Source: Bacilli bacterium
GTDB taxonomy: Bacteria > Bacillota_I > Bacilli_A > RFN20 > CAG-288
NCBI GenBank assembly: GCA_022652945.1
Contig: JALCRV010000002.1
Span: 186,001-250,000, forward strand
DNA length: 64,000 nucleotides
Reading direction: 5' to 3'
The position numbers and the translations under genes were made by a program. Numbering within the stretch: the stretch's first letter is position 1; every line of letters starts with the position of its first letter. The notes under the pieces are model-generated. The model ran no database searches. It saw only the letters and a program-made list of their open reading frames with translations, and was not told where the DNA came from. This document shows, piece after piece, positions 1 through 64,000 of the stretch.

Positions 1-27
1 TAAGGTAAAGCGATTTAATAGTAAATC

Positions 28-52
28 CGAAGGGTTTTGCCTTCGCTTTTTT
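28..52 (+). terminator. Rho-independent terminator of an upstream gene
   Basis: A 6-bp stem (CGAAGG at 28-33, CCTTCG at 40-45) with a 6-nt loop is followed by a T-rich run. It probably ends a gene lying left of the window; the first 27 bases are too short to assign. Confidence 0.7.
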
Positions 53-80
53 AACTTTGATCGGTCGCTTGTCTTATAAT
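51..80 (+). promoter_or_regulatory. Promoter of the HD-GYP gene
   Basis: TTAACT at 51-56 and a perfect TATAAT at 75-80 are separated by 18 bp, 27 bp before the start codon. It overlaps the T-run of the upstream terminator. Confidence 0.6.
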
Positions 81-106
81 AGAAAAGGTTAATTAATTCT
101 CTGAAT

Positions 107-1309
107 ATGGAAATAGATTTACTCGGCCTCCTATCTAGATGTTCCCAGGCTCTGGATGTTTTTTATAATGATGAAGCGGGGGAAGAGGTAAATAACCGTA
201 GTCAGCGTTTGGCCTTGATCAGCGTGAAGATGGCAAAAAACGAAGGCTGGAGCCAAGACAGGCTTTTCGATTTAGCCTCCCTTTCCTTGCTTTCCGCTTC
301 CGCTTGGACTCAGATTTTAGGTGAGAATTCAACTTTCTCCAAGAGCGATCGTTTAGCGGATTTAAAGGAAAACCATTGCTTTCTAGCCGAAGAAAATGTG
401 AAGCAGTACCCCTTTATGACTAATTATTGGCGGGGTGCTTTGCTTTATATGGACGAAAAAGTCAACGGTAAAGGTGTCTATCATCTAAAAGGCTTCCAGA
501 CCCCCTTATTCGCTCGGTTTATCCATACCGCTTCGGAAGCGGATAAGTACTTTATCTCGAAAGGGAAGAATATCTTAGCTTACGATGGAATGCTTAAAGT
601 CCTCCATGCGGAAGCGGGAAACGAAGTGGATGAGGATGATACGGATATTTTATATTCCGCCTTCTCCGCCTTATCCTTCAATAAACTTTATAAAGGAGAT
701 CTGACCGAACAAATCAGAAAAGAAGTCGGTATCTATAAGCTTGATCTTTCTTATGAGACCATTAAAAAGATCGTTCTCCTTTACGCTAAAATCATCGACT
801 ATAAATCTTCCTTCACCAGACTGCACTCTACCTGGACGGCCGCCAAGGCTTTCGCCCTTGCCAATCTTTTAGGATATAAACCGGAAGAGAGCTATAACCT
901 CTGCTATGCCGGGGCCTTACATGATTTCGGATTGATGTATGTGCCCAATACCATCCTTGAGAAACCTTCTAAGCTTTCCGATGAGGAATATCAACAGATG
1001 ACATCTCACGTAACCTATATCGATTCCTTATTGGATGGAATCCAAGGTTTGGAGACTGTCAGGAGCCTATGTGCTTCTCACCATGAAAGAATCGATGGCT
1101 CCGGGTATCCTTATCATTTAAGCGGGGAAAAATTAAGCCGCGATCAAAGACTTCTCGCGGCTTTAGATGTCTACCAGGCTTTAAGAGAAGAAAGACCTTA
1201 TCGTAAAGCGATGGGCCATGAGATGGCTGTCGCTTTGATGAAAGAGATGGCTAACGACAGGAAATTAGATGAAGAACTGGTAGAGAAAATAGGGGAAAAA
1301 ATGAAATGA
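107..1309 (+). CDS. HD-GYP domain protein, putative cyclic dinucleotide phosphodiesterase
   Basis: The C-terminal half carries the HD-GYP hallmarks: an upstream His in RLHSTW, the HD pair in GALHDFG (His272-Asp273), a further His in TSHV, HHERIDG from residue 325 and GSGYP at about 330-334. HD-GYP domains bind metal and hydrolyse cyclic di-GMP or related dinucleotides. The N-terminal 230 residues are an unrecognised, mostly helical input region with no membrane segment, so the protein is likely cytoplasmic. It has its own promoter and is monocistronic. The only purine-rich stretch (AAAAGG at 83-88) is 18 nt from the ATG, unusually far. The gene ends with TGA, showing the standard code. Function by family only; the substrate is not known from sequence. 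Confidence 0.85.
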   Translation: MEIDLLGLLSRCSQALDVFYNDEAGEEVNNRSQRLALISVKMAKNEGWSQDRLFDLASLSLLSASAWTQILGENSTFSKSDRLADLKENHCFLAEENVKQYPFMTNYWRGALLYMDEKVNGKGVYHLKGFQTPLFARFIHTASEADKYFISKGKNILAYDGMLKVLHAEAGNEVDEDDTDILYSAFSALSFNKLYKGDLTEQIRKEVGIYKLDLSYETIKKIVLLYAKIIDYKSSFTRLHSTWTAAKAFALANLLGYKPEESYNLCYAGALHDFGLMYVPNTILEKPSKLSDEEYQQMTSHVTYIDSLLDGIQGLETVRSLCASHHERIDGSGYPYHLSGEKLSRDQRLLAALDVYQALREERPYRKAMGHEMAVALMKEMANDRKLDEELVEKIGEKMK

Positions 1310-1521
1310 TTTTATCTTTGGCGGGTCATTAATAATCTGTTTGAGCTTTCCTTTGACTTTTTACAGGAATTTTCATTTTAATTTCGAAAATAAGTTAATA
1401 ATACTTATCAGTTGAAAAGCGCATCAATCCTTGAGCCTTTGCCAGCTTAGTTTGGCCTTAAAATAAAAATTATACGAAGACGATAACAATATATTTATAT
1501 TAATTTACTTATATGTAGATT

Positions 1522-1530
1522 TGGTATAAA
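1522..1530 (+). promoter_or_regulatory. Extended -10 promoter before the SipW-type protein gene
   Basis: TGG followed by TATAAA forms an extended -10 element 27 bp before the ATG at 1558. TTTACT at 1504-1509 could be a -35 box, but the 15-bp spacing is short. The rest of the 248-bp gap from 1310 is AT-rich with nothing else recognised. Confidence 0.45.
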
Positions 1531-1557
1531 CTTTTAAGGACGATTTATTGTGGGAAA

Positions 1558-2205
1558 ATGGGAACTTATAATTTCAAACGACTGAATCTAATACTTACAA
1601 CCTTGGGAATTGTCTCCACAATGTCCATCGGGTTTTCAACTTGGCTGATTACTGGGAATGATGTAGTAACTGCGACGACGATGAACATTTTTACTGAACC
1701 TGTTGTGGCAACTGTTTATAGGCTGTTTAGTTATGATTCAACCAATTCAGTAAATCTCATTTATATTTCCGAATCTTTTTGGAAAGATAGCAGCCCGAGT
1801 TTTAAAGGGAGCCTTACTAGCGCTTTTACCGCTGTTGATGTTGTTACATCTGGGAAGGTCTTTAACTACAAAATAACCTTCACTCCAAAAACAGGTTATA
1901 CACCTTCTATTTCTTTGACTGATGGATCTTTGATACCTGTTCCTACTTATCAAATCACCGCTCCTATTAATTCGAATACATCATCGACTTCTGCAAGCAC
2001 CGCACTAGGTACCGATGGGGCTCTTTCATACACAATTGCTAATTCCATGGCCGCAAACCAGCAATTGAAAATCGCAGTTACTTTTGACGCTTCCTTCCAA
2101 AAGAATGCCTCGACAGGCAATTACACAGATGATTTGGACTTTACAGCGACAATTTACCCTTTTTTACAAAATACAACGATTGAAATTGATGCATCATGGA
2201 ACTAA
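1558..2205 (+). CDS. Secreted protein with SipW-type signal peptide
   Basis: A 215-residue protein that I do not recognise as a full-length family. The N-terminus (about residues 8-33) is a basic stretch, then a hydrophobic helix ending in GFSTWLITG, the same G-F-(S/A)-x-W-(V/L)-I pattern seen in the two TasA-like proteins at 15298-15963 and 16406-17020. This marks it as a likely client of the SipW signal peptidase encoded nearby. The remainder is Ser/Thr-rich and predicted beta, as in TasA/camelysin proteins. It overlaps the next gene by 10 bp, so the two are translationally coupled. AAGGA at 1536-1540 is 17 nt before the ATG, an unusual spacing. Base and codon use look more AT-rich than in the neighbours. 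Confidence 0.7.
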   Translation: MGTYNFKRLNLILTTLGIVSTMSIGFSTWLITGNDVVTATTMNIFTEPVVATVYRLFSYDSTNSVNLIYISESFWKDSSPSFKGSLTSAFTAVDVVTSGKVFNYKITFTPKTGYTPSISLTDGSLIPVPTYQITAPINSNTSSTSASTALGTDGALSYTIANSMAANQQLKIAVTFDASFQKNASTGNYTDDLDFTATIYPFLQNTTIEIDASWN

Positions 2206-5045
2206 TCAAGAAATTTATCATTAACAAACGGAGCATCATTTCTTTCCTGGCTGTGGTTGTTTCAGCCTTTGTTGGCTTTAAAGTGGGCAGCAGTAACTGG
2301 GAGACTACTGAAAAAAGCACGGAGTTAAAGCAAAACGTCGCTCTTACTGATCAAACTGCATCTGCCACAAAAGTTTGCTATATCAACTCGAATACGGATT
2401 CAACCTCCTATTACACGATTGAGCAAGCTCTTTTGAAGGCTAATTCAGGAGATACAGTCTATGTTATCCCTGATTTAGGTAAAAATGTTTACGTTTTAAA
2501 AAACTGCACTGTGAAGTCTGGTGTGACTTTGTCCTTGCCATATAGTGGGACTGCCACGGATGAAATTGTTGCTGAGAGCACAAGTGCCTTTGCTGATAAT
2601 ACTCCAAGCACTTATCGGCACAGCGAGTTGATAATTAACGAGAACGTAAAGATGACGGTTAACGGATCGCTTAATGTTGGAGGGAAGTGGGGAGGTACCT
2701 CACCTCAGGGTGGAACCCAAAAAGATTATTGCGAAATCACGATGAACAACTCATCGACAATTGAAGTCTCTGGCACTCTGACCTGCACTGGTTTTATTAA
2801 AGAAACATCAACTACAGGTGGTGCTTCAATTATTGTCCAAAATGGTGGGGATTTCGAAACTCCGATGGCAATGTATGACTGGGACAGTGGTAGTTCTGCA
2901 TACGGAAAATACAATGATGGAGTTTTTCCAGTTAAAAGATTTGATTTGCCGAATATCCGTCCGACTGTTGTCGTGAATTATGGCGGAAAGTTTGTTGGTA
3001 AATACAGGGCTTGGGGATCATCGGCAGGTCAAGTGGCAAATGGAAGTACCGCCATTATTTCTAATTCTTCTCCAGCTTTTTTAATTATGTCTACTGGTTG
3101 TGTAGTTTCTTATCATTTTTCTGACAAATCATCGCTTACTGCTACAAGCCTTAGCGACGAAACAAATCATAAGGCTTTAATAAATGTTAATGGTAATGCT
3201 ACATTAGGCTCGTTAATTGTTAACGCAACAGTATACGGAGTATCATTGTCACTAGATACAAGTGATTATTATTTTCCTATTCCGGCAATGTATAAAATCA
3301 CTATATTAAGTGGGACTTTCTCTGTGCCTAAGAAAATCAAATTCTTGCCCGGGAGTTCACTTGAGATTAAATCTGGTGCTAGTGCGTCTGCCACAGCAAA
3401 CATTATTTTCTATCAGTCAAATAAAGCAACTGATGGCACCAAAGTGATTCCAAGCTATTCCACCACCACACCAGCCACATTGATTAATGATGGCCAAATT
3501 AATATTCAGGCGAATTTTAGTGGGCTTATTAAACACACAGCAAATATCACAACTGGTGTGATAATAACTTCTTCGACTATGGTCAACGTTACTGATTCAT
3601 ATGAATCAAATTCTTCAAAAAGCTTTCTTTCCAGCACGGAAGATAAAAGGGGCCCTTTTTCTTGGAACTCCACTGCAGATATCGCTAAAAATAATACAGG
3701 AACAAATTTACAAAGAGGGTTCCAAGTCATACCCAGCATGACATATAGAGCCAACTCTGATTACTGGTATTATGACCCTGATAGTATTTCGACTTATACT
3801 ATGACTCCGAGTTTTGAATCAGGCTTAACAACTTATTCATTTGCTCTTTCAATTGATGGTGGTACTTCTACTACATATTCGAATTTAAGTGTTCTTCCTA
3901 CTTTAAATGAAACAACAGGAACCACTTTGACTTTTTCATCACTTATCGGTTGTTCGATTGCAATTGGCTCAAATACTATAGGGGTTGGCTCGACCGGCTC
4001 ATATAATGTATTCTCTAATGCGACTATTGAAATCAAAGCGGTTGTGCCGATGACAGGAATCACTGCTAATTGTGATGAGACTTCGCAGACCGGTGTTGCA
4101 ACTAGTTCTTCTTGCTCATTTTCAGTTTATTCAACATTAAATCCAACTGGCGCAACCAATGTCAATAGTAGTTCTTATACGTGGCATGTTAGGAGCGGTT
4201 CAGCTTCTTTCACTTCTGCGAATGAAAGTTTAACGACAGTGAACATTACAGCATCTGGGAGTAATTCTACTACTGTTACGGCTGTTGTTTATCTTACGGT
4301 CAGCGATGCAAATGGGACACTATTTACTAGCAACGATTTAACATTGTCTTGTACCACTAGTTGTTTAGTGGCTGGAACCATGATTTCGATGGCTGATGGG
4401 ACAGAAAAGCCAGTTGAGATGGTCGCTTTGGGCGATGCGGTGAAAATTTGGAATTTCCAGACTGGGAATTTTGATATAAGACCTGTAATTTTCATTGAAT
4501 GTTTGAGGAATTACAGTTACAAGCGAACTGATATTCATTTCGATGACGGTACTTCAGTATCATTGGCGACTTCTCAATCTTATTTTGATGTAGATGCATT
4601 AGATTTCTTTACAGTTAGTTCAATGAACGGTGAAAGTTGCATTGGTCGAAGAGTGATGGGGATGGCAAATGACACTTTATCGATTAAAACTATCATTGAG
4701 GTTGATACATATGATGCTGTAGGTGATGTTTATGAGGTCTTGACAGCTTATGATCTAAATTTCTTCTGCGATGGCGTATTATCTAGGACTCCAGTTGCCG
4801 GTCCTAGTATCTTCAAGATAGTTGATGGATATAAATACGATCCAGAGGCCATGGAAGCTGATATTGATAAATACGGGCTATTTGAATTTAGCGACTTTGC
4901 GGCTTATATGACTGAAGATGAGTTTATTTATATGGGGATCAAATACTATAAGATCGGTGTTGGAAAGGGATATTACACTATTGAAGATTTAATTAAGCTG
5001 GCCGAATACTTTGCTGGTTTAAAAGCGGCTGGCAACCATAAATAA
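2196..5045 (+). CDS. Large beta-rich surface protein with degenerate C-terminal Hint (hedgehog/intein) domain
   Basis: 949 residues. Residues 10-30 form a hydrophobic signal/anchor helix. From about 60 to 480 the sequence is repetitive, Gly/Asn/Ser/Thr-rich and resembles a parallel beta-helix (for example SGDTVYVIPDLG and VKSGVTLSL). An Ig-like stretch lies around 620-720. At residue 723 a Hint-type start appears: CLVAGTMISMADG, then GDAVKIWN, and at about 855-866 a block resembling the Hint end (NFFCDGVLSRTP). The usual block B T-x-x-H is TSQS (792-795), and the terminal His-Asn is missing, so self-splicing is unlikely. About 80 further residues follow. It overlaps the upstream SipW-type gene by 10 bp. 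Hint domains occur in hedgehog proteins, inteins and polymorphic toxins; the role here is inferred only. Confidence 0.7.
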   Translation: MELIKKFIINKRSIISFLAVVVSAFVGFKVGSSNWETTEKSTELKQNVALTDQTASATKVCYINSNTDSTSYYTIEQALLKANSGDTVYVIPDLGKNVYVLKNCTVKSGVTLSLPYSGTATDEIVAESTSAFADNTPSTYRHSELIINENVKMTVNGSLNVGGKWGGTSPQGGTQKDYCEITMNNSSTIEVSGTLTCTGFIKETSTTGGASIIVQNGGDFETPMAMYDWDSGSSAYGKYNDGVFPVKRFDLPNIRPTVVVNYGGKFVGKYRAWGSSAGQVANGSTAIISNSSPAFLIMSTGCVVSYHFSDKSSLTATSLSDETNHKALINVNGNATLGSLIVNATVYGVSLSLDTSDYYFPIPAMYKITILSGTFSVPKKIKFLPGSSLEIKSGASASATANIIFYQSNKATDGTKVIPSYSTTTPATLINDGQINIQANFSGLIKHTANITTGVIITSSTMVNVTDSYESNSSKSFLSSTEDKRGPFSWNSTADIAKNNTGTNLQRGFQVIPSMTYRANSDYWYYDPDSISTYTMTPSFESGLTTYSFALSIDGGTSTTYSNLSVLPTLNETTGTTLTFSSLIGCSIAIGSNTIGVGSTGSYNVFSNATIEIKAVVPMTGITANCDETSQTGVATSSSCSFSVYSTLNPTGATNVNSSSYTWHVRSGSASFTSANESLTTVNITASGSNSTTVTAVVYLTVSDANGTLFTSNDLTLSCTTSCLVAGTMISMADGTEKPVEMVALGDAVKIWNFQTGNFDIRPVIFIECLRNYSYKRTDIHFDDGTSVSLATSQSYFDVDALDFFTVSSMNGESCIGRRVMGMANDTLSIKTIIEVDTYDAVGDVYEVLTAYDLNFFCDGVLSRTPVAGPSIFKIVDGYKYDPEAMEADIDKYGLFEFSDFAAYMTEDEFIYMGIKYYKIGVGKGYYTIEDLIKLAEYFAGLKAAGNHK

Positions 5046-5070
5046 TTATTAGTTCTTCTCCATCGAAAAA

Positions 5071-5101
5071 GGCCACAGTAATTTATGTGGCCTCTTTTTT
5101 T
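5071..5101. terminator. Bidirectional terminator between convergent genes
   Basis: GGCCACA (5071-5077) pairs with TGTGGCC (5086-5092) across an 8-nt loop. A run of T follows on the plus strand and a run of A (5066-5070) precedes, so the hairpin can end both the Hint-domain gene and the minus-strand lipoprotein gene. Confidence 0.85.
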
Positions 5102-5108
5102 ATGATCT

Positions 5109-6218
5109 TTAGATTGTCTCCCACCCTGCATATAGCGTTAAATCCGAGAAAACTGCAGTTAATTCGGTAAAGCATCCCGTGGTTGGAGTAATCGTCTTAG
5201 AAGTAAACCAACCCTTAAAGGTATAACCGGTTCTCGTAGGTGTCGGGATGGCTCCATTCCCGTCAGCGGAGAAATAAGCTCCTCTTTTAACGGTGTACTC
5301 CATACTTGCCCCCGCCGGCATCTGTGCGGGAGCCGCAGTTGTATCGTTCAAATTGAAATGTACTTTATATTCGATTGTCGTATTCGCCGTCTCAAAGTTA
5401 ATGATATTAGTCCACCCGCCATTTTCCTTGGTGTAGATTTGGCCGTGGAAAGTATCGAAGTAATAGTCACCATCCTTACCCAAAGTGGTAGCCGGCGCAG
5501 TAGAGCCAGAATACCATGTATTAGGATTGGTCGGCCTAGTGAATGTGATATTCTTGGAGGCTCCATCGGTCATCCTGATTTCCAAGTAATAATTGGTTTC
5601 ATCTTCCGTAGCGATGATCGCCTCGATTCCGACTCCCGTATCACCTTTAACTGGGGCCGGGACTGTGACTTGAACATCCTGAGAAGTCGTAAAGTGGAAG
5701 GTCAAAGTAACCGACTGATCAGAATTGACCTTCTGATCAACCCCGCTGATACCGTTCCCGGTATCACCTTTTTCTCCTTTGCCGACCGTAATTGGATCGG
5801 ATTTTGTTCCATCGGAGTAATTGACGACGATGACAGTATTTCCATTATCATCCAGGGAAGAAGAAATCCCAGAAATGGAAATCCCGGAAGGGATTTTCAC
5901 TTCCACCGGATCTAAAGTCGTATCCGTATAGGAAATTACTAAATCGGTGTAGCTCTTATCCTCAGCCTGAGTATAAGTGATATCCTTGATCCCGTTGCCT
6001 TCTAAACCCTGAGGAATGAAAAAGACTGTGTCCTCTTTGGTGGAGTCCAGATAAGTAATAGTAATCTGAGTCGTGCCATCTTCCATCTTCTGGGTTGAGA
6101 TAGCCTTGATATAGATGGCATCATCGGCCTTCGACTTCACAAAAGAGCAGGAAGAAAGGCCTAAGATCAACGACAGAGAAGAAACAGCCAGCAGGGTTTT
6201 CAACAGTGTCTTTTTCAT
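5109..6218 (-). CDS. Lipoprotein with tandem beta repeats, GxxGDTG segments and InlB-type repeat
   Basis: A type II signal peptide ends in LSSC with the lipidated Cys at residue 24, so the protein should sit on the outer face of the membrane. Residues about 35-225 contain roughly five degenerate repeats of about 40 residues, each of the form GxGIxxI, acidic turn, beta strand, DGT, beta strand; two are joined by collagen-like or fibre-like GEKGDTG and PVKGDTG segments. The C-terminus (about 310-369) is an InlB B-repeat-like module (GYTFKGWF, LYAGW). It starts 1 bp after the stop of the beta-helix gene, with AAAGGAG as binding site, and is the last gene of the SipW/ABC array. Probably an adhesive surface protein; binding partner unknown. 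Confidence 0.75.
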   Translation of the reverse strand: MKKTLLKTLLAVSSLSLILGLSSCSFVKSKADDAIYIKAISTQKMEDGTTQITITYLDSTKEDTVFFIPQGLEGNGIKDITYTQAEDKSYTDLVISYTDTTLDPVEVKIPSGISISGISSSLDDNGNTVIVVNYSDGTKSDPITVGKGEKGDTGNGISGVDQKVNSDQSVTLTFHFTTSQDVQVTVPAPVKGDTGVGIEAIIATEDETNYYLEIRMTDGASKNITFTRPTNPNTWYSGSTAPATTLGKDGDYYFDTFHGQIYTKENGGWTNIINFETANTTIEYKVHFNLNDTTAAPAQMPAGASMEYTVKRGAYFSADGNGAIPTPTRTGYTFKGWFTSKTITPTTGCFTELTAVFSDLTLYAGWETI

Positions 6219-6219
6219 A

Positions 6220-8682
6220 TTAATTCACTCCTTTCGCATTGTTTATCAGATCCTGAGTCGCAGGATTCAAACCGAATAAGTAGCCGTCGCCTTTTAAGCA
6301 GTCAAACCGGAAGGGACTGAATCCGGTTACCGTGGTCACCGTCTTTAAGCCCATGTATTTAATCCTTTGATTATCGCTCGTTGGGGCAGGCAGATTAAGG
6401 TATTCCTTCATCATATCCGCTTCGATCTCCTGAGAAGAAAACTTCGTATCTTCTAACTTAGAGAAATCCACCTCGGAGAGATTTCCTCCCCCTCCGTAGA
6501 AGGCCACCGGAATGGAAATATATTCATCCTGCTTCCCATCCACCGTCCCGTTATAGACGCAGCCTTGCTCTCTGGCTTTGGAGAATAAAAGAGGCTTCAT
6601 CGGGAAGACATCATCAATCGTAATCTTTCTTTCAGTATTCAACAGTGAATTTGCGACTAAGGAGAAATTCTCCTGGATTAAGCCGCTGATATCCATCTCA
6701 GATGTCTTTTTATAGTCGTAAAATTTAGTCTTTCCTTCAATTGAAACCTTGACCGGATAGGAGATACCCGAAAGATTTTTCGCCACCATCGGTATTAAGG
6801 CAGTCGTGCCCTGGGAAACCTTACCCATCATATCCGTAATCCCGGAAGGTAAAGCATTATAAAGATACGGTCCGTTAAAAAGACTCTCCATGGCAATCGA
6901 AGCGATGCCGGAATCCGAAAGCAAGGAATCCTTAATCACGAGACTTCCATCGAATAACCCTTTTACTTTATCCGTCTCATTTAAGCCATCCTGGATTGAA
7001 AGCAATTCCTCTTCCATTTGGGAAGCGGATTTATAATCTCCGGCTAAATAGGAAGAAAGAATTCCATCCGCTCCATTCGTATTCTTCTCTTTAAAGAAGT
7101 CTTCGATGGAAGAGGAGACATCCTTTCCATTGATATCTTTAAAGGAACGGACTTCTTGGCTATCGGTCTTCACGTACTTATTGCTCCCGGCTTCCACGAG
7201 GAAATTCCTGGCGTGAGCCAAGAGAGAATTATCGATCTCAGCCTCAGAAGAAAAGCCGCGGATAATGTTCTTGCCATTCGTCAGACGGGAATTCTTTATC
7301 GTCAGGCCTTTTCCATTAAGGCACATCACGCTGCCGACGGTATCCAAGTAGCTTAAAGACCCATCGTAATCACAGTTCTTCAGGTTAACATCATCGAAAC
7401 TAATATTATCGCCGTCTAAGATGACCCCGGAATTATCCTCCCCGTAAGCTTGGACTAGATTCAGTTTGTTCGGGTCACCTAAAGCGTAGAAAGGCTTCGG
7501 CCCCCTGAATAAATTAGCTTCGCTTAATGTTGGCACATAAGCGGTGGAGCCATCGCTTAAAGTCACCGCCTTTTCCGAATACGGGTAAGTCAGGTTATGA
7601 AGATTAAGCGTATACCCGTTCCCGTAGAAATCCTTCTGGATCCTTAAGCCCGCATAGACCGTATCTCCAATCGGGGCGTAGGCGGAATTGCTCTTGGCGA
7701 ATTCGTTCCACTGCTCGATATATTCCTTGTTAAACATTGTCTGATAAGAATAAATTTCATCTGCGAAAGAAAAAGTCTTCTTTTTCTCATCGTAATGACC
7801 GAACAACGCTATATTGCTGGCTTTCAAGACATAGGCTCCATCCTTTTTCAAAGGATTGCCTTCGCTATCTAAATAGTACGTATCCTTTAAAGAACCAAAC
7901 GAAGTCCTTAAGACTGCCTTCTCTCCGTTTGCTGACTTATTGGTACAGTAGAGCAGATCATCATAAGTAAAGACGTTGATCCCATCTTTCACGATGGTAA
8001 ACTCGGTTTTATTATCTTTCGCAGCGGTGCTCTTGCTTAGACCAAAAGTAAAGTAACCTTTCCCGCTGTCATTCACGGTAAAGCTATTGGAAGCCAAGTC
8101 ATAAGAAATATTCGCGGAGGTTTCTTTTAAGGTCAGCTGGTCCGCGAAAGAATTCGGATAGACCGCCACCGTATAAGAGACTTGAGCCGGCTTTTTCACT
8201 CCGTTAACTAAATCGTATTGTCCATAATAAATAGTCGGATCGATATTCGCCTGGGAAGAAAGGATCTTGGGATTCACCACGATGGCGCAGTCTTTATAGA
8301 TGATTCCATTCATGGATTTAAAGATGGTGCCTTTCGCATTGGAGACTTTGATGGTCACCTTTCCGTCTTTTAAGGCGGTTAAGTAGAACTTGCCGCTCTC
8401 CTCGCTGATGGAGGCGTAAGGTTCTTGGGTCTGATCCTGGTTTATCACGCTCCAGACTAAATTATTCCCCGCGGCTAAAGCGTAGCGGGAAGTGGAGATC
8501 GGATTAGCGCTTAAAAGATACTTACTAGGGGAAATCTGGAAGGCCTCGGTATCCTGATAGGCCCAATCGATCCCTGTGATATCGGAAGCGTTCAACGCAA
8601 AAGTCTGCTGGACCGCAGCGATCCCGAATAAGGCGATGACGAAGGGTGCCATGCAAAGCAAGGCTAAATTCTGCTTTTTCAT
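6220..8682 (-). CDS. Secreted Ig-like/parallel beta-helix protein
   Basis: 820 residues with a Sec-type signal peptide (residues 1-30, no lipobox Cys) and no other strong membrane helix. The region about 60-140 looks like a bacterial Ig-like (Big_2) domain, with ALKDGKVTIKVSNAKGT. The middle (about 350-520) has short strand-turn repeats with NLKNCDYDG and GKGLTIKNSRLTNG, typical of right-handed parallel beta-helix proteins. The ATG directly abuts the stop codon of the ABC permease, with GGAGG inside that gene's last codons serving as binding site, so the two are translated as a pair. This suggests that the ABC transporter, the beta-helix protein and the following lipoprotein work together. 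No enzyme motif was recognised. Confidence 0.65.
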   Translation of the reverse strand: MKKQNLALLCMAPFVIALFGIAAVQQTFALNASDITGIDWAYQDTEAFQISPSKYLLSANPISTSRYALAAGNNLVWSVINQDQTQEPYASISEESGKFYLTALKDGKVTIKVSNAKGTIFKSMNGIIYKDCAIVVNPKILSSQANIDPTIYYGQYDLVNGVKKPAQVSYTVAVYPNSFADQLTLKETSANISYDLASNSFTVNDSGKGYFTFGLSKSTAAKDNKTEFTIVKDGINVFTYDDLLYCTNKSANGEKAVLRTSFGSLKDTYYLDSEGNPLKKDGAYVLKASNIALFGHYDEKKKTFSFADEIYSYQTMFNKEYIEQWNEFAKSNSAYAPIGDTVYAGLRIQKDFYGNGYTLNLHNLTYPYSEKAVTLSDGSTAYVPTLSEANLFRGPKPFYALGDPNKLNLVQAYGEDNSGVILDGDNISFDDVNLKNCDYDGSLSYLDTVGSVMCLNGKGLTIKNSRLTNGKNIIRGFSSEAEIDNSLLAHARNFLVEAGSNKYVKTDSQEVRSFKDINGKDVSSSIEDFFKEKNTNGADGILSSYLAGDYKSASQMEEELLSIQDGLNETDKVKGLFDGSLVIKDSLLSDSGIASIAMESLFNGPYLYNALPSGITDMMGKVSQGTTALIPMVAKNLSGISYPVKVSIEGKTKFYDYKKTSEMDISGLIQENFSLVANSLLNTERKITIDDVFPMKPLLFSKAREQGCVYNGTVDGKQDEYISIPVAFYGGGGNLSEVDFSKLEDTKFSSQEIEADMMKEYLNLPAPTSDNQRIKYMGLKTVTTVTGFSPFRFDCLKGDGYLFGLNPATQDLINNAKGVN

Positions 8683-10272
8683 TTAGCTTGTGGCCTCCAT
8701 GTCGTTAAAGAGGCGGATGGTCCTTTTCGGAAAACTTACGCTGAAAGGCAGCCCGAGAAGGATAATCGAGACTAAACTGACTCCTAGAACCAAGAGCAAA
8801 TCGGCTTTATAGTAGGAAGCCAGGATTGAGGCTAAAAAGGAAACGGTCGGCAACAGATAAGAGTAAAGGGAAGAGAAGACTCTCTCCCTTTTCTTATCTC
8901 CGCCTTTCAGTTCCTCGTAAAGGGATATCAGATCATAAGTGAGCAGGAATAAGGCGCAGATAATAAACCCGAAGACGAACACCTGCCAAGGGATTGTCTT
9001 CTCGATAAAAAGAACAAGAAGAGTGATGACTAAACTTAGTAAGGACAAAGAGTAAGGAACTAAAACCTTAATGGCCAGTTGCTTCCCAGGTTTTAAAGGC
9101 AAGGTCTTCATTAATCTGATATTTCCGCCTTCTCCCCCGATAAAGCTATCAGCACCTTGAGCGATCAGGACGGAGAACAGCATTAATAAAAGGATATCGA
9201 TCAAAGGAATAAACGATGGCATCACCGTCACATAATAGGCCATGACCCCGTTCGTAAAGATAGTATTTAAAGCCGAAATCACCAGATACGCCAAATAAGG
9301 CTCGACGGCCAGTAAGCCGATATAGGAGAAAAGATAATCGGAATCCTTAAAGAGGATTGAGAGTTCTTTGACAATCAAGGCTTTCAGCGGCGAAAGGACT
9401 TTTAAGTTCACTTTGCTCGTGGAACCTTTCTCGCTGATGGTTAAAGTCCGGAAGGCATTATAGGAAGAAATCGTGATCACCAGCCCGAGGATTAAAACCC
9501 CGATTGACATCGTAATAAAAGGCAACAGATCCTTGAAGGATCCGTATAAGTAAGCATTCAGTAAAAAGACGGTCGGAATCAATTTTTCCTTAAGGCTCGT
9601 TAAAGCCGCTAAGTTTGCCGTAGTGAACAAGCTATCCAAGGAATCGGAAGCCACGAGCTGGATAAAGACACTTAAGACCCTCGAATATAAAAAGGCTAGC
9701 CCTCCTAAGACCACTAAAGCGGTCAGCAGTTGAATTACGAGGTGCTTTCGTAGATATTCCGCCAGCAGATGGTAAGGATAGACCAGAATCAAAGCTAGGC
9801 CGATTTCCTGGACTGACATGAATAAAGGATATAAGACCGCGAGGAAGTAATAGAAAGGAGCCTTTGAAAAGACGGTCCCGTAGGCGATTAGAACCGGGAA
9901 AGAAAAGAGCATTCCGGTGAAATATTGAGCGACAAATAAGAACAGCAGCTTCGAGGTGATTAAGTCAGCGGAATCAATCGGGTAAGCCGCCAGTTGTTCC
10001 ATATCCTTCTTATTAAAGAACAGTTTCCTAGCCTGCCCGGTGGCAATTAAAGACATCAAAAGAGAAATGATAAAAAGGAAAAGGGTCAGCAAAGCTTCCG
10101 GAGCCCGAGAATAAGGCAAAATCTTCACCAAGGTCGAACGGAAGATAAAGACCTCAAGAAAGACAAAACCAGCCAGCAACAAAAGACTTAAAAGCCGCGA
10201 GGGGAGATTCTTTTTGAATGAAGTCCCCTGCGGAAACATCAGTTTAAAGTCTTTGGCCAGCAAAGTTAACAT
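8683..10272 (-). CDS. ABC transporter permease (ABC-2-like exporter)
   Basis: 529 residues with about twelve hydrophobic segments spread over the whole length, and a basic N-terminus. The segment KKDMEQLAAYPIDS between early helices is typical of large ABC-exporter permeases of the ABC-2 type found in Gram-positive bacteria. It begins immediately at the stop codon of the ATPase gene (TAG then ATG, with GGAGG 10 nt upstream), so the two form one transporter. The substrate cannot be read from the sequence. The position between secreted proteins and the signal peptidase suggests a surface or export role rather than nutrient uptake, and no solute-binding protein is linked. Confidence 0.8.
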   Translation of the reverse strand: MLTLLAKDFKLMFPQGTSFKKNLPSRLLSLLLLAGFVFLEVFIFRSTLVKILPYSRAPEALLTLFLFIISLLMSLIATGQARKLFFNKKDMEQLAAYPIDSADLITSKLLFLFVAQYFTGMLFSFPVLIAYGTVFSKAPFYYFLAVLYPLFMSVQEIGLALILVYPYHLLAEYLRKHLVIQLLTALVVLGGLAFLYSRVLSVFIQLVASDSLDSLFTTANLAALTSLKEKLIPTVFLLNAYLYGSFKDLLPFITMSIGVLILGLVITISSYNAFRTLTISEKGSTSKVNLKVLSPLKALIVKELSILFKDSDYLFSYIGLLAVEPYLAYLVISALNTIFTNGVMAYYVTVMPSFIPLIDILLLMLFSVLIAQGADSFIGGEGGNIRLMKTLPLKPGKQLAIKVLVPYSLSLLSLVITLLVLFIEKTIPWQVFVFGFIICALFLLTYDLISLYEELKGGDKKRERVFSSLYSYLLPTVSFLASILASYYKADLLLVLGVSLVSIILLGLPFSVSFPKRTIRLFNDMEATS

Positions 10273-11079
10273 CTACTTATTGCCTCCGTACGTATCCATA
10301 AAGATTCTCGGCAGTTGCAGACGGCGGTTCGGCTCTTTATTCAAATCGAAGAGGGAAGCCACCTTTCCATCGTTGATAATCGCGATTCGGTCGCAGAGTT
10401 TCGCCACCATTTCGATATTATGGGAAGTGATAAAGACCGTCTTCCCGTGGGTGGCGTACTCTTTCATCATGTTCTTCAGCTCCTCGATGGCCATGATATC
10501 CAAGCCGACGGTCGGCTCATCGAGAATCCAAATATCCGGGTTATGAAGTAAAGAGGAGATAAGGCAGACCTTCTGCTTCATACCGTGAGAGTAATCTCTG
10601 ATCGGGCGAGTCAAATCCTCTCCGCTTAGACCTAGCCGGTTAGAAAGATAGGCGACATTTTCGCGGAATTCCTTCTCGTTCAGCCCGAAAATCGAAGCCA
10701 CAAACTCCAAATAATCGTAGCCGCTCATCACTTCGTAACAAGTCGGCTCCGAAGGGACGTAACCGAAAGAATACTTCGCATCGATCGTTTCCTTTTTAAT
10801 ATCGAATCCGTTAAGGGTGATGCTGCCTTGGTTAAAAGACTTCACCCCGACCATACAGTCGATAGTGGTGGATTTACCAACCCCGTTCTTGCCGACGAAG
10901 CCGAACAGCTCGCCATGTTTGACTTCCAAATCCAAACCCTTCAGGACTTCTTTCTTGCCGTAGGACTTATAAAGCCCCTTAATTAAAATCGCCGGGGTTT
11001 CTTCCTTGGGTGTCTCTTCTTTCAATTCCGGAGTGGGAGAAGCGGATTCATTTTCTGCTTTAATGTTTTCGGTTTCCAT
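10273..11079 (-). CDS. ABC transporter ATP-binding protein
   Basis: A complete ABC ATPase domain: Walker A GKNGVGKST (about residues 63-71 from the chosen start), a signature motif in the variant form YSHGMKQK instead of LSGGQ, Walker B WILDEPTVGLD, and the switch His in ITSHN. This is the subtype that energises ABC-2 exporters. The first 30 residues form a charged Glu/Lys/Pro extension. A GTG at 11097 in the same frame would lengthen the protein by 6 residues, but the ATG at 11079 has GGAGAGG exactly 9 nt upstream and is preferred; with it the overlap with the upstream gene disappears. Partner permease follows without any gap. Confidence 0.9.
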   Translation of the reverse strand: METENIKAENESASPTPELKEETPKEETPAILIKGLYKSYGKKEVLKGLDLEVKHGELFGFVGKNGVGKSTTIDCMVGVKSFNQGSITLNGFDIKKETIDAKYSFGYVPSEPTCYEVMSGYDYLEFVASIFGLNEKEFRENVAYLSNRLGLSGEDLTRPIRDYSHGMKQKVCLISSLLHNPDIWILDEPTVGLDIMAIEELKNMMKEYATHGKTVFITSHNIEMVAKLCDRIAIINDGKVASLFDLNKEPNRRLQLPRIFMDTYGGNK

Positions 11080-11084
11080 CTTGC

Positions 11085-12395
11085 TTATCCTCTCCACCCG
11101 GTCTTCTTCAACCAGATTAGTTTCTTCTTATTCGCTTCGATCAGAGCCCAGGAAGAAGAGCAATCAAGGCAGGTGAAAGTATTATCTTCTTTTAAAGCCA
11201 GTTGCCTAGAGGCGCAGAAAGGGCAGAAAGAGGTGTAGATCTCTTCGCTGCCTTCTTCGACGAAGACGAAAGAGGTTAATAGGCTTCTGATCGCCTCTTC
11301 CTCTTTTAGGCCCAGATTAAAGATCTTCGTCTCATCTTTAAATATCCGCCCATCCCCCCAGATCGAAAGGGAAATCAGATCATCATTTTCTCCTGCTGTT
11401 TGTTCTTTTAATAAAGCGAAGGATAAATCAGGATCGGAAATCATCAGGTGGGTGGCCTTAATACCTTCTGGGCTTTCATACTCGAAGCTGATCTTGCCTT
11501 CCTCGAGATACTTTAACGTCAGCTTAAAAGGCTCTTTGACAAACTTCAGCTCTCCGCTTAACTTTAAGGTCCCAGCGGCGAAAGAAATATCTTTCCGGCC
11601 CGATTCTGTCGCTAATTCCCAATCTTCTTTCTTAAGTTCCTTAAGGATAATCAAGAAGAAATAAATGCTTAAATCCTTGCTGGCCTCTAAAGGCTGGAAG
11701 GATGAAAACATCTTCCGATAGTAACGGAAGCAGTAATTGTACAGGTTATCTTTTAAAAGAATATTAGTCGGAACGATTCTGGAAGAGATGGCTTTAGCCT
11801 TGGAGACTTCGCGGTAAAACCACGTCTCCTTGATCCTTTTCAGTTTCCTCTCTAGCTTCCTAAGTTCCTTGAAACCCTCTTCCACCTGGCTTTTGGCATT
11901 GCTTAAAGGGCGATTTGAAGAGATGTTTCCGATCAGGTAGGCGTAGAAAGAACGATAAGCCAGAACATCGAGGTCGATCATATTCAGGACCTTGACGATA
12001 AAGATATTTTCATAAATCTTGATATCATCCACACTCTGCAGATGATGGACGTATTCCGGCACCATGCCCTGGCGGCTCTTTTTCCATAAAGTCGGATCTT
12101 GAGCGGTCTGTTGGAACATATCCGGCAAGACCAAAGAAGCTTTTTGAGCCCTGACTAATTCCTCCTCACCGCGCGGGGAGAAATGCGGATGGGCGATGAT
12201 GGAGATGATAACGGAAAGGATGAAATTCTCTTCCTTGAAGCGGGAAAGGTCAGACTGAAAAGAGATATCCTGCAAAGGCTTAAGTTTAAAAGTGCCGATA
12301 TCTTTATAGAAAGATGCAATCGTCTTCTTTTCCTTCAGCTGTCTTTGGATATCGCGTAAGGCGATTTTCAGGCTTTGCGCTTCCTGCTCATTCAT
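11085..12395 (-). CDS. Uncharacterised protein with DUF2357/McrC-like N-terminal region and C-terminal zinc ribbon
   Basis: 436 residues, no signal peptide. The segment around residues 117-145 (DDIKIYENIFIVKVL, then an all-helical region with a long Lys/Glu coiled coil at about 165-195) resembles the DUF2357 region of McrC-like partners of McrB-type AAA+ proteins, where a conserved Glu-Asn-x-Phe occurs. No PD-(D/E)xK nuclease motif is visible. The C-terminus is a zinc ribbon with Cys391, Cys394, Cys409 and Cys412. It starts 3 bp after the AAA+ gene, fitting a McrB/McrC-like pair that lost its nuclease. The relationship is inferred from order and a short motif; a profile search is needed to confirm it. 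Confidence 0.45.
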   Translation of the reverse strand: MNEQEAQSLKIALRDIQRQLKEKKTIASFYKDIGTFKLKPLQDISFQSDLSRFKEENFILSVIISIIAHPHFSPRGEEELVRAQKASLVLPDMFQQTAQDPTLWKKSRQGMVPEYVHHLQSVDDIKIYENIFIVKVLNMIDLDVLAYRSFYAYLIGNISSNRPLSNAKSQVEEGFKELRKLERKLKRIKETWFYREVSKAKAISSRIVPTNILLKDNLYNYCFRYYRKMFSSFQPLEASKDLSIYFFLIILKELKKEDWELATESGRKDISFAAGTLKLSGELKFVKEPFKLTLKYLEEGKISFEYESPEGIKATHLMISDPDLSFALLKEQTAGENDDLISLSIWGDGRIFKDETKIFNLGLKEEEAIRSLLTSFVFVEEGSEEIYTSFCPFCASRQLALKEDNTFTCLDCSSSWALIEANKKKLIWLKKTGWRG

Positions 12396-12398
12396 CTT

Positions 12399-14192
12399 TT
12401 ATAGTTTCCTGATAAGCGAGTTTAGCTCCGCTTCCGAAAGAGCGAAAACACCCTTGCCGTACTTCTTCTCGATTAAGGCGAGCAGATGGTTAAGCCCGTC
12501 TTTTACATAATCCTCGAAGCGGCCTTCTAACTTTGTAAGGACCTTGCCGGCGAGGATGAAATCCAGCGCTTCATCTTTGCTTCCGCCACAGCTGACGTAA
12601 ACCGGGACGAAAGTCAGCATCTGATTAAGGATACGGTTACCGTAAGTTACATCGAATTCATCTTTGATGTAGTCGCAGACTTCTTGGAAATCATCTAATT
12701 CCTTGTTGGACAAGGAATTATTCTTGGTCTGTAAAGCTTCTTCGAAAAGGGCGTTAAGCTTGGTTTCGGAGAGGACGACCGGCTTAACCTTCTCATCGAC
12801 GGTGAACGGTTCGTTTCGCTCCGCGAAGTCAATCGTGACCGCACGGTCGTAGACCTTATTCGTGATGGAGAAAGTCGAATCATCTTTGTTGGCCGTCCCG
12901 ATGAAATAGGAGTTCGTCGGGATTCTCACGCAGCCGTTTTCCAGATGAGCCGGCGGCAGGAAATCATAAGGCATATTCATCAACTTGATCTTCCATTCCG
13001 AAGAAGGGAATTCCAAGACGGAGAGGAAATCTGCAAAGTAATATTCGATACGGGAGATGTTCATTTCATCCAGAACGAACAGATTGACCCGGTCTGGATC
13101 GTAAGAAGCTTCGTAAAGGTTAGAAAGGAACTCCGTCTCCTGATAGGAATTGGAGAAGGAATTAAAGTAACCGATGACAGAAGTCTTATCTCTCCAAGTG
13201 GCTTGGACGGAGACGAAGGTCACCTTAGCGGAGATGAACTCAGCAAAATATCTCGGCAAGGAAGATTTTCCGGTGCCGGAAAGGCCTTCGAGAATCAACA
13301 ACCTGGAAGAAGAAAACCCTGCGATAAAGGCTCTGATCACACCAGGAGTGAAATAAAGCTTTTGCTCTTTAGCTAACCAGTTGCGGAAATCATCACATAA
13401 CTTCTTTAATGTAATCTCATCCGCATCGACTTTCTCAACTGTGTAACCTTGATACTTGCTATCAATTGAGGACAAAGTCGGGAAGACTTTCTCCCTATCA
13501 TCAAGCTTAACAGCGGCTTCTTTTTCTTCATCCGGGGTCGCGGAAGCAACGATGGCTCCACCTTCACCCCCGGCGATTCCGCCTTGGGAGAGCACGGGCG
13601 CGACATCTCCGAAACTTTGAGCGACATTAGTCTCCGTATCCGGCTCATCACCTAAATCAGGAGTCTTATTATCCACTTTAAAAGGCTTATCGATTTTTAC
13701 CAGATTAACTACCAGCATTACCCCGGCTGCGACGATTATGAAAGCAAAGAAATAAATAATTGCGGTGCAAGCCAGACATTGCCAGAGATAAGAAAAAACA
13801 TTCTTGACGCTTTCCGCATTAAAAGGCAGTTGGAATAAAAAACCGACACCGAAAGAAAGAAGCAAGCAAATAACCAAGGTAGCTAAGTAAACCAGCCACA
13901 TTCTCCAGTCGTTAGGGTTCTTTTTCGTAGTGACGGCGAATCTCACTTCGTAGATGATAGCGGCAACGAAGACCACTAGATATAACCCGACTAAGGACAT
14001 GAAGATAAATCCGTTGATCTTCGGTTCCACCAAGACAAAACCGATGCTGGTGGCCATCAGGGCAATCGGGTTATCTTTGGAAAGGAAGATAAAAGACCCG
14101 TCCAGACAGAGACCGGTAAAAAGCATCAGGAAATAGAAGGCGGCTGCCAGAGCGATACCGATCAGGTTCTTACGTGTAAAATAGTTTTTCAT
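12399..14192 (-). CDS. Membrane-anchored McrB-like AAA+ ATPase
   Basis: 597 residues. About five transmembrane helices fill residues 10-165, followed by an acidic, Gly/Ala-rich linker (about 170-270) and an AAA+ domain. Walker A is GLSGTGKSS at about 302-310, Walker B is LFVLDEMN at about 366-373 followed by ISRIEYYFADFLSVLE, a run characteristic of the McrB/DynA-like family, and a sensor segment reads GTANKDD. Cytoplasmic McrB works with McrC as a modification-dependent nuclease, but a multi-helix membrane anchor is not part of classic McrB. The gene lies between the SipW peptidase and the zinc-ribbon gene. It may drive remodelling of a membrane or surface complex; this is inference from context. 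Confidence 0.8.
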   Translation of the reverse strand: MKNYFTRKNLIGIALAAAFYFLMLFTGLCLDGSFIFLSKDNPIALMATSIGFVLVEPKINGFIFMSLVGLYLVVFVAAIIYEVRFAVTTKKNPNDWRMWLVYLATLVICLLLSFGVGFLFQLPFNAESVKNVFSYLWQCLACTAIIYFFAFIIVAAGVMLVVNLVKIDKPFKVDNKTPDLGDEPDTETNVAQSFGDVAPVLSQGGIAGGEGGAIVASATPDEEKEAAVKLDDREKVFPTLSSIDSKYQGYTVEKVDADEITLKKLCDDFRNWLAKEQKLYFTPGVIRAFIAGFSSSRLLILEGLSGTGKSSLPRYFAEFISAKVTFVSVQATWRDKTSVIGYFNSFSNSYQETEFLSNLYEASYDPDRVNLFVLDEMNISRIEYYFADFLSVLEFPSSEWKIKLMNMPYDFLPPAHLENGCVRIPTNSYFIGTANKDDSTFSITNKVYDRAVTIDFAERNEPFTVDEKVKPVVLSETKLNALFEEALQTKNNSLSNKELDDFQEVCDYIKDEFDVTYGNRILNQMLTFVPVYVSCGGSKDEALDFILAGKVLTKLEGRFEDYVKDGLNHLLALIEKKYGKGVFALSEAELNSLIRKL

Positions 14193-14247
14193 TTTTCTTG
14201 CTCCCTTAAATTTATATTGATATATAGATTACCTATATATAAAAACC

Positions 14248-15276
14248 TTATTTAGTCTTCTTATCCTCTTTTTGACAAGGAATCTCGGTGGAAGTCGTCT
14301 TCTCTTGGCCTTGAGCGTCTTTCACGGTCTTGATAAGAAGGGGATTTGCTTCTTCCTCCGGTTTGGCATCTTTTTTCTCGGTCTTTTCTAAAAAACCTTT
14401 CTGATTGAACTTATAGGCGAAGCCTTTATAGTAAATCGTTTCTTCATAGGAACTTTCCGCTTCGAGAGAAGCGGAATCTCCCCCACTCAGATCGATGGCG
14501 GAGAGCAGTAACTTCGTCCTTTCCTGCTGAGCCGATTCGATCTTAGAAGAAAAACGGTCGATCATGCTTAAACAATAGATGACGGAAATAATCGTGATAA
14601 TGCCAGGATAAGATTGCATAAAAAGAATAACGATACCGATCCCGTTGGCTTTTTTATCAGCGTATTTACCGATGATATCTTTAAAAACGGGATGGTAAAC
14701 ATCCGAGGCGTTATTGGCATCCCCTCTAGTCGTATAACTCGTCACTCCGTTTTCCTCGTTGACAGCGATGATCCGGTGGATGATGTTGACGTTCTTGTCA
14801 TTTTTATAAGCTACGACATCGTAAACTTTAAGCTCGCTTTCTGCGTTTACCTTATTCAGAACCAAGATATCGTAAGTTTGAAACTGATTATTTAGGTCTT
14901 CGGTCACCAGATAATCGTTGGAAGCATTCTTTTCCGACATCGAACCCGAAGCGCAGACCATCAAGGAAGAGTTACCTAAATGGAACTGGTTTCCCCCGAT
15001 TTTATCAATCAAAGCTAAACAAAAAAGAGGGACCACCACGCATAGGAAGGCAATATAAAGCACCTTTCCGACTATGGCTGATCTCTTTTTTTGCTCCATC
15101 GTTTTCGGATCGCTGGCTTTTAAGGCTTTATCGATCAATTCGATATCCCTCTCACCCGCGGCGGTCTCTTTGACCGCCGAACGGGCGAAGGAGGTATAAA
15201 GAATCGTGAAGACAACGCAGAAGCTAGCTAACCCGATAATCGTCACGACTAGAGCGATGATATCGAGGGTTGACAT
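14248..15276 (-). CDS. sipW: SipW/ER-type signal peptidase I
   Basis: 342 residues with membrane helices at about 5-30, 70-92 and 212-238. The peptidase motifs are ASGSM (catalytic Ser112), DVVAYK, IIHRI (His167 in place of the Lys of ordinary bacterial signal peptidases) and TRGDANNASD. This Ser-His arrangement is typical of the archaeal/ER/SipW class, which in Bacillus matures TasA-type fibre proteins. It follows the TasA-like gene by 21 bp with no clear ribosome binding site, so translation probably depends on coupling. A charged C-terminal tail of about 100 residues is longer than in Bacillus SipW. Clients are likely the proteins at 1558-2205, 15298-15963 and 16406-17020. Confidence 0.9.
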   Translation of the reverse strand: MSTLDIIALVVTIIGLASFCVVFTILYTSFARSAVKETAAGERDIELIDKALKASDPKTMEQKKRSAIVGKVLYIAFLCVVVPLFCLALIDKIGGNQFHLGNSSLMVCASGSMSEKNASNDYLVTEDLNNQFQTYDILVLNKVNAESELKVYDVVAYKNDKNVNIIHRIIAVNEENGVTSYTTRGDANNASDVYHPVFKDIIGKYADKKANGIGIVILFMQSYPGIITIISVIYCLSMIDRFSSKIESAQQERTKLLLSAIDLSGGDSASLEAESSYEETIYYKGFAYKFNQKGFLEKTEKKDAKPEEEANPLLIKTVKDAQGQEKTTSTEIPCQKEDKKTK

Positions 15277-15297
15277 CGAATATTAATTTGATTTCGA

Positions 15298-15963
15298 TTA
15301 GTTGATTTCCGCAGTGACGGTAATATTGAAGCCGGTGGAAAGGTTTCCCATCAAATCGTGGAAGTCGGTTAATTCGTTGGTAACGGTCGTAATATCTTTG
15401 GCTTTGCCGTCAGTGTTATTATCGTAGTATTCGCCAGGATTGACTCCGCCAAAAGCGGTGCCCCAACTAAAAGCAATCTCGTAACTGACATCATAACCAG
15501 TGCCATTCTCGGTTAAGCCGGAACCAGAAGTAAGGGTAACTGGAGCAGTAACGCAATCCGGAAGGACGATGTAGTCTTTTCCAGCGGCAGCCGAAGCGGT
15601 GACACCAGAAGGGACACTCATCGCAATCGTCACATCCTTAACGTAAGCTTTCGGGGAAACGGTGCAAGTCAAGGTTATTTTGAGATTCTCAAAGTTAGTC
15701 CCATCGTTACGAACACGGCCAGTGGTGTCGGTTTGTTCAGGCTCAAAACTGAAGGATTGAGGTGTGCTTAAAGCGATATCGCTGATGGTGATGTTAGTTG
15801 GACTCACTTGGCCGACGGTGACATTGCCAGCTTTAGCCTTGTTGGCGTTAGCCGAGATGACCCAGGCCGCAAAGCCGGTGGCGATCAAGGAAACGGAAGC
15901 GAATAAGCAGACACCTAAGATAATTCTCTTTCTCTTATAAGTCTTTCTTGTCATTTTAGTCAT
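15298..15963 (-). CDS. TasA/camelysin-like secreted fibre protein
   Basis: 221 residues. A very basic N-terminus (TRKTYKRKR) precedes a hydrophobic helix ending in GFAAWVIS, the SipW-type signal. The mature part is Ser/Thr/Val-rich and predicted all-beta. Its C-terminal half (FSWGTAFGGVNPGEYY, then DFHDLM and FNITVTAEI) clearly matches the neighbour at 16406-17020, so the two are paralogues. TasA-type proteins polymerise into matrix fibres at the cell surface. An ATG 27 bp upstream is in frame, but the ATG at 15963 has TAGGAGGA at 15972-15979 with ideal spacing and is chosen. The signal peptidase gene follows directly. Confidence 0.8.
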   Translation of the reverse strand: MTKMTRKTYKRKRIILGVCLFASVSLIATGFAAWVISANANKAKAGNVTVGQVSPTNITISDIALSTPQSFSFEPEQTDTTGRVRNDGTNFENLKITLTCTVSPKAYVKDVTIAMSVPSGVTASAAAGKDYIVLPDCVTAPVTLTSGSGLTENGTGYDVSYEIAFSWGTAFGGVNPGEYYDNNTDGKAKDITTVTNELTDFHDLMGNLSTGFNITVTAEIN

Positions 15964-16013
15964 GGTTTTAAATCCTCCTATTGATTTCAATTGACCATTA
16001 AGTCTCGCAATGG

Positions 16014-16032
16014 TAAGGGATAGTCTCCCTTA
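16014..16032 (-). other. Short hairpin in the leader of the TasA-like gene
   Basis: TAAGGGA (16014-16020) and TCCCTTA (16026-16032) form a 7-bp stem with a 5-nt loop about 50 nt before the start at 15963. No T-run follows on either strand, so it is more likely an mRNA structure than a terminator. Confidence 0.4.
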
Positions 16033-16174
16033 TCTATAGAAGTATCAGATTAGTTTTCCTATATCTGGTACATTAAATAATACCATTTTATTAGGCAGAA
16101 ATTAACTATTTATTTTCCTCCTTTTCCTCAATAAATTATTGATTTATTAACAATGATGGCTTTTTATGAATCAT

Positions 16175-16246
16175 CCTAAGAGCAGCAAGTAAAGCCCAAG
16201 GAGGTAATAAATGCCTTAAATAGCACCTTTTACCTGCTGCTTTAGG
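16175..16246. repeat. Long imperfect hairpin with SD/anti-SD loop
   Basis: The arm at 16175-16193 (CCTAA, GCAGCA, GTAAA) pairs with 16228-16246 (TTTAC, TGCTGC, TTAGG), interrupted by one bulge and one mismatch. The 32-nt loop contains AAGGAGG (16198-16204), a 6-nt spacer and ATG CCT TAA (16211-16219) on the plus strand. On the minus strand, the direction of the surrounding genes, the same loop reads TACCTCCTT, complementary to Shine-Dalgarno sequences. Function unknown. Confidence 0.6.
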
Positions 16247-16405
16247 AATAAACATAAGGTTGTTGAATCATCCAAGAGAAATAAGCAAAAGAAAACTATT
16301 AAACCATAGTCCTAACTAAAGAGGGAAAACATTAGTGCTTTCCTTCAGAACTTATGCGAATAAATCTGACTGGCTTAAGTATAAAGTCAGCGTTTGATGA
16401 GTTAA

Positions 16406-17020
16406 TTAAGCAGCAGTCGCAGTGACGGTGATAGTAAATGTAACACCAGAAAGATCATCGTGGAGAGCAGTGAGATTGTCACTAGCTGCGGTATGATAAG
16501 TAGCGTAGTCATTATGCGGAGAGGTTGAATAATAAGTTTCCGGATTCACATTGCCGAAAGCGGAACCCCAAGTGAAAACTACAGGGACATCGATAGTTCC
16601 ATGTCCTGTCGAAAGTGCAGCCTTCTTATCACCTAAAGTCGGGAGGGCCCCAACTAAGTTAGCGGTAACAGCCGACTGATATTTTGTGTCATTGGAAGCG
16701 GCAATCGAAAGAGTGAATGTGTCAACAGCAGTATAATTGGTGACAACCAGATGCAAAGTGCAGGTGAGATTCTCGGTATGGTCGCTGTTTTTTAACCAAG
16801 CGCAGGGATGAGAAGCTAAACCACCAAAAATGATGGTATTATTGCCGTCGACCCAGGAAGAATTGATGGTGATCGAATTATCCGTGACCGTATCGACAGT
16901 GATCGTCCCAGTAGCGGTAGCTTGCGCGCCCTGGGTGATGACCCAAGCAGAGAAGCCGGCTCCGACTAAAGCGGCAATGCCTAAGACCGAAGAAAGAATA
17001 ACGATAGACTTGGATTTCAT
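16406..17020 (-). CDS. TasA/camelysin-like secreted fibre protein (paralogue)
   Basis: 204 residues with a SipW-type signal (hydrophobic helix ending GFSAWVIT, about residues 5-30). The mature part is beta-rich, with FTWGSAFGNVNPETYY and LHDDLSGVTFTITVTA near the end, matching the gene at 15298-15963. The start at 17020 is preferred over an in-frame ATG 21 bp upstream because AAGGAGGT sits 7 nt before it. It is the first gene of the minus-strand array, so its promoter should lie within 17021-17150, where AT-rich sequence such as TTTATATTATAT is present, but no box pair with good spacing could be fixed. Confidence 0.8.
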   Translation of the reverse strand: MKSKSIVILSSVLGIAALVGAGFSAWVITQGAQATATGTITVDTVTDNSITINSSWVDGNNTIIFGGLASHPCAWLKNSDHTENLTCTLHLVVTNYTAVDTFTLSIAASNDTKYQSAVTANLVGALPTLGDKKAALSTGHGTIDVPVVFTWGSAFGNVNPETYYSTSPHNDYATYHTAASDNLTALHDDLSGVTFTITVTATAA

Positions 17021-17807
17021 AAAAATACCTCCTTGTGGCATTTTAGATGGATATAATATAAACCCTCTTTTTTAAAAAATGTTTTTTCAAATAAATTTGT
17101 TTTTTTCTATCGGTAATAAAGTAATAAGCTTTTAAAATTATCCAAAATATGCTTTCGGTAACAAAAAGGAGCAAAAAATCAATTAACTAGGACTATTTTA
17201 AAAAAACTAAAATAAAAAGAAATAGACATAATCTTTGGACAATGAGAATAAAATAATAGATATTCGCTTTAAAAAAATTCTTGACAACTTTCAAAAGACA
17301 CGGCAAATCGATTAATGGAAAAATTAATTTCCGTATCTGAAAATCCGCTCAAATCGCTGATAGTTAGGCTTTCTTACCATCAAAAGTGCGCATTTCGTTT
17401 TTTTGCATCGTCAGTAAAAGTAAAAACAGCCTAAATAATCATTTTTCAATAACCATCTCACCCTTAAGGGTATAAGAAGCGACAGAGTATCAGAAGTTGA
17501 GACGGCACTTTTACATGGAAAAAAGGCCTTTATCTTCTTATTCCTGTTTTTTGAAATTATCCTTGTTTTTTTAGGCCGAGAAGAAAACAAAACCAGCGGC
17601 ACTTCTGCTGACACAAATCAGAAAGGAAATTTGTGACAAATTGTTAAGCTTAGGGAGATTCTTTTCTTGATACCATGAATAAAATATCCACAAGTGAAAA
17701 AGTTTAACGTTTTAAAATAAAAAAGCATAAATTGCAATTTCTAACTTAAAAACGAAATAAAGAAAAAAAGCTAACCTCTTATATTATTTGTAAAAGAGGT
17801 ATATTTT
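17021..17807. other. 787-bp AT-rich intergenic region
   Basis: Divergent spacer between the TasA-like array (minus) and the hydrolase (plus). It is strongly AT-rich with stops in all frames. A perfect 12-bp palindrome ACCCTTAAGGGT lies at 17460-17471, and an inverted repeat lies at 17774-17800. A possible 67-codon minus-strand frame at 17411-17614 starts with GTG, lacks a binding site and is not supported. No RNA gene was recognised. Confidence 0.5.
17774..17800 (+). promoter_or_regulatory. Inverted repeat over the promoter/RBS of the hydrolase gene
   Basis: ACCTCTT (17774-17780) and AAGAGGT (17794-17800) form a 7-bp inverted repeat spaced by 13 bp. The right arm contains the binding site AGAGG, 8 nt before the ATG at 17808, and a TATATT lies at 17780-17785. 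It can act as an operator or as an mRNA hairpin covering the binding site. Confidence 0.45.
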
Positions 17808-18656
17808 ATGAACAAAATCAAACAGATGATCCAAAAGTCTTTTCTGAAAAAGCTAGCCGGAACCCCAGTTAATTTACTGACAAAACCTTATGAATACGTC
17901 AGGGAAGATGTCGAGTGCGTTTCTGTCGGACTGAAGTTAAGAGGTTACTGCTATCTCCCTAAAAAAGAAGGAAAGCTAAAAACTATTATCATCTCGCACG
18001 GTTTCGGTTCTTCAAAATTGTTTGAAACTTCCGTCGGGATTTCCTTCGCAAAAGCGGGCTATGCTGCTTATACCTTCGATTTCGCCGGTGGCTCTTATCC
18101 GGGGCTCGGCTCTTCGGAGGGCGATGTCACCAAGATGTCAGTTCTGACCGAAAAACAAAATTTGCTCGATATCCTCGCTTATGTTAAAAACCGCCCGGAG
18201 ACGGACTTAAAGAATATCTTCTTAGAAGGGGAATCTCAAGGCGGGTTTGTTACCACTATCACCGCTCCGGAAATCTTAAACGATATCAATTCCATCGTTT
18301 TGTTCTTCCCAGCCTATATCATTACGACCGCCTCTTACGACCGTTATCCTCAAGGAGTCGAGATTCCAGAGACTTATTCTGTCTTAAGAAATACAATCGG
18401 AAGGGTTTATGACCTCGACTGCCGGAAAGTCTCCGTCTATGACGAAATGAAGAAAATCAATAAACCGGTCCTGATCATCCACGGGGACAAAGATAAATTG
18501 GTCCCGGTGAATTATTCTAAACTGGCTTTGACCTGTTTCCCTTCAGCATCCTTGGAAGTCCTGAAAGGGGAAGACCACGGCTTCTCCAATAAAGGCAGAC
18601 AAAAAGCCATACGCTTAGCGTACAGCTTTACCGAAAGCCATCTTCTCAAAGACTAG
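17808..18656 (+). CDS. Alpha/beta hydrolase (S33-like serine hydrolase)
   Basis: 282 residues, cytoplasmic (no signal peptide). The alpha/beta hydrolase signature is present: oxyanion region SHGFGSSK, nucleophile elbow GESQG, acid in HGDKDKLVP and catalytic His in EDHGF. The layout matches the dienelactone hydrolase/serine aminopeptidase S33 group, which covers esterases, lipases and acyl hydrolases; the substrate cannot be predicted. It is a single gene with AGAGG as binding site within an inverted repeat, suggesting regulation. Length is usual for the family. Confidence 0.85.
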   Translation: MNKIKQMIQKSFLKKLAGTPVNLLTKPYEYVREDVECVSVGLKLRGYCYLPKKEGKLKTIIISHGFGSSKLFETSVGISFAKAGYAAYTFDFAGGSYPGLGSSEGDVTKMSVLTEKQNLLDILAYVKNRPETDLKNIFLEGESQGGFVTTITAPEILNDINSIVLFFPAYIITTASYDRYPQGVEIPETYSVLRNTIGRVYDLDCRKVSVYDEMKKINKPVLIIHGDKDKLVPVNYSKLALTCFPSASLEVLKGEDHGFSNKGRQKAIRLAYSFTESHLLKD

Positions 18657-18662
18657 AAGTCT

Positions 18663-19155
18663 TTAAGCGACTTGGAAATCACTTTGATTAGGATTACCTT
18701 CGGCCGAGGAAGAAACGGTGTCCGTTGGGCTTTTGTGATGGGCGTGGATCTTATTTTGATCCCCGATGAAAAATGGCCCTCAGTCAACTGAATATCCATT
18801 CCGGCTTGAGAAGAAGCGCTGTTATCAACGCTGAATCCGGTCTTAAGAATCTTTTGGCAAAAAGTATCTTTCACCGTTTGAATCGATAATTGGTTGGTCT
18901 GGAAAGACTTGCCATCTCTTTGGATTTCTTCCGCTGGCCCCAGAATCATCTGTCCAGCGGGGATGACAAAATTACTTTTTTGATGTTTGGCAACGATTTT
19001 CTTAAACTGCTCCAGACCTTCTTCGGGGAAAAGAAAAAAGTGAGGAGGAAGACTGAGCCCCCGAAGAGGCCTTAGATGAGAAACTGTTATTTACTCCCCA
19101 GCCTGTTAAAGCCAAGGCAAAAAGGAAATATATACTTAGTTTTGATGTTTTTCAT
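18663..19155 (-). pseudogene. Frameshifted gene for a small secreted Ser-rich protein
   Basis: Read from an ATG at 19155, the frame starts with MKNIKTKYIFPF and a hydrophobic stretch, but a coherent product needs three frame changes: one near the sixth Phe/Pro codons to reach LALTGWGVNNSFSSKASS, one at a C/T run to reach FPEEGLEQFKKIV and NFVIPAGQMILG, and one at a run of G after GHFSSG to reach DQNKIHAHHKSPTDTV and end at 18663. All lie at homopolymers. The frames joined this way have natural composition, while the uninterrupted 98-codon piece ends in an unlikely basic tail. Either a decayed signal-peptide protein or sequencing errors. Family not recognised. Confidence 0.45.
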
Positions 19156-19371
19156 AGAGCTGATTATCCTCTAAGGGTCAATTCTCCTATTTAAAAGATT
19201 ACTTTCAAGAAAAAACGGCGGATTTAATAGAGATTTTAGTCCTCATCTGTTTATTTAATTTACTTTAAATACTCAAGAAATGCAGGAGGTTCTGCAAATC
19301 TGATTGCTTTAGTTTTTAAGGTGGTTTATTATAAAAATATATTTAAGATTAAACAGAATTAAGGAGAAGAT

Positions 19372-22300
19372 ATGAAAAAAGCAATCAAAGCCCTGCTAGG
19401 CCTATTTCTTGCAAGCACCGTTTTTTTAATCACGGGTTGCGGCCCATTCCTAGATAGCCTTATTTCTTCTTCTCCGGTTTCTTCCTCTCTGGCTTCTTCA
19501 TCGCAAACTGTCGCTGCTTCTTCCTCTGCTACGGCGGTTTCTTCTTCCCTCAGCCCCTCTTCCTCTTCTTATTCTTCTTCTGAAGTGATTTCCTCTGAGG
19601 AGGAGACTTCTTCAGAGTTCTCATCAGAAATGTCCTCCGAATTTTCCTCTGAAAACCCAGTTTCTTCCCTTGAAGAGAGTTCGTCCTTGAGCTCTGAGGC
19701 CGAAGTTTTTTATACGGTGAGATTTGTCGACTGGGATGGGAAAGTCCTCCAGGAAAGTCAAGTCAAAAAAGGTGAGGCGGCTATATTTGAGAAGGAACGT
19801 CCTTCTCGAAAAGGAGATGAGAGACTTCAATATGATTTCCAAGGTTGGGATAAAAATGTCCAACAAATCAACTCTGATTTAATTATTAAAGCCTTATATG
19901 ATTCCAGCACCTCTGGAATCGGATACACCTTAAATGATCAGCAGACCAGCTATGTTGTCTCTTCCTTCACCTCCGATAATTCCAGCTTGACTTTTTTCCA
20001 TACATATCATGGATTGAAAGTTTCAACGATTAAAGCGGGGGTCTTCTCCTCGAACGATAAGCTCAAGACCGTTTTTATACATAGTGGAATCGTAAACATT
20101 GAACAAGATGCCTTTTACGATTGCCCGAATCTGGTTTATTTCCTCGAGGCGTACTCTCGTCCTTCTGGTTGGCCGAGCGGGTGGCCTACTAACAGTAATA
20201 ATGTCTATCGTGGTGTTAACGAAAATGGAATATTGATTCAGGATGATATCGTTTATGTCCGCTCCGGTGATAGAGCTACTGCCGCCAGTGCTCTTTATTC
20301 CTCTTCGACTGATTTAACTATCCAAAGCCAAGTAAACATTTCCGGGGTCAATTATCAAGTAACCAATATCGGCTACCGCGCTATAGCGGGGGCCTATAAT
20401 CTTCATAGTCTTACTCTCCCTTATACCGGCTGGGTCTTTCAAGATCTCTTAGGAACAAGCCCGTTCACCGATAGTTACGCAATAAAGATTACCGACACCA
20501 GTTATTATTGCGCCTCCAAGATGGAATTAAAGATATCTTCCTGGAGCACCTTTACTTTTAGATATCGCGCATTCCAGGGAGCTAGAGGATTGAAATCTAT
20601 TCAGATCCCTGAAGGAGTGAGTGCTATTTCCAATAATGCTTTTAGCGATTGCAGTCAACTTCAAGAAGTGATTTTGCCTTCAACTTTGGAGACAATCGAA
20701 TCCGAGGCCTTCTCGAATTGCACTTCGTTAGTTGAAATCAGTTTGCCTTCCTCGCTAAAAAAGATTGCTATTGCTACCTTTATGGGCTGCTCAAGCTTAA
20801 GGTCGCTTCTGATTCCTTCCTCGGTGGAGGAAATTGGGCCAAGAGCTTTTGAGGGTTGTGCTTCTTTCACTAGTTTTGTTCTAGGGCCGGATATTGTTAT
20901 CAACCAAACTGGTGGCTATCTTTTTAAAGGCTGTACATCCTTAAAAGAATTGACTATCGATAATCAGTATCTGACTTCGGTAGAATCGCTTTTCTCCGAT
21001 CAAGATAACGTCCCTTTAGAAAAGATAATCCTTGGACCTCATACTTTTATTGAAGAGGGAACCTTTAGGAGTATTAAATCTATCAAAGAAATTGTGGCCG
21101 ATGAGACTAACCCAAATTTTCAGACCATTGAAGGTGTTCTGTTCTCGAAAGACTTAAAGACCTTGATCTGCTACCCAGCGATGAAAGAGGGAACTTATGT
21201 CATTCCTTCTTCGGTAACTGAGATTGCCATCTTTGCCTTCTGTTGGTGTCCGCTTCTTACGGAGCTGACCATTCCTAATAATGTGACAACAATCGCTAAA
21301 ACTCCATTTCTTGATATGGTAGGCCTAAAGGTGCTGACGATAGATTTTTCCGGCTTCGTCACTTTATCGAGCCTTTTCTCCTGTTCCCTTTTATCGAAAA
21401 ATCCGCCAGTTAACCTGAAAAAGGTTATTCTCGGGACTCATATAACCTCTATTTCAGAAAATGCCTTTTTAGATACCGACGTTGAAGAGGTGGTTCTTTT
21501 AGGAGAGGTCACTGAGATTGGGAACTACGCCTTTTACAAAGCCTCATCCTTGAAAAAGATCAATTTGCCCGAGAGTCTTTTGACTATCGGAAAAAGCGCT
21601 TTTTCTAGCTGCACATCATTGGAGACCGTTTCTATTCCAACCCATGTTACTCTCATAGGAGACAACGCCTTCAATGACTGCGACAGTCTAGTTACCTTGA
21701 CTATTCCGAGCAGTGTTACGCAAATCGGCGGGCAATTTGCTGCTGATTGCCAGAAGTTGGAATCTTTGTATTTCTATGCATATGATGCAGCACCTTTCGG
21801 CATTTTATACAACTTCTTTTCCTATTGTCCCTCTTTAACAACAGTGTATTTTGACTGGAGTTATAGACCAGAGGATAAAACCGACTTGCTGAGTGCCTTT
21901 AGGGGCATCGATTCGCTGGCGTATATCACTATCGGTCCACATGTGAAAGATATCCTGACTGCCCCCTTCATTTTCCAACCCTCAAATGTTCCGAATCTGG
22001 TTTCCTTTAACGTCGATCCTGCTAATGAGTATTATTCCTCGCACGATGGTGTGCTATATAGCAAGGATGGAACAGTTTTGCTTCAGTTCCCGAATAAAAA
22101 AACCACCTCGTATCAATTGCCTAGCACCTGCACTGCTATTGGTCCTTCTGCCTTCTTCCTTAATAACTATTTAACTCAACTGGTGATTCCGGAAACTGTA
22201 ACCGTTATCCAAGCATACGCTTTCTATAAATGCTCTTATCTGACGATCTTTGCCAGAGCTGGAGTGAAACCTACAGGCTGGGCTGAAAACTGTAATACCT

Positions 22301-22392
22301 CTGCTGTTCCTATTTATTGGTATAGTCCGAGTTTGCCATCAACCTCTGGAAATTTCTGGCACTATGTGAATGGCGTAATTACAAAGTGGTAA
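19372..22392 (+). CDS. BspA-like leucine-rich repeat lipoprotein
   Basis: 1006 residues. The lipobox LITGC places a lipidated Cys at residue 23. Residues about 30-115 are an extremely Ser-rich, partly acidic linker that probably spans the cell wall. Residues about 118-178 form an InlB-like repeat (YTVRFVDWDGKVL, FQGWD, ALYD). From about 210 to 935 there are many LRR_5/BspA-type repeats of about 23 residues (for example IPSSVEEIGPRAFEGC, LPSTLETIESEAFSNC), interrupted by island segments. Such proteins bind host or bacterial surface ligands. AAGGAG lies 5 nt before the ATG. It is a stand-alone gene with no terminator seen; a short hairpin at its stop codon has no T-run. Confidence 0.9.
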   Translation: MKKAIKALLGLFLASTVFLITGCGPFLDSLISSSPVSSSLASSSQTVAASSSATAVSSSLSPSSSSYSSSEVISSEEETSSEFSSEMSSEFSSENPVSSLEESSSLSSEAEVFYTVRFVDWDGKVLQESQVKKGEAAIFEKERPSRKGDERLQYDFQGWDKNVQQINSDLIIKALYDSSTSGIGYTLNDQQTSYVVSSFTSDNSSLTFFHTYHGLKVSTIKAGVFSSNDKLKTVFIHSGIVNIEQDAFYDCPNLVYFLEAYSRPSGWPSGWPTNSNNVYRGVNENGILIQDDIVYVRSGDRATAASALYSSSTDLTIQSQVNISGVNYQVTNIGYRAIAGAYNLHSLTLPYTGWVFQDLLGTSPFTDSYAIKITDTSYYCASKMELKISSWSTFTFRYRAFQGARGLKSIQIPEGVSAISNNAFSDCSQLQEVILPSTLETIESEAFSNCTSLVEISLPSSLKKIAIATFMGCSSLRSLLIPSSVEEIGPRAFEGCASFTSFVLGPDIVINQTGGYLFKGCTSLKELTIDNQYLTSVESLFSDQDNVPLEKIILGPHTFIEEGTFRSIKSIKEIVADETNPNFQTIEGVLFSKDLKTLICYPAMKEGTYVIPSSVTEIAIFAFCWCPLLTELTIPNNVTTIAKTPFLDMVGLKVLTIDFSGFVTLSSLFSCSLLSKNPPVNLKKVILGTHITSISENAFLDTDVEEVVLLGEVTEIGNYAFYKASSLKKINLPESLLTIGKSAFSSCTSLETVSIPTHVTLIGDNAFNDCDSLVTLTIPSSVTQIGGQFAADCQKLESLYFYAYDAAPFGILYNFFSYCPSLTTVYFDWSYRPEDKTDLLSAFRGIDSLAYITIGPHVKDILTAPFIFQPSNVPNLVSFNVDPANEYYSSHDGVLYSKDGTVLLQFPNKKTTSYQLPSTCTAIGPSAFFLNNYLTQLVIPETVTVIQAYAFYKCSYLTIFARAGVKPTGWAENCNTSAVPIYWYSPSLPSTSGNFWHYVNGVITKW

Positions 22393-22430
22393 AAACCACC
22401 TGATTAAGGCATTTTCTCCTGGATTCATCA

Positions 22431-22459
22431 TTGACATACTAGGCTTGTTTTGATATTAT
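22431..22459 (+). promoter_or_regulatory. Sigma-A-type promoter of the CNNM/CBS gene
   Basis: TTGACA (22431-22436), a 17-bp spacer and TATTAT (22454-22459). Transcription should start near 22466, only a few bases before the binding site AGGAGG at 22473-22478. Confidence 0.8.
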
Positions 22460-22495
22460 TAATCATCATTATAGGAGGCGTAAGTTCGGGCAGAG

Positions 22496-23572
22496 ATGGA
22501 AGTTCCCTTGTGTATCGTCTTAATCATCCTAGTAATCCTATCGGGCTTTTTCTCCGCTGCGGAGACCGCTTATACTTCCTCTTCTCACGTCCGGATTGAG
22601 CGTTTGGCTTTAAGCAAGAAAAGTGCGAAAATCGCACTTTATTTAGTCGACCATTACGAACGGCTGCTATCCTCCATCTTAATCGGTAACAATGTTGTCA
22701 ATATCGCTTCCGCTTCCATCTTTACTATTCTGGCTATTGAATGGTTCGGTGAAGCAAACGGCCCTTTATTTTCGACGTTAATACTGACAGTTATCATCTT
22801 GATCTTCGGGGAAGTCACCCCGAAAAATGTTGCCAAAGCCGCGCCAGAAAAACTAGCTTTGCTTTTTGCCTACCCGTCAGTTTTCTTTTATTTTCTTTTC
22901 TGGCCTTTGACCATTTTCTTTGAATGGATGACCAGCTTTGTTGTCTGGCTTTTCCGTTTGGAAAAAGAAGACCCGGTCTTGACCGAAGATGAACTGAAAA
23001 TGATCGTCGAAGACGTTAAAGAAGATGGAGTCATCGATCAGGAGGAACATGACCTGATTCAGAAATCCATCGTTTTCGATGATAAATTAGTCGAAAAAGT
23101 CATGACCCCTTGGGATAAAGCGGTCATGGTCAACACTTCTATGTCCGATTTTGAAATTAAGAATATCTTTGAAGTCAATAACTATTCTCGCGTCCCTTAC
23201 CTTGATGGGGAGACCGGTCAAGTCCTCGGCTTCCTTTTACAGAAAGATTTCTACGAGATGCTGATTGAAAAAAACACCAATATCGAATCACTGATTAAAG
23301 ACCCGCTTTCCATCGTGGCTGGAACCACGATTGCGGATGCTTTCGCCCTCATACAAAAGCAGCATCAACAGATTGCGCTTATCGTCGATAAAGAAAATAA
23401 GCCCATCGGAATCCTCTCGATGGAAGACATCCTCGAAGAATTAGTCGGGGAAATCGAAGATGAGTACGATGCGGAAGATGAAGAAGAAGGAAAATACTAT
23501 AAAGAAGCCATGAAAGAAAAAGAAAAGACCACGAAGAAGACCAAAAAGGCCATAAACAAAACCAACAGGTAA
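22496..23572 (+). CDS. CNNM/HlyC-CorC family membrane protein with CBS pair
   Basis: 358 residues. Residues 1-180 are the DUF21/CNNM membrane domain, with SGFFSAAETAYTSSS near the N-terminus and GEVTPKNVAK, the family's signature. A CBS pair follows (about 195-315), with VMTPWDKAVMV and ILSMEDILEELVGEIEDE. The C-terminal CorC_HlyC transporter-associated domain is missing, replaced by a short acidic then Lys-rich tail, so it is shorter than the usual 420-450 residues. Relatives are implicated in Mg2+ or Co2+ transport. AGGAGG is 17 nt before the only usable ATG, an unusually long spacing. Confidence 0.85.
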   Translation: MEVPLCIVLIILVILSGFFSAAETAYTSSSHVRIERLALSKKSAKIALYLVDHYERLLSSILIGNNVVNIASASIFTILAIEWFGEANGPLFSTLILTVIILIFGEVTPKNVAKAAPEKLALLFAYPSVFFYFLFWPLTIFFEWMTSFVVWLFRLEKEDPVLTEDELKMIVEDVKEDGVIDQEEHDLIQKSIVFDDKLVEKVMTPWDKAVMVNTSMSDFEIKNIFEVNNYSRVPYLDGETGQVLGFLLQKDFYEMLIEKNTNIESLIKDPLSIVAGTTIADAFALIQKQHQQIALIVDKENKPIGILSMEDILEELVGEIEDEYDAEDEEEGKYYKEAMKEKEKTTKKTKKAINKTNR

Positions 23573-23605
23573 ATCCAATAAAATCCCCCAGATTATTTTT
23601 CCTAA

Positions 23606-23635
23606 AGAAAGCCCTCGTTAAGGCTTTCTTTTTTT
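23606..23635 (+). terminator. Terminator after the CNNM/CBS gene
   Basis: AGAAAGCC (23606-23613) pairs with GGCTTTCT (23622-23629), 8-nt loop, followed by a T-run. Confidence 0.85.
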
Positions 23636-23729
23636 GACTTGGCGTTCTCATAAGATAAATATTTAAGATCTTTAACGCTTTTAATTTTCAAGAACTTATA
23701 AATTTATTTACAATCGTCAACGATAAAAA

Positions 23730-23807
23730 TGATATAAAGAAAGACCTGAGAAATCTAATATTAGGTCAAATGCTAGGGGCCTCGAAAGGTGCTCCTAGGG
23801 AAAAGAG
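23730..23807 (+). promoter_or_regulatory. Extended -10 promoter and structured leader of the solute-binding gene
   Basis: An extended -10 (TGA then TATAAA) lies at 23730-23738. The leader then holds two possible hairpins: GACCTGA with TTAGGTC, and CTAGG with CCTAG around 23772-23799, just before AAGAGGA. The leader matches no riboswitch class that I recognise. Confidence 0.4.
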
Positions 23808-23816
23808 GATGAAACG

Positions 23817-25616
23817 ATGAAAAAGAGTTTCTTATCAGGTCTAAGTGTTGCTTTCTTGCTACTCGGAGCTTTAGCCTCCTGTGGAGAAAGCGGCTCGAGC
23901 ACCTCTACAGGAGAAAAGAAAGCATCTTTCACTTATTGGATTCCGACCGGGGTCGATGGTCAATACTATTCTGACTATAAAGACAATCCGGTCGTCCGTT
24001 ATCTGACCAACTACAAAAAGTGGGGGAAGGATAAAGACGTTTCTATATCTTTCGATTTCACCGTTCCGCCGACCGGGGAAGAGAATAATAACCTTTCAAC
24101 TCTCTTAGGCTCCGGCGATTATACCGATGTCATCGATACTTCCTACTATAAATCCATGGGCACGGTTAAGAACCTTTACGAAGAAGGCATCGCTATGGAT
24201 TTAACTTCCTATGTAAAGGAATATATGCCTAACTACTTAGCTTGGCTAGAGAAAAACCCCGATCAGAAAAAACGTGTCATCAATAAAATCGACGGGGAAG
24301 ATAAATATTTGGAAATCTTCTCGATGGCTGATTCTTCCGAGCCTTGGGGCGGGTGGGAATACCGCCGCGACTGGATCGTCAAATATGGAGTTAACCCGAA
24401 AACCCAAGCCGCCTTCACTGGTTCATATGATGCTAACGGTGTCTGGAGCGATGATGTGGTCTTTCCTTCTGAAAACAAGGATCCGATTTATATTTCCGAC
24501 TGGGAATGGATGCTGAAGATCTTTAAAAAAGCCATCGAAGATCAAGGCATCAGCGATGGTTATCCTTTCTCCATGGCCTATCAAGGTTTTTATGAGACTG
24601 GCGATCTTTATTCTTCCTTCGGCGGCACCGGACCTTTCTGGTCGGTTAACCAGGAAAATAAAATTGAATTCGGGCCGCAGAGCCAACATTTTAAGGCTTA
24701 CTTACAAGCCATGAATAATTGGTATAAAAACGGCTATATCGATAAAAAGTTCAGCGAGCGTACCTCGGATAGTTTCTACCAAATCAATACGACCGGGGTC
24801 TATTCGGGCAAAATCGGGCTCTGGTACGGTTATTCCTCCGAGACGGAAAAAGCCATTCAGTCGGGAGAAGATGATTTCACCAAAGGCGCCTGCGTCATGG
24901 GCTGCCGTCAACCGATCAACGATGTCTACGGAACTGACAGCGATAAGAATATCGTCCCTTATACTTTCTATCAAGGTGATAAATTGGGCTCTTCCATTGT
25001 CATCACTAATAAAGCCAAGGATAAAGATATCCCGGCTTTGATGAGCTTTATCGATTTCATGTACTCTCCGGAAGGAGCCGTGATGAAAGAATACGGCCTT
25101 TCCAAAGCCCAATATGAAGAATGCCAAGATCCTTTATATACGAAATACGGCTTGACGGAAGGTGGTTATTCTCAAGTCGATTCGGATGGCAATCCTTGGG
25201 TAGAAGGTACTTCTCAAGGAGAGAAAATGTACCGCCTTTGTGATTTCTTGGTTGATCATAATAACATCGCTCAGTACTTCATTTGCAGCCGCTTCAACGG
25301 CTACACCTACGGGCCGAGTAGAAAATTCTACACCTTCAATCCTATCTTCATTCACACCTTGAAAGAATGGATGGCCATAACTGTTAAGTCTCCGATCCTT
25401 GATACGGTCACCAGCCAGCTGAGCAGCGACGATTCCTTGACCTATTCTTCAGCCATGACCAGGGTCCGTGAATTCACGGCTAAATACACCCCGGATTATG
25501 TAAAAGGGGTGAAGGATTATCAGGATTTGACAGCTTATAATTCCGCCCTTTCGAAATACAAAGTCGATCAGGTCAGCGAGATGCTGCAAAAAGGCGTTGA
25601 TTCGTTCTTAGGATAA
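23817..25616 (+). CDS. ABC transporter extracellular solute-binding lipoprotein (family 1, sugar type)
   Basis: 599 residues. Signal peptide with lipobox LASC (Cys22), then a Gly/Ser/Thr linker. The body, with FTYWIPTG, LLGSGDYTDVID, SMADSSEPWGGWEYRRDWI and a C-terminal helical segment, matches the large carbohydrate-binding proteins of the YtcQ/LipO type, which deliver oligosaccharides to an ABC importer. No permease or ATPase gene for sugar import lies next to it, so its partners must be elsewhere. It is transcribed alone, with its own promoter, a structured leader and a strong terminator. Residues binding sugar cannot be fixed without a structure, so the ligand is unknown. Confidence 0.85.
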   Translation: MKKSFLSGLSVAFLLLGALASCGESGSSTSTGEKKASFTYWIPTGVDGQYYSDYKDNPVVRYLTNYKKWGKDKDVSISFDFTVPPTGEENNNLSTLLGSGDYTDVIDTSYYKSMGTVKNLYEEGIAMDLTSYVKEYMPNYLAWLEKNPDQKKRVINKIDGEDKYLEIFSMADSSEPWGGWEYRRDWIVKYGVNPKTQAAFTGSYDANGVWSDDVVFPSENKDPIYISDWEWMLKIFKKAIEDQGISDGYPFSMAYQGFYETGDLYSSFGGTGPFWSVNQENKIEFGPQSQHFKAYLQAMNNWYKNGYIDKKFSERTSDSFYQINTTGVYSGKIGLWYGYSSETEKAIQSGEDDFTKGACVMGCRQPINDVYGTDSDKNIVPYTFYQGDKLGSSIVITNKAKDKDIPALMSFIDFMYSPEGAVMKEYGLSKAQYEECQDPLYTKYGLTEGGYSQVDSDGNPWVEGTSQGEKMYRLCDFLVDHNNIAQYFICSRFNGYTYGPSRKFYTFNPIFIHTLKEWMAITVKSPILDTVTSQLSSDDSLTYSSAMTRVREFTAKYTPDYVKGVKDYQDLTAYNSALSKYKVDQVSEMLQKGVDSFLG

Positions 25617-25642
25617 CACCTGATTTCTTCCTTCCTTTCCAG

Positions 25643-25673
25643 GCCTCGGACTTAAAAAGCCGAGGCTTTTTTT
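25643..25673 (+). terminator. Terminator after the solute-binding protein gene
   Basis: GCCTCGG (25643-25649) and CCGAGGC (25660-25666) form a 7-bp stem followed by seven T. Confidence 0.9.
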
Positions 25674-25736
25674 ATAAAAACCATTTTTGTCTTTTTAGGG
25701 ATTGTTTAATGTCTCTTTCTATGTTTAAATGAGGCC

Positions 25737-25896
25737 ATGGAACAGGAAATCTTACTTAGAAGGCTCATCGCTATCGCCATCAACCGTGGCGATTTCAATC
25801 TTCGCCCCCTGCCATTTTTGATTTTTTTGGTCGTTCCTTGATCCTTTCCTATCTTTTTACTAGCCTCATCGCTATCTCAGGAAAGGAACCCTAAAC
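25737..25896 (+). promoter_or_regulatory. Structured leader with RBS-hiding hairpin before the PII-like gene
   Basis: A perfect hairpin ATCGCCA/TGGCGAT lies at 25773-25793. Further on, CCTTTCCT (25843-25850) is complementary to AGGAAAGG (25879-25886), which is the binding site of the gene at 25897. A small frame of 34 codons (25737-25841) ends 1 nt before the CCTTTCCT arm. The 12-mer CTCATCGCTATC occurs at both 25764 and 25865. No known riboswitch class fits. Confidence 0.5.
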
Positions 25897-26229
25897 ATGG
25901 AAACAGTCTTATATGCGGTCTTCCAAGCCGGCGCGGAAATCGACGGCCTGCTTTTAAAATTAGCCGAAAACGGCTACAACGGGACTTATGTTCCCGCCTC
26001 GTCAATTCATTCGTTGACTTCCTCAGAAGAGGAGGATGAACCTTCAGTCATTTCCTTAAGCCATCTGATGCAGGGGAAAAGGACTGTCAATCCCTGCTTC
26101 TTTTTAGTCTTAAAGGAAGGGCAGGAAACAAAAGCCAAAGCAATCATCAGAGAATACACAGCTTCCTTCAAAAAAATTAAAGGCGCCATCTTCGGTTGGC
26201 CTCTATCCTTTTTTGAAGGTTCGTTCTAA
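25897..26229 (+). CDS. Small PII-like (ferredoxin-fold) protein of unknown function
   Basis: 110 residues, soluble. The layout of strand ETVLYAVFQ, helix EIDGLLLKLAEN, strand YNGTYVPA, a Ser/Glu-rich loop, strand PCFFLVLKEG, helix TKAKAIIREY and strand KGAIFGWPL suggests the beta-alpha-beta repeats of PII-like proteins. Such proteins often sit beside transporters and gate them in response to nucleotides. It lies 24 bp upstream of the cation/proton antiporter and shares its leader. I do not recognise it by direct sequence similarity; the fold is inferred. The binding site AGGAAAGGA is 9 nt before the ATG and can be hidden by an upstream arm. Confidence 0.6.
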   Translation: METVLYAVFQAGAEIDGLLLKLAENGYNGTYVPASSIHSLTSSEEEDEPSVISLSHLMQGKRTVNPCFFLVLKEGQETKAKAIIREYTASFKKIKGAIFGWPLSFFEGSF

Positions 26230-26253
26230 AAACGGCAAAGGAGCTATTGAGAT

Positions 26254-27654
26254 ATGAACACCGCTCTTTTCACCACCCTTGGTTTGCTTTCAGCTTACAT
26301 TTTAATCGGCTTGCTCTCCTCTAGATTAATGAAATTGATTCGCTTTCCTAACGTTACAGGTTACCTGCTCTCAGGGATTCTGTTCGGCCCTTATGTTTTA
26401 GGTAAATTTATTGATCTTGGGAGCGGGGAAACTGACTTTCTGGGCTTGCACGCCTTATTCGGGAGTCCATTGGCTGAGGGAAGCAACCATTTAGGCCTCT
26501 TGGATATCTCCTTTTTATCCTCGCTGGCCCTATGCTTTATCGCTTTTACCATCGGGCAATCATTTCAGGTGAAGGCCTTAAAGACCACGGGCAAACGAAT
26601 CCTCATTACCGCCTTAACCGAGTCTTTAGGTGGCTCCTTATTTGTCTTCTTAGGCTTATTGCTTCCGCATTTTATTTGGCCTCAGGCTTTCCCTTGGCCT
26701 ATTATCCTGACATTAGCCGCCATCGCTTCCGCGACCGCCCCAGCGGCGACCGTGTTGGTCATCAGACAATATAAAGCGCACGGGAATGTCGTTGATACAT
26801 TACTGCCAGTCGTGGCATTGGATGATGCGGTTGCCCTGATTCTTTTCGCCTTGTTTTTCTCTTTAGCGAAAGGACTAACGGGCGGGGAAGTAGATATCTA
26901 TGCGATCCTGGTCGTCCCTTTTTTGGATATCTTGCTTTCTATTTTGTTCGGTAGTCTTCTAGGCCTGTTTTTGGTCTGGATGACCAAATACTTCAAAAGC
27001 GGAAATAATCGGATGATCTTTATTCTTGCCGGTATGCTATTTGTCGCTTATCTTTCATCCGTAAAGTTATTTCCTTCTTCCTCTCCGCTAAGGGAGTTTG
27101 AATTTTCTCCTTTGCTGACCGCCATGATGGTTGGAGCCATTTACTGTAACTTGGCCCCGGATTTAGAAAAGACCATCCAAAGGGTTGATTATTTTACTCC
27201 GCCGTTGTTTATGATGTTCTTTATCATCTCCGGGGCTCAGCTGGATATTTCTATCTACTATAAAGACTCTAAACTCCTCTTAATGTTCCTTCCTTTAGCC
27301 ATCATCTATTTCCTGATGCGCTCATGTGGCAAGTACTGCGGTGCTTACGTTGGTTCCTTAAGTGAAAAGAATTGCGATCCGATGATCAAAAAATACTTGG
27401 GATTGATGCTGCTTCCTCAAGCGGGAGTAGCCATCGGCTTAGCCACCATCTCCGGGAATCAATTGAAAGGGAATTTCGGCTCGGGGTATTCCTATGGAGA
27501 CATCATCGTCTGCGTCATCCTTTCGACGACCATCCTTTATAACATCCTCGGAGCTTATATCACCAAGCGAGCCCTTTTCGCCTCCGGGCAGGTAGATTCA
27601 GGTGTTATGGAGAGAGAAAAAAGAAAGAAAAAGTCCGACCAGTTCGAAGGTTAA
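26254..27654 (+). CDS. Cation:proton antiporter, CPA2 family
   Basis: 466 residues with about 12-13 membrane helices. The early segment FPNVTGYLLSGILFGP and the ATAPAATVLVIRQY and ALDDAVALILF segments, with a membrane Asp pair (Asp-Asp), are typical of CPA2 Na+/H+ or K+/H+ exchangers (NapA/KefB group). The C-terminal cytosolic tail is short and lacks RCK/TrkA domains, so regulation may fall to the PII-like protein encoded just upstream. AAAGGAG is 10 nt before the ATG. It likely controls pH or cation balance during fermentation; ion specificity cannot be told from sequence. Confidence 0.85.
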   Translation: MNTALFTTLGLLSAYILIGLLSSRLMKLIRFPNVTGYLLSGILFGPYVLGKFIDLGSGETDFLGLHALFGSPLAEGSNHLGLLDISFLSSLALCFIAFTIGQSFQVKALKTTGKRILITALTESLGGSLFVFLGLLLPHFIWPQAFPWPIILTLAAIASATAPAATVLVIRQYKAHGNVVDTLLPVVALDDAVALILFALFFSLAKGLTGGEVDIYAILVVPFLDILLSILFGSLLGLFLVWMTKYFKSGNNRMIFILAGMLFVAYLSSVKLFPSSSPLREFEFSPLLTAMMVGAIYCNLAPDLEKTIQRVDYFTPPLFMMFFIISGAQLDISIYYKDSKLLLMFLPLAIIYFLMRSCGKYCGAYVGSLSEKNCDPMIKKYLGLMLLPQAGVAIGLATISGNQLKGNFGSGYSYGDIIVCVILSTTILYNILGAYITKRALFASGQVDSGVMEREKRKKKSDQFEG

Positions 27655-27694
27655 CCTAAGCGAATAAAAACTGTTTTGCTGTCATAAAAGCTAC

Positions 27695-27721
27695 GAAAAA
27701 AGCCCGGGAAACCGGGCTTTA
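27695..27721. terminator. Bidirectional terminator between antiporter and tRNAs
   Basis: AGCCCGG (27701-27707) and CCGGGCT (27712-27718) form a 7-bp stem with a 4-nt loop. A run of A lies left and a short T-run right. It can end the plus-strand antiporter gene and, more strongly, the minus-strand tRNA transcript. Confidence 0.75.
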
Positions 27722-27729
27722 ATAATCGA

Positions 27730-27803
27730 TGGAGCAGGCAACGGGAATCGAACCCGCGTGATCAACTTGGAAGGCTGAAGTTCTACCACTGAACTATGCC
27801 TGC
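27730..27803 (-). tRNA. tRNA-Gly (anticodon TCC)
   Basis: Full cloverleaf: acceptor GCAGGCA with TGCCTGC, anticodon loop CTTCCAA in stem TCAGC/GTTGA, T loop TTCGATT, encoded CCA. Length 74 nt including CCA. Confidence 0.95.
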
Positions 27804-27815
27804 ATCGAATTTAAC

Positions 27816-27892
27816 TGGCGGATCAGACGGGAGTCGAACCCGTGATCTTCTCCGTGACAGGGAGACATGTTAGACCACTACACCACTGATCC
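27816..27892 (-). tRNA. tRNA-Asp (anticodon GTC)
   Basis: Acceptor GGATCAG with CTGATCC, anticodon loop CTGTCAC in stem TCTCC/GGAGA, T arm ACGGG/CCCGT, discriminator G, encoded CCA. It lies 12 bp upstream of tRNA-Gly in the same direction, so the two are cotranscribed. Confidence 0.95.
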
Positions 27893-28077
27893 GCGGCTTT
27901 GATATCATCGCATAAAAACAGGATGATTTCAAGATAGGGAAAAGGGGTTTTAGTTACTCCTAGATCAACCTTTCTAAATGAAGACAAGAATCTGCTAAAA
28001 TATTACATAACTTAAGTCCGAAGAAAAGATTTACCAATAAAAATGGCTTTCGGAGGGAAATATTATTGTAGGCAGGT

Positions 28078-28617
28078 ATGGTTAACCAGGAAGAAAGACT
28101 GTCTCAGATTGCCCTAGAAATCAAAGCTGGGGATCTTTCCCACTTTGAAGAACTTTATAATGCCACCAAAAAGCCCGTCTTTTTTTCCGCGTATGCGATT
28201 ATTAAAGATAAGGATCAGATCGCTGATTTGATGCAGGAAACTTATGAAGATTTCCTGCTTTCTGCAAAAGATAAATTCCGCTCCGGGGAGAAAGTCACGC
28301 CTTACTTAATTGGAATTATCCATCATAAGGCCGTCGACTTAGCGGAGGGCAATCAAAGGCTCGTCCCTCTGGAACCTTTTTTGGAAAAGGATGAAGAAGA
28401 TGGGGAAGAAGAAACGCATGAGGAAGACGGCAAACTCTTCCAGCTAGCTAAAAAAGCCCTAAGCGAGGATGAATACCAGATTATCATCCTCCACGTCATC
28501 GATGATTTGAAGTTTAAAGCGATAGCTAAGATGATGAATAAACCTTTGGGAACGGTGCTCTGGCTCTATAACAAGGCGATGAAGACCTTACAGAAGAAAA
28601 CGGAGGGATGGAAATAA
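28078..28617 (+). CDS. RNA polymerase sigma factor, sigma-70/ECF type
   Basis: 179 residues. Region 2 spans about 18-85, with KDKDQIADLMQETYEDF as the core-binding/-10 recognition helix, and region 4 about 120-175, with the helix-turn-helix DDLKFKAIAKMMNKPLGTV. A short acidic linker joins them and regions 1 and 3 are absent, so it is an ECF-type factor. The next gene, 1 bp after its stop codon, encodes a single-pass membrane protein that is likely its anti-sigma factor, and a lipoprotein follows. An extended -10 (TGC then TAAAAT) lies at 27993-28001. The regulon is unknown; such units usually answer envelope stress. Confidence 0.85.
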   Translation: MVNQEERLSQIALEIKAGDLSHFEELYNATKKPVFFSAYAIIKDKDQIADLMQETYEDFLLSAKDKFRSGEKVTPYLIGIIHHKAVDLAEGNQRLVPLEPFLEKDEEDGEEETHEEDGKLFQLAKKALSEDEYQIIILHVIDDLKFKAIAKMMNKPLGTVLWLYNKAMKTLQKKTEGWK

Positions 28618-28618
28618 C

Positions 28619-29557
28619 ATGAAGCGCAAGGAATTAAAAACAGAGTTGAAAAAAGAGTCCGAGGCTTTTTCTTTCCCCGAAGTAAGTTCCCAAGCTTTAA
28701 AAGGTTTTGAAGCTCGCGAAGGAGAGAATACTCAGAATGCAGTGGTCAATTTAAGAAAGCCACGCAAAGCTTGGGCTTTCGCTTTATCGACCGTTCTAGC
28801 CGCTTCTTTAGCTCTCGGGGTCTTTTTCCTTGTGAAGAACCATAATGATCAAACGGAAGCGGAGAATTTCACCTATGAGAAAATGACATATACCGCAAAA
28901 GAACAGCAGCTGACAAGCCAAGCAGTCTTAAGCGGCTGTCTGTTAGCTCAACAGGAAGAATCCGTTTCTTCTTTAGAAACCAATCTTAGCCGTCTTCTGC
29001 CCTTGGTGGAAATCGGCTTCTATCTGGAGGGCAGTAAATTAACTAAGACGAGCACGAGTGAAGGGTACGACCTTTTAATTAGCGGGACCTTGCTCGGGGG
29101 CGAGAAGGTAGAAAAGTCTCTTAATATCAAAGAAAAGACCTCCGCTTCCTGGGAAGGAGAGAGTTCAATTTTTGGGCAGACTTGCCTCTTCAGTTGTCAA
29201 GAAGGCGAGGGAGATGATGATTTTTCCGCTTCTTTTCAGGCCAGCGGTAAAAAAATAGCTGGGAAAGAAGGCAAAAAAGATCCTTCCATTTTCAACCTGG
29301 GGGATAACTCGGGTGATATCCAGATTGCGCTGGGCAAAAGAAAGGGGAACGATGCGGTCTGGCTTACTTTTGACTACCGAAAAGAAGATTATGTTTTCCT
29401 GTTCATGAAAAACGAGGATGGTTCGGCGAGCGGGGTTTATAAAAAAGGAAAGAATTCCCATAAAGCCCTGTCTTTTTCCGCTGCCTCCTCCGCTTATCAA
29501 GTTTCTTTGGCTGGGGAAAAAGCTTTCAAAGCGAATCGAAGAACTCCTTCTTTTTGA
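28619..29557 (+). CDS. Putative membrane anti-sigma factor
   Basis: 312 residues with one transmembrane helix at about 51-73, a 50-residue Lys/Arg/Glu-rich cytosolic part, and an extracellular domain of about 235 residues that I do not recognise. Gene order (directly after the ECF sigma gene, 1 bp apart, with GGAGGG as binding site inside the sigma gene) and this topology fit an anti-sigma factor. No zinc-binding ZAS motif (H-x3-C-x2-C) is visible, so it would be a non-classical one. The extracellular part is Ser/Glu/Lys-rich and may sense a signal. Function inferred from context. Confidence 0.6.
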   Translation: MKRKELKTELKKESEAFSFPEVSSQALKGFEAREGENTQNAVVNLRKPRKAWAFALSTVLAASLALGVFFLVKNHNDQTEAENFTYEKMTYTAKEQQLTSQAVLSGCLLAQQEESVSSLETNLSRLLPLVEIGFYLEGSKLTKTSTSEGYDLLISGTLLGGEKVEKSLNIKEKTSASWEGESSIFGQTCLFSCQEGEGDDDFSASFQASGKKIAGKEGKKDPSIFNLGDNSGDIQIALGKRKGNDAVWLTFDYRKEDYVFLFMKNEDGSASGVYKKGKNSHKALSFSAASSAYQVSLAGEKAFKANRRTPSF

Positions 29558-29626
29558 AAATATTTTAAAAAGATACCAATAAAAACCCTACCGAAAGAGA
29601 AGATAGTTTGAAAGGGGAATTGAAAA

Positions 29627-30802
29627 ATGAAAAAACATTCCTTGAGTTTACTGGCTTGCTCTTCGGTTGCCTTCTTGTTGTTTTCCTGCAACGTCGATAC
29701 TCTCGCCTCTTCTAATGTCGAAATCGGCACTTTTGCCGCCGGCGAATCTCTTAGTGTCCAAGATGCTTTCGCTTACGAGACGGTGATGGGCTTATCCTCT
29801 TTAAGCGGAGCTAACATAGCCTCCACCCCCTTATTAAGAGGCGGACAAGTCTCTTCTTTGACCGACTCGGAAAAGACGGCCCAAGAAGAGGAGATGCTTA
29901 ATTATGCCACCTCCTATCTCGGCGTGGTCGACCAAGCTTATCGTAAGGGTCAGATCGTCACGAAAGTCCAGGAAGCCAGCTCCGATAATCCTGCCTACAC
30001 CAACAAGACCTCGATTAGCTTCTTAGGTCAGGATGGCAAGGCGCAGAATGTCGTAATTTACTACAATATCGTCCCAACCGCGACTGAAACGGAAACCAGT
30101 TCTTCCCAGAGTGAAACGACGACTTCTTCAGAACTGACTTCTATGGAAACGACTTCCGCTTCTTTAGGAGCTTCCTCCCGTTTTAAAGATGGCAAAGGCC
30201 ATAAAGGCTACGATCACGATTTCCATGATGGAAAAGATGAAGATGCTCGCGAAGAACTGAAGGAAGTAAGTGAAGAAATCGCCGGCGAAGTCATCTACCA
30301 AAACACTTCCTACCCGATGGGCGGAAGAAGCGGGGTGGATGAAAATGGTAATTCTTTAACTGCGTTCGGCTTTTATTACACCGATACCGCTTATATCAAA
30401 GTCCGTCAGATGACTTACGAGGGCAAGAGTTTATTTAAACTTACCCAGTTGGAAGATAATAAGGTTATCTCCTCCTATTCCTTAGGCGTCTTTACGGAAG
30501 ACGGGGTCGGAAGAGTCTATATAAAGGCGAAGGATATCGATGAAAAATCTTTCTCCCGCTATACTTTCTTCACCTTAAAGGAAGTTGACTATATCCTGGC
30601 TAAGATTAAAAAGAGCGGATACAACGACTATCATTTCCTCTTTGAAAGAACACTCGGAGCTAACGGAGAAGTCACTTATCAATATATTAAGATGACCGAA
30701 GATGACAATCTTACTTCCTCGGAAGATGTCCAATCTTCCGAGGAGTCCTCCTCTTTACCTACTTCCGCTTCTGAGGAAGCGACTAGTTCAAAGGAGGCTT
30801 AG
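29627..30802 (+). CDS. Lipoprotein of the sigma/anti-sigma unit
   Basis: 391 residues. Lipobox LLFSC with Cys at residue 21. The sequence is not recognised. It carries a Ser/Thr/Glu-rich stretch at about 155-185, then a His/Asp/Gly/Lys-rich segment (about 186-210, with GKGHKGYDHDFHDGKDED) that could bind metal, a beta-rich domain, and a Ser/Glu-rich C-terminal tail. It lies 69 bp after the putative anti-sigma gene with AAAGGGG as binding site, and no terminator separates them. It may be a sensor partner or a target of the sigma factor. Confidence 0.6.
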   Translation: MKKHSLSLLACSSVAFLLFSCNVDTLASSNVEIGTFAAGESLSVQDAFAYETVMGLSSLSGANIASTPLLRGGQVSSLTDSEKTAQEEEMLNYATSYLGVVDQAYRKGQIVTKVQEASSDNPAYTNKTSISFLGQDGKAQNVVIYYNIVPTATETETSSSQSETTTSSELTSMETTSASLGASSRFKDGKGHKGYDHDFHDGKDEDAREELKEVSEEIAGEVIYQNTSYPMGGRSGVDENGNSLTAFGFYYTDTAYIKVRQMTYEGKSLFKLTQLEDNKVISSYSLGVFTEDGVGRVYIKAKDIDEKSFSRYTFFTLKEVDYILAKIKKSGYNDYHFLFERTLGANGEVTYQYIKMTEDDNLTSSEDVQSSEESSSLPTSASEEATSSKEA

Positions 30803-30845
30803 CTGACTAAGAAAAAATCCTGAAATCATAAAAATCAAACGACAG

Positions 30846-30882
30846 GCTGAAGGACTTCACCCACGGACTCCTTCAGCTTTTT
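30846..30882 (+). terminator. Terminator after the lipoprotein gene
   Basis: GCTGAAGG (30846-30853) pairs with CCTTCAGC (30870-30877), followed by T-run. Confidence 0.8.
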
Positions 30883-30887
30883 CATTT

Positions 30888-30911
30888 AAAAACCCTCCTT
30901 TATCAGGAGGG
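30888..30911 (-). terminator. Terminator after the thioredoxin gene
   Basis: On the minus strand CCCTCCT and AGGAGGG (30905-30911 and 30893-30899) form a 7-bp stem with a 5-nt loop, followed by TTTTT (30888-30892). Confidence 0.8.
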
Positions 30912-30939
30912 TGATCTTCCTTAATTATTCAGTATCTGA

Positions 30940-31260
30940 TTAAGCGATATTGAAAGCTTTTTTCACGAAGCTTTCAAATTCGGACTTATAGCGGAATCCG
31001 AGGAAGGAAGAGACCTCTTTGCCATCTTTGAAGAAGAAGACATTCGGAATGGACTCGACGCTGAAACGCGCTGCCAACTCGGGTAACTGATCGACATCTA
31101 CTTTGATGAACTTAACATTCTTATAGTTAGGTTCCACTTCTTCGATCACTCCACCTAGATGCTGGCACGGGTTACACCAGACAGCGAAGAAATCAACGAC
31201 GACATTTCCTTCTTTGATTGCGGCATCGAATTCAGCGGCGGACTTTATTTCTTTGGACAT
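30940..31260 (-). CDS. trxA: Thioredoxin
   Basis: 106 residues, the normal thioredoxin length. The active site is WCNPC (Cys29, Cys32) instead of the usual WCGPC; the cis-Pro segment SIPNVFFFKDG is present. Thioredoxins reduce protein disulfides in the cytoplasm; an Asn at the second X position may alter redox potential. An in-frame ATG 45 bp upstream exists, but the ATG at 31260 follows AAAGGAGA at good distance and gives the family's start. It is followed by its own terminator and preceded by a TraX-like gene on the same strand. Confidence 0.9.
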   Translation of the reverse strand: MSKEIKSAAEFDAAIKEGNVVVDFFAVWCNPCQHLGGVIEEVEPNYKNVKFIKVDVDQLPELAARFSVESIPNVFFFKDGKEVSSFLGFRYKSEFESFVKKAFNIA

Positions 31261-31326
31261 GATAATTATCTCCTTTACTGTTTTCACTATACCTTTTCCA
31301 TTCAACTAAGAAAAGGAAAATGCTTC

Positions 31327-32163
31327 CTAGAGATTCACCAAATAGTAAATCAAATATAAAACGAGCATATGAAGCGGATAATAAGCGTAGAAAGCGTAAT
31401 TGACAAAACTGTTTGAATAACCTTTCTTGCCTGAATAAAAGAAGATAAAAAGGCCCGCCAAGGCCGAATATTCTTCGATTCCCACTCTGATCGCTAGCCC
31501 GGTGATGACAAAAGAAGCCGGATTCAGGAAATAGATGGCTAAAAGAATCAAGTTAGCTACGAAAAGCCCGAAAATGGCCCAGAGATTGCGGTTATAACGC
31601 CCCTTTAGCTCAAAGACCGCTTCGAAAGGTAACTTCATCTGCTCCGCCACTTTGTTCGTGTAATAATCAGCGGTTTTTCTAGCGAAATAAAAGCAGAGGA
31701 ACACAATTAACCCGAAGGTTCCATACTCCGAGCGGATAGGGAAAAAAGAAGGGCAGTCTGAAAGGATCATAATTGCGAAAGGCAGGAGGGCTAGAAAAGA
31801 AAACTTATCCTTTCGTTCCAGAAGATAAAGCCCTATGACACCTAAGCTCAGTTCTACAAAAGCATTTCCGGGGTAAATTTTCATCGTCAGGAATAAGACT
31901 AAGTCGATAAACAAGCCCGGGATTAGAAGCTTTAAACCGTAAAGCCAAGGCTTATGGGATTTAAAGACCCCTTCCACTGACATAAAGACAAATAAAGGGA
32001 AGGACAGCCTCCCGATCGAACGCAGGATCTCATAGAAAACCGAAGTGGCCGGCACAAAAAATATCGCCGCATGATCCAGCGTCATTAAAATCACCGCGAT
32101 TATCTTTAAATCGAAGTGGCTGAGGAAAAGATATTTCTGCTGCGGGGAGACTTCTTTTTCCAT
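31327..32163 (-). CDS. TraX family membrane protein
   Basis: 278 residues with about seven to eight membrane helices. The start of the membrane region reads LKIIAVILMTLDHAAIFF, and LRSIGRLSFPLFVFMSVEG follows, both hallmarks of the TraX family, named after the F-pilin N-acetylase. In Firmicutes these are chromosomal, often annotated as conjugal-transfer TraX but with unknown role and no transfer genes nearby; none is seen here either. The Asp-His in the first motif is the likely catalytic pair. AAGGAGGG precedes the ATG, and the gene lies 24 bp after the CPBP protease gene, suggesting cotranscription. Confidence 0.8.
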   Translation of the reverse strand: MEKEVSPQQKYLFLSHFDLKIIAVILMTLDHAAIFFVPATSVFYEILRSIGRLSFPLFVFMSVEGVFKSHKPWLYGLKLLIPGLFIDLVLFLTMKIYPGNAFVELSLGVIGLYLLERKDKFSFLALLPFAIMILSDCPSFFPIRSEYGTFGLIVFLCFYFARKTADYYTNKVAEQMKLPFEAVFELKGRYNRNLWAIFGLFVANLILLAIYFLNPASFVITGLAIRVGIEEYSALAGLFIFFYSGKKGYSNSFVNYAFYAYYPLHMLVLYLIYYLVNL

Positions 32164-32187
32164 CTATCCCTCCTTCAAAGCAATAAA

Positions 32188-33126
32188 TTAAGAGCGGATT
32201 AACAGTTTTGATAAGAAACTAACCATGGCGGCGGAGGAAGAGGAAGAATTCAACTCGGCTAAAGAAGCTGAAATCTGGACCATCGCCAGAATATTGTTGG
32301 CCATATGGACGAACAAGGAGGCGAAAATATTGTCTTCCTTTTCATAGGCGAAGGCCAAGACTCCTCCGGCGATTGCGTAGGTCGGGAAAGCCAGCAGTTC
32401 GTTGTAGATATCGTTCTGCAAGGCCAGGTATTCGGCGCTCTGCTGACTTAAAGCCGCCATCTTCTGCCAATCGATAATCAAAGAAGAGAAGACGTGAATC
32501 AAACCGAACGCTAGGCAGACTACGACATAAGCCCAAACTCTGGAATACCGCCTGACGGCCTCAAAAAGCCCGAGGCGATAAGTGAGTTCCTCGCTTATAG
32601 GAGCGAAGAAAACAGCTTCGATAATCAAAGGAGCCGGAGCGTACTGGAACATCTTAATGATAATGGCTTGGTTGGAGTTTGTCTCCTGCTGGATGTGGCC
32701 GGCGGTGATGATGACTTGTTCGATAATCGCCCAAAGGTAAGATAAAGACATCAGTCCGATAAAACTGAAAAAGACCGTGAGGTAGAAACGGTAATTCCCC
32801 AAGGAATGGACGCGCTTTTTAAGCCCGCCCCAATCAACTATCAGGACTATTGCGACCAGGATTCCTCCGATGACTAGGTAAGCGAAGAAATTAATCCAAG
32901 CGGAGTTGATGATGGTCTGCTGGGTATATTCTTCGCTGCCTTTGACCCCAGTTATAGGGTGAATGGCAGATACGATGGGGCTCACGATCAAAGAAGCGAC
33001 GATATCTAGGCCTAAAGAGCCGACAAGAAAGAGGACGATGCAAGTCCAAAGAGGCAAAGAATACATTTTCTTCGCGCGGTTTTTATCTTTTTCCGGTTGG
33101 TAGGAATCATCTCCGTAAACTTGCAT
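32188..33126 (-). CDS. CPBP family intramembrane metalloprotease
   Basis: 312 residues, about eight membrane helices. The CPBP (Abi/CAAX protease-like) motifs are clear: SEELTYR (Glu-Glu-x3-Arg), FGLIHV with the metal-binding His, and LFVHMANN near the end with the third His/Asn pair. Members cleave peptides within the membrane, including in bacteriocin immunity and CAAX-type processing; a substrate is not evident. The first 30 residues are charged and cytosolic. GAGGAGA precedes the ATG. It begins a minus-strand unit with the TraX-like and thioredoxin genes. Confidence 0.85.
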   Translation of the reverse strand: MQVYGDDSYQPEKDKNRAKKMYSLPLWTCIVLFLVGSLGLDIVASLIVSPIVSAIHPITGVKGSEEYTQQTIINSAWINFFAYLVIGGILVAIVLIVDWGGLKKRVHSLGNYRFYLTVFFSFIGLMSLSYLWAIIEQVIITAGHIQQETNSNQAIIIKMFQYAPAPLIIEAVFFAPISEELTYRLGLFEAVRRYSRVWAYVVVCLAFGLIHVFSSLIIDWQKMAALSQQSAEYLALQNDIYNELLAFPTYAIAGGVLAFAYEKEDNIFASLFVHMANNILAMVQISASLAELNSSSSSAAMVSFLSKLLIRS

Positions 33127-33324
33127 ATGTTTTTCTCCTCATACATAAAAAATATCATACTTAAGACGGTTTTAATTATACAGACTTTTTTAAAAAGATA
33201 CATTAGTATATGGCGGGCGACTTTCATTTATTGTAAAATAACGTTAAGAAATATCTTAAGAAAGTATTTTGCCTAAAAAGAATAATTACTTACTTCGCTT
33301 AGATAAAGCACAAAAGGGGGAAAT

Positions 33325-36300
33325 ATGTTTAACCTGACAGTCCTAGATGGAATAGCCACTTATTTATCCTATTTTAAGTGGGACTACCTGTTCATTCTGA
33401 TTGCTTTGTTCGGCATCTTCGGGGCTATCTGGTCCTTGATCAGAGGCCTTTACCATTCTACCTGCCGCTATATCGGCATCGGGATTTTGACTCTCTTTTT
33501 AGTCTTTATGATCCAGCCTTTAGTCAATTATGTCGCCTCCATCGATCTCTCCCGCTTCTTCCCGAACGGGATCAATATCAGCAACAATCAGATTGCGGTC
33601 ACAACTATCGATCAGACGATCGTCAAAATTGTCGAATCGCTGGGTCTGGTTTCTTCCGCCACCGATGTCAGCGTCGATCAGCTGGCCTTGGAACTGTCCC
33701 ACGCCGTCTTAGGCTTCGCTCTTTTCTTCGTCGGTTTCCTGCTTATTATCCTGCTTCTCGGTTGGATTCTTGGAGAACTTATCTATTCGGTCTCCTTCGC
33801 CATCTTTCTTTCTAAAGATAAGAGGAAAAACCATGTCCATCGCGGTTTCGCTTCCCTAGAAGGCGCAATTTGCGGATTGATCATCGGAGCATTATTCATT
33901 TCGCCTTTGACTTCGGTCGCGGGTATTCTCGCCGGAACCGCCTCTTCGGTTAAGACGGAAGAGAATAACGGGCAGATTTCGAAAGAGGATTTAGCTTCTT
34001 ACCAAGCGTATATCGATCTTCTGGCCTCCTATCAGACCTCCGCTTACTATTCCACTATGACCTTGGGCTCTTCCGATCCGACCAAAGCGCTCGACACTAA
34101 ACTGATGTCTGAAGTCACCGAAGTCAGCATCGGCGGCACCACTACTTCCTTGGCGAACGAATTGAATACGCTTTTGACTTTGGCACCGAATCTGCTTACT
34201 TCCATCTCTTTAGTGAACGGCAAGATTTCTGTCGACTATGCCTCGCTTTTAACGAAAGATAACGTTTCTAAGATTCTCGATAAACTCGGGACCTTTAAGC
34301 TTTTGATCGGCTTGCTGCCGGCCGGGTTACAGATTGCGAGCAATCAAGCCCGCTTTGATAAGTTTGGCTTGAACTTTGATTTCACTCAACTTGATCTTAC
34401 CGGGACGATGGATGATCTGAATAAGATTTACGGAGCTCTCTACGATGCTGGAATCATCGATCAATATGCCATCCCGATGCTCTCTGACGGCACCACCCCG
34501 AGCGCCTTCACGCTCGACTTCACGAAGAAGGAGTATTTCAAGACCGCTCTCAAGACTCTGGCGGATAATAAGGTCGTTAAAAAGTTCATCCCGAAGATGT
34601 TGGCTCTGGCCGCGAAAAACTTAGGCGAACAGGGTAACATTGATTATCTGTCGACTTTAGAATCCCGCTACGAGACGATTGACTTCGGTACGGATTTATC
34701 GAATATCGTCGAATTTGCCTTTGATGCTTTCCGTCTGCTTGGTTACACCTCAATCTCCCAGGAGACTTTGAATAACCTCGGGAAAGATCTGGTTGACAAA
34801 TTGACCGACTCGACGATCATCAAAGGTGTTAAATCCCTTTTATGCGGCACGGATCTTACAACCACCGGAGCGTTGGTTCTCCCGGCCACGAAAGATGACC
34901 AAGGAAACGAAATCTATCCGGCATATACTTTAACTGACTTCCCGGGCTTGCTCGGCATGGATTTCTTATCTTCCGATGCAAATAAACAGATTCTCAATAT
35001 CAAGAAACTTCTGAAGTCCACTATCGGGAATATCGATGGGGTCAATGAATACATCACCGCAGATACGATCGACAAACTTGGCGATAAACTCACCAGTTTA
35101 AATACTGGGAGCACCGCTTCCTTCAGAAAAGAATTCTCCTATCTGCTCGATGTGGTCCCGGATGCTAAAAAGCTGATCGATAACAATGCCGATATCACCA
35201 AAGAAGAAAATCGTACTCTCATCACTTCGATGCTGACGAAGATTGAGAATTCGACTCTGCTGGCTGATATCTTGCCGGATTTCATCTCCAAAGCTTTATC
35301 CGGCCAGAATGTCTCCGATATGCTTTACGGCCTTTCGGTCAGCGACTTTAATTTCTCTCCGACTACCGATTACCAAGGCAATCCGACCACTTTGATCAAA
35401 GAGGTCAAGAACCTTATAGAAGTCGCGGGTCAGGCTTACGATATATACGAGGCGATTTCTACCGCTACGGATGCGGCGAGTGTGATTCAAGCGCTCGATT
35501 CCACCATGCAGAATAAGATCGCTACAGTCTTAAACGGCATTATCAATAACCAAGTCATCAACCCGGTTAAAAGGGTGAACGGCACCGAGACGACCTTAGT
35601 GAAGAACGTCAACTTCAATAAGCTGATCGCTGGGCTTTTCTCTTCCGGTTCCTTAGCCGATACCGGCTTGACGATTGCTAACGATCTTTCCGGCATCGAC
35701 TGGACCGGGACGAACGGGGAAATCAATAACCTCGTCAGCATCATCGGTTTGATGCACGATAATCCGGCTTTGTTCACCAAGGGCAACCAGTTGACCTTGG
35801 ATGACCTCACTCCGGATTTGATCGAGAGTATTTTCTCCAAGATTGGGAATTCACCTTTGCTTTCCGCTTCCTTATCAGGAATCTTAAATAAGACCGTCGC
35901 GCCTTTGATCACCGATCTCGGCGTCAATGTCGACTTTAATTCCATCACTGATTGGGAGGCAGAAGGCAAGGCTTTCGCTAACGTCGTGACTCGTCTGAAG
36001 GAACTGGGTTCTTCCGATCTCGCTTCCATCGACTGGACCAATCTGGATTACCGTGAAATCAACGCTTTGCTGACTTCGCTTGCTCAGACTAGTTTGCTTT
36101 CGGTCCAGAAAAACGAATATGGCCTCTACGTCGATAAGTTCGGCGAATTGGCTTATACGATGATTGGAAAATCAGGCTTGAAGAACGGCTCCACCGACTT
36201 CATCGGCGACTCCTTAAACAAAGAATCCTTCTCAGTCGTGAAAGATCAATATACCGGCGAAGTCTACACGGCTGCTGATGGCGAGAGTTATTTCGCTTGG

Positions 36301-38535
36301 TCGGGGACTAAGGTTCTCACCAATTTTGACATTACCGTCGGCGGGGAGACTAAGCATATCTCCGCTCTGTTGGATACCGACGGGGAAGTCTACAAGATTT
36401 CCATGATCTTCAAGGCCATTCAGGATGTCGGCTTGGCTAATGTCACAAATTCCACCGCGGCCGGCTACGATCCGACGGCTCAGGGCGATTTATATCGTCT
36501 ATTGACTTCCATGATGGATTCCAAACTTTTCTCGGCGGCTTTGCCTTACGCCTTGAATTACGCGATTTCTCAGATCAGCGATGTTGAAGTCTCTTCCGAT
36601 AATATTATTTCCTTCAAAGCTGCCAATCCTTTGGCCATCAATACTCTTTCGAAGACCGAAAAGGATGCTGAGATTGAAACTATGTGCCGCCTCTACGATT
36701 GGATGAAAAATAATATCCTGCTTACCAAACTGGCAGGCGATCCTTCTAAGTTAGCTCAGGAAGACCTCACCTCTTTGGAAAACTTCCTCGATGATCTGGC
36801 TTCTTTGAAGATCATGACCACGGTGAAGCCGGGGTACGATTATTCCGTCTTCGACAGTGTCATCGCCGCCGTCGTCCATTCTTCCACCCTCGACCAGATG
36901 ATCACTGGGGCCTCTCAGGCTCAGGCTAAGGCCTTGGTGTTGCCTTTGATTTCCAAAATCGATGACTGGTGTTTCGACCAGACTGCCTTGACCGGCTCTG
37001 ATGAGACTGCCACCGCCTCTTTAAGAGAGGCGTATAACGAGTCGGAAATTCTGCGATTTACCAAGGTCTTAAGAGCGATTGTCTCCTTGGGCTCCGGTTT
37101 CAATATGCAGACGATGACCAACCCGCAGGATTTCACTTCTTCCCAACTTTCGGAAATCCTCTCCGCTTTGAACCATTCCGAGCTCTTCCATTCAGCAATC
37201 CCGGAGTTCTTCAATAAGATCTTCACCCAGATGAATGTCTCTTCATTCCTCACTTTCAATGTCGGCGGGACAAATATCACTTATCGTACGATCGATACTC
37301 AAGTCCACGTCCAGTGGACCGTGACCGGTTCCACTTGGTGGACGGATACTTCGACCCAGGCTAACTTGGCTTGGTGGGATAACGAAATCGTCAGCCTTAC
37401 CGATCTATTCGGAAGACTTAAGGAAATGAGCGGTGGGACGGGACTCGATTTCAGCCAAATCAAACTGGGTGGCACCTACACCGATTCAGCTGGCAATGTT
37501 CAGAAGATCACGATTTATTCCTTCATCGGACCTTTGGATCAGATGAACCTGTTCGCCGATTGCAAAGAGTACATCGTCCTGAAGTTCCTCGATCAGAATA
37601 ATTCCGGGACTTCTATTACCTCTTATTTACGAGATATCAATGCCACTTCCGAATATCCGACGAACTCTTCGAAAGCTTATATGTTAAAGCGCCTATTGAT
37701 GCCTTCCGGTCATACGGCCTTATGGCTTAACGAACAATGCGGAATCCTCGATGACTTTATCAATACGATGACCGATTCCTTAGGAGACGGAGTCTCCTTC
37801 TCCTCAGGTAACGATTCGACTCTGCAGAACCTCGCTTTCAATTTGATTATTAAGACGATGAAGATCACCTGGGATGAGTCCTCTTCTTCCGCCACGGTAG
37901 TCAAGGGTCTTCTGGCCTCCGAGTTGATGGCTAATATGCTTAAGGAAAAATTGCCTTTGATCGGCGATTTATTCTTCGGAGCGAGTCTGGATGATCAGGA
38001 TTATCTCTACTTGGAAATCTTGGAAGCCCGTGGTTTACAAGGCGTCATGAAGCTAGGCTCCATCACTCCGTATACCACCGATCCGGTAAAATTCGAAGCC
38101 GAATTAACCGACGTCTTCACACTGATGGGACGTACCAGCCCGAATTTGATCAGCGAACCTTATACCACCCTCGATGTGGTCTCCGGCTCGAAGATGATCA
38201 AAGTCGCCGATGCTGATTTGGCTAAAGCCTACAATTACATCTTGGCGAAGGTCGAAGGCGATACCTCGTTGCTTTCTTACTTCGTCTCCGGGACGACGAA
38301 TAAGCTGAATAACTCAGTCGTAGCTTATAAACTCTTTAATGAATATTCCGATAAGTACACCATCTTTTCTAAAGGCGGCACTAACTACACTATTAAAGGT
38401 GTCATCGATGCTTATAATGCCGCCATCACCTCCGGCCTCGTCTCCGGGACGAAGATTGACTTCGAGACGAAGTCCTTCGAAGATAATTCCTCTTCCATCG
38501 TCGCAGCTATCGTCTATCTGAACGCTCTGCCGTAA
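33325..38535 (+). CDS. Giant protein with CvpA-like membrane domain and repeated helical modules
   Basis: 1736 residues. Residues 1-210 hold four hydrophobic helices (about 20-42, 48-68, 127-155, 178-205) and resemble the CvpA (colicin V production) family. The remaining 1500 residues are not recognised and are Ser/Thr/Asp/Leu-rich, probably outside the membrane. I find a recurring motif with the pattern L-x(2)-(I/M/L)-x(3)-S-x-L-(L/F)-x(3)-(L/I)-P-x(2)-(I/L/F)-x-(K/N) at about residues 408, 630, 827, 1054, 1270 and 1528, roughly every 215 residues. A Trp-rich patch (about 1325-1345) is also present. AAAGGGGG precedes the ATG. The YigZ-family gene begins 3 bp after the stop. Role unknown, perhaps a cell-surface or division-associated scaffold. 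Confidence 0.75.
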   Translation: MFNLTVLDGIATYLSYFKWDYLFILIALFGIFGAIWSLIRGLYHSTCRYIGIGILTLFLVFMIQPLVNYVASIDLSRFFPNGINISNNQIAVTTIDQTIVKIVESLGLVSSATDVSVDQLALELSHAVLGFALFFVGFLLIILLLGWILGELIYSVSFAIFLSKDKRKNHVHRGFASLEGAICGLIIGALFISPLTSVAGILAGTASSVKTEENNGQISKEDLASYQAYIDLLASYQTSAYYSTMTLGSSDPTKALDTKLMSEVTEVSIGGTTTSLANELNTLLTLAPNLLTSISLVNGKISVDYASLLTKDNVSKILDKLGTFKLLIGLLPAGLQIASNQARFDKFGLNFDFTQLDLTGTMDDLNKIYGALYDAGIIDQYAIPMLSDGTTPSAFTLDFTKKEYFKTALKTLADNKVVKKFIPKMLALAAKNLGEQGNIDYLSTLESRYETIDFGTDLSNIVEFAFDAFRLLGYTSISQETLNNLGKDLVDKLTDSTIIKGVKSLLCGTDLTTTGALVLPATKDDQGNEIYPAYTLTDFPGLLGMDFLSSDANKQILNIKKLLKSTIGNIDGVNEYITADTIDKLGDKLTSLNTGSTASFRKEFSYLLDVVPDAKKLIDNNADITKEENRTLITSMLTKIENSTLLADILPDFISKALSGQNVSDMLYGLSVSDFNFSPTTDYQGNPTTLIKEVKNLIEVAGQAYDIYEAISTATDAASVIQALDSTMQNKIATVLNGIINNQVINPVKRVNGTETTLVKNVNFNKLIAGLFSSGSLADTGLTIANDLSGIDWTGTNGEINNLVSIIGLMHDNPALFTKGNQLTLDDLTPDLIESIFSKIGNSPLLSASLSGILNKTVAPLITDLGVNVDFNSITDWEAEGKAFANVVTRLKELGSSDLASIDWTNLDYREINALLTSLAQTSLLSVQKNEYGLYVDKFGELAYTMIGKSGLKNGSTDFIGDSLNKESFSVVKDQYTGEVYTAADGESYFAWSGTKVLTNFDITVGGETKHISALLDTDGEVYKISMIFKAIQDVGLANVTNSTAAGYDPTAQGDLYRLLTSMMDSKLFSAALPYALNYAISQISDVEVSSDNIISFKAANPLAINTLSKTEKDAEIETMCRLYDWMKNNILLTKLAGDPSKLAQEDLTSLENFLDDLASLKIMTTVKPGYDYSVFDSVIAAVVHSSTLDQMITGASQAQAKALVLPLISKIDDWCFDQTALTGSDETATASLREAYNESEILRFTKVLRAIVSLGSGFNMQTMTNPQDFTSSQLSEILSALNHSELFHSAIPEFFNKIFTQMNVSSFLTFNVGGTNITYRTIDTQVHVQWTVTGSTWWTDTSTQANLAWWDNEIVSLTDLFGRLKEMSGGTGLDFSQIKLGGTYTDSAGNVQKITIYSFIGPLDQMNLFADCKEYIVLKFLDQNNSGTSITSYLRDINATSEYPTNSSKAYMLKRLLMPSGHTALWLNEQCGILDDFINTMTDSLGDGVSFSSGNDSTLQNLAFNLIIKTMKITWDESSSSATVVKGLLASELMANMLKEKLPLIGDLFFGASLDDQDYLYLEILEARGLQGVMKLGSITPYTTDPVKFEAELTDVFTLMGRTSPNLISEPYTTLDVVSGSKMIKVADADLAKAYNYILAKVEGDTSLLSYFVSGTTNKLNNSVVAYKLFNEYSDKYTIFSKGGTNYTIKGVIDAYNAAITSGLVSGTKIDFETKSFEDNSSSIVAAIVYLNALP

Positions 38536-38537
38536 AG

Positions 38538-39107
38538 ATGTCTTACCTCTTAAAAGAAGATTTCTTCTTCGCTTATCAAGAGAAGAAAAGCCGCTTCCTA
38601 GTCTACGCTTACCAAGCCTTCTCGAAGGAGGAGGCTTTTAAGCATATCGAGGAAATCCGAGCCTTAAATCCCAAGGCCGATCATCTGCTTTATGTCTTTA
38701 AGGCTCAAGCGGGACAGGAAGGGGCCAATGATGATAAAGAGCCTTCCTCCGCGGCGAAAAAGGCTCTTAGTTTTCTGACCGAAAGAGGAATCGACAATAC
38801 CGTCATTATCATCGTTCGTTACTTTGGCGGGACTAAGCTAGGCGCCGGTCGATTAGCGAAAGTCTATCTAGATTTGTTTCTCCTGCCTTTGAAGGAAGCG
38901 AATCTGCAGTTGGAAAGAAAGAATCTCCGTTACGAAGCATCCTTATATGTTAAAGAAACGGATTATCTGCTTGGAAAGATCATCCAAGCTGGGGGAAAGA
39001 TTGAGAAAAAGGACTTTAACGGCCAAAAACTCAACTTAATTTTCAGTTTGCCGGAAGGGGAGGAGGCGCTTTTAAGCGCTTTTATCTCTTACCGCATCTT
39101 AAATTGA
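38538..39107 (+). CDS. YigZ/IMPACT family protein
   Basis: 189 residues. The UPF0029 (Impact N) domain is at about 20-120, with KKSRFLVYA, DDKEPSSAAKKALSFL, and IIIVRYFGGTKLGAGRLAKVY, the family signature. A C-terminal DUF1949-like region (about 135-189) follows. Proteins of this family are small regulators linked to translation in other organisms; bacterial function is unclear. The usual D-x-G-E-P-s-G-T/A segment is altered (DDKEPSSAAK). It starts only 3 bp after the giant gene with no strong binding site, so it is probably coupled to it. Confidence 0.85.
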   Translation: MSYLLKEDFFFAYQEKKSRFLVYAYQAFSKEEAFKHIEEIRALNPKADHLLYVFKAQAGQEGANDDKEPSSAAKKALSFLTERGIDNTVIIIVRYFGGTKLGAGRLAKVYLDLFLLPLKEANLQLERKNLRYEASLYVKETDYLLGKIIQAGGKIEKKDFNGQKLNLIFSLPEGEEALLSAFISYRILN

Positions 39108-39208
39108 AGGATATCTTCTTCCACCTCTTGTATAATTGAACATGGAGATTATTATCCGGTGCCTCGGGAATAAAAGATCGAGAAGATAGTTAAAGGAGAA
39201 AACAGAGT

Positions 39209-40681
39209 ATGGCTAACAGTTTTGATCAGCTGAACGAATATAAAAAGATGGTCCTGCAGGAAGTCTCTTCCAGAGCTTATAACGGCACTTTAAAAAAAGA
39301 AGATGTCGATGACATCGCTTATAAGCTGATTCCTTATCAGCGTCCGAAAGTTCGTTGTTGCGTCTATAAGGAAAGGGAAGTCATCCGCGAAAGGACCTAC
39401 TTAGCGATGGGTCTGACTCCTTTAGGCAAGGTTCCTTCTGAAGGTCAGTTTGTTTTTGTTTTGGAAGCGGCTTGCGATGATTGCAATATCCACAAGGTCC
39501 GTATCACCGATAACTGCCGCAAATGCTTATTCCGGCCTTGTACCAAAGCATGTCACTTCTCCGCCATTTACGAGGGCGATTCAAAAATGCATATCGATTA
39601 CGCGAAATGCAAAGCCTGTGGGATGTGCGCAAAAGCTTGCCCCTACGGCTCGATTTTGCTCTCCGATCGCCCTTGCCATAAAGCCTGCCCGACCGGCGCT
39701 TTGAAATATTATGAAAATCAGATTGCCGAGATTTGCGAAGACGATTGCCTAAACTGTGGTCGTTGCTCCGCTTCTTGTCCTTTCGGAGCGATTTCCGAAC
39801 GTTCTTCCCTCGTACCGGTGATCCAAGAGATCATTAAAGGCGAAAAGCTGATAGCCTTAGTCGCTCCGGCCATCGTCGGGCAATGGGGCAATGCCTCCTT
39901 AAAGCAGGTCTATGAAGCCTTGACCAAACTGGGTTTTGCAGAGATTCTCGAAGTCGCCAAAGGGGCTGATATCACTTCCCAGAAAGAAGCGGAAGAGGCT
40001 TTAGAATCGAAGAAAAGCGGGAATAAAATCACCACTTCCTGTTGTCCGGCTTTCGTGACCTTTTTGGAAAAGAAGTTCCCGGAGGTCTACCTTGAGCATA
40101 CTTCCGATGTCCTCTCTCCGATGGCTATCACGGCCAGGATGGCTAGAAAACTGTACCCCGGCTATAAGACCGTCTTTATCGGTCCGTGCGTCGCTAAGAA
40201 AGCTGAAAGGCTTTTAAAGAAAAACAAGGATAATCTTGATTACGTCCTCACCTTCGAGGAAATCGACGCCATGATGAAAGCGAAAGGGATAGACCCGAGC
40301 AAACTTGAAGGGCTTGTAGAGGTGCCTAACGGCTCCTCGTCAGGAAGGAACTTCTGCAATACCGGCGGAGTGGCCGCTTCTTTAAATAATTATTTGGCCG
40401 AGATCAATTCTCCGGAACGTCTTTCCTTAAAAGTCGCTTCCGGCAGTGAACAGTGCGTGCAGTATGTGAAAGATCTCTCCCTGGGCAAACAGACGGAAGA
40501 TGTTTTGGAGGGAATGATGTGCGAAGGCGGATGTATGGCGGGAGTTGATTCCCAAGCTGTCAATTTATACCAGGCTAAAGCCAGGGCGGAAAAAGAAAAT
40601 ATAAATTCTAAAGAGACAAAAATCGCCGCGGCTGATCAAGAATGTCATGTCGATTGTTATTTCGATAAAAATGATAAATAA
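39209..40681 (+). CDS. [FeFe] hydrogenase, group B type
   Basis: 490 residues, cytoplasmic. The N-terminal half carries several [4Fe-4S]-type Cys groups (for example CRKCLFRPCTKAC, CKACGMCAKACPYG, CLNCGRCSASCPFG). The H-cluster region has TSCCPAF (about 275), GPCVAKKAE (about 325) and CEGGC (about 437). Compared with group A, motif 1 ends in F instead of W and motif 3 lacks GGGQP, the features of group B FeFe hydrogenases. These are found in anaerobes and their redox partners are not settled. It is separated from the three-gene hydrogenase operon by 176 bp with a promoter between. TATAAT at 39131-39136 and AAAGGAG precede it. Confidence 0.85.
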   Translation: MANSFDQLNEYKKMVLQEVSSRAYNGTLKKEDVDDIAYKLIPYQRPKVRCCVYKEREVIRERTYLAMGLTPLGKVPSEGQFVFVLEAACDDCNIHKVRITDNCRKCLFRPCTKACHFSAIYEGDSKMHIDYAKCKACGMCAKACPYGSILLSDRPCHKACPTGALKYYENQIAEICEDDCLNCGRCSASCPFGAISERSSLVPVIQEIIKGEKLIALVAPAIVGQWGNASLKQVYEALTKLGFAEILEVAKGADITSQKEAEEALESKKSGNKITTSCCPAFVTFLEKKFPEVYLEHTSDVLSPMAITARMARKLYPGYKTVFIGPCVAKKAERLLKKNKDNLDYVLTFEEIDAMMKAKGIDPSKLEGLVEVPNGSSSGRNFCNTGGVAASLNNYLAEINSPERLSLKVASGSEQCVQYVKDLSLGKQTEDVLEGMMCEGGCMAGVDSQAVNLYQAKARAEKENINSKETKIAAADQECHVDCYFDKNDK

Positions 40682-40779
40682 GAGCTTAAAAATGGTAAGA
40701 ATAAAACGGTAAGTCGGTAAATCGCTCCAAGTCGGGTGCTAAAGGCCTTTTTCAAATAAAAATGTAAGGGTTTTCAGCC

Positions 40780-40808
40780 TTAACATAACAAAATCTAATT
40801 GGTATAAT
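40780..40808 (+). promoter_or_regulatory. Promoter of the hydrogenase operon
   Basis: TTAACA (40780-40785), 17-bp spacer and TATAAT (40803-40808) with an extended TGG just before it. Leader of about 40 nt to the nuoE-like gene. Confidence 0.8.
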
Positions 40809-40857
40809 CTTCTCAATAGAAGAAAATATTTTCTTCACGGAAAAAAGGAGCGAAAAT

Positions 40858-41343
40858 ATGGAAACTGAAAAGATGCCTCCCGAGCTCAAAGCCAAATACG
40901 ATGAACTCGACGCTTTTATCAAGGAAAAGAACTGCAACGAGCATGAACTGATCGCTATCCTCCATAAGGCGCAAGGCCTATTCGGCTATTTGCCGCCTGA
41001 GGTTCAGCGTTTTATCGCTAAAAGGATTCATGTCCCGGTCTCCAAGGTTTATGGAGTCGTGACGTTCTATTCCTTCTTCACGATGAAAAAGGAAGGGAAA
41101 TACGTTATTCGTGTCTGCTTAGGAACCGCCTGCTTCGTCAGAGGCTCGGAAAAGATTCTGAATGAATTCATCTCTAAACTGAAGGTCCAACCGGGTGAGA
41201 CAACTCCCGATGGTCTTTATACTTTGGAAACTGTCCGTTGCATCGGCGCCTGCGGTTTGGCCCCGGTCATCGATGTGAACGGCAAAGTCTTCGGCGCTTC
41301 GACGATTGACACCGTCAATCAGATCCTCGAAGAATATAAATAA
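40858..41343 (+). CDS. hydC: NuoE-like [2Fe-2S] subunit of NAD-dependent hydrogenase
   Basis: 161 residues, thioredoxin-like fold. Four Cys binding a [2Fe-2S] cluster are in CLGTACFVRGS and CIGACGLAPV. Family of NuoE/HndA/HydC: it passes electrons within the hydrogenase complex. It is the first gene of the operon NuoE-NuoF-HydA, the arrangement of electron-bifurcating hydrogenases (Thermotoga HydABC type), which couple oxidation of ferredoxin and NADH to H2 formation. AAAAGGAG is the binding site. The gap to the next gene is 12 bp. The bifurcating behaviour is inferred from gene set. Confidence 0.9.
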   Translation: METEKMPPELKAKYDELDAFIKEKNCNEHELIAILHKAQGLFGYLPPEVQRFIAKRIHVPVSKVYGVVTFYSFFTMKKEGKYVIRVCLGTACFVRGSEKILNEFISKLKVQPGETTPDGLYTLETVRCIGACGLAPVIDVNGKVFGASTIDTVNQILEEYK

Positions 41344-41355
41344 AGGAGTGGACCC

Positions 41356-43263
41356 ATGGAAAAAACATTGAAATTAATGACGAGGGAAGACTTCGATGAA
41401 TTCGCCAAGTCCGTGGCGCATCGTTTGGATGCTAGACACGGCTCAAAGAATATCCCCGAAGGCCACCATGTCTTAGCCTTATGCAACACCGGCGCCTGCC
41501 GTACGATGGGCTCGGAAAGCTTGCTGGATGCCTTTAAGGCGGCGATCAAAGCCAATAAAGCTGAAGATAAATTGACCATCCAGGTCAACGGTTGCTTCGG
41601 CTTCTGCCAAAAAGGACCGATCGTTAAGATTTATCCGGAAGATACTTTCTACATTCAAGTAAAACCTGAGGATGCTGATCGCATCGTCAAGAATCTCTTG
41701 AAAGGTGAAAAACCTCTGGATGATCTCTTATTTTTGAACCCGATGACCGGGAAGAGAATCTCTCATCAGGACGACATCCCTTTCTATAAGAAACAAAAGA
41801 AGATCGCGCTCCGCAACTGCGGCATCGTGAATCCGGAGTCTCTGGAGGATTACGTCTGCTGCAAAGGCTACCGGGCATTAGAAAAAGCCCTCTTCGATTG
41901 GACTAGAGAAGAAGCGATCGACACCTTGAAAGTCGCCGGCCTCCGCGGCCGTGGCGGGGCAGGATTCCCGACTTGGCTTAAATGGAATATCTGCAAAGGC
42001 GTCCCGGGCGATAAGAAATACACTATTTGCAACGCTGATGAAGGCGATCCGGGTGCGTTCATGGATCGCTCCATTATGGAATCAGATCCGTTCTCCATCA
42101 TCGAAGCTATGACGATTGCTGGACATACCATCGGTGCCGATGAAGGCGTCATCTACGTCCGCGCTGAATATCCTCTGGCGGTTGAGATGCTGACTAAAGC
42201 GATCGCTCGCGCTTACGAAGTCGGGCTTTTAGGCAAGAATATCTTAGGCTCCGGCTTCAATTATGATCTTTCGATCAAATACGGTGCTGGCGCCTTCGTC
42301 TGCGGCGAAGAGACCGCGTTGATTAAATCTGTTGAAGGTGACCGTGGCGAACCGGTCGTCAAGCCTCCGTTCCCAGCTCAAAAGGGCCTCTTAGGGAAGC
42401 CGACGATCGTCAATAACGTCGAGACTTACGCCAACATTCCTTATATTTTCAATGAAGGCGCGGAGAATTTCGCTTCCATTGGCACGGAAAAATCTCACGG
42501 TACCAAGGTTTTCGCCTTAGCCGGCAAGATTAACAATGTCGGCTTGGTCGAAGTTCCGATGGGCACTCCTTTAAGAGAAATCATCTACGATATCGGTGGC
42601 GGTATCAAGAATGGCAAGAAGATTAAAGCGGTTCAGACCGGCGGTCCGTCCGGCGGCTGTATCCCTGCTTCTTTGCTGGATACCCCGATTGATTATGATA
42701 ACTTGACCGCTATCGGCTCAATGATGGGCTCGGGCGGTATGATTGTCATGGACGAAGATAACTGCATGGTCAATATCGCAAAGTTCTATTTGACTTTCAC
42801 CTGCGATGAGTCCTGCGGCAAATGCACTCCTTGCCGAGTCGGCAATAAGCGTCTTTTAGAAATCCTGACCCGTATTACTGAAGGGGAAGGAACGATGGAA
42901 GACCTCGATAAGTTGGAGAGCCTGGGCAATATCATCAAGGATACCGCTCTCTGCGGCTTAGGCCAGTCTTCGCCTAACCCGGTCCTTTCGACTCTGAAGT
43001 ACTTCCGTTCTGAATATGTCGCTCACGTCACCGAGCATCTGTGCCCGTCCCATGAGTGCAAGGCTTTGGCGCGTTACACCATCGATCCGGCTCTTTGCAT
43101 CGGCTGCGGCAACTGCGAAAGAAAGTGCCCGGTCAACGCGATTTCCAAGACCGATATCCAGGCCAAGAACCCGAAGCTTTTCATCCGCATTATCGACGAG
43201 CATGTCTGCATCCGTTGCGGTACCTGCGCTTTGAATTGCCCGGTGAAGGCTATCAGTTTATAA
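41356..43263 (+). CDS. hydB: NuoF-like NADH/FMN subunit of bifurcating hydrogenase
   Basis: 635 residues. An N-terminal thioredoxin-like [2Fe-2S] domain (about 10-110, CNTGACRTMG, CFGFCQKG) is followed by the FMN/NADH-binding region (GRGGAGFPTWLKW at about 198, CNADEGDPGAFMDRS), an SLBB region, the NuoF [4Fe-4S] site ESCGKCTPCRVG (about 490), and two C-terminal ferredoxin clusters (CIGCGNCERKCPVNAI and CIRCGTCALNCPVKAI). The extra C-terminal ferredoxin domain is typical of HydB/HndC rather than of complex I NuoF. Start supported by AAAGGAG. It links NADH to the H-cluster subunit encoded next. Confidence 0.92.
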   Translation: MEKTLKLMTREDFDEFAKSVAHRLDARHGSKNIPEGHHVLALCNTGACRTMGSESLLDAFKAAIKANKAEDKLTIQVNGCFGFCQKGPIVKIYPEDTFYIQVKPEDADRIVKNLLKGEKPLDDLLFLNPMTGKRISHQDDIPFYKKQKKIALRNCGIVNPESLEDYVCCKGYRALEKALFDWTREEAIDTLKVAGLRGRGGAGFPTWLKWNICKGVPGDKKYTICNADEGDPGAFMDRSIMESDPFSIIEAMTIAGHTIGADEGVIYVRAEYPLAVEMLTKAIARAYEVGLLGKNILGSGFNYDLSIKYGAGAFVCGEETALIKSVEGDRGEPVVKPPFPAQKGLLGKPTIVNNVETYANIPYIFNEGAENFASIGTEKSHGTKVFALAGKINNVGLVEVPMGTPLREIIYDIGGGIKNGKKIKAVQTGGPSGGCIPASLLDTPIDYDNLTAIGSMMGSGGMIVMDEDNCMVNIAKFYLTFTCDESCGKCTPCRVGNKRLLEILTRITEGEGTMEDLDKLESLGNIIKDTALCGLGQSSPNPVLSTLKYFRSEYVAHVTEHLCPSHECKALARYTIDPALCIGCGNCERKCPVNAISKTDIQAKNPKLFIRIIDEHVCIRCGTCALNCPVKAISL

Positions 43264-43282
43264 AGGAGGGGATCAAATCATT

Positions 43283-45031
43283 ATGGTTAATATTAAAATC
43301 AACGATAAGCCGGTCCAGGTTGATGAAGATACGACGATTCTTCATGCGGCTAGACAGCTCAATATCGATATTCCGACTCTCTGCTATACTCCTCTCCATC
43401 TGGCCAATACCTACAACATCATGGCTTCCTGCCGTGTCTGCGTTGTCGAGGTGAAGGGCAGAAGGAATCTTGCTCCGGCCTGCACCACCATGTGCACCGA
43501 GGGAATGGAAATCTACACCAATACCCAGCGTGTCATCATGGCCAGACGTACCGTGATCGAGCTTTTGCTTTCCGATCACCCGATGGATTGCCCGACCTGC
43601 TCGAAGAATATGAACTGCAAACTGCAGGATATCGCCAATAAGATGGGCATCAGGGAAATGCCGTTTAAAGGCGAGATGTCCAAGAAGAACGAATATACGA
43701 CTAACAATTTCCCAATCAGAAGAAATTCCGCTAAGTGCATCCTCTGCGGCACCTGCGTCATGGTCTGCAATAAAGTCCAGACCTGCGGTGTCCTCCATGA
43801 ATATAAGCGTGGCTTCAGAACCGAAGTCGGAGCGGAGTTCGGACTTAATTTGGATCAGACTAATTGCGTAGCTTGCGGACAGTGCGTTAACGTCTGCCCG
43901 ACGGGCGCTTTAGCTCAGTCCTCCTCGGTCGATGATGTTTGGAAAGTCCTCGGCGATAAATCCAAGCACGTCGTCGTCCAAGTCGCTCCTTCCGTCCGTG
44001 CGGCTTTAGGTGAGGAATTCGGTTACAATATCGGGACCCCGGTCACCGGGAAGATCCCTTCCGCTTTAAGAGTTATCGGTTTCGAACATGCTTTCGATAC
44101 GAACTTCGGCGCCGATTTGACGATTATCGAGGAAGCGACCGAATTAGTTAAAAGATTGCAGCACGGCGGGAAATTGCCTTTGATTACTTCCTGCTGCCCG
44201 GGCTGGATCAATTTCATCGAAAAGAATTATCCGGAGATGCTTTCTTATCCTTCCAGCTGTAAATCCCCGATGTCGATGCAGGGCGCGGTCATTAAATCGT
44301 ACTACGCTCAGAAGATGGGCTGGGATCCTAAAGATGTCGTCGTGGTCTCTATCATGCCTTGCACGGCTAAAAAAGACGAGAGATCTCGTAAACAGCTAGA
44401 AGAAAACGGCTTGATGGATAACGATTATGTCTTGACCACGAGAGATCTGGCTTCGATGATCAAGGAAGCCGGTATCAATTTCGATACTTTGGAAGTCTCT
44501 AAGTTTGATGATCCGATGGGTGAATCCACGGGTGGCGGCGATATCTTCGGTTGCTCCGGCGGTGTTATGGAAGCGGCTTTAAGAACCGCGAAGTTCTGGC
44601 TGGAAGGCAAAGTCGAAGATCTGGAACTGCCGGGTCTTAGAGGCATCAACGGCATCAAGACCGATGAAGTCAAAGTCAACGGGATCACCTTGCATCTTTG
44701 CGTAGCCTCGGGGCTAGGCAATGCGCGCAAGGTTTTGGAAGATATTAAATCCGGGGCGGCCCATTATGATTTCGTGGAAATCATGGCTTGCCCGGGTGGT
44801 TGCGTAAATGGCGGCGGTCAGCCGTTCCAGATGTCCAAGCTTTCCGTGACGGTCGTCCGCGCTCGTCAGGCGGCCTTATATAACGAAGATCGTTCCAAGC
44901 TCCATCGTATTTCCGCTCAGAACGCTTCAATCAAGAAACTTTACGATGAATTCCTCGGGGAATTCGGCGGTGAGAAAGCGGAGGAACTGCTCCACACTAC
45001 TTTGACTGATCGTCAGATCAAGCAATTCTAA
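43283..45031 (+). CDS. hydA: [FeFe] hydrogenase catalytic subunit, group A
   Basis: 582 residues. N-terminal [2Fe-2S] domain (CYTPL, CRVCVVEVKG, TTMCTEGM), the His-Cys cluster region HPMDCPTCSKNMNCKLQ, two [4Fe-4S] motifs (CILCGTCVMVC, CVACGQCVNVCPTGAL), and all three H-cluster motifs: TSCCPGW (about 302), MPCTAKKDE (about 359), MACPGGCVNGGGQP (about 501). It reduces protons to H2 as the end of the hydrogenase complex. It lies 19 bp after the NuoF-like gene with AAAGGAGGGG. HydE, HydF and HydG maturases are not in this window. Length is like Clostridium enzymes. Confidence 0.95.
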   Translation: MVNIKINDKPVQVDEDTTILHAARQLNIDIPTLCYTPLHLANTYNIMASCRVCVVEVKGRRNLAPACTTMCTEGMEIYTNTQRVIMARRTVIELLLSDHPMDCPTCSKNMNCKLQDIANKMGIREMPFKGEMSKKNEYTTNNFPIRRNSAKCILCGTCVMVCNKVQTCGVLHEYKRGFRTEVGAEFGLNLDQTNCVACGQCVNVCPTGALAQSSSVDDVWKVLGDKSKHVVVQVAPSVRAALGEEFGYNIGTPVTGKIPSALRVIGFEHAFDTNFGADLTIIEEATELVKRLQHGGKLPLITSCCPGWINFIEKNYPEMLSYPSSCKSPMSMQGAVIKSYYAQKMGWDPKDVVVVSIMPCTAKKDERSRKQLEENGLMDNDYVLTTRDLASMIKEAGINFDTLEVSKFDDPMGESTGGGDIFGCSGGVMEAALRTAKFWLEGKVEDLELPGLRGINGIKTDEVKVNGITLHLCVASGLGNARKVLEDIKSGAAHYDFVEIMACPGGCVNGGGQPFQMSKLSVTVVRARQAALYNEDRSKLHRISAQNASIKKLYDEFLGEFGGEKAEELLHTTLTDRQIKQF

Positions 45032-45093
45032 CCACCTCGGCGTTTAAATGAAGTATATTTATCTTAGACGTCAGTCTTAGAAAGGTTTTAACG

Positions 45094-45954
45094 ATGGCTG
45101 AAGAAAATCAAGAAAACTGCACTCACGAGTGCTCTTCCTGTCCGGAAGCGGGGCATTGCTCCTCGAAGATAGAAAAGGCGGTCCTTGGCAAGGGAGCGTC
45201 GGTTAAACACGTGATTGGGATTGTCTCAGGTAAAGGCGGGGTGGGGAAATCCTTCGTCGCTTCTTATCTTGGAGTCCTTCTAGCGAGAAAAGGCTATCGA
45301 GTCGGCATTCTGGATGCCGATATCACCGGCCCTTCGATTCCTTTCGCTTTCGGGATTACTGCTAAGGCGATGGGAAATGAAGATAACATGATTATCCCGG
45401 CCTTGTCCCATAAGGAAAACATCCAGATTATCTCTTCGAATATGCTTCTGGAGCACGATACCGACCCGATTATCTGGCGCGGCCCGATGATCGGACAGAT
45501 GGTGTTTCAGTTCTATTCTGAGGTTTTATGGGAATATCTGGACTTCCTTCTGATCGACATGCCCCCGGGCACCGGAGATGTGCCGCTGACAATCTTCCAG
45601 TCCATTAAGATGGACGGCATCATCATCACCACGACCCCGCAAGGCTTGGTTTCGATGGTGGTTGAAAAAGCGGCTAACATGGCTCAGATCATGAAGATTC
45701 CTGTCCTCGGCTTAGTCTCGAATATGTCTTATGTCAAATGCCCGAAATGCGGTGAGAAGATTGATTTGTTCGGCGATAACCACATTGAGGAAATGAAAGA
45801 AAAATACGGGATCCCGGTCGGGGCGGAAGTGCCTTTTGATCCTTTGATCGCTCAGTATGTCGATCAAGGGGCGATTGAAGATCTCTTCGTCGATTATCTT
45901 AATCCTTTAGTCGATTCGCTCTCGGGAATGGAAAAAGCCCCGAAAGTCAGTTAA
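45094..45954 (+). CDS. mrp: Mrp/NBP35 family iron-sulfur carrier ATPase
   Basis: 286 residues. An N-terminal Cys-rich stretch (CTHECSSCPEAGHC) can hold an Fe-S cluster, followed by the P-loop GKGGVGKSF (about 48) and DADITGPSIPF, the Mrp switch region. The C-terminal CPKCGEKIDLFG provides the conserved CxxC. Such proteins bind and transfer Fe-S clusters to apoenzymes, fitting its position after hydrogenases rich in clusters. It lies 62 bp after hydA. AGAAAGG is the binding site. Start chosen because no other ATG has a suitable site. Confidence 0.9.
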   Translation: MAEENQENCTHECSSCPEAGHCSSKIEKAVLGKGASVKHVIGIVSGKGGVGKSFVASYLGVLLARKGYRVGILDADITGPSIPFAFGITAKAMGNEDNMIIPALSHKENIQIISSNMLLEHDTDPIIWRGPMIGQMVFQFYSEVLWEYLDFLLIDMPPGTGDVPLTIFQSIKMDGIIITTTPQGLVSMVVEKAANMAQIMKIPVLGLVSNMSYVKCPKCGEKIDLFGDNHIEEMKEKYGIPVGAEVPFDPLIAQYVDQGAIEDLFVDYLNPLVDSLSGMEKAPKVS

Positions 45955-45957
45955 TAA

Positions 45958-46701
45958 ATGACAGAGACGGAACGGTTTTTGAAAGCCTTTAAAGAGTTGG
46001 AAGACCGCTTGGTCGTCCTTATTAAGGCTGATTACGGTTTCGTCTCTTTTTCACATGCCTTAGATCAAGTCCACGCGGAGCATTTAGATCCTTTAGTAAG
46101 CCAGGAAGAGACTTACCAGTTCTTAAAGACCGCTTCCGACTTACGGAATCTTTTATCTCACGAGGACAATATCGCCATTCCGACTCCTTCTTACTGCGCT
46201 TTATTTGAGTCTTACGTGGAAGAAATCTGCCATCCGGTGAAAGCGGAAGCCTTGATGACAAGAGCTGAGAATCTGATTTTCGCTTGGGATTCAACCAAAC
46301 TTGGGGAACTTAGTGAGAAGATGGCTGAACGCCATCTTTCTCATGTGCCTTTATTGGAAGACGGGGTCGTTAAAGGAGTCTTCTCTTCAACGAGCTTTTT
46401 CCAGTATTTCCTAGAACATCAAGGGATTAATCTTACTCCCTTGATGACAGTAGGCCAACTAGCCTCCTCTTTAGATATCTCCTCGCATCTAAATGAAAAC
46501 TTCGTTTTCGTCAGAGCGGAGCAGCCGGCTTACAGCTTATTAAGATATTTCAATAAGGTCCAGGCGGGAGATAAAAGAATCTCGGTCATCTTCGTCACCA
46601 AGAACGGCTTCAAGGATGAAAGGCTCCTCGGCTTGATTACTCAGGCGGACCTTTTAAAACTCCCGGTTTTCGAGCGAAGGTTCTTAAAAGGGAATAATTA
46701 G
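45958..46701 (+). CDS. CBS-pair protein with HEPN-like N-terminus
   Basis: 247 residues, soluble. Residues 1-95 are helical with the motif LRNLLSHEDN (Arg-x4-His), resembling HEPN domains, and residues about 95-240 form a CBS pair (LMTRAENLIFAW, HLSHVPLLEDGVVKGVFS, SVIFVTKN, LLGLITQADLLKL). CBS pairs bind adenosyl nucleotides and regulate partners. It starts 3 bp after mrp with no clear binding site, so translation is probably coupled. The role beside hydrogenase and Fe-S genes is not evident; HEPN identity is a motif-level inference. Confidence 0.65.
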   Translation: MTETERFLKAFKELEDRLVVLIKADYGFVSFSHALDQVHAEHLDPLVSQEETYQFLKTASDLRNLLSHEDNIAIPTPSYCALFESYVEEICHPVKAEALMTRAENLIFAWDSTKLGELSEKMAERHLSHVPLLEDGVVKGVFSSTSFFQYFLEHQGINLTPLMTVGQLASSLDISSHLNENFVFVRAEQPAYSLLRYFNKVQAGDKRISVIFVTKNGFKDERLLGLITQADLLKLPVFERRFLKGNN

Positions 46702-46793
46702 TTTTTCTTTCCGCGTGGGCTTCTTTAAAGGTCGTCCTTTATAAGAAAGATGCGTCGATTATTAAAGTTTGCTTATTTAAAAAGAAGGATATG

Positions 46794-46818
46794 AAAGGCC
46801 TGTAGGAAGGCCTTTTTT
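46794..46818 (+). terminator. Terminator of the hydrogenase/mrp/CBS unit
   Basis: AAAGGCC (46794-46800) and GGCCTTT (46809-46815) form a 7-bp stem, 8-nt loop, T-run. Confidence 0.8.
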
Positions 46819-46826
46819 AAGTAGAG

Positions 46827-46950
46827 AAGGGATTAAGAAGACTTAAAAAATTAGTTAAAAAGAGATTAAGAAGACTTTACAAATTTTAGTGAGAAAAAAT
46901 TAGAAGGCTTTAAAAATTAAACCGAGAAAAAATAAGAAGACTTAAAAAGG
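46827..46950. repeat. Four degenerate 33-bp tandem repeats
   Basis: The core GAAGACTT (third copy GAAGGCTT) recurs at 46837, 46870, 46903 and 46936, exactly 33 bp apart each time. Surrounding bases (ATTAAGAAGACTT, A/T-rich tails) are also partly conserved. The array sits between the two converging units, just after the plus-strand terminator and overlapping the T-tract of the minus-strand terminator. No spacers, so it is not a CRISPR array. Frames are broken by stops. Confidence 0.75.
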
Positions 46951-46973
46951 CTGAAGAAGGAAATTCTCCAGCC
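46944..46973 (-). terminator. Terminator after the desulfoferrodoxin gene
   Basis: On the minus strand GGCTGGAGAA and TTCTTCAGCC pair with one mismatch, followed by TTTTT (46944-46948). Confidence 0.75.
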
Positions 46974-46997
46974 TGAAGACTAATAAATTAAGATGGA

Positions 46998-47378
46998 TTA
47001 TTTGACTTCAGCCATCCAGAGGCCGTGCTTAGTGCAGTATTCATAAGCAGCTAAAGGCTTCTCGCCTTCTTCCAACTCGAATTCCTTGCTCGGCTTCTGA
47101 CCCGGATTAAGGAAGGCTTTCTTGATGCCTTTATTCGTTTCGAGCAGGATGTAATTAATGTAATGATCTTCAGTCATCGGATGCTCGACAGCGCCGACGA
47201 CGACCTTGACTTTCTTTCCTTCGAGGGTGATGACCGGGACGTGCTTTTCTTTAGCGGCATCGACACTGTTGGCTTTTAAAAACTCCATCGGGGAACCACA
47301 GCAGATCGGAGTGGCCTTCGGCTGTTCTTTGAAGGCGAGCAGATTACCGCAGTATTCGCAATGATAGACGTATAACAT
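46998..47378 (-). CDS. dfx: Desulfoferrodoxin (superoxide reductase)
   Basis: 126 residues. The N-terminal desulforedoxin domain has CEYCGN and CCGSPM (four Cys for Fe), and the superoxide reductase domain has EKHVP, HPMTEDHYINYI and the Cys-His ligands in YCTKHGLW. It reduces superoxide to peroxide without releasing O2, typical for anaerobes. A near-consensus AAAGGAGG lies 8 nt before the ATG. It is a single gene with its own terminator. A rubredoxin partner is not seen in the window. Confidence 0.95.
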   Translation of the reverse strand: MLYVYHCEYCGNLLAFKEQPKATPICCGSPMEFLKANSVDAAKEKHVPVITLEGKKVKVVVGAVEHPMTEDHYINYILLETNKGIKKAFLNPGQKPSKEFELEEGEKPLAAYEYCTKHGLWMAEVK

Positions 47379-47504
47379 AATGGAATCCTCCTTTTATAGA
47401 TTCTATTTCTGACTTTATTATTTCACCTAAAAGCTAAAATGCCAACTATTACGCTTAGATGGCTAAAAAAACTTTAAGACTTTCCTAAAAGCCCTTTTCT
47501 AGCC

Positions 47505-47533
47505 TTGATTTTAAAAGCCGGATAAATTATTAT
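47505..47533 (+). promoter_or_regulatory. Promoter of tRNA-Arg
   Basis: TTGATT (47505-47510), 17-bp spacer, TATTAT (47528-47533), about 17 bp before the mature tRNA start. Confidence 0.75.
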
Positions 47534-47550
47534 ATCAAAGCGATAGCAAT

Positions 47551-47627
47551 GGCCCAGTAGCTCAGTTGGATAGAGCAACAGCCTTCTAAGCTGTGGGCCG
47601 AAGGTTCGAGTCCCTCCTGGGTCACCA
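47551..47627 (+). tRNA. tRNA-Arg (anticodon TCT)
   Basis: Acceptor GGCCCAG with CTGGGTC, anticodon loop CTTCTAA in stem ACAGC/GCTGT, T loop TTCGAGT, encoded CCA; 77 nt including CCA. Confidence 0.95.
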
Positions 47628-47639
47628 TTCGCTAAACTA

Positions 47640-47661
47640 GCCCGAGCAATCGGGCTTTTTT
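47640..47661 (+). terminator. Terminator after tRNA-Arg
   Basis: GCCCGA (47640-47645) and TCGGGC (47650-47655), 4-nt loop, followed by TTTTTT. Confidence 0.85.
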
Positions 47662-47748
47662 ATTTAAGGGAATGCAATCTTCTTTATATCCTAGTCCCCT
47701 TATGTTAAGATTCTAAAGTAACAAAAAACCTAGATGGGAGCTAAAGCT

Positions 47749-48741
47749 ATGAACGAGAATCTGTACTACGAGACCTTAAACAAAGAATTCAAAGCGATCT
47801 TTAAGGAAATCAAAAACGCCCCCCGCATCGTGATTTTCCGTCACGAAGTCCCCGACTTTGATGCTTTAGGGACGCAGATGGGACTTTATCAATGGATCGT
47901 CGATTCCTTCCCTGGGAAGGAAGTGCATTATGTCGGTGAAGGCTTCCATTCCTTCACTCCGCGTATTTTCCCGAATCCAGAAGTCCTGAATGAGGATTTT
48001 TATAAGACTCCTTACTTAGCAATCGTCGTGGATACTCCGACTAAGAACCGCATCTCAGGCTTAAGACTGGATAACGCTTATAAACTCATTCGTTTCGATC
48101 ACCATCCGATGGTGGAACAATGGGGAGATCTTATTTCCGTCCATCCGGAAAGCGCGGCCTGCGCTGAGCTCGTCTGTTTGATGATTCTATCTATCGGCCA
48201 TAAATATCCGCTCTCTAAAGAAGCTGCCCGTTATTTCTATATCGGCATCGTCGGTGACTCCGGCCGCTTCCGTTATCCGGAAGTGACACCTTTGACTTTA
48301 AGGATCGGGGCTGACCTTCTCCAGACCGGAATCGATAAAGAAGCTATCTATTCCCAGATGTATCTTGAAACCGTCGCAGAATTCAATTTCCAAAAATGGG
48401 TTTTGACTCACTATACCATCAGTGCCAAGGGAACCGCTTATTACGTCATCGAAGAAAAAGATCTCGAGGCTTTAAATATCGTGACCGGGGATGGAAAACT
48501 CGGGTTGGATCTGTTCCGGGATGTGGAAGGAATCGACTGCTGCGTTTCCTTGACTTACGATAAGGAAAAGCATAATTATCGCCTTTCGTTCCGCTCGGAG
48601 AAAAAGCCTGTCTCCCAAGTGGCTGCCTTATTTAATGGAGGCGGGCATCTATTCGCGGCCGGCGGGAACTTAGATGACATTAAAAAACTTCCGGATCTTA
48701 TTAAAGCCCTCGATGAATTAGCTCCGGTCGAGAAGGCTTAA
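47749..48741 (+). CDS. DHH family phosphoesterase, NrnA-like
   Basis: 330 residues. DHH motifs: PDFDALG, VVDTP, the DHH signature RFDHHP and GIVGDSGRF; the C-terminal DHHA1 domain ends in GGGHLFAAGG. This is the NrnA/oligoribonuclease and cyclic dinucleotide-linear dimer phosphodiesterase family, degrading short RNA or pApA in the cytoplasm. The ATG at 47749 is preferred over one 15 bp upstream, because GGGAG at 47736-47740 has the right spacing only for the later codon. It converges with the thioredoxin-like lipoprotein gene, with a gap of 1 bp between stops. Confidence 0.9.
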   Translation: MNENLYYETLNKEFKAIFKEIKNAPRIVIFRHEVPDFDALGTQMGLYQWIVDSFPGKEVHYVGEGFHSFTPRIFPNPEVLNEDFYKTPYLAIVVDTPTKNRISGLRLDNAYKLIRFDHHPMVEQWGDLISVHPESAACAELVCLMILSIGHKYPLSKEAARYFYIGIVGDSGRFRYPEVTPLTLRIGADLLQTGIDKEAIYSQMYLETVAEFNFQKWVLTHYTISAKGTAYYVIEEKDLEALNIVTGDGKLGLDLFRDVEGIDCCVSLTYDKEKHNYRLSFRSEKKPVSQVAALFNGGGHLFAAGGNLDDIKKLPDLIKALDELAPVEKA

Positions 48742-48742
48742 T

Positions 48743-49777
48743 CTAGCTTTCCAGAAGTTCCTTGATTTCTTTGATTTCTTGCTCTTCAGCCTCTTTGGTT
48801 AAAGAAGCGGCAGAAGAGCTTTTTATATTTTGGACATCTGTAGAATAAGCGGAAGGATAAGAAAAAGTCCCGTCGGTATTTTCTTTAGCCTCCCCCTCAT
48901 TATGGTAGATAGCCATCTTGTTAAAAGCTCCGTTTGTATAGCTGATTAAAGAAGGCACTTTTCCATCGGAGAACTGGTTTAAGCCGGTTAAGGAAGCGAA
49001 GGAGGTCCAGACATCTTTAAGCTTTTCATCGTATTTTAAAAGGCGGAAATAACTGACCTCGAAATAATAGAAGGACTTAGCGGAGTTAGTTTTCATGTAA
49101 TCAAGATAAAAATCGCTGTAAAGAGAAGAACAATCGGTGCAGGCATTCCAGGAATAAAGGACTTTAGCATTCGCATTATTGGCGATAAAGTCAGTTAAAG
49201 CGGTCGTCTGATCGTACTTGATGGTTCCGTAAGGGAAAGCTTTGCCATTCGCATCGGTCCCATTCTGGGTCAAAATATCATTTAAGGAATAAAAAGAAAA
49301 ATCATTAGAAAGATGTTTCATATTCGCCTTGAAGTTATCGTAGTTGGTCGTCCCGACAAAAGTATCCTTAACCTGGCCATCGATAAAAAAGAAGAGCGTA
49401 GGGAAAGCGGAGACGACAGGGTAAAGAGAGCTATCTTCCTTGACTAAAGTCTGGTAGGAGTTATAAGTGATCCCGTAAAAAATATAGTGCTCCTCTTTAG
49501 CTAAAGCGGCGATTTGTTCTTTAAAGGACGCGCAGGAAGAGCAACTTAAATCGTAGACAAAAAGCGGAAAATCATAAGCGCGGGAAAGAGAAGAAAAAGT
49601 GACCTTCTCTTTTACCTGCTCAGCTGATAAGGCTATAAAAGAAGAGACTGAAGCGGATTTATGGAAATTGATTTTTTCCTGGTTAACATTCTGAGAGGAA
49701 TTTAAAGGATTCCCGCAGGAAGCAAAAAACGGGAAGAGAAGTAGAGCTAATAAAGGCAGGATCTTTTTCTTGGTCAT
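48743..49777 (-). CDS. Lipoprotein with two thioredoxin-like domains
   Basis: 344 residues. Lipobox FFASC with Cys21, so it is anchored outside the membrane. Two regions each resemble a thioredoxin fold: the first has LFVYDLSCSSCASF (Cys pair in CSSC) and later AFPTLFFFIDG, and the second has LYSWNACTDCSSLY (Cys pair in CTDC) with KVPSLISYTNG. It is thus a possible extracellular disulfide oxidoreductase or redox sensor. A TATAAT (minus, 49794-49799) lies just upstream, so it likely has its own promoter behind the ackA terminator. It ends with a charged Glu/Lys tail. Substrate unknown. Confidence 0.75.
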   Translation of the reverse strand: MTKKKILPLLALLLFPFFASCGNPLNSSQNVNQEKINFHKSASVSSFIALSAEQVKEKVTFSSLSRAYDFPLFVYDLSCSSCASFKEQIAALAKEEHYIFYGITYNSYQTLVKEDSSLYPVVSAFPTLFFFIDGQVKDTFVGTTNYDNFKANMKHLSNDFSFYSLNDILTQNGTDANGKAFPYGTIKYDQTTALTDFIANNANAKVLYSWNACTDCSSLYSDFYLDYMKTNSAKSFYYFEVSYFRLLKYDEKLKDVWTSFASLTGLNQFSDGKVPSLISYTNGAFNKMAIYHNEGEAKENTDGTFSYPSAYSTDVQNIKSSSAASLTKEAEEQEIKEIKELLES

Positions 49778-49814
49778 AAATATTTACTTTCTTATTATAG
49801 TAGAAAACCTGATT

Positions 49815-49848
49815 AAAAAAAGGCTAAGAAGGGATGCCCTTCATAGCC
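49815..49848 (-). terminator. Terminator after acetate kinase
   Basis: On the minus strand GGCTATGAAGGG and CCCTTCTTAGCC pair (one mismatch, 3-nt loop), followed by a run of seven T (49815-49821). Confidence 0.85.
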
Positions 49849-49878
49849 TATCGGCTAAATTATCAGCTTTTTTAGTCT

Positions 49879-51084
49879 TTACTTCAGCTTTAAGAGTCTG
49901 ACAGTATCGCGGGCGATCATCAATTCTTCATCGGTCGGAATCACGACCATTGGAATCGAGGAGTCTTTAGAAGAGATGATCTCTTCCTTACCTCCATAGG
50001 TTTCTTCGTTCTTCTTCGCATCGAGTTTAAGCCCCATGAACTCGGTGCATTCATCGATGACAGCTTTTCTGAAGTAAGGAGAATTCTCACCGATGCCAGC
50101 TGACCAGACGATCAGATCGACATGGCCTAGACGGCAAGCGTAGGAAGCGATGAACTGGGAAAGGCGTAAAGCCCACATCTTGATCGCGAGTTTAGCTTTC
50201 TCATCGCCTTTAAGAGCGGCCGCTTCGATATCGCGGGTATCGTTGGAGACTTCGCTGACTGCCTGAAGCCCGGATTCCTTATTGAATTCTTGGAATAAGG
50301 ATTCAGCGGTTCTTCCGGTGGAGGTGACTAAGTAATTGAAGACGGAAGGATCCATATCACCGGTTCTGGTGCCCATCATAATCCCCCCGAGCGGGGTTAA
50401 GCCCATCGAAGTCAGAACGCACTTGCCATCGCGGATGGCGCATAAGGAAGCGCCCGAGCCGATATGAAGAGTGATAATCCTCGTATCTTTCTTATCGTGA
50501 AGGTATTCGTGGATGGCCTTTTGAGCTAGATAGCGGTGAGAAGTCCCGTGGGCGCCGTAACGACGGCACTTATATTTCTCGTAATATTCTCTCTTGATCG
50601 GGAATAGATAATCCTCAGGAGCCATCGTCTGATGGAACGAGGTATCAAAGACCGCAATCTGTCCGACATCCGGTAAGGCCTTCTTAAAGGCTCTAAAGCC
50701 GATAAGGTGGGGTCCATTATGCAAAGGAGCCAGAGGAATCAGAGATTCGATCTTATCCTCGGTATCCTTATTGAACAAAGCCGAATCGGAGAAGTAAGGT
50801 CCACCTTGGACGATACGATGTCCGATGCCTTTGATTTCCTTTAGGTCTTGGATGATTCCTTCATCCTTCATCCCTTGGATAATCAGTTGGACCGCAACTG
50901 AGTGATCCTTGACCGGCAGGATCTTCTTATGCTTAGTCCCGTCTTTAGCTAAGATGGAGAAGATCGCATCATCGTGCCCGATTCTCTCCACGTTGCCACC
51001 GGTGAGGACTTTTTCCTCGGGCATCTCATATAATTTGAATTTCATGCTGGATGAGCCAGCGTTGACCGCCATGACTTTAAACAT
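49879..51084 (-). CDS. ackA: Acetate kinase
   Basis: 401 residues, the typical length. The N-terminus VNAGSSSMKFKLY is the acetate kinase signature; RYGAHGTSHRY, HIGSGASLCAI, MGLTPLGGIMMGTRTGD and the GIGENSPYFR segment near the C-terminus are all present. It converts acetyl phosphate and ADP to acetate and ATP in the cytoplasm, the final ATP-yielding step of fermentation. A phosphotransacetylase gene is not within the window. The start ATG follows AAAGGAG at the usual spacing. It has its own promoter and terminator. Confidence 0.97.
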   Translation of the reverse strand: MFKVMAVNAGSSSMKFKLYEMPEEKVLTGGNVERIGHDDAIFSILAKDGTKHKKILPVKDHSVAVQLIIQGMKDEGIIQDLKEIKGIGHRIVQGGPYFSDSALFNKDTEDKIESLIPLAPLHNGPHLIGFRAFKKALPDVGQIAVFDTSFHQTMAPEDYLFPIKREYYEKYKCRRYGAHGTSHRYLAQKAIHEYLHDKKDTRIITLHIGSGASLCAIRDGKCVLTSMGLTPLGGIMMGTRTGDMDPSVFNYLVTSTGRTAESLFQEFNKESGLQAVSEVSNDTRDIEAAALKGDEKAKLAIKMWALRLSQFIASYACRLGHVDLIVWSAGIGENSPYFRKAVIDECTEFMGLKLDAKKNEETYGGKEEIISSKDSSIPMVVIPTDEELMIARDTVRLLKLK

Positions 51085-51111
51085 ATTTATTCTCCTTTGC
51101 TATACCCGACT

Positions 51112-51141
51112 ATTTTAAGTCGAAGGGGAAGTATATTTCAA
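51112..51141 (-). promoter_or_regulatory. Promoter of acetate kinase gene
   Basis: On the minus strand TTGAAA (51136-51141), an 18-bp spacer and TAAAAT (51112-51117), about 28 bp before the ATG at 51084. Confidence 0.6.
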
Positions 51142-51339
51142 TCGCCTAGGAAGATAATCGCCCCCTTATCCATCTTCTTTACTCCTCTTTCTACCTTAGA
51201 AAAAAGGAAATATTACTAAGGTTAGAAGAGGATTTTCATATTTCGACAGGAAAAGAGCATTTTTCTCTTTTTTAGGGCAGGTCTTGAATATATAATTAAA
51301 TTGACAATAATCCCTTTTAGAAAGGTGGAAAAATCAATA

Positions 51340-53295
51340 ATGGATCTTTCATGGTTCTCTAGCTACCTCCAAGGACAGTCTCACGACGCCTGGAAGCATT
51401 TTGGAGCGCATTTTAAGAAGAATGACAAAGGTGAAGAAGGAATCGAATTCCTCCTTTACGCCCCTCTGGCTCAAAAAGTCAATCTGACCGGAGATTTTAA
51501 CGGCTGGTCAATCTACGGAAGCGAGATGACAAAGATCGACCCTCAAGGTCTTTATTACGCTTTCATCAAAGGCGCTAACGAATATCAATCCTATAAATAC
51601 CATATCCTCGGCTGCGATGGCTTATGGAGAGATAAAGCCGATCCATTCGCCTTCTTCGCCGAGTTACGTCCCTCTTCCGCTTCCCGTACTTTCAATATCG
51701 AAGGGATGATCTTCCACGATGAAGATTATCTAAAGACCAGAGATCGGATGTTTGATAAACCGATGTCGATCTATGAAATGCATCTAGGAAGCTGGTTGGG
51801 GATGGTCGATGGCCGTTTCCTCTCCTACGAGGAAATCGCTCCTAAACTCATCGATTACATCAAAGCCAACGGCTTCACAACCGTGGAAATCATGCCGATC
51901 ACCCAGTATCCTTACGATGGCTCTTGGGGCTATCAGGCCACCGGGTATTTCGCAGTTGATTCCCGCTATGGCAATCCTAAACAACTGATGTCATTTGTCG
52001 ATCGGCTGCACGTAGCCGGAATCGGGGTCATCCTCGATTTTGTCGCCGTCCATTTCGCCACCGATAAATTCGGCCTGGAGCGTTTCGATGGTTCGTGCAT
52101 GTATGAATATTCCGGCGACAATGAATGGTCGCAGTGGGGAACTAAAAACTTCGATTTAGGTAAAGACCCGGTCCGAAGCTTTTTGATCTCCTCGATGTGC
52201 TATTTCCTCGAGTACTTCCACTTCGATGGCATCAGAATGGATGCCGTCTCCAACGTGATCTACTGGGGCGGAAACTGCCAGCGTGGCATTAACCAGGGCG
52301 GTGTCGATTTTGTAAAAAGAGCTACTTGGACGGTCCATAATTTCTACCCGAGCGCGATGATGATCGCTGAAGACTCCACCGCTTATGGAGCGGTGACTAA
52401 AGGCTTCACTCAGGAAGGGCTGGGCTTTGATTATAAGTGGGACTTAGGCTGGATGAACGATACGCTCCGCTACTATAAAAAAGACCCGATCTATAAGCCT
52501 TACCATCAAAACTTATTCAATTTCTCCATGGCTTATTTCTACTCTGAGAACTTCATCCTTCCGCTAAGCCACGATGAAGTCGTCCATATGAAAGGGACGA
52601 TTCTGAATAAGATGTGGGGCGATTATGATCAGAAGTTCGCTTTGGCTCGTAACCTTTACGCTTATCAGTTCGCTCACCCGGGCAAGAAACTTAACTTCAT
52701 GGGCAACGAATTGGCTACCTTTGATGAATGGAATGAGAAAAAGTCCTTGGCTTGGGAACTGAAGAAATTCCCGAAGCACGATTCTTTCTCCAGAATGTTC
52801 CGCGATCTGAACTTGATCTATCGGGCTCATAAAGCCATGTTCATCGAGGAATATAATCCGAACCGTTTCTCCTGGATTATGGCTGATAACAGTTCGCAAT
52901 CCGTCTATGCCTTCACCCGTGAAGCGCGCGGGGAAGGGATGGTCTTCTTATTCAATATGACTCCTGTCTGCTACCAGTCCTATCGTATCGGTGTCCCTTA
53001 CGAAGGGGATTATGATGAAATCTTCAACTCCGATAAGGATGTCTATTCCGGCTGGGGACAGTATAACGGCGCCAGGATCCATGCGGATAAGATTCCGATG
53101 CACGGAATGCCGTATTCTATCGAGGTAAAGTTAGCTTCCTTCGGCGCCTGCTATTTCCTTCATGTCGGGGATGTGGAATGGAAAGCGGATGAATTAGAAG
53201 GCAAGAAAGCTCTAGCCTTAAAAGAGGGAAAAAAGAAACCTCTAAATCCTAAAGCCCGTAAAAGGGCAGTTAAAAAAGCCCTGAAAAAGGCTTGA
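51340..53295 (+). CDS. glgB: 1,4-alpha-glucan branching enzyme
   Basis: 651 residues. N-terminal CBM48 (VNLTGDFNGW), a GH13 barrel with DGIRMDAVSNVIYW (nucleophile Asp about 301), the acid Glu in AEDST (about 344), LSHDEVVH (about 410), then a beta C-domain and a Lys-rich tail. It makes alpha-1,6 branches in glycogen. An in-frame ATG 39 bp upstream exists, but the ATG at 51340 follows AAAGGTGG and removes a nonhomologous N-terminus. TATAAT at 51291-51296 may be its promoter. glgP follows at 115 bp; glgA and glgC are not in the window. Confidence 0.95.
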   Translation: MDLSWFSSYLQGQSHDAWKHFGAHFKKNDKGEEGIEFLLYAPLAQKVNLTGDFNGWSIYGSEMTKIDPQGLYYAFIKGANEYQSYKYHILGCDGLWRDKADPFAFFAELRPSSASRTFNIEGMIFHDEDYLKTRDRMFDKPMSIYEMHLGSWLGMVDGRFLSYEEIAPKLIDYIKANGFTTVEIMPITQYPYDGSWGYQATGYFAVDSRYGNPKQLMSFVDRLHVAGIGVILDFVAVHFATDKFGLERFDGSCMYEYSGDNEWSQWGTKNFDLGKDPVRSFLISSMCYFLEYFHFDGIRMDAVSNVIYWGGNCQRGINQGGVDFVKRATWTVHNFYPSAMMIAEDSTAYGAVTKGFTQEGLGFDYKWDLGWMNDTLRYYKKDPIYKPYHQNLFNFSMAYFYSENFILPLSHDEVVHMKGTILNKMWGDYDQKFALARNLYAYQFAHPGKKLNFMGNELATFDEWNEKKSLAWELKKFPKHDSFSRMFRDLNLIYRAHKAMFIEEYNPNRFSWIMADNSSQSVYAFTREARGEGMVFLFNMTPVCYQSYRIGVPYEGDYDEIFNSDKDVYSGWGQYNGARIHADKIPMHGMPYSIEVKLASFGACYFLHVGDVEWKADELEGKKALALKEGKKKPLNPKARKRAVKKALKKA

Positions 53296-53410
53296 TAGGT
53301 AAAATATTTTTCCTTTTTCTATCTCTTTTGGTTTATTATCTTTTCGTATATTAAGTATCTTTCTTCCCTGGATTTATTAAATCCGGGAACTCTTGAGGAG
53401 GAGAACACCT

Positions 53411-55819
53411 ATGCTATTTGATACGAAAGAAGAATTCGAAAAAGAATTTAAAGCCCGCGCGGTGGAAAAGTACGGACGTGATCCTAAGGATATCGACCAG
53501 ACGGAAATCTACGATATTCTCGGCACCATGGTCCGCGACTACATGACCATCGACGCGAAAGCCAGCAAAGATAAAGTCAAAGAAGCTAAGGCCAAGCAGT
53601 TGGTCTATTTCTCGATGGAATTCCTGATCGGCAAACTCTTGGTTGCCAATATGGTTAACCTCGGGATCTACGATCTAGTTAAAGATGGCTTCAATGAGAT
53701 GGGGCTGGATCTGGAAAATGCAGTTAAACAGGAAACCGATGCCGGGGAAGGCAACGGTGGACTAGGTCGTTTGGCCGCCTGCTTTATGGATTCGATCGCT
53801 TCCTTAGGTTACCCGGGTCACGGTAACTGCATCCGCTACGACTACGGTTTCTTCCGTCAGAGAATCCGCAACGGACGCCAGGAGGAAATCCCCGATCAGT
53901 GGTTGCTTAACGGCAACGTCTGGGAAATCAGAAAGCCGAAGCATGCGGTGGTCGTTAAGTTCTACGGCAACGCGGAGACTTACGTCGATAAAGATGGCTT
54001 ATTAAGAAGAAGAACCGTGAATGCGATTAATATCATCGCCATCCCTTGCGATGTGGGGATTATCGGTTACCGCAACAATGTCTGCAACACTTTAAGACTT
54101 TGGACCGCGGAGCCTTCCGCGGAAGAGATTCCGGCTGACACTTCCTTTAATGACTATCTGACTTTCGTCCGCGATCTCACCCACGGACTTTATCCGGATG
54201 ATACGACTGAGCAAGGCAAGATGCTCCGTCTCCGCCAGCAGTATTTCTTAGTCTCGGCGGGTCTTCAGTCCACGATCAGAGCTCATCTCCACCATAATAA
54301 GAACCTGGATAATCTGCCTGAGAGATATGTCTTCCAGCTGAACGATACTCATCCGATCCTGGCGATTCCAGAACTGATGAGATTATTGATGGATGAACAC
54401 GATTATTCCTGGGATGATGCCTACGCTATCTGCCAGAAGACCTTCGCTTTCACCAATCACACCGTGATGCCGGAAGCCTTGGAAAAATGGCCGGTCAACT
54501 ATGTGGCAACCTTATGTCCGAGAGTCTATATGATCATCGAGGAAATCAACCGTCGGCTCTTGATTAAACTGCATCAGACTAACGTTCCTCAGTCGATCAT
54601 CGATAATAGCATCATCATCAAAGATGGGATGATCAGAATGTGCCAGTTAGCGATCAATGTCTGTTTCTCGGTCAATGGCGTGGCTGCTTTGCACACCAAG
54701 ATCTTAGAAAGCCAGACCTTCGCTGACCTTTATAAGCTCTATCCGGAAAAGTTCAACAATAAGACTAACGGCATCACTCACCGCCGTTGGTTCCTCGTCT
54801 CCAATCCGAAGTTGTCCTCCTACGTCTCTTCTTTGATCGGGGAAGACTGGATCAAAGAACCGGTGGAAGGCTTAAAGGGCTTGTTGAAATATCAAGATGA
54901 TCCTAAAGCCGCTTCAGCTTTTAACGACATCAAGAGAGAAAATAAGCTCGTTCTCGCTCAGTACATCAAAGAACATAACGATCTTGAAGTCGATCCGGAT
55001 TCGATCTTCGACTCCCAGATCAAACGTCTCCACGCCTATAAGAGACAGCTGATGAATGTCTTCCGAATCATTTATTACTATAAGAAACTGAAAGCGGAAC
55101 CTAACTTCAAACTGCCTAAGCATACTTATATCTTCGGAGCGAAAGCCGCTCCGGCCTACGTCTACGCCAAGAAGATCATCGAACTGATCCTCGCGGTTGC
55201 GGATAAAGTCAATAACGATCCCTACGTCTCGAAGTTTATGAAGGTGGTCTTCATCGAGAATTACGGAGTCTCCTCAGCCCAGATCATCATCCCGGCTACC
55301 GATGTCTCCGAACAGATCTCGACCGCCGGCAAGGAAGCTTCCGGAACCTCGAACATGAAGATGATGATGAACGGGGCGATGACGTTGGGGACCTTAGATG
55401 GAGCTAACGTCGAAATCAGCCAGCTCGTCGGCAAGGACAATATCGTCATCTTCGGCTTGAATGCCGAACAAGCCGATAAGCTCCGCTTCAACGGCTCCTA
55501 TTCGCCTTGGGATATCTATAATTCTTACGCCCCCGCTAAGATCGCTATCGACTCTTTGATCGATGGGACCTTCGATAGGGACAATGAACGTTTCCGGATG
55601 ATCTATGATGAAGTGATGGAAAGAAACGATGAATACTTCATCCTGAAGGATTTCCAGGCTTACTTAGAGGCTTCTTCGGAGATGGATAAGCTCTATATGG
55701 ACCGTCTCGGCTGGGGAAAGAAGTGCCTGATCAACGTAGCTGAATCCGGTTATTTCTCATCCGATCGGACAATCGACGAGTATAACCGCGATATCTGGCA
55801 TTTGAAAAAAGTCATCTAA
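53411..55819 (+). CDS. glgP: Glycogen/alpha-glucan phosphorylase
   Basis: 802 residues, usual length. Signature PLP site EASGTSNMKMMMNG (Lys is the pyridoxal phosphate ligand), plus EGNGGLGRLAACFMDS and QLNDTHP. It releases glucose 1-phosphate from glycogen. An in-frame start 18 bp upstream exists; the ATG at 53411 is preferred as GAGGAGGAG is about 8 nt upstream. It follows glgB in the same direction, so both are used to build and use storage glycogen. No clear terminator follows; the tig promoter lies after 55890. Confidence 0.97.
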   Translation: MLFDTKEEFEKEFKARAVEKYGRDPKDIDQTEIYDILGTMVRDYMTIDAKASKDKVKEAKAKQLVYFSMEFLIGKLLVANMVNLGIYDLVKDGFNEMGLDLENAVKQETDAGEGNGGLGRLAACFMDSIASLGYPGHGNCIRYDYGFFRQRIRNGRQEEIPDQWLLNGNVWEIRKPKHAVVVKFYGNAETYVDKDGLLRRRTVNAINIIAIPCDVGIIGYRNNVCNTLRLWTAEPSAEEIPADTSFNDYLTFVRDLTHGLYPDDTTEQGKMLRLRQQYFLVSAGLQSTIRAHLHHNKNLDNLPERYVFQLNDTHPILAIPELMRLLMDEHDYSWDDAYAICQKTFAFTNHTVMPEALEKWPVNYVATLCPRVYMIIEEINRRLLIKLHQTNVPQSIIDNSIIIKDGMIRMCQLAINVCFSVNGVAALHTKILESQTFADLYKLYPEKFNNKTNGITHRRWFLVSNPKLSSYVSSLIGEDWIKEPVEGLKGLLKYQDDPKAASAFNDIKRENKLVLAQYIKEHNDLEVDPDSIFDSQIKRLHAYKRQLMNVFRIIYYYKKLKAEPNFKLPKHTYIFGAKAAPAYVYAKKIIELILAVADKVNNDPYVSKFMKVVFIENYGVSSAQIIIPATDVSEQISTAGKEASGTSNMKMMMNGAMTLGTLDGANVEISQLVGKDNIVIFGLNAEQADKLRFNGSYSPWDIYNSYAPAKIAIDSLIDGTFDRDNERFRMIYDEVMERNDEYFILKDFQAYLEASSEMDKLYMDRLGWGKKCLINVAESGYFSSDRTIDEYNRDIWHLKKVI

Positions 55820-55890
55820 AAAAGAAGAGCAGGGTCGTGTAGTTTAAGAAAACCGCTTAATTTCATAAGTCTAAAAGAGAAATTTTGCGG

Positions 55891-55919
55891 TTGCGAAAGT
55901 AAGAAGTAAAGAATATAAT
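55891..55919 (+). promoter_or_regulatory. Promoter of the trigger factor gene
   Basis: TTGCGA (55891-55896), 17-bp spacer, TATAAT (55914-55919), 37 bp before the ATG. Confidence 0.8.
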
Positions 55920-55956
55920 CTATATCGCAATTGGTTTAAGGAGACAGAAATAAACA

Positions 55957-57261
55957 ATGGAAAAAGTATTTCACGATAACGAGGACGGCACGCTGAACGT
56001 CTCGGTCACCTACGTCGAAAAAGACTATACGCCGGTCGTTCAGAAAGTCATCGATCGCCTCTGCGAAAAGGTGACGGTCCGCGGCTTCCGTCCGGGCAAA
56101 GCCCCCAAAGAAAGAGCGATGGCTTACCTGAAGTCGGAAGATATCTATAACGGCATGGTGAATAAGCTCATCGATAAGGATTTCCCGAGTTTGCTCGATG
56201 GCTTTGAAGGCGATAATGAAGTCGCTAACATCCAGCCTTCTTTGGATATCAAGAACGACGATAAGAAGAAGTCATATAACTTCCTTTATACTTTCGTCTT
56301 CCTTCCGTCCGCTAAGGTCGAAAAGATTACCGGGCTTAATATCAAGGAAGAGAAGAAAGAAATCAAGGATGCAGATGTCCAGGCTGAAATTGCTAGACTC
56401 GCTAAGGATCAGGCTGAATTAGTCCCGTCCAAAGAAGCCGCAGCTGATGGCGATCATGTCAGTATTGATTTTGTCGGCTATGTCGATGGCAAGGAATTCG
56501 ATGGCGGCTCGGCTAAAGATTACGAGCTCGTCCTCGGTTCTCATTCTTTCGTCCCGGGCTTTGAAGAAGCTTTAATTGGGATTAAAGAAGGCGATAAGAA
56601 GACCGTCGAGATTACTTTCCCGGCCAATTACTTAGCGACTTTAGCTAATAAACCTGCTAAGTTCCTCGTCACCTGCAAAGGCGTGAAGAAGGTTGTCTTA
56701 CCTGAACTTAACGATGAATTCGCTGCGTCCTTAACTGAATACAAGGTCAAGACCTTGGATGAGTTGAAGAAAGCGATTCAAGAAAAGCTTACTAAGGATG
56801 CGGCTTCCGCTTCCCGCGCTGATAAGATCAATAAGATCTTCGCCGAGTTAGAAAAGACCGCGAAGGTTGTCGTCTCCGATCGTTATCTCCAGTTGGCGGC
56901 TAATTCCGTCCAGGAGAATCAGATCAATCAGTTTAAGCAGTACGGCATGACTTTGGAGGAATATCTGAAGATCGCCGGACTCGATATGGCTAAGTTCCAA
57001 GAGAACTGCAAGAACGTCGCCAAAGGCGATGCTGTCAGATACGCTTTAACTAAAGGTGTTGCCAAAGCCGCTAAACTTGAAGTGAACGATGATGATGTCG
57101 CTAATCGCTTCGGCGGCAAAGAGAAGTTCGACTCCCTGATGAAAGCTGCTAAAGAGCAGCAGGAGAAGAATCCTTCCTTCAACATCGGCGCTTACTTGGC
57201 CAATGTCCGCGAAGAGATTCTCCAAGGGAAGGTCAACGACTATCTCTACGCCAATAACTAG
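55957..57261 (+). CDS. tig: Trigger factor, ribosome-associated chaperone
   Basis: 434 residues. N-terminal ribosome-binding domain with VRGFRPGKAPKE (GFRxGxxP signature, about residue 47), an FKBP-type peptidyl-prolyl isomerase domain at about 160-245 (DHVSIDFVGYVDG, GSHSFVPGFEEALIG), and a helical C-terminal chaperone domain. It binds nascent chains at the ribosome exit. Start supported by AAGGAGA 12 nt upstream. Upstream of lon as in many Bacilli, but the usual clpX is not between them. Confidence 0.97.
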   Translation: MEKVFHDNEDGTLNVSVTYVEKDYTPVVQKVIDRLCEKVTVRGFRPGKAPKERAMAYLKSEDIYNGMVNKLIDKDFPSLLDGFEGDNEVANIQPSLDIKNDDKKKSYNFLYTFVFLPSAKVEKITGLNIKEEKKEIKDADVQAEIARLAKDQAELVPSKEAAADGDHVSIDFVGYVDGKEFDGGSAKDYELVLGSHSFVPGFEEALIGIKEGDKKTVEITFPANYLATLANKPAKFLVTCKGVKKVVLPELNDEFAASLTEYKVKTLDELKKAIQEKLTKDAASASRADKINKIFAELEKTAKVVVSDRYLQLAANSVQENQINQFKQYGMTLEEYLKIAGLDMAKFQENCKNVAKGDAVRYALTKGVAKAAKLEVNDDDVANRFGGKEKFDSLMKAAKEQQEKNPSFNIGAYLANVREEILQGKVNDYLYANN

Positions 57262-57290
57262 GCGTTTAAGTTCTGATCTTTGAAAATCGA

Positions 57291-57320
57291 GCCCTTAGGC
57301 CTTATCTGGCTTAAGGGCTT
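57291..57320 (+). terminator. Terminator after tig
   Basis: An 11-bp stem with one wobble (GCCCTTAGGCC with GGCTTAAGGGC), 6-nt loop, followed by only TTT; probably ends tig or attenuates readthrough into lon. Confidence 0.6.
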
Positions 57321-57403
57321 TAGTCGCTAAAAAAGAAAAGCATATCCGCTTACCTTTTTCTGTCTTTATGTTATATTAGTTGAGACTAACAGGGAAGAGC
57401 AAA

Positions 57404-57438
57404 CTATCGGGTGACATCTTGGTGATTCAGTCCGATAG
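57404..57438 (+). promoter_or_regulatory. Inverted repeat in the lon leader
   Basis: CTATCGG (57404-57410) and CCGATAG (57432-57438) spaced by 21 bp, 27 bp before the lon start. It is not a CIRCE or CtsR site. It may be an operator or an mRNA stem. Confidence 0.35.
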
Positions 57439-57465
57439 CTGAACCGCTTTAAGGAGGAAATGACT

Positions 57466-59892
57466 ATGGATCAAAATTTCGCTTTGCCGATTTACCCCGA
57501 TTCCCAAGACGTACCGCTGCCCTCGATCAGCTATAAGATCAGGGTCTTCGATTCCTACGGGAAAGAGATCTTCGATTATCTCACCCCGGGGGAATATTTC
57601 TTATTTAATTCGACTTCCGCTTCTTTCGCTTTTTTACAGAAAGATATTAAATCCGCTCTGTCTTATATCGAACCGAACGCTACGGTCTGTCAGGTGACTT
57701 CGATCGTCAAGAACGCCGCCTCTTATACCGTCGAGTTTTTAGCGACTTCCGCTGCTTCGATCACTTCCGCCCGTTTGATGGAAAATACCCATATCGTCCT
57801 CGGAGCTGGGAGATTGATCTCCGATTTCGAGACCGATAAATTCATGCTGATGCCCTTTATCGACGATATCAGGAAAAAGTACGAAGCCATCTCGGCTAAA
57901 GTGCCGGGTTTCCCTCCGTTCCCGTCTCAGCAGGAACTCGATGATCATGAACCGTCTTTCTTTATCGCTTACTTTTTGAATCTGCCCCGCGATATGAAAC
58001 TCGGCTTATTGAAAAACCCCGATCCGCAGTCCAGGTTGCAGTCCATCTTACGCTCGATGGACGGGCTTTCGGCTGACCCGCAGATCGAAAACGACATCAA
58101 TAAGAAAGTCGAGCAGGCCATCGAAGATAACCAGAAGGAATTCATCTTACGTGAAAAGATGAAAGCCATCAAAGAGGAACTGAAGCCTTTCGATGGGCCT
58201 TCCGATGAAGATAAATATAATGCGGTCATCAACGATGACAGCGGCAAATACCCGCAGAACGTCAGAGATAAAGTAAAGTTGGAAATGTCCCGCTTAGCGG
58301 TGATGCCAGCTGGCTCTCAGGAAGGGGCGGTCATCAAGACCTACCTCGATCTTTTGATCTCCATGCCTTGGTCGACTTCCACGGTCGATAACGAGGATAT
58401 GGCCAAGGTCAAGACTATCTTAGATGAAGATCATTATGGGCTTACTAAACAGAAAGACCGTATCTTGGAATATCTGGCGGTGAAGTCTTTGACTAAATCG
58501 CTTAAATCCCCGATCCTTTGCCTTTTTGGGCCCCCGGGCACCGGCAAGACTTCCTTAGCAATCTCGATCGCTAAAGCCTTAGGACGAAAATTCTGCAAGA
58601 TTTCTTTAGGTGGCGTTTCCGATGAATCGGAAATCCGTGGCCATCGTAAAACTTATGTCGGTGCGATGCCGGGAAGGATTATTTCGAATATCAACCGCGT
58701 CGGGGTCAATAACCCGGTCATCCTCCTCGATGAAATCGATAAGGTCACTTCCGGCGGCTACCACGGAGATCCGGCGGCAGCTTTGCTTGAAGTCCTCGAT
58801 CCGGAGCAGAACTCCCACTTCCAGGATAACTATCTGGAAGAGAGCTTCGATCTTTCGAATGTCCTCTTTATCTGCACGGCTAATAATATCCGTGAAATCC
58901 CGCCGGCCTTGATCGACCGTCTGGAAATGATCGAACTGAACACTTATACGAAGATCGAAAAATACCACATTGCGGTGGAGCATCTGATTCCTCTTGAGCT
59001 TACCGTCAACGGCTTAGCGAAAGAGAACATCTCCTTTAACGATGATGCCATTTATTATCTGATTGAGAATTACACCATGGAAGCCGGCGTCCGAGAGCTT
59101 AGAAGAAAGATCGGGGCGATCATGCGTAAATTCGCGGTCGAATTCTTAACTAAGGGCGAGAAGAAAGAAGAAGCGCACCTGGTCGTCGATAAAGCGGCTG
59201 TGGAGAAGTACTTAGGTAAACCGATCTTTGAGCATACCCGTTCTTCTAAAGCCGATCAGGTCGGTGTCGTTAACGGTCTGGCCTATACCGATTTCGGCGG
59301 GGAAATCCTGCCGATCGAAGTCAATTACTTCCCGGGCAATGGCCAGCTGACCTTAACCGGCAACTTAGGTAAAGTCATGGAGGAATCCGCCCGCGCGGCT
59401 TTCTCATTCGTGAAGTCGGTCTCCTCTAAATTAAATATCCCGGAGAACTTCTTTAAAGAACATGATTTCCATATCCATGCGCCGGAAGGTGCGGTCCCGA
59501 AAGATGGCCCGTCCGCGGGTGTAGCTTTAGCGATTGCTATTCTTTCCGCTGCCACTAACATCCCTTTAAAGAACGATGTCGGTATGACCGGGGAAACCGA
59601 TCTAAGGGGCAATTCGATGGAAATCGGAGGGCTCAGAGAAAAATCCCTGGCGGCCTTAAGAGAACATTTAACGACGATCTGCGTTCCGAAGTCTAACCAT
59701 AAGGATGTCGAAGAACTGCCTGAAGAAGTGAAAAAGGGCCTGCACATCATCGAAGTCGAATCCGTCCTCGATGTGATCCCTTACGCTTTCGAAAGAAATC
59801 CTTTGGAAAAGATTGAAGAGAAAAAAGAAGAGCTGAAAACAGAAATGGCGCCTTTGAAAGATGATCAACCTGTCAAAGTGTCAGTTCGTTAA
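57466..59892 (+). CDS. lon: ATP-dependent protease Lon
   Basis: 808 residues. N-terminal substrate domain, AAA+ module with Walker A GPPGTGKTS (about 355-363) and VILLDEIDK, and the proteolytic domain with PKDGPSAGVA (catalytic Ser about 683) and Lys in GGLREKS (about 726). Degrades misfolded proteins and regulators in the cytoplasm. The ATG at 57466 is favoured: AAGGAGG is 8 nt from it but only 2 nt from the ATG at 57460. Its last 32 bp overlap engB. Confidence 0.97.
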   Translation: MDQNFALPIYPDSQDVPLPSISYKIRVFDSYGKEIFDYLTPGEYFLFNSTSASFAFLQKDIKSALSYIEPNATVCQVTSIVKNAASYTVEFLATSAASITSARLMENTHIVLGAGRLISDFETDKFMLMPFIDDIRKKYEAISAKVPGFPPFPSQQELDDHEPSFFIAYFLNLPRDMKLGLLKNPDPQSRLQSILRSMDGLSADPQIENDINKKVEQAIEDNQKEFILREKMKAIKEELKPFDGPSDEDKYNAVINDDSGKYPQNVRDKVKLEMSRLAVMPAGSQEGAVIKTYLDLLISMPWSTSTVDNEDMAKVKTILDEDHYGLTKQKDRILEYLAVKSLTKSLKSPILCLFGPPGTGKTSLAISIAKALGRKFCKISLGGVSDESEIRGHRKTYVGAMPGRIISNINRVGVNNPVILLDEIDKVTSGGYHGDPAAALLEVLDPEQNSHFQDNYLEESFDLSNVLFICTANNIREIPPALIDRLEMIELNTYTKIEKYHIAVEHLIPLELTVNGLAKENISFNDDAIYYLIENYTMEAGVRELRRKIGAIMRKFAVEFLTKGEKKEEAHLVVDKAAVEKYLGKPIFEHTRSSKADQVGVVNGLAYTDFGGEILPIEVNYFPGNGQLTLTGNLGKVMEESARAAFSFVKSVSSKLNIPENFFKEHDFHIHAPEGAVPKDGPSAGVALAIAILSAATNIPLKNDVGMTGETDLRGNSMEIGGLREKSLAALREHLTTICVPKSNHKDVEELPEEVKKGLHIIEVESVLDVIPYAFERNPLEKIEEKKEELKTEMAPLKDDQPVKVSVR

Positions 59893-60427
59893 ATCCTCCG
59901 TCGACCTGAAAAGTTTCCTGACGGACCGTCCCCAAGTGGTTTTCTTGGGGAAGTCCAACGTTGGGAAATCTTCTGTGGTCAACGCTTTAACTAACTCTAA
60001 ATTAGCTCAGGTCTCGAAAATGCCGGGGCGGACGCAGCAGATCAATTATTTCGATATCGAAGGGAAATATTATCTGACCGATGCGCCGGGCTACGGTTAT
60101 TTTACCGACTCCAGTTTGGATTTTGAGCCGATGATGTTGGCTTATTTGTCTTTAGGCAGCAAGATTATCAAAAGAGCCTATCTTTTGATTGATTCTCGAA
60201 GAGGAATCAGCGAGGATGATGAGCTGGTTTATAACCTCGTCTATCAGGCGAAGATTCCTTTAAGGATCGTCTTTACTAAATGCGATAAGCTGAATCAATC
60301 CGGGAAAGCGAAGTTGGATAACCTGATAAAAAAGCAATTTGTCGGGGTGAAGACGATCGCCTGCTCCGCCTTAAAAAAGGATGGGATTGAGAATTTAAGA
60401 AGAGATGTCGAAAACGCGTTAGAGTAA
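59861..60427 (+). CDS. engB: Ribosome biogenesis GTP-binding protein EngB/YsxC
   Basis: 188 residues. G1 motif GKSNVGKSSV (Lys for the common GRSNVGKS Arg), PGRTQQINYF, G3 DAPGYGY, G4 TKCDK. GTPase needed for large ribosomal subunit assembly. The start lies inside the 3' end of lon (32-bp overlap), and the lon-engB pair is a conserved order in Bacilli. No strong binding site, consistent with coupled translation. pepC follows at a short distance. Confidence 0.95.
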   Translation: MINLSKCQFVKSSVDLKSFLTDRPQVVFLGKSNVGKSSVVNALTNSKLAQVSKMPGRTQQINYFDIEGKYYLTDAPGYGYFTDSSLDFEPMMLAYLSLGSKIIKRAYLLIDSRRGISEDDELVYNLVYQAKIPLRIVFTKCDKLNQSGKAKLDNLIKKQFVGVKTIACSALKKDGIENLRRDVENALE

Positions 60428-60455
60428 AAAATCAGCTAAGAAAGGAAATATGACA

Positions 60456-61817
60456 ATGGAAAACGGGGAAATCAAATTAGAAGAACTGGCTAAAGAAAGG
60501 GAAGACTATTTAACTTCCTCAAAGCATAAAGTCCTCCGCCACGCTTTAAGCCAGACTAAACTCTCCCAAGTCGTCCGTTCCGATGATAAAGCCGCCGAGA
60601 GCGACTTCATTTATTCTTATAACGTCAAGACTTTACCGGTCTCGAATCAGAAAAGATCCGGCCGTTGCTGGATTTTCTCCGCTTCAAATCTTTTGAGGGA
60701 AATGATTGCGAAAAAGACTCAGATGAAAATGGATGATAAAATCCATAACGGCAATTTTGAAATCTCGCAGAATTACATCTCCTTCTACGATAAGTTAGAA
60801 AAGATCAATTACACCTTGGAAGGAGTGATTTCCTTGCTGGATGAAAAGCCTGATGATCGTAAGCTGATGTTCCTCTTGCAAAACGGCGTCGGCGATGGCG
60901 GGCAGTGGGATATGTATGTCTCAATCGTGAAAAAGTACGGCATCTGCCCCAAGTCCGCTTATAAGGAAAACGCTCAGTCCGATGAGACAAAAGACTCGAA
61001 TGCGGTCATCAATACTTCCATTAAGAAATTCGCTTATGACGCGCAAAAGCTTTATAAGGAAAGCGGGGACTTAAATAAAGTCCGCGTCTTAAAAGATGAA
61101 TATATGTTAAAGGCTTACGCTTTCCTGGTGGATTGCTTCGGTCTACCTCCGACCAGCTTCGATTTTGAGTATATTTCGAACGACGGCGGTTATAAGATCG
61201 AAAGGAATCTCACTCCGAAAAGCTTCTTTGATAAATATATTGGCTCTGAGATCGATGAATATGTCTCCATCATTAACGCGCCGACCAAGGATAAGGAATA
61301 TTACCAGACTTATAATATCGAACTGCTCGGCAATGTCATCGGTGGGAAGAAGGTTACCCACCTTAATCTTCCGATGGAAAGATTTAAGGAATTGGTCGTT
61401 AAGCAACTGAAGGCCGGGGAGTTAGTTTGGTTTGGCTCCGATGTCTCGAAATTCGGTAACAGGGAAGAAGGCGTCTGGGATCAGGCGGCCTTCGATTATG
61501 AAACACCCTTCGATTTAGAGCTGGATTTCGCTAAAGATGGCATGCTCGATTACCACGATTCGATGATGAACCATGCGATGGTCTTAACCGGCTTTGATGA
61601 AAAGGACGGAAAGATCATCAGATGGAAGATTGAGAATTCCTGGGGTGAAGCTAACGGCAACAAGGGCTTCTACCAGATGTCTTCCGCCTTTTTCGACCAT
61701 TACGTTTATCAAGCGGCTATTAAAAAAGAGTTCCTTGGTAAGGAAGAACTTGAAGCGATTAAAAAAACTGCTGTGTTGCTTCCGCCTTGGGATCCGTTTG
61801 GCACTTTAGCTGATTAA
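60456..61817 (+). CDS. pepC: Aminopeptidase C (bleomycin hydrolase family)
   Basis: 453 residues. C1B cysteine peptidase triad: Cys71 in QKRSGRCWIFSASN, His373 in MNHAMVLTGF, Asn394 in IENSWGE. Cytoplasmic hexameric aminopeptidase that trims peptides for recycling. The ATG at 60456 is preferred to the one at 60450 because AAAGGA is 9 nt from it and 3 nt from the other. Cotranscribed probably with lon and engB; terminator follows at 61845. Confidence 0.95.
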   Translation: MENGEIKLEELAKEREDYLTSSKHKVLRHALSQTKLSQVVRSDDKAAESDFIYSYNVKTLPVSNQKRSGRCWIFSASNLLREMIAKKTQMKMDDKIHNGNFEISQNYISFYDKLEKINYTLEGVISLLDEKPDDRKLMFLLQNGVGDGGQWDMYVSIVKKYGICPKSAYKENAQSDETKDSNAVINTSIKKFAYDAQKLYKESGDLNKVRVLKDEYMLKAYAFLVDCFGLPPTSFDFEYISNDGGYKIERNLTPKSFFDKYIGSEIDEYVSIINAPTKDKEYYQTYNIELLGNVIGGKKVTHLNLPMERFKELVVKQLKAGELVWFGSDVSKFGNREEGVWDQAAFDYETPFDLELDFAKDGMLDYHDSMMNHAMVLTGFDEKDGKIIRWKIENSWGEANGNKGFYQMSSAFFDHYVYQAAIKKEFLGKEELEAIKKTAVLLPPWDPFGTLAD

Positions 61818-61844
61818 GGCCTTAAAAAAGTCAATCGTTAAGGA

Positions 61845-61873
61845 GAAAACCGGTAAAACGGTTTTCTTTTTTT
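61845..61873 (+). terminator. Terminator of the lon-engB-pepC unit
   Basis: GAAAACCG (61845-61852) and CGGTTTTC (61859-61866), 6-nt loop, followed by seven T. Confidence 0.85.
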
Positions 61874-61938
61874 ATTTCTTTTCCACCAATAATTTCACCC
61901 GATTGGGGGTATTTACTTTAGGGGATTGATTATTTAAG

Positions 61939-62796
61939 ATGAAAACAAGTCATCACGACGAACACGAAAAAATGGATCAAAACGAAGATAAAGAAGAACA
62001 ATTTGATGATGGTTTCCCGCCTAAAGGTCCGGTGATCGTCCCTCTGCCCAGCCAGGAAAAAGTCTTTAACCTGACCAAGGAAGAGATCGCCAAAAGACCT
62101 GATTTAAGCGACGAGGAAAAAATGAAGCTGCTCTTCGATACCCACACTATCGAAATGCCTTCTTTGACCCCTTTAGCCAAATACTCCAAAAAGCCGGTTT
62201 TTGAAGTTGTGAAAAGAGCTTTTGATATCTTCGCTTCCTTCTTAGGGATTATCGTCCTTTCTCCGCTGCTGATCATCGTCTCCTTGATCATCAAATGCCA
62301 GGATGGCGGCTCGGTTCTTTTTATTCAAAACCGAGTTGGAAGATTCGGCAGAAAGTTCAAGATGTATAAATTCCGTTCCATGTGCCCGGATGCCGATAAG
62401 AAAGTCGTGGAACTGATTGATAAAAACGAAGCCAGCGGCCCGATGCTTAAAATCAAAGACGATCCCAGAATCACCAAATTCGGGAGATTCATCCGTAAGA
62501 CTTCAATCGATGAACTACCCCAGCTTTTCAATGTCTTGTTCGGCTCGATGTCCTTAGTCGGACCCCGCCCCGCCTTACCTAGGGAAGTCACTAAATACAC
62601 CCGTAAGGAAACCGCCCGATTATTGGTTAAGCCCGGGATCACCTGCACTTGGCAGGTGAGCGGACGCTCAAATATCACCTTCGATCAACAGGTCGATATG
62701 GATATTGACTATATCGTCCGCCGTTCCGTCTGGTTTGATTTAAAGCTTCTCGTGCTGACCATCCCGGCGGTTTTATCTCATAAAGGCGCCGAATAA
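61939..62796 (+). CDS. Bacterial sugar transferase (undecaprenyl-phosphate glycosyl-1-phosphate transferase type)
   Basis: 285 residues. An acidic hydrophilic extension of about 80 residues precedes one hydrophobic helix (about 98-120), then the PF02397 domain: RVGRFGRKFKMYKFRSM, IDELPQLFNVL and GPRPALP. Such enzymes put the first sugar phosphate onto the lipid carrier for surface polysaccharide or glycoprotein glycan synthesis. No glycosyltransferase cluster is adjacent. No strong binding site is seen at the ATG (a TTTAAG stretch precedes it). It ends just before the valS promoter. Confidence 0.85.
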   Translation: MKTSHHDEHEKMDQNEDKEEQFDDGFPPKGPVIVPLPSQEKVFNLTKEEIAKRPDLSDEEKMKLLFDTHTIEMPSLTPLAKYSKKPVFEVVKRAFDIFASFLGIIVLSPLLIIVSLIIKCQDGGSVLFIQNRVGRFGRKFKMYKFRSMCPDADKKVVELIDKNEASGPMLKIKDDPRITKFGRFIRKTSIDELPQLFNVLFGSMSLVGPRPALPREVTKYTRKETARLLVKPGITCTWQVSGRSNITFDQQVDMDIDYIVRRSVWFDLKLLVLTIPAVLSHKGAE

Positions 62797-62798
62797 AG

Positions 62799-62827
62799 TT
62801 GACTAAGAAGGTCTGAATGGTTATGAT
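62799..62827 (+). promoter_or_regulatory. Promoter of the T-box/valS unit
   Basis: TTGACT (62799-62804), 17-bp spacer and TATGAT (62822-62827), immediately after the sugar transferase stop codon. Transcription likely starts near 62834. Confidence 0.75.
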
Positions 62828-62833
62828 TTTAGT

Positions 62834-63009
62834 AACCGAAGCAGTCCTGGATTTTCCTTTATAGAGAGCCTTTAGTGGGTGAAAGAAGGCGAGGAAAGAA
62901 AGGATAGGTCAGCGGTCAAGCAGCTTAAACTAATGAGGGCAGGTGTGGAAACACCTGAACTGAGGTGGTAACGCGCGACGTCGTCCTCAGATTCTGAGGG
63001 CTTTTTTTA
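62834..63009 (+). ncRNA. T-box riboswitch leader of valS
   Basis: The conserved T-box core GAGGTGGTAACGCGCG lies at 62962-62977. CTGAGG (62960-62965) can pair with CCTCAG (62985-62990) as antiterminator, which competes with the terminator CCTCAG/CTGAGG (62994-62999) followed by seven T. Upstream AGAGAGCC and GGGTGAAAG resemble stem I. The specifier codon cannot be fixed; two GTC A candidates are at about 62908 and 62915, fitting valine. The leader senses uncharged tRNA and controls readthrough into valS. Confidence 0.9.
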
Positions 63010-63027
63010 TTTCCGGGAGGAAAATTT

Positions 63028-64000
63028 ATGGATACCAAGATGGAAAAGAACTACGATCACTTAAAAGTCGAAGAAGGCAAATTCGACAGTTGGAAAGCTA
63101 ACGGATACTTCAAGGCCAGCGGGGATTTAAACGATACCCGCCCGGTCTTTTCAATGATCCTTCCGCCTCCTAATGTCACCGGTGTCCTCCATGTCGGACA
63201 CGCATTAGGAGATACGATTCAGGATATCTTGGCTCGTTATAAGAAACTGCACGGTTACGATGTCTCCTTTGTCCCAGGGACCGATCACGCCGGCATCGCC
63301 ACCCAGGCGAAAGTCGAAGCTAACTTACGTCAACAAGGCCTGACCCGCTACGATCTGGGCAGGGAAAAGTTTGTCGAAGAGACTTATAAATGGAAGGAAA
63401 AATCCGCTTCCACCATCCATGAACAATGGAAAGCCCTCGGCATCGGCATGGATTACGATCGTGAATTCTTCACCATGGATGAAAAGACTTCCTACGCGGT
63501 GAAGTTAGTCTTTAAGAAACTTTATGACCAAGGTTTGATTTATCAAGGGGAAAGAATCATCAACTGGGATGTGGAACTCCAGACGGCTCTTTCCGATATT
63601 GAAATCGAATATAAGGATATCCCGGGAGTCTTTTATTACTTCCGTTACGTCTTGGTGGAAGATCCTACAGTCTCCTTTACGGTCGCCACGACCCGCCCGG
63701 AGACGATGTTTGGTGATGTCTGTCTGGTCTTTAATCCGAAAGACAGCCGTTATAAGAAATACGAAGGGATGCATGTCATCAATCCGGCTAACGGAGATAA
63801 ACTCCCGATCCTTTCGGACTTCTACGTCGATAAAGAATTCGGGACCGGCTTGATGAAATGCACTCCGGCTCACGATCCTAACGATTTCGCCATCGCGCAA
63901 AGACACAATCTGAAAATGCCAATCTGCATGAATAAAGACGGGACGATGAATAAGCTTTCGGGGATCTACGAAGGCATGGATCGGTATGAATGCCGAAAAA
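63028..64000 (+). CDS. valS: Valyl-tRNA synthetase, partial
   Basis: The frame is open to the window edge; 324 codons are visible and the gene continues outside. Class I catalytic motifs: PPPNVTGVLHVGHA (HIGH-type) and GTDHAGIATQ; the editing domain begins with TTRPETMFGD. Charges tRNA-Val. GGGAGG is 7 nt before the ATG, right after the T-box terminator. The KMSKS motif and anticodon domain lie beyond the window. Confidence 0.95.
   Translation, partial: MDTKMEKNYDHLKVEEGKFDSWKANGYFKASGDLNDTRPVFSMILPPPNVTGVLHVGHALGDTIQDILARYKKLHGYDVSFVPGTDHAGIATQAKVEANLRQQGLTRYDLGREKFVEETYKWKEKSASTIHEQWKALGIGMDYDREFFTMDEKTSYAVKLVFKKLYDQGLIYQGERIINWDVELQTALSDIEIEYKDIPGVFYYFRYVLVEDPTVSFTVATTRPETMFGDVCLVFNPKDSRYKKYEGMHVINPANGDKLPILSDFYVDKEFGTGLMKCTPAHDPNDFAIAQRHNLKMPICMNKDGTMNKLSGIYEGMDRYECRK

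Follow-up and report, generated by a model that had tools for sequence, protein, structure and literature searches.

We propose that nine genes on the minus strand of the window (the whole 64,000-nucleotide stretch of Bacilli DNA analyzed here) encode a membrane-bound machine that builds or displays protein filaments and large surface proteins, and that the locus combines an ABC surface-protein module with a divergent CoCoPALM-like system. We rate this reading slightly better than even (about 0.55). Sequence comparison shows a tight and conserved gene order, a composition that divides into two separable modules (SipW/AAA/DUF2357 and ABC/permease/beta-helix), and reuse of these modules in operons for type IV pili. 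Motors of the McrB type are known from defense; the tie, through a conserved operon layout, between this membrane branch and fiber or pilus genes would give them a role in surface assembly in Gram-positive bacteria. Our reading also predicts an energy-using accessory for SipW-dependent fibers, whose described operons include none, and the array gives the CoCoPALM class, so far named but unexplored, a concrete context in which it can be tested.

Gene content and conservation of the array

The earlier note described nine tightly packed genes in one direction with a single 442-bp gap. The ORF list contains all nine on the minus strand within positions 5109 to 17020 (Table 1), and with the likely starts taken into account the description is accurate: junctions are short or overlapping except between tasA and tasB, with tasB counted from its ATG at 15963. 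Both of these ORFs open slightly upstream (tasA at 17041; tasB at 15990, with TTG), and the ATG following an AGGAGG (17020 and 15963, respectively) is the likely start. A terminator-like hairpin lies just past lipo, the last array gene. A promoter scan gave no excess over shuffled sequences. The GC content of the array (∼0.43 to 0.46) is inside or near the range of the remaining first 30 kb, so composition shows no sign of recent acquisition.

Table 1. Features of the array and of the convergent gene pair (window coordinates)
Feature	Coordinates	Strand	Description
tasA	16406..17020	-	Small secreted protein; SipW-type signal GFSAW
tasB	15298..15963	-	Small secreted beta-sandwich protein (structure model); SipW-type signal GFAAW
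sipW	14248..15276	-	ER/SipW-type signal peptidase; Ser112 and His167 invariant
aaa	12399..14192	-	NxD-motif McrB-family AAA NTPase; four N-terminal hydrophobic helices
zn	11085..12395	-	DUF2357 (McrC-N-like) and C-terminal zinc ribbon
abc	10273..11097	-	ABC ATPase; in-frame ATG at 11079
perm	8683..10272	-	ABC permease; ∼11 hydrophobic helices
bhel	6220..8682	-	Extracytoplasmic; N-terminal hydrophobic segment, Ig-like domains, beta-helix region
lipo	5109..6218	-	Lipoprotein; List_Bact (InlB-type) repeat
tasC	1558..2205	+	Small secreted protein; SipW-type signal GFSTW; convergent with array
hint	2196..5045	+	Large secreted protein; Hint-like C-terminal part
Terminator-like hairpin	5070..5093	+ (as listed; nearly palindromic)	Between the convergent units

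The 442-bp gap (positions 15964 to 16405) is not a conserved element, because tasA and tasB are only 23 to 36 bp apart in the nearest relatives (L008, L009, and L026). It could be a break between transcripts. The gap sequence is single copy in the genome and folds better than its shuffled versions (z = −3.2), and an Rfam search for a riboswitch or known RNA in it returned no credible match.

The earlier note's proposal had been staked beforehand on conservation of gene order among relatives, and the order is kept. The AAA protein, used to scan GTDB genomes, yielded 80 loci, and the order tas-tas-sipW-aaa-zn-abc-perm-bhel-lipo recurs in Bacilli MAGs whose AAA proteins are 41 to 51% identical to that of the window. 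To avoid circularity, the bhel family served as a second query in 279 genomes of the same taxonomic order, 67 of which had a match. Forty bhel loci were fetched: 30 carry the whole array, 5 carry a short form that has the lipoprotein gene and a pair of surface-protein genes inserted between zn and abc, 1 is truncated at a contig end, and the remaining 4 contain abc-perm-bhel without AAA and zn. After 11 contigs common to both searches, recognized by their equal lengths, were dropped, there are at least 34 distinct full arrays, window included, nearly all of the relatives being MAGs in which ORF calls are mechanical and labels come from profiles trained on the same families. Two further arrays (L149 and L150) belong to other orders.

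Window-type AAA proteins (≥616 bits, a threshold read from the score table) occur in 60 genomes of the window's order, and bhel is also present in 59 of the 60. Among the 34 loci in which all six core genes were called, mean pairwise protein identity is 23 to 55%; gaps from sipW to lipo have medians of −4 to +3.5 nt and are all ≤60 nt, with a median of −1 nt at the zn-abc junction. The distances of all six core proteins co-vary above every permutation, most strongly for sipW-aaa (0.93) and perm-bhel (0.86), values to which shared species history contributes. The packing far exceeds what chance would give, since dozens of divergent species have the same order with gaps no longer than 60 bp from sipW to lipo. 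A chance array of unrelated genes is ruled out by the conserved order and co-occurrence.

The limits given in the earlier note, 5109 to 17020, do enclose all nine genes; they miss tasC and hint, a pair convergent with the array across the hairpin. In many relatives, a small protein with a SipW-type signal and a large secreted protein are encoded after lipo or between zn and abc. The tasC-hint pair probably belongs to the system, a tightly conserved array of nine genes in gut Bacilli that would then number eleven. The C-terminus of hint is Hint-like, and the Pfam Hint profile was weakly matched (0.009) in the homologue at L048. On visual inspection, another residue seems to stand in place of the usual Hint histidine in the window's hint, with the histidine itself present in L037. 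One contig (L048/L096; 37308 bases) carries two arrays in tandem, one of the short and one of the long form, and several Tas-like genes stand at the head of the latter. An HD_5 (HD-GYP-like) gene at 107 to 1309 precedes tasC in the window; a link to c-di-GMP is possible, given this gene and the EAL/GGDEF genes beside relatives whose AAA protein has one transmembrane (TM) segment.

Predicted components and their possible roles

Most protein assignments in the earlier note held up: a SipW-type peptidase, a membrane McrB-type AAA+ protein with a zinc-ribbon partner, an ABC ATPase and permease, a secreted beta-helix protein, and a lipoprotein, the last recognized by its List_Bact repeat. The label TasA-like, if read as homology, was not supported.

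The sipW product scores 58.4 bits against TIGR02228 (cut-off, 51.85) and falls under the stricter SipW-Bacillus equivalog cut-off; its family profile matches SEC11 at 7e-15. Ser112 and His167 are invariant in the family, as in Ser-His SipW-type peptidases. Of 39 Tas-like proteins, 37 have the motif G/A-x-[AGST]-x-[WYF] after the hydrophobic core, and a signal of the G-F-[AS]-x-W type also occurs in tasC and in half of the Hint-type ORFs (9 of 18); it is rare in bhel (1/40) and lipo (3/35) proteins. The window's hint was not flagged by the motif script, and GSSNW is readable near its start. From these counts, the predicted SipW substrates are the Tas-like proteins together with some, at least, of the Hint-type proteins. 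At the cleavage position that we infer, Tas-like proteins carry an aromatic residue at P2', as at SipW cleavage sites. Foldseek, a PDB profile search, and NCBIfam revealed no TasA homology for them; the "TasA-like" label rests on signal peptides and adjacency to SipW, not on fold or profile. The structure model of tasB is a beta-sandwich, and with such a model the Tas-like proteins may be remote relatives of TasA.

In aaa, which lies directly downstream of sipW, the Walker A, Walker B, and NxD residues are invariant among homologues. The last motif reads GTANKDD in the window and is of the NxD type, the CoCoPALM signature, in every AAA homologue listed. A McrB-type AAA domain, as in McrBC, is indicated by a match to McrB structures at 2.6e-5 with a wider profile (0.3 with window-type proteins alone). 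The four hydrophobic helices are followed by what reads as a Gly/Pro-rich linker. The zn product matches DUF2357, the family of the CoCoPALM partner gene, at 4.7e-5, just below the Pfam cut-off; DUF2357 was found in 8 of 17 orthologues (best, 1.1e-8), and the zinc-ribbon cysteines (Cys391, Cys394, Cys409, and Cys412) are invariant in all 17 family members. Pfam, NCBIfam, and PADLOC searches found no PD-(D/E)xK or other nuclease in the nine genes, and a classical McrBC restriction system was rejected on this ground.

On the AAA tree (a quick search with some weak nodes), the window groups with L008 and L026 (99), and its four-TM group is separate from the one-TM SipW loci, which have the described CoCoPALM shape and often lie near EAL/GGDEF genes. 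The AAA proteins closest to that of the window are those of L008 and L026, from genomes placed in another order of the same class, and the AAA copy in a genome belonging to the window's genus (G022; L013/L100) is more distant; horizontal transfer may be the cause, or old paralogy. Sequence searches for paralogues in the window's genome (G000; 92.7% complete) identified a second AAA/DUF2357 locus on contig C8:61001-81000 (L005). It is one-TM, of the described CoCoPALM shape, with five Tas-like genes upstream and, downstream, genes for a SipW-like protein and an EAL-domain protein. A third AAA homologue (L006; contig C6:90001-110000), of 918 aa with ∼12 hydrophobic helices and an NxD-type motif, has a zinc-finger DUF2357-like partner, galactose-metabolism genes nearby, and a long branch on the AAA tree.

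An ABC ATPase profile identifies abc, and ABC_tran_2 matches 6 of 14 members of the perm family, the window copy not among them. The bhel model (pLDDT 84.7) has Ig-like matches in Foldseek, and Beta_helix (PF13229) was found in 3 of 18 family members; a profile search of the same 18 gave no NosD/CASH-family match. In every intact bhel locus fetched, abc, perm, and bhel are adjacent.

From these assignments, we suggest the following working model. SipW would cut the precursors of the Tas-like and Hint-type proteins at about G-F-[AS]↓x-W, freeing beta-sandwich subunits that would polymerize outside the cell. The four-TM NxD-McrB protein would form a ring on the inner side of the membrane and be activated by the DUF2357/zinc-ribbon protein as a subunit, by analogy to McrBC; beside the peptidase, NTP hydrolysis could gate or drive assembly or clear stalled subunits. 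The ABC ATPase and permease would couple ATP to the anchored Ig/beta-helix protein, as in NosDFY, and with NosDFY-like mechanics this protein would hand over or fold large surface proteins (the lipoprotein and the Hint protein). The AAA protein may drive assembly, clear stalled subunits, or regulate; support of assembly is the best single reading.

Module contexts outside the array

Four-TM AAA pairs without SipW are found in type IV pilus loci, six of which (L028, L031, L033, L035, L036, and L040) have PilD, PilC, PilB, AAA, and DUF2357 in this order on one strand. L039 has only PilB of the pilus genes, and in L021 the four-TM AAA/DUF2357 pair lies amid several prepilin-like genes. The ABC module has similar neighbors. 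In the window's genome, a divergent abc-perm-bhel triad (L088; contig C3:88000-106000) lies inside a type IV pilus operon ordered PilD, prepilin, large surface protein, abc, perm, bhel, PilC, PilB; L128 and L129 likewise place abc-perm-bhel within type IV pilus operons. In L130, pilus genes, abc-perm-bhel, and AAA share one strand, and the gene beside AAA has no DUF2357 match. L128 also encodes a prepilin-signal protein homologous to the passenger part of hint (HMM, 2.6e-11; BLASTP, 6e-7). The large surface protein ahead of the L088 triad resembles hint.

Our main reason for placing the function of the array at surface assembly is that each module recurs with more than one kind of surface structure. 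The type IV pilus/type II secretion-like operons themselves resemble the array in that some, in relatives and in this genome, contain the AAA/DUF2357 pair or the triad; the array differs from them in having no PilB, PilC, PilD, or prepilin. Other contexts are simpler: some four-TM AAA pairs have neither SipW nor a recognized pilus context, and some bhel loci without AAA have abc-perm-bhel alone or with SipW. In L156 to L161, no SipW, AAA, or pilus marker accompanies the triad, and the gene directly after it encodes a large protein, secreted or lipid-anchored; several of these proteins are well over 1200 residues, the longest nearly 2900.

A broader reading, which we hold tentatively, is that the NxD-McrB/DUF2357 motor and the ABC/beta-helix transporter constitute a general, hitherto undescribed filament-assembly accessory that plugs into two unrelated systems, SipW fibers and type IV pili, its passengers switching between a SipW signal and a prepilin leader. 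If so, a restriction-type motor family has been turned to extracellular assembly. Judging by titles and abstract openings, the literature searched contains no link between McrB and type IV pili; for SipW, TasA, and McrB together, it yielded a functional-metagenomics methods paper.

Known systems and competing explanations

The earlier note knew of no described system with this composition, which holds only in part. Bell et al. (eLife 2024; PMC11090510) named an association of NxD McrB proteins, bearing FtsB-like helices, with neighboring signal peptidases; their main text calls it CoCoPALM and leaves it for a later paper, which we did not find in the literature searched. The array resembles CoCoPALM in its NxD McrB-family NTPase with TM segments, its DUF2357 partner, and the adjacent signal peptidase. 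However, the CoCoPALM GTPase has an FtsB-like TM segment and a coiled coil, whereas aaa, by its sequence, has four TM helices, and the CoCoPALM McrC homologue is usually fused to a coiled coil, whereas zn, by its sequence, ends in a zinc ribbon. The array also adds an ABC ATPase, permease, Ig/beta-helix protein, and lipoprotein, which are absent from the CoCoPALM description in that main text (PMC11090510). With these two features lacking and an ABC module added, we regard the array as a variant beside CoCoPALM, as the main text describes it, rather than a member.

SipW fiber operons (tapA-sipW-tasA, sipW-tasA/calY, and sipW-bsaA) share with the array a SipW-type peptidase beside small secreted proteins and an aromatic residue two positions past the likely cleavage site. 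They differ in that the Bacillus subtilis, B. cereus, and Clostridium perfringens operons, by their descriptions, have no such NTPase or ABC transporter, and the window's Tas-like proteins have no TasA match. Recombinant BsaA polymerizes in Escherichia coli, so SipW-dependent subunits can do without such helpers (PMC7395162). We count this against an assembly role, along with the unrecovered TasA fold, the 442-bp gap, the four-TM AAA pairs outside SipW and pilus contexts, and the bhel loci without AAA. Surface assembly is favored by the conserved order and gaps, the co-occurrence in 59 of 60 genomes, the co-varying distances, the invariant catalytic residues, the signal motif, and the pilus contexts, as well as by the prepilin-led hint homologue in L128 and the lone triads followed by genes for very large secreted proteins or lipoproteins. 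The earlier note's suggestion of surface assembly draws support from context, namely, the predicted SipW substrates and the modules in type IV pilus operons, and none from TasA homology.

If assembly needs no energy, the AAA/DUF2357-zinc-ribbon pair might instead sense the state of secretion or the membrane and tune expression or processing of the fiber genes. B. subtilis SipW reportedly has a regulatory function besides its processing one (PMC13082335), EAL/GGDEF genes lie beside one-TM relatives and the HD_5 gene lies near the array, and the zinc ribbon could bind nucleic acid. We think such a role unlikely, as four TM helices and a fully conserved set of NTPase motor residues are not typical of a pure regulator, and a nucleic-acid target is not known.

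Similarly improbable is an anti-phage function, in which the NxD McrB/DUF2357 pair acts in restriction or as an abortive-infection guard watching envelope or phage-receptor filaments. The closest characterized relatives, McrBC and CoCoNuT, are defense systems that share the McrB-family AAA domain and DUF2357 partner; zinc ribbons are present on some CoCoNuT McrC homologues; and aaa matches a PADLOC candidate-defense model, PDC-M26A, at 6e-39. The array, unlike these systems, is membrane-anchored, tied to surface-protein genes, and without a nuclease match, and its aaa has NxD in place of the NxxD GTPase signature of classical McrB. Nuclease-less CoCoNuTs are reported, in the main text of PMC11090510, always to have a separate nuclease. 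A fixed operon place with SipW, ABC, and surface-protein genes in dozens of species is also unlike the usual shuffling of defense genes.

In NosDFY, an ABC ATPase (NosF) and permease (NosY) act with a periplasmic beta-helix protein (NosD). The array has the same contiguity of an ABC ATPase, an ABC-2-like permease, and an extracytoplasmic beta-helix protein; it differs in that bhel lacks a NosD-family match and has an N-terminal hydrophobic segment and Ig-like domains, and its partners are surface proteins rather than a copper enzyme. The ABC genes might form an exporter for the lipoprotein or other adhesins that is merely co-expressed with a neighboring SipW/AAA fiber unit, the two not being one machine. 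Occurrence of abc-perm-bhel elsewhere, alone or with SipW and without AAA, and of AAA/DUF2357 without ABC, fits this explanation, which we nevertheless doubt: bhel accompanies AAA in all but 1 of the 60 genomes, zn and abc typically overlap by a nucleotide, and both modules are independently paired with type IV pili.
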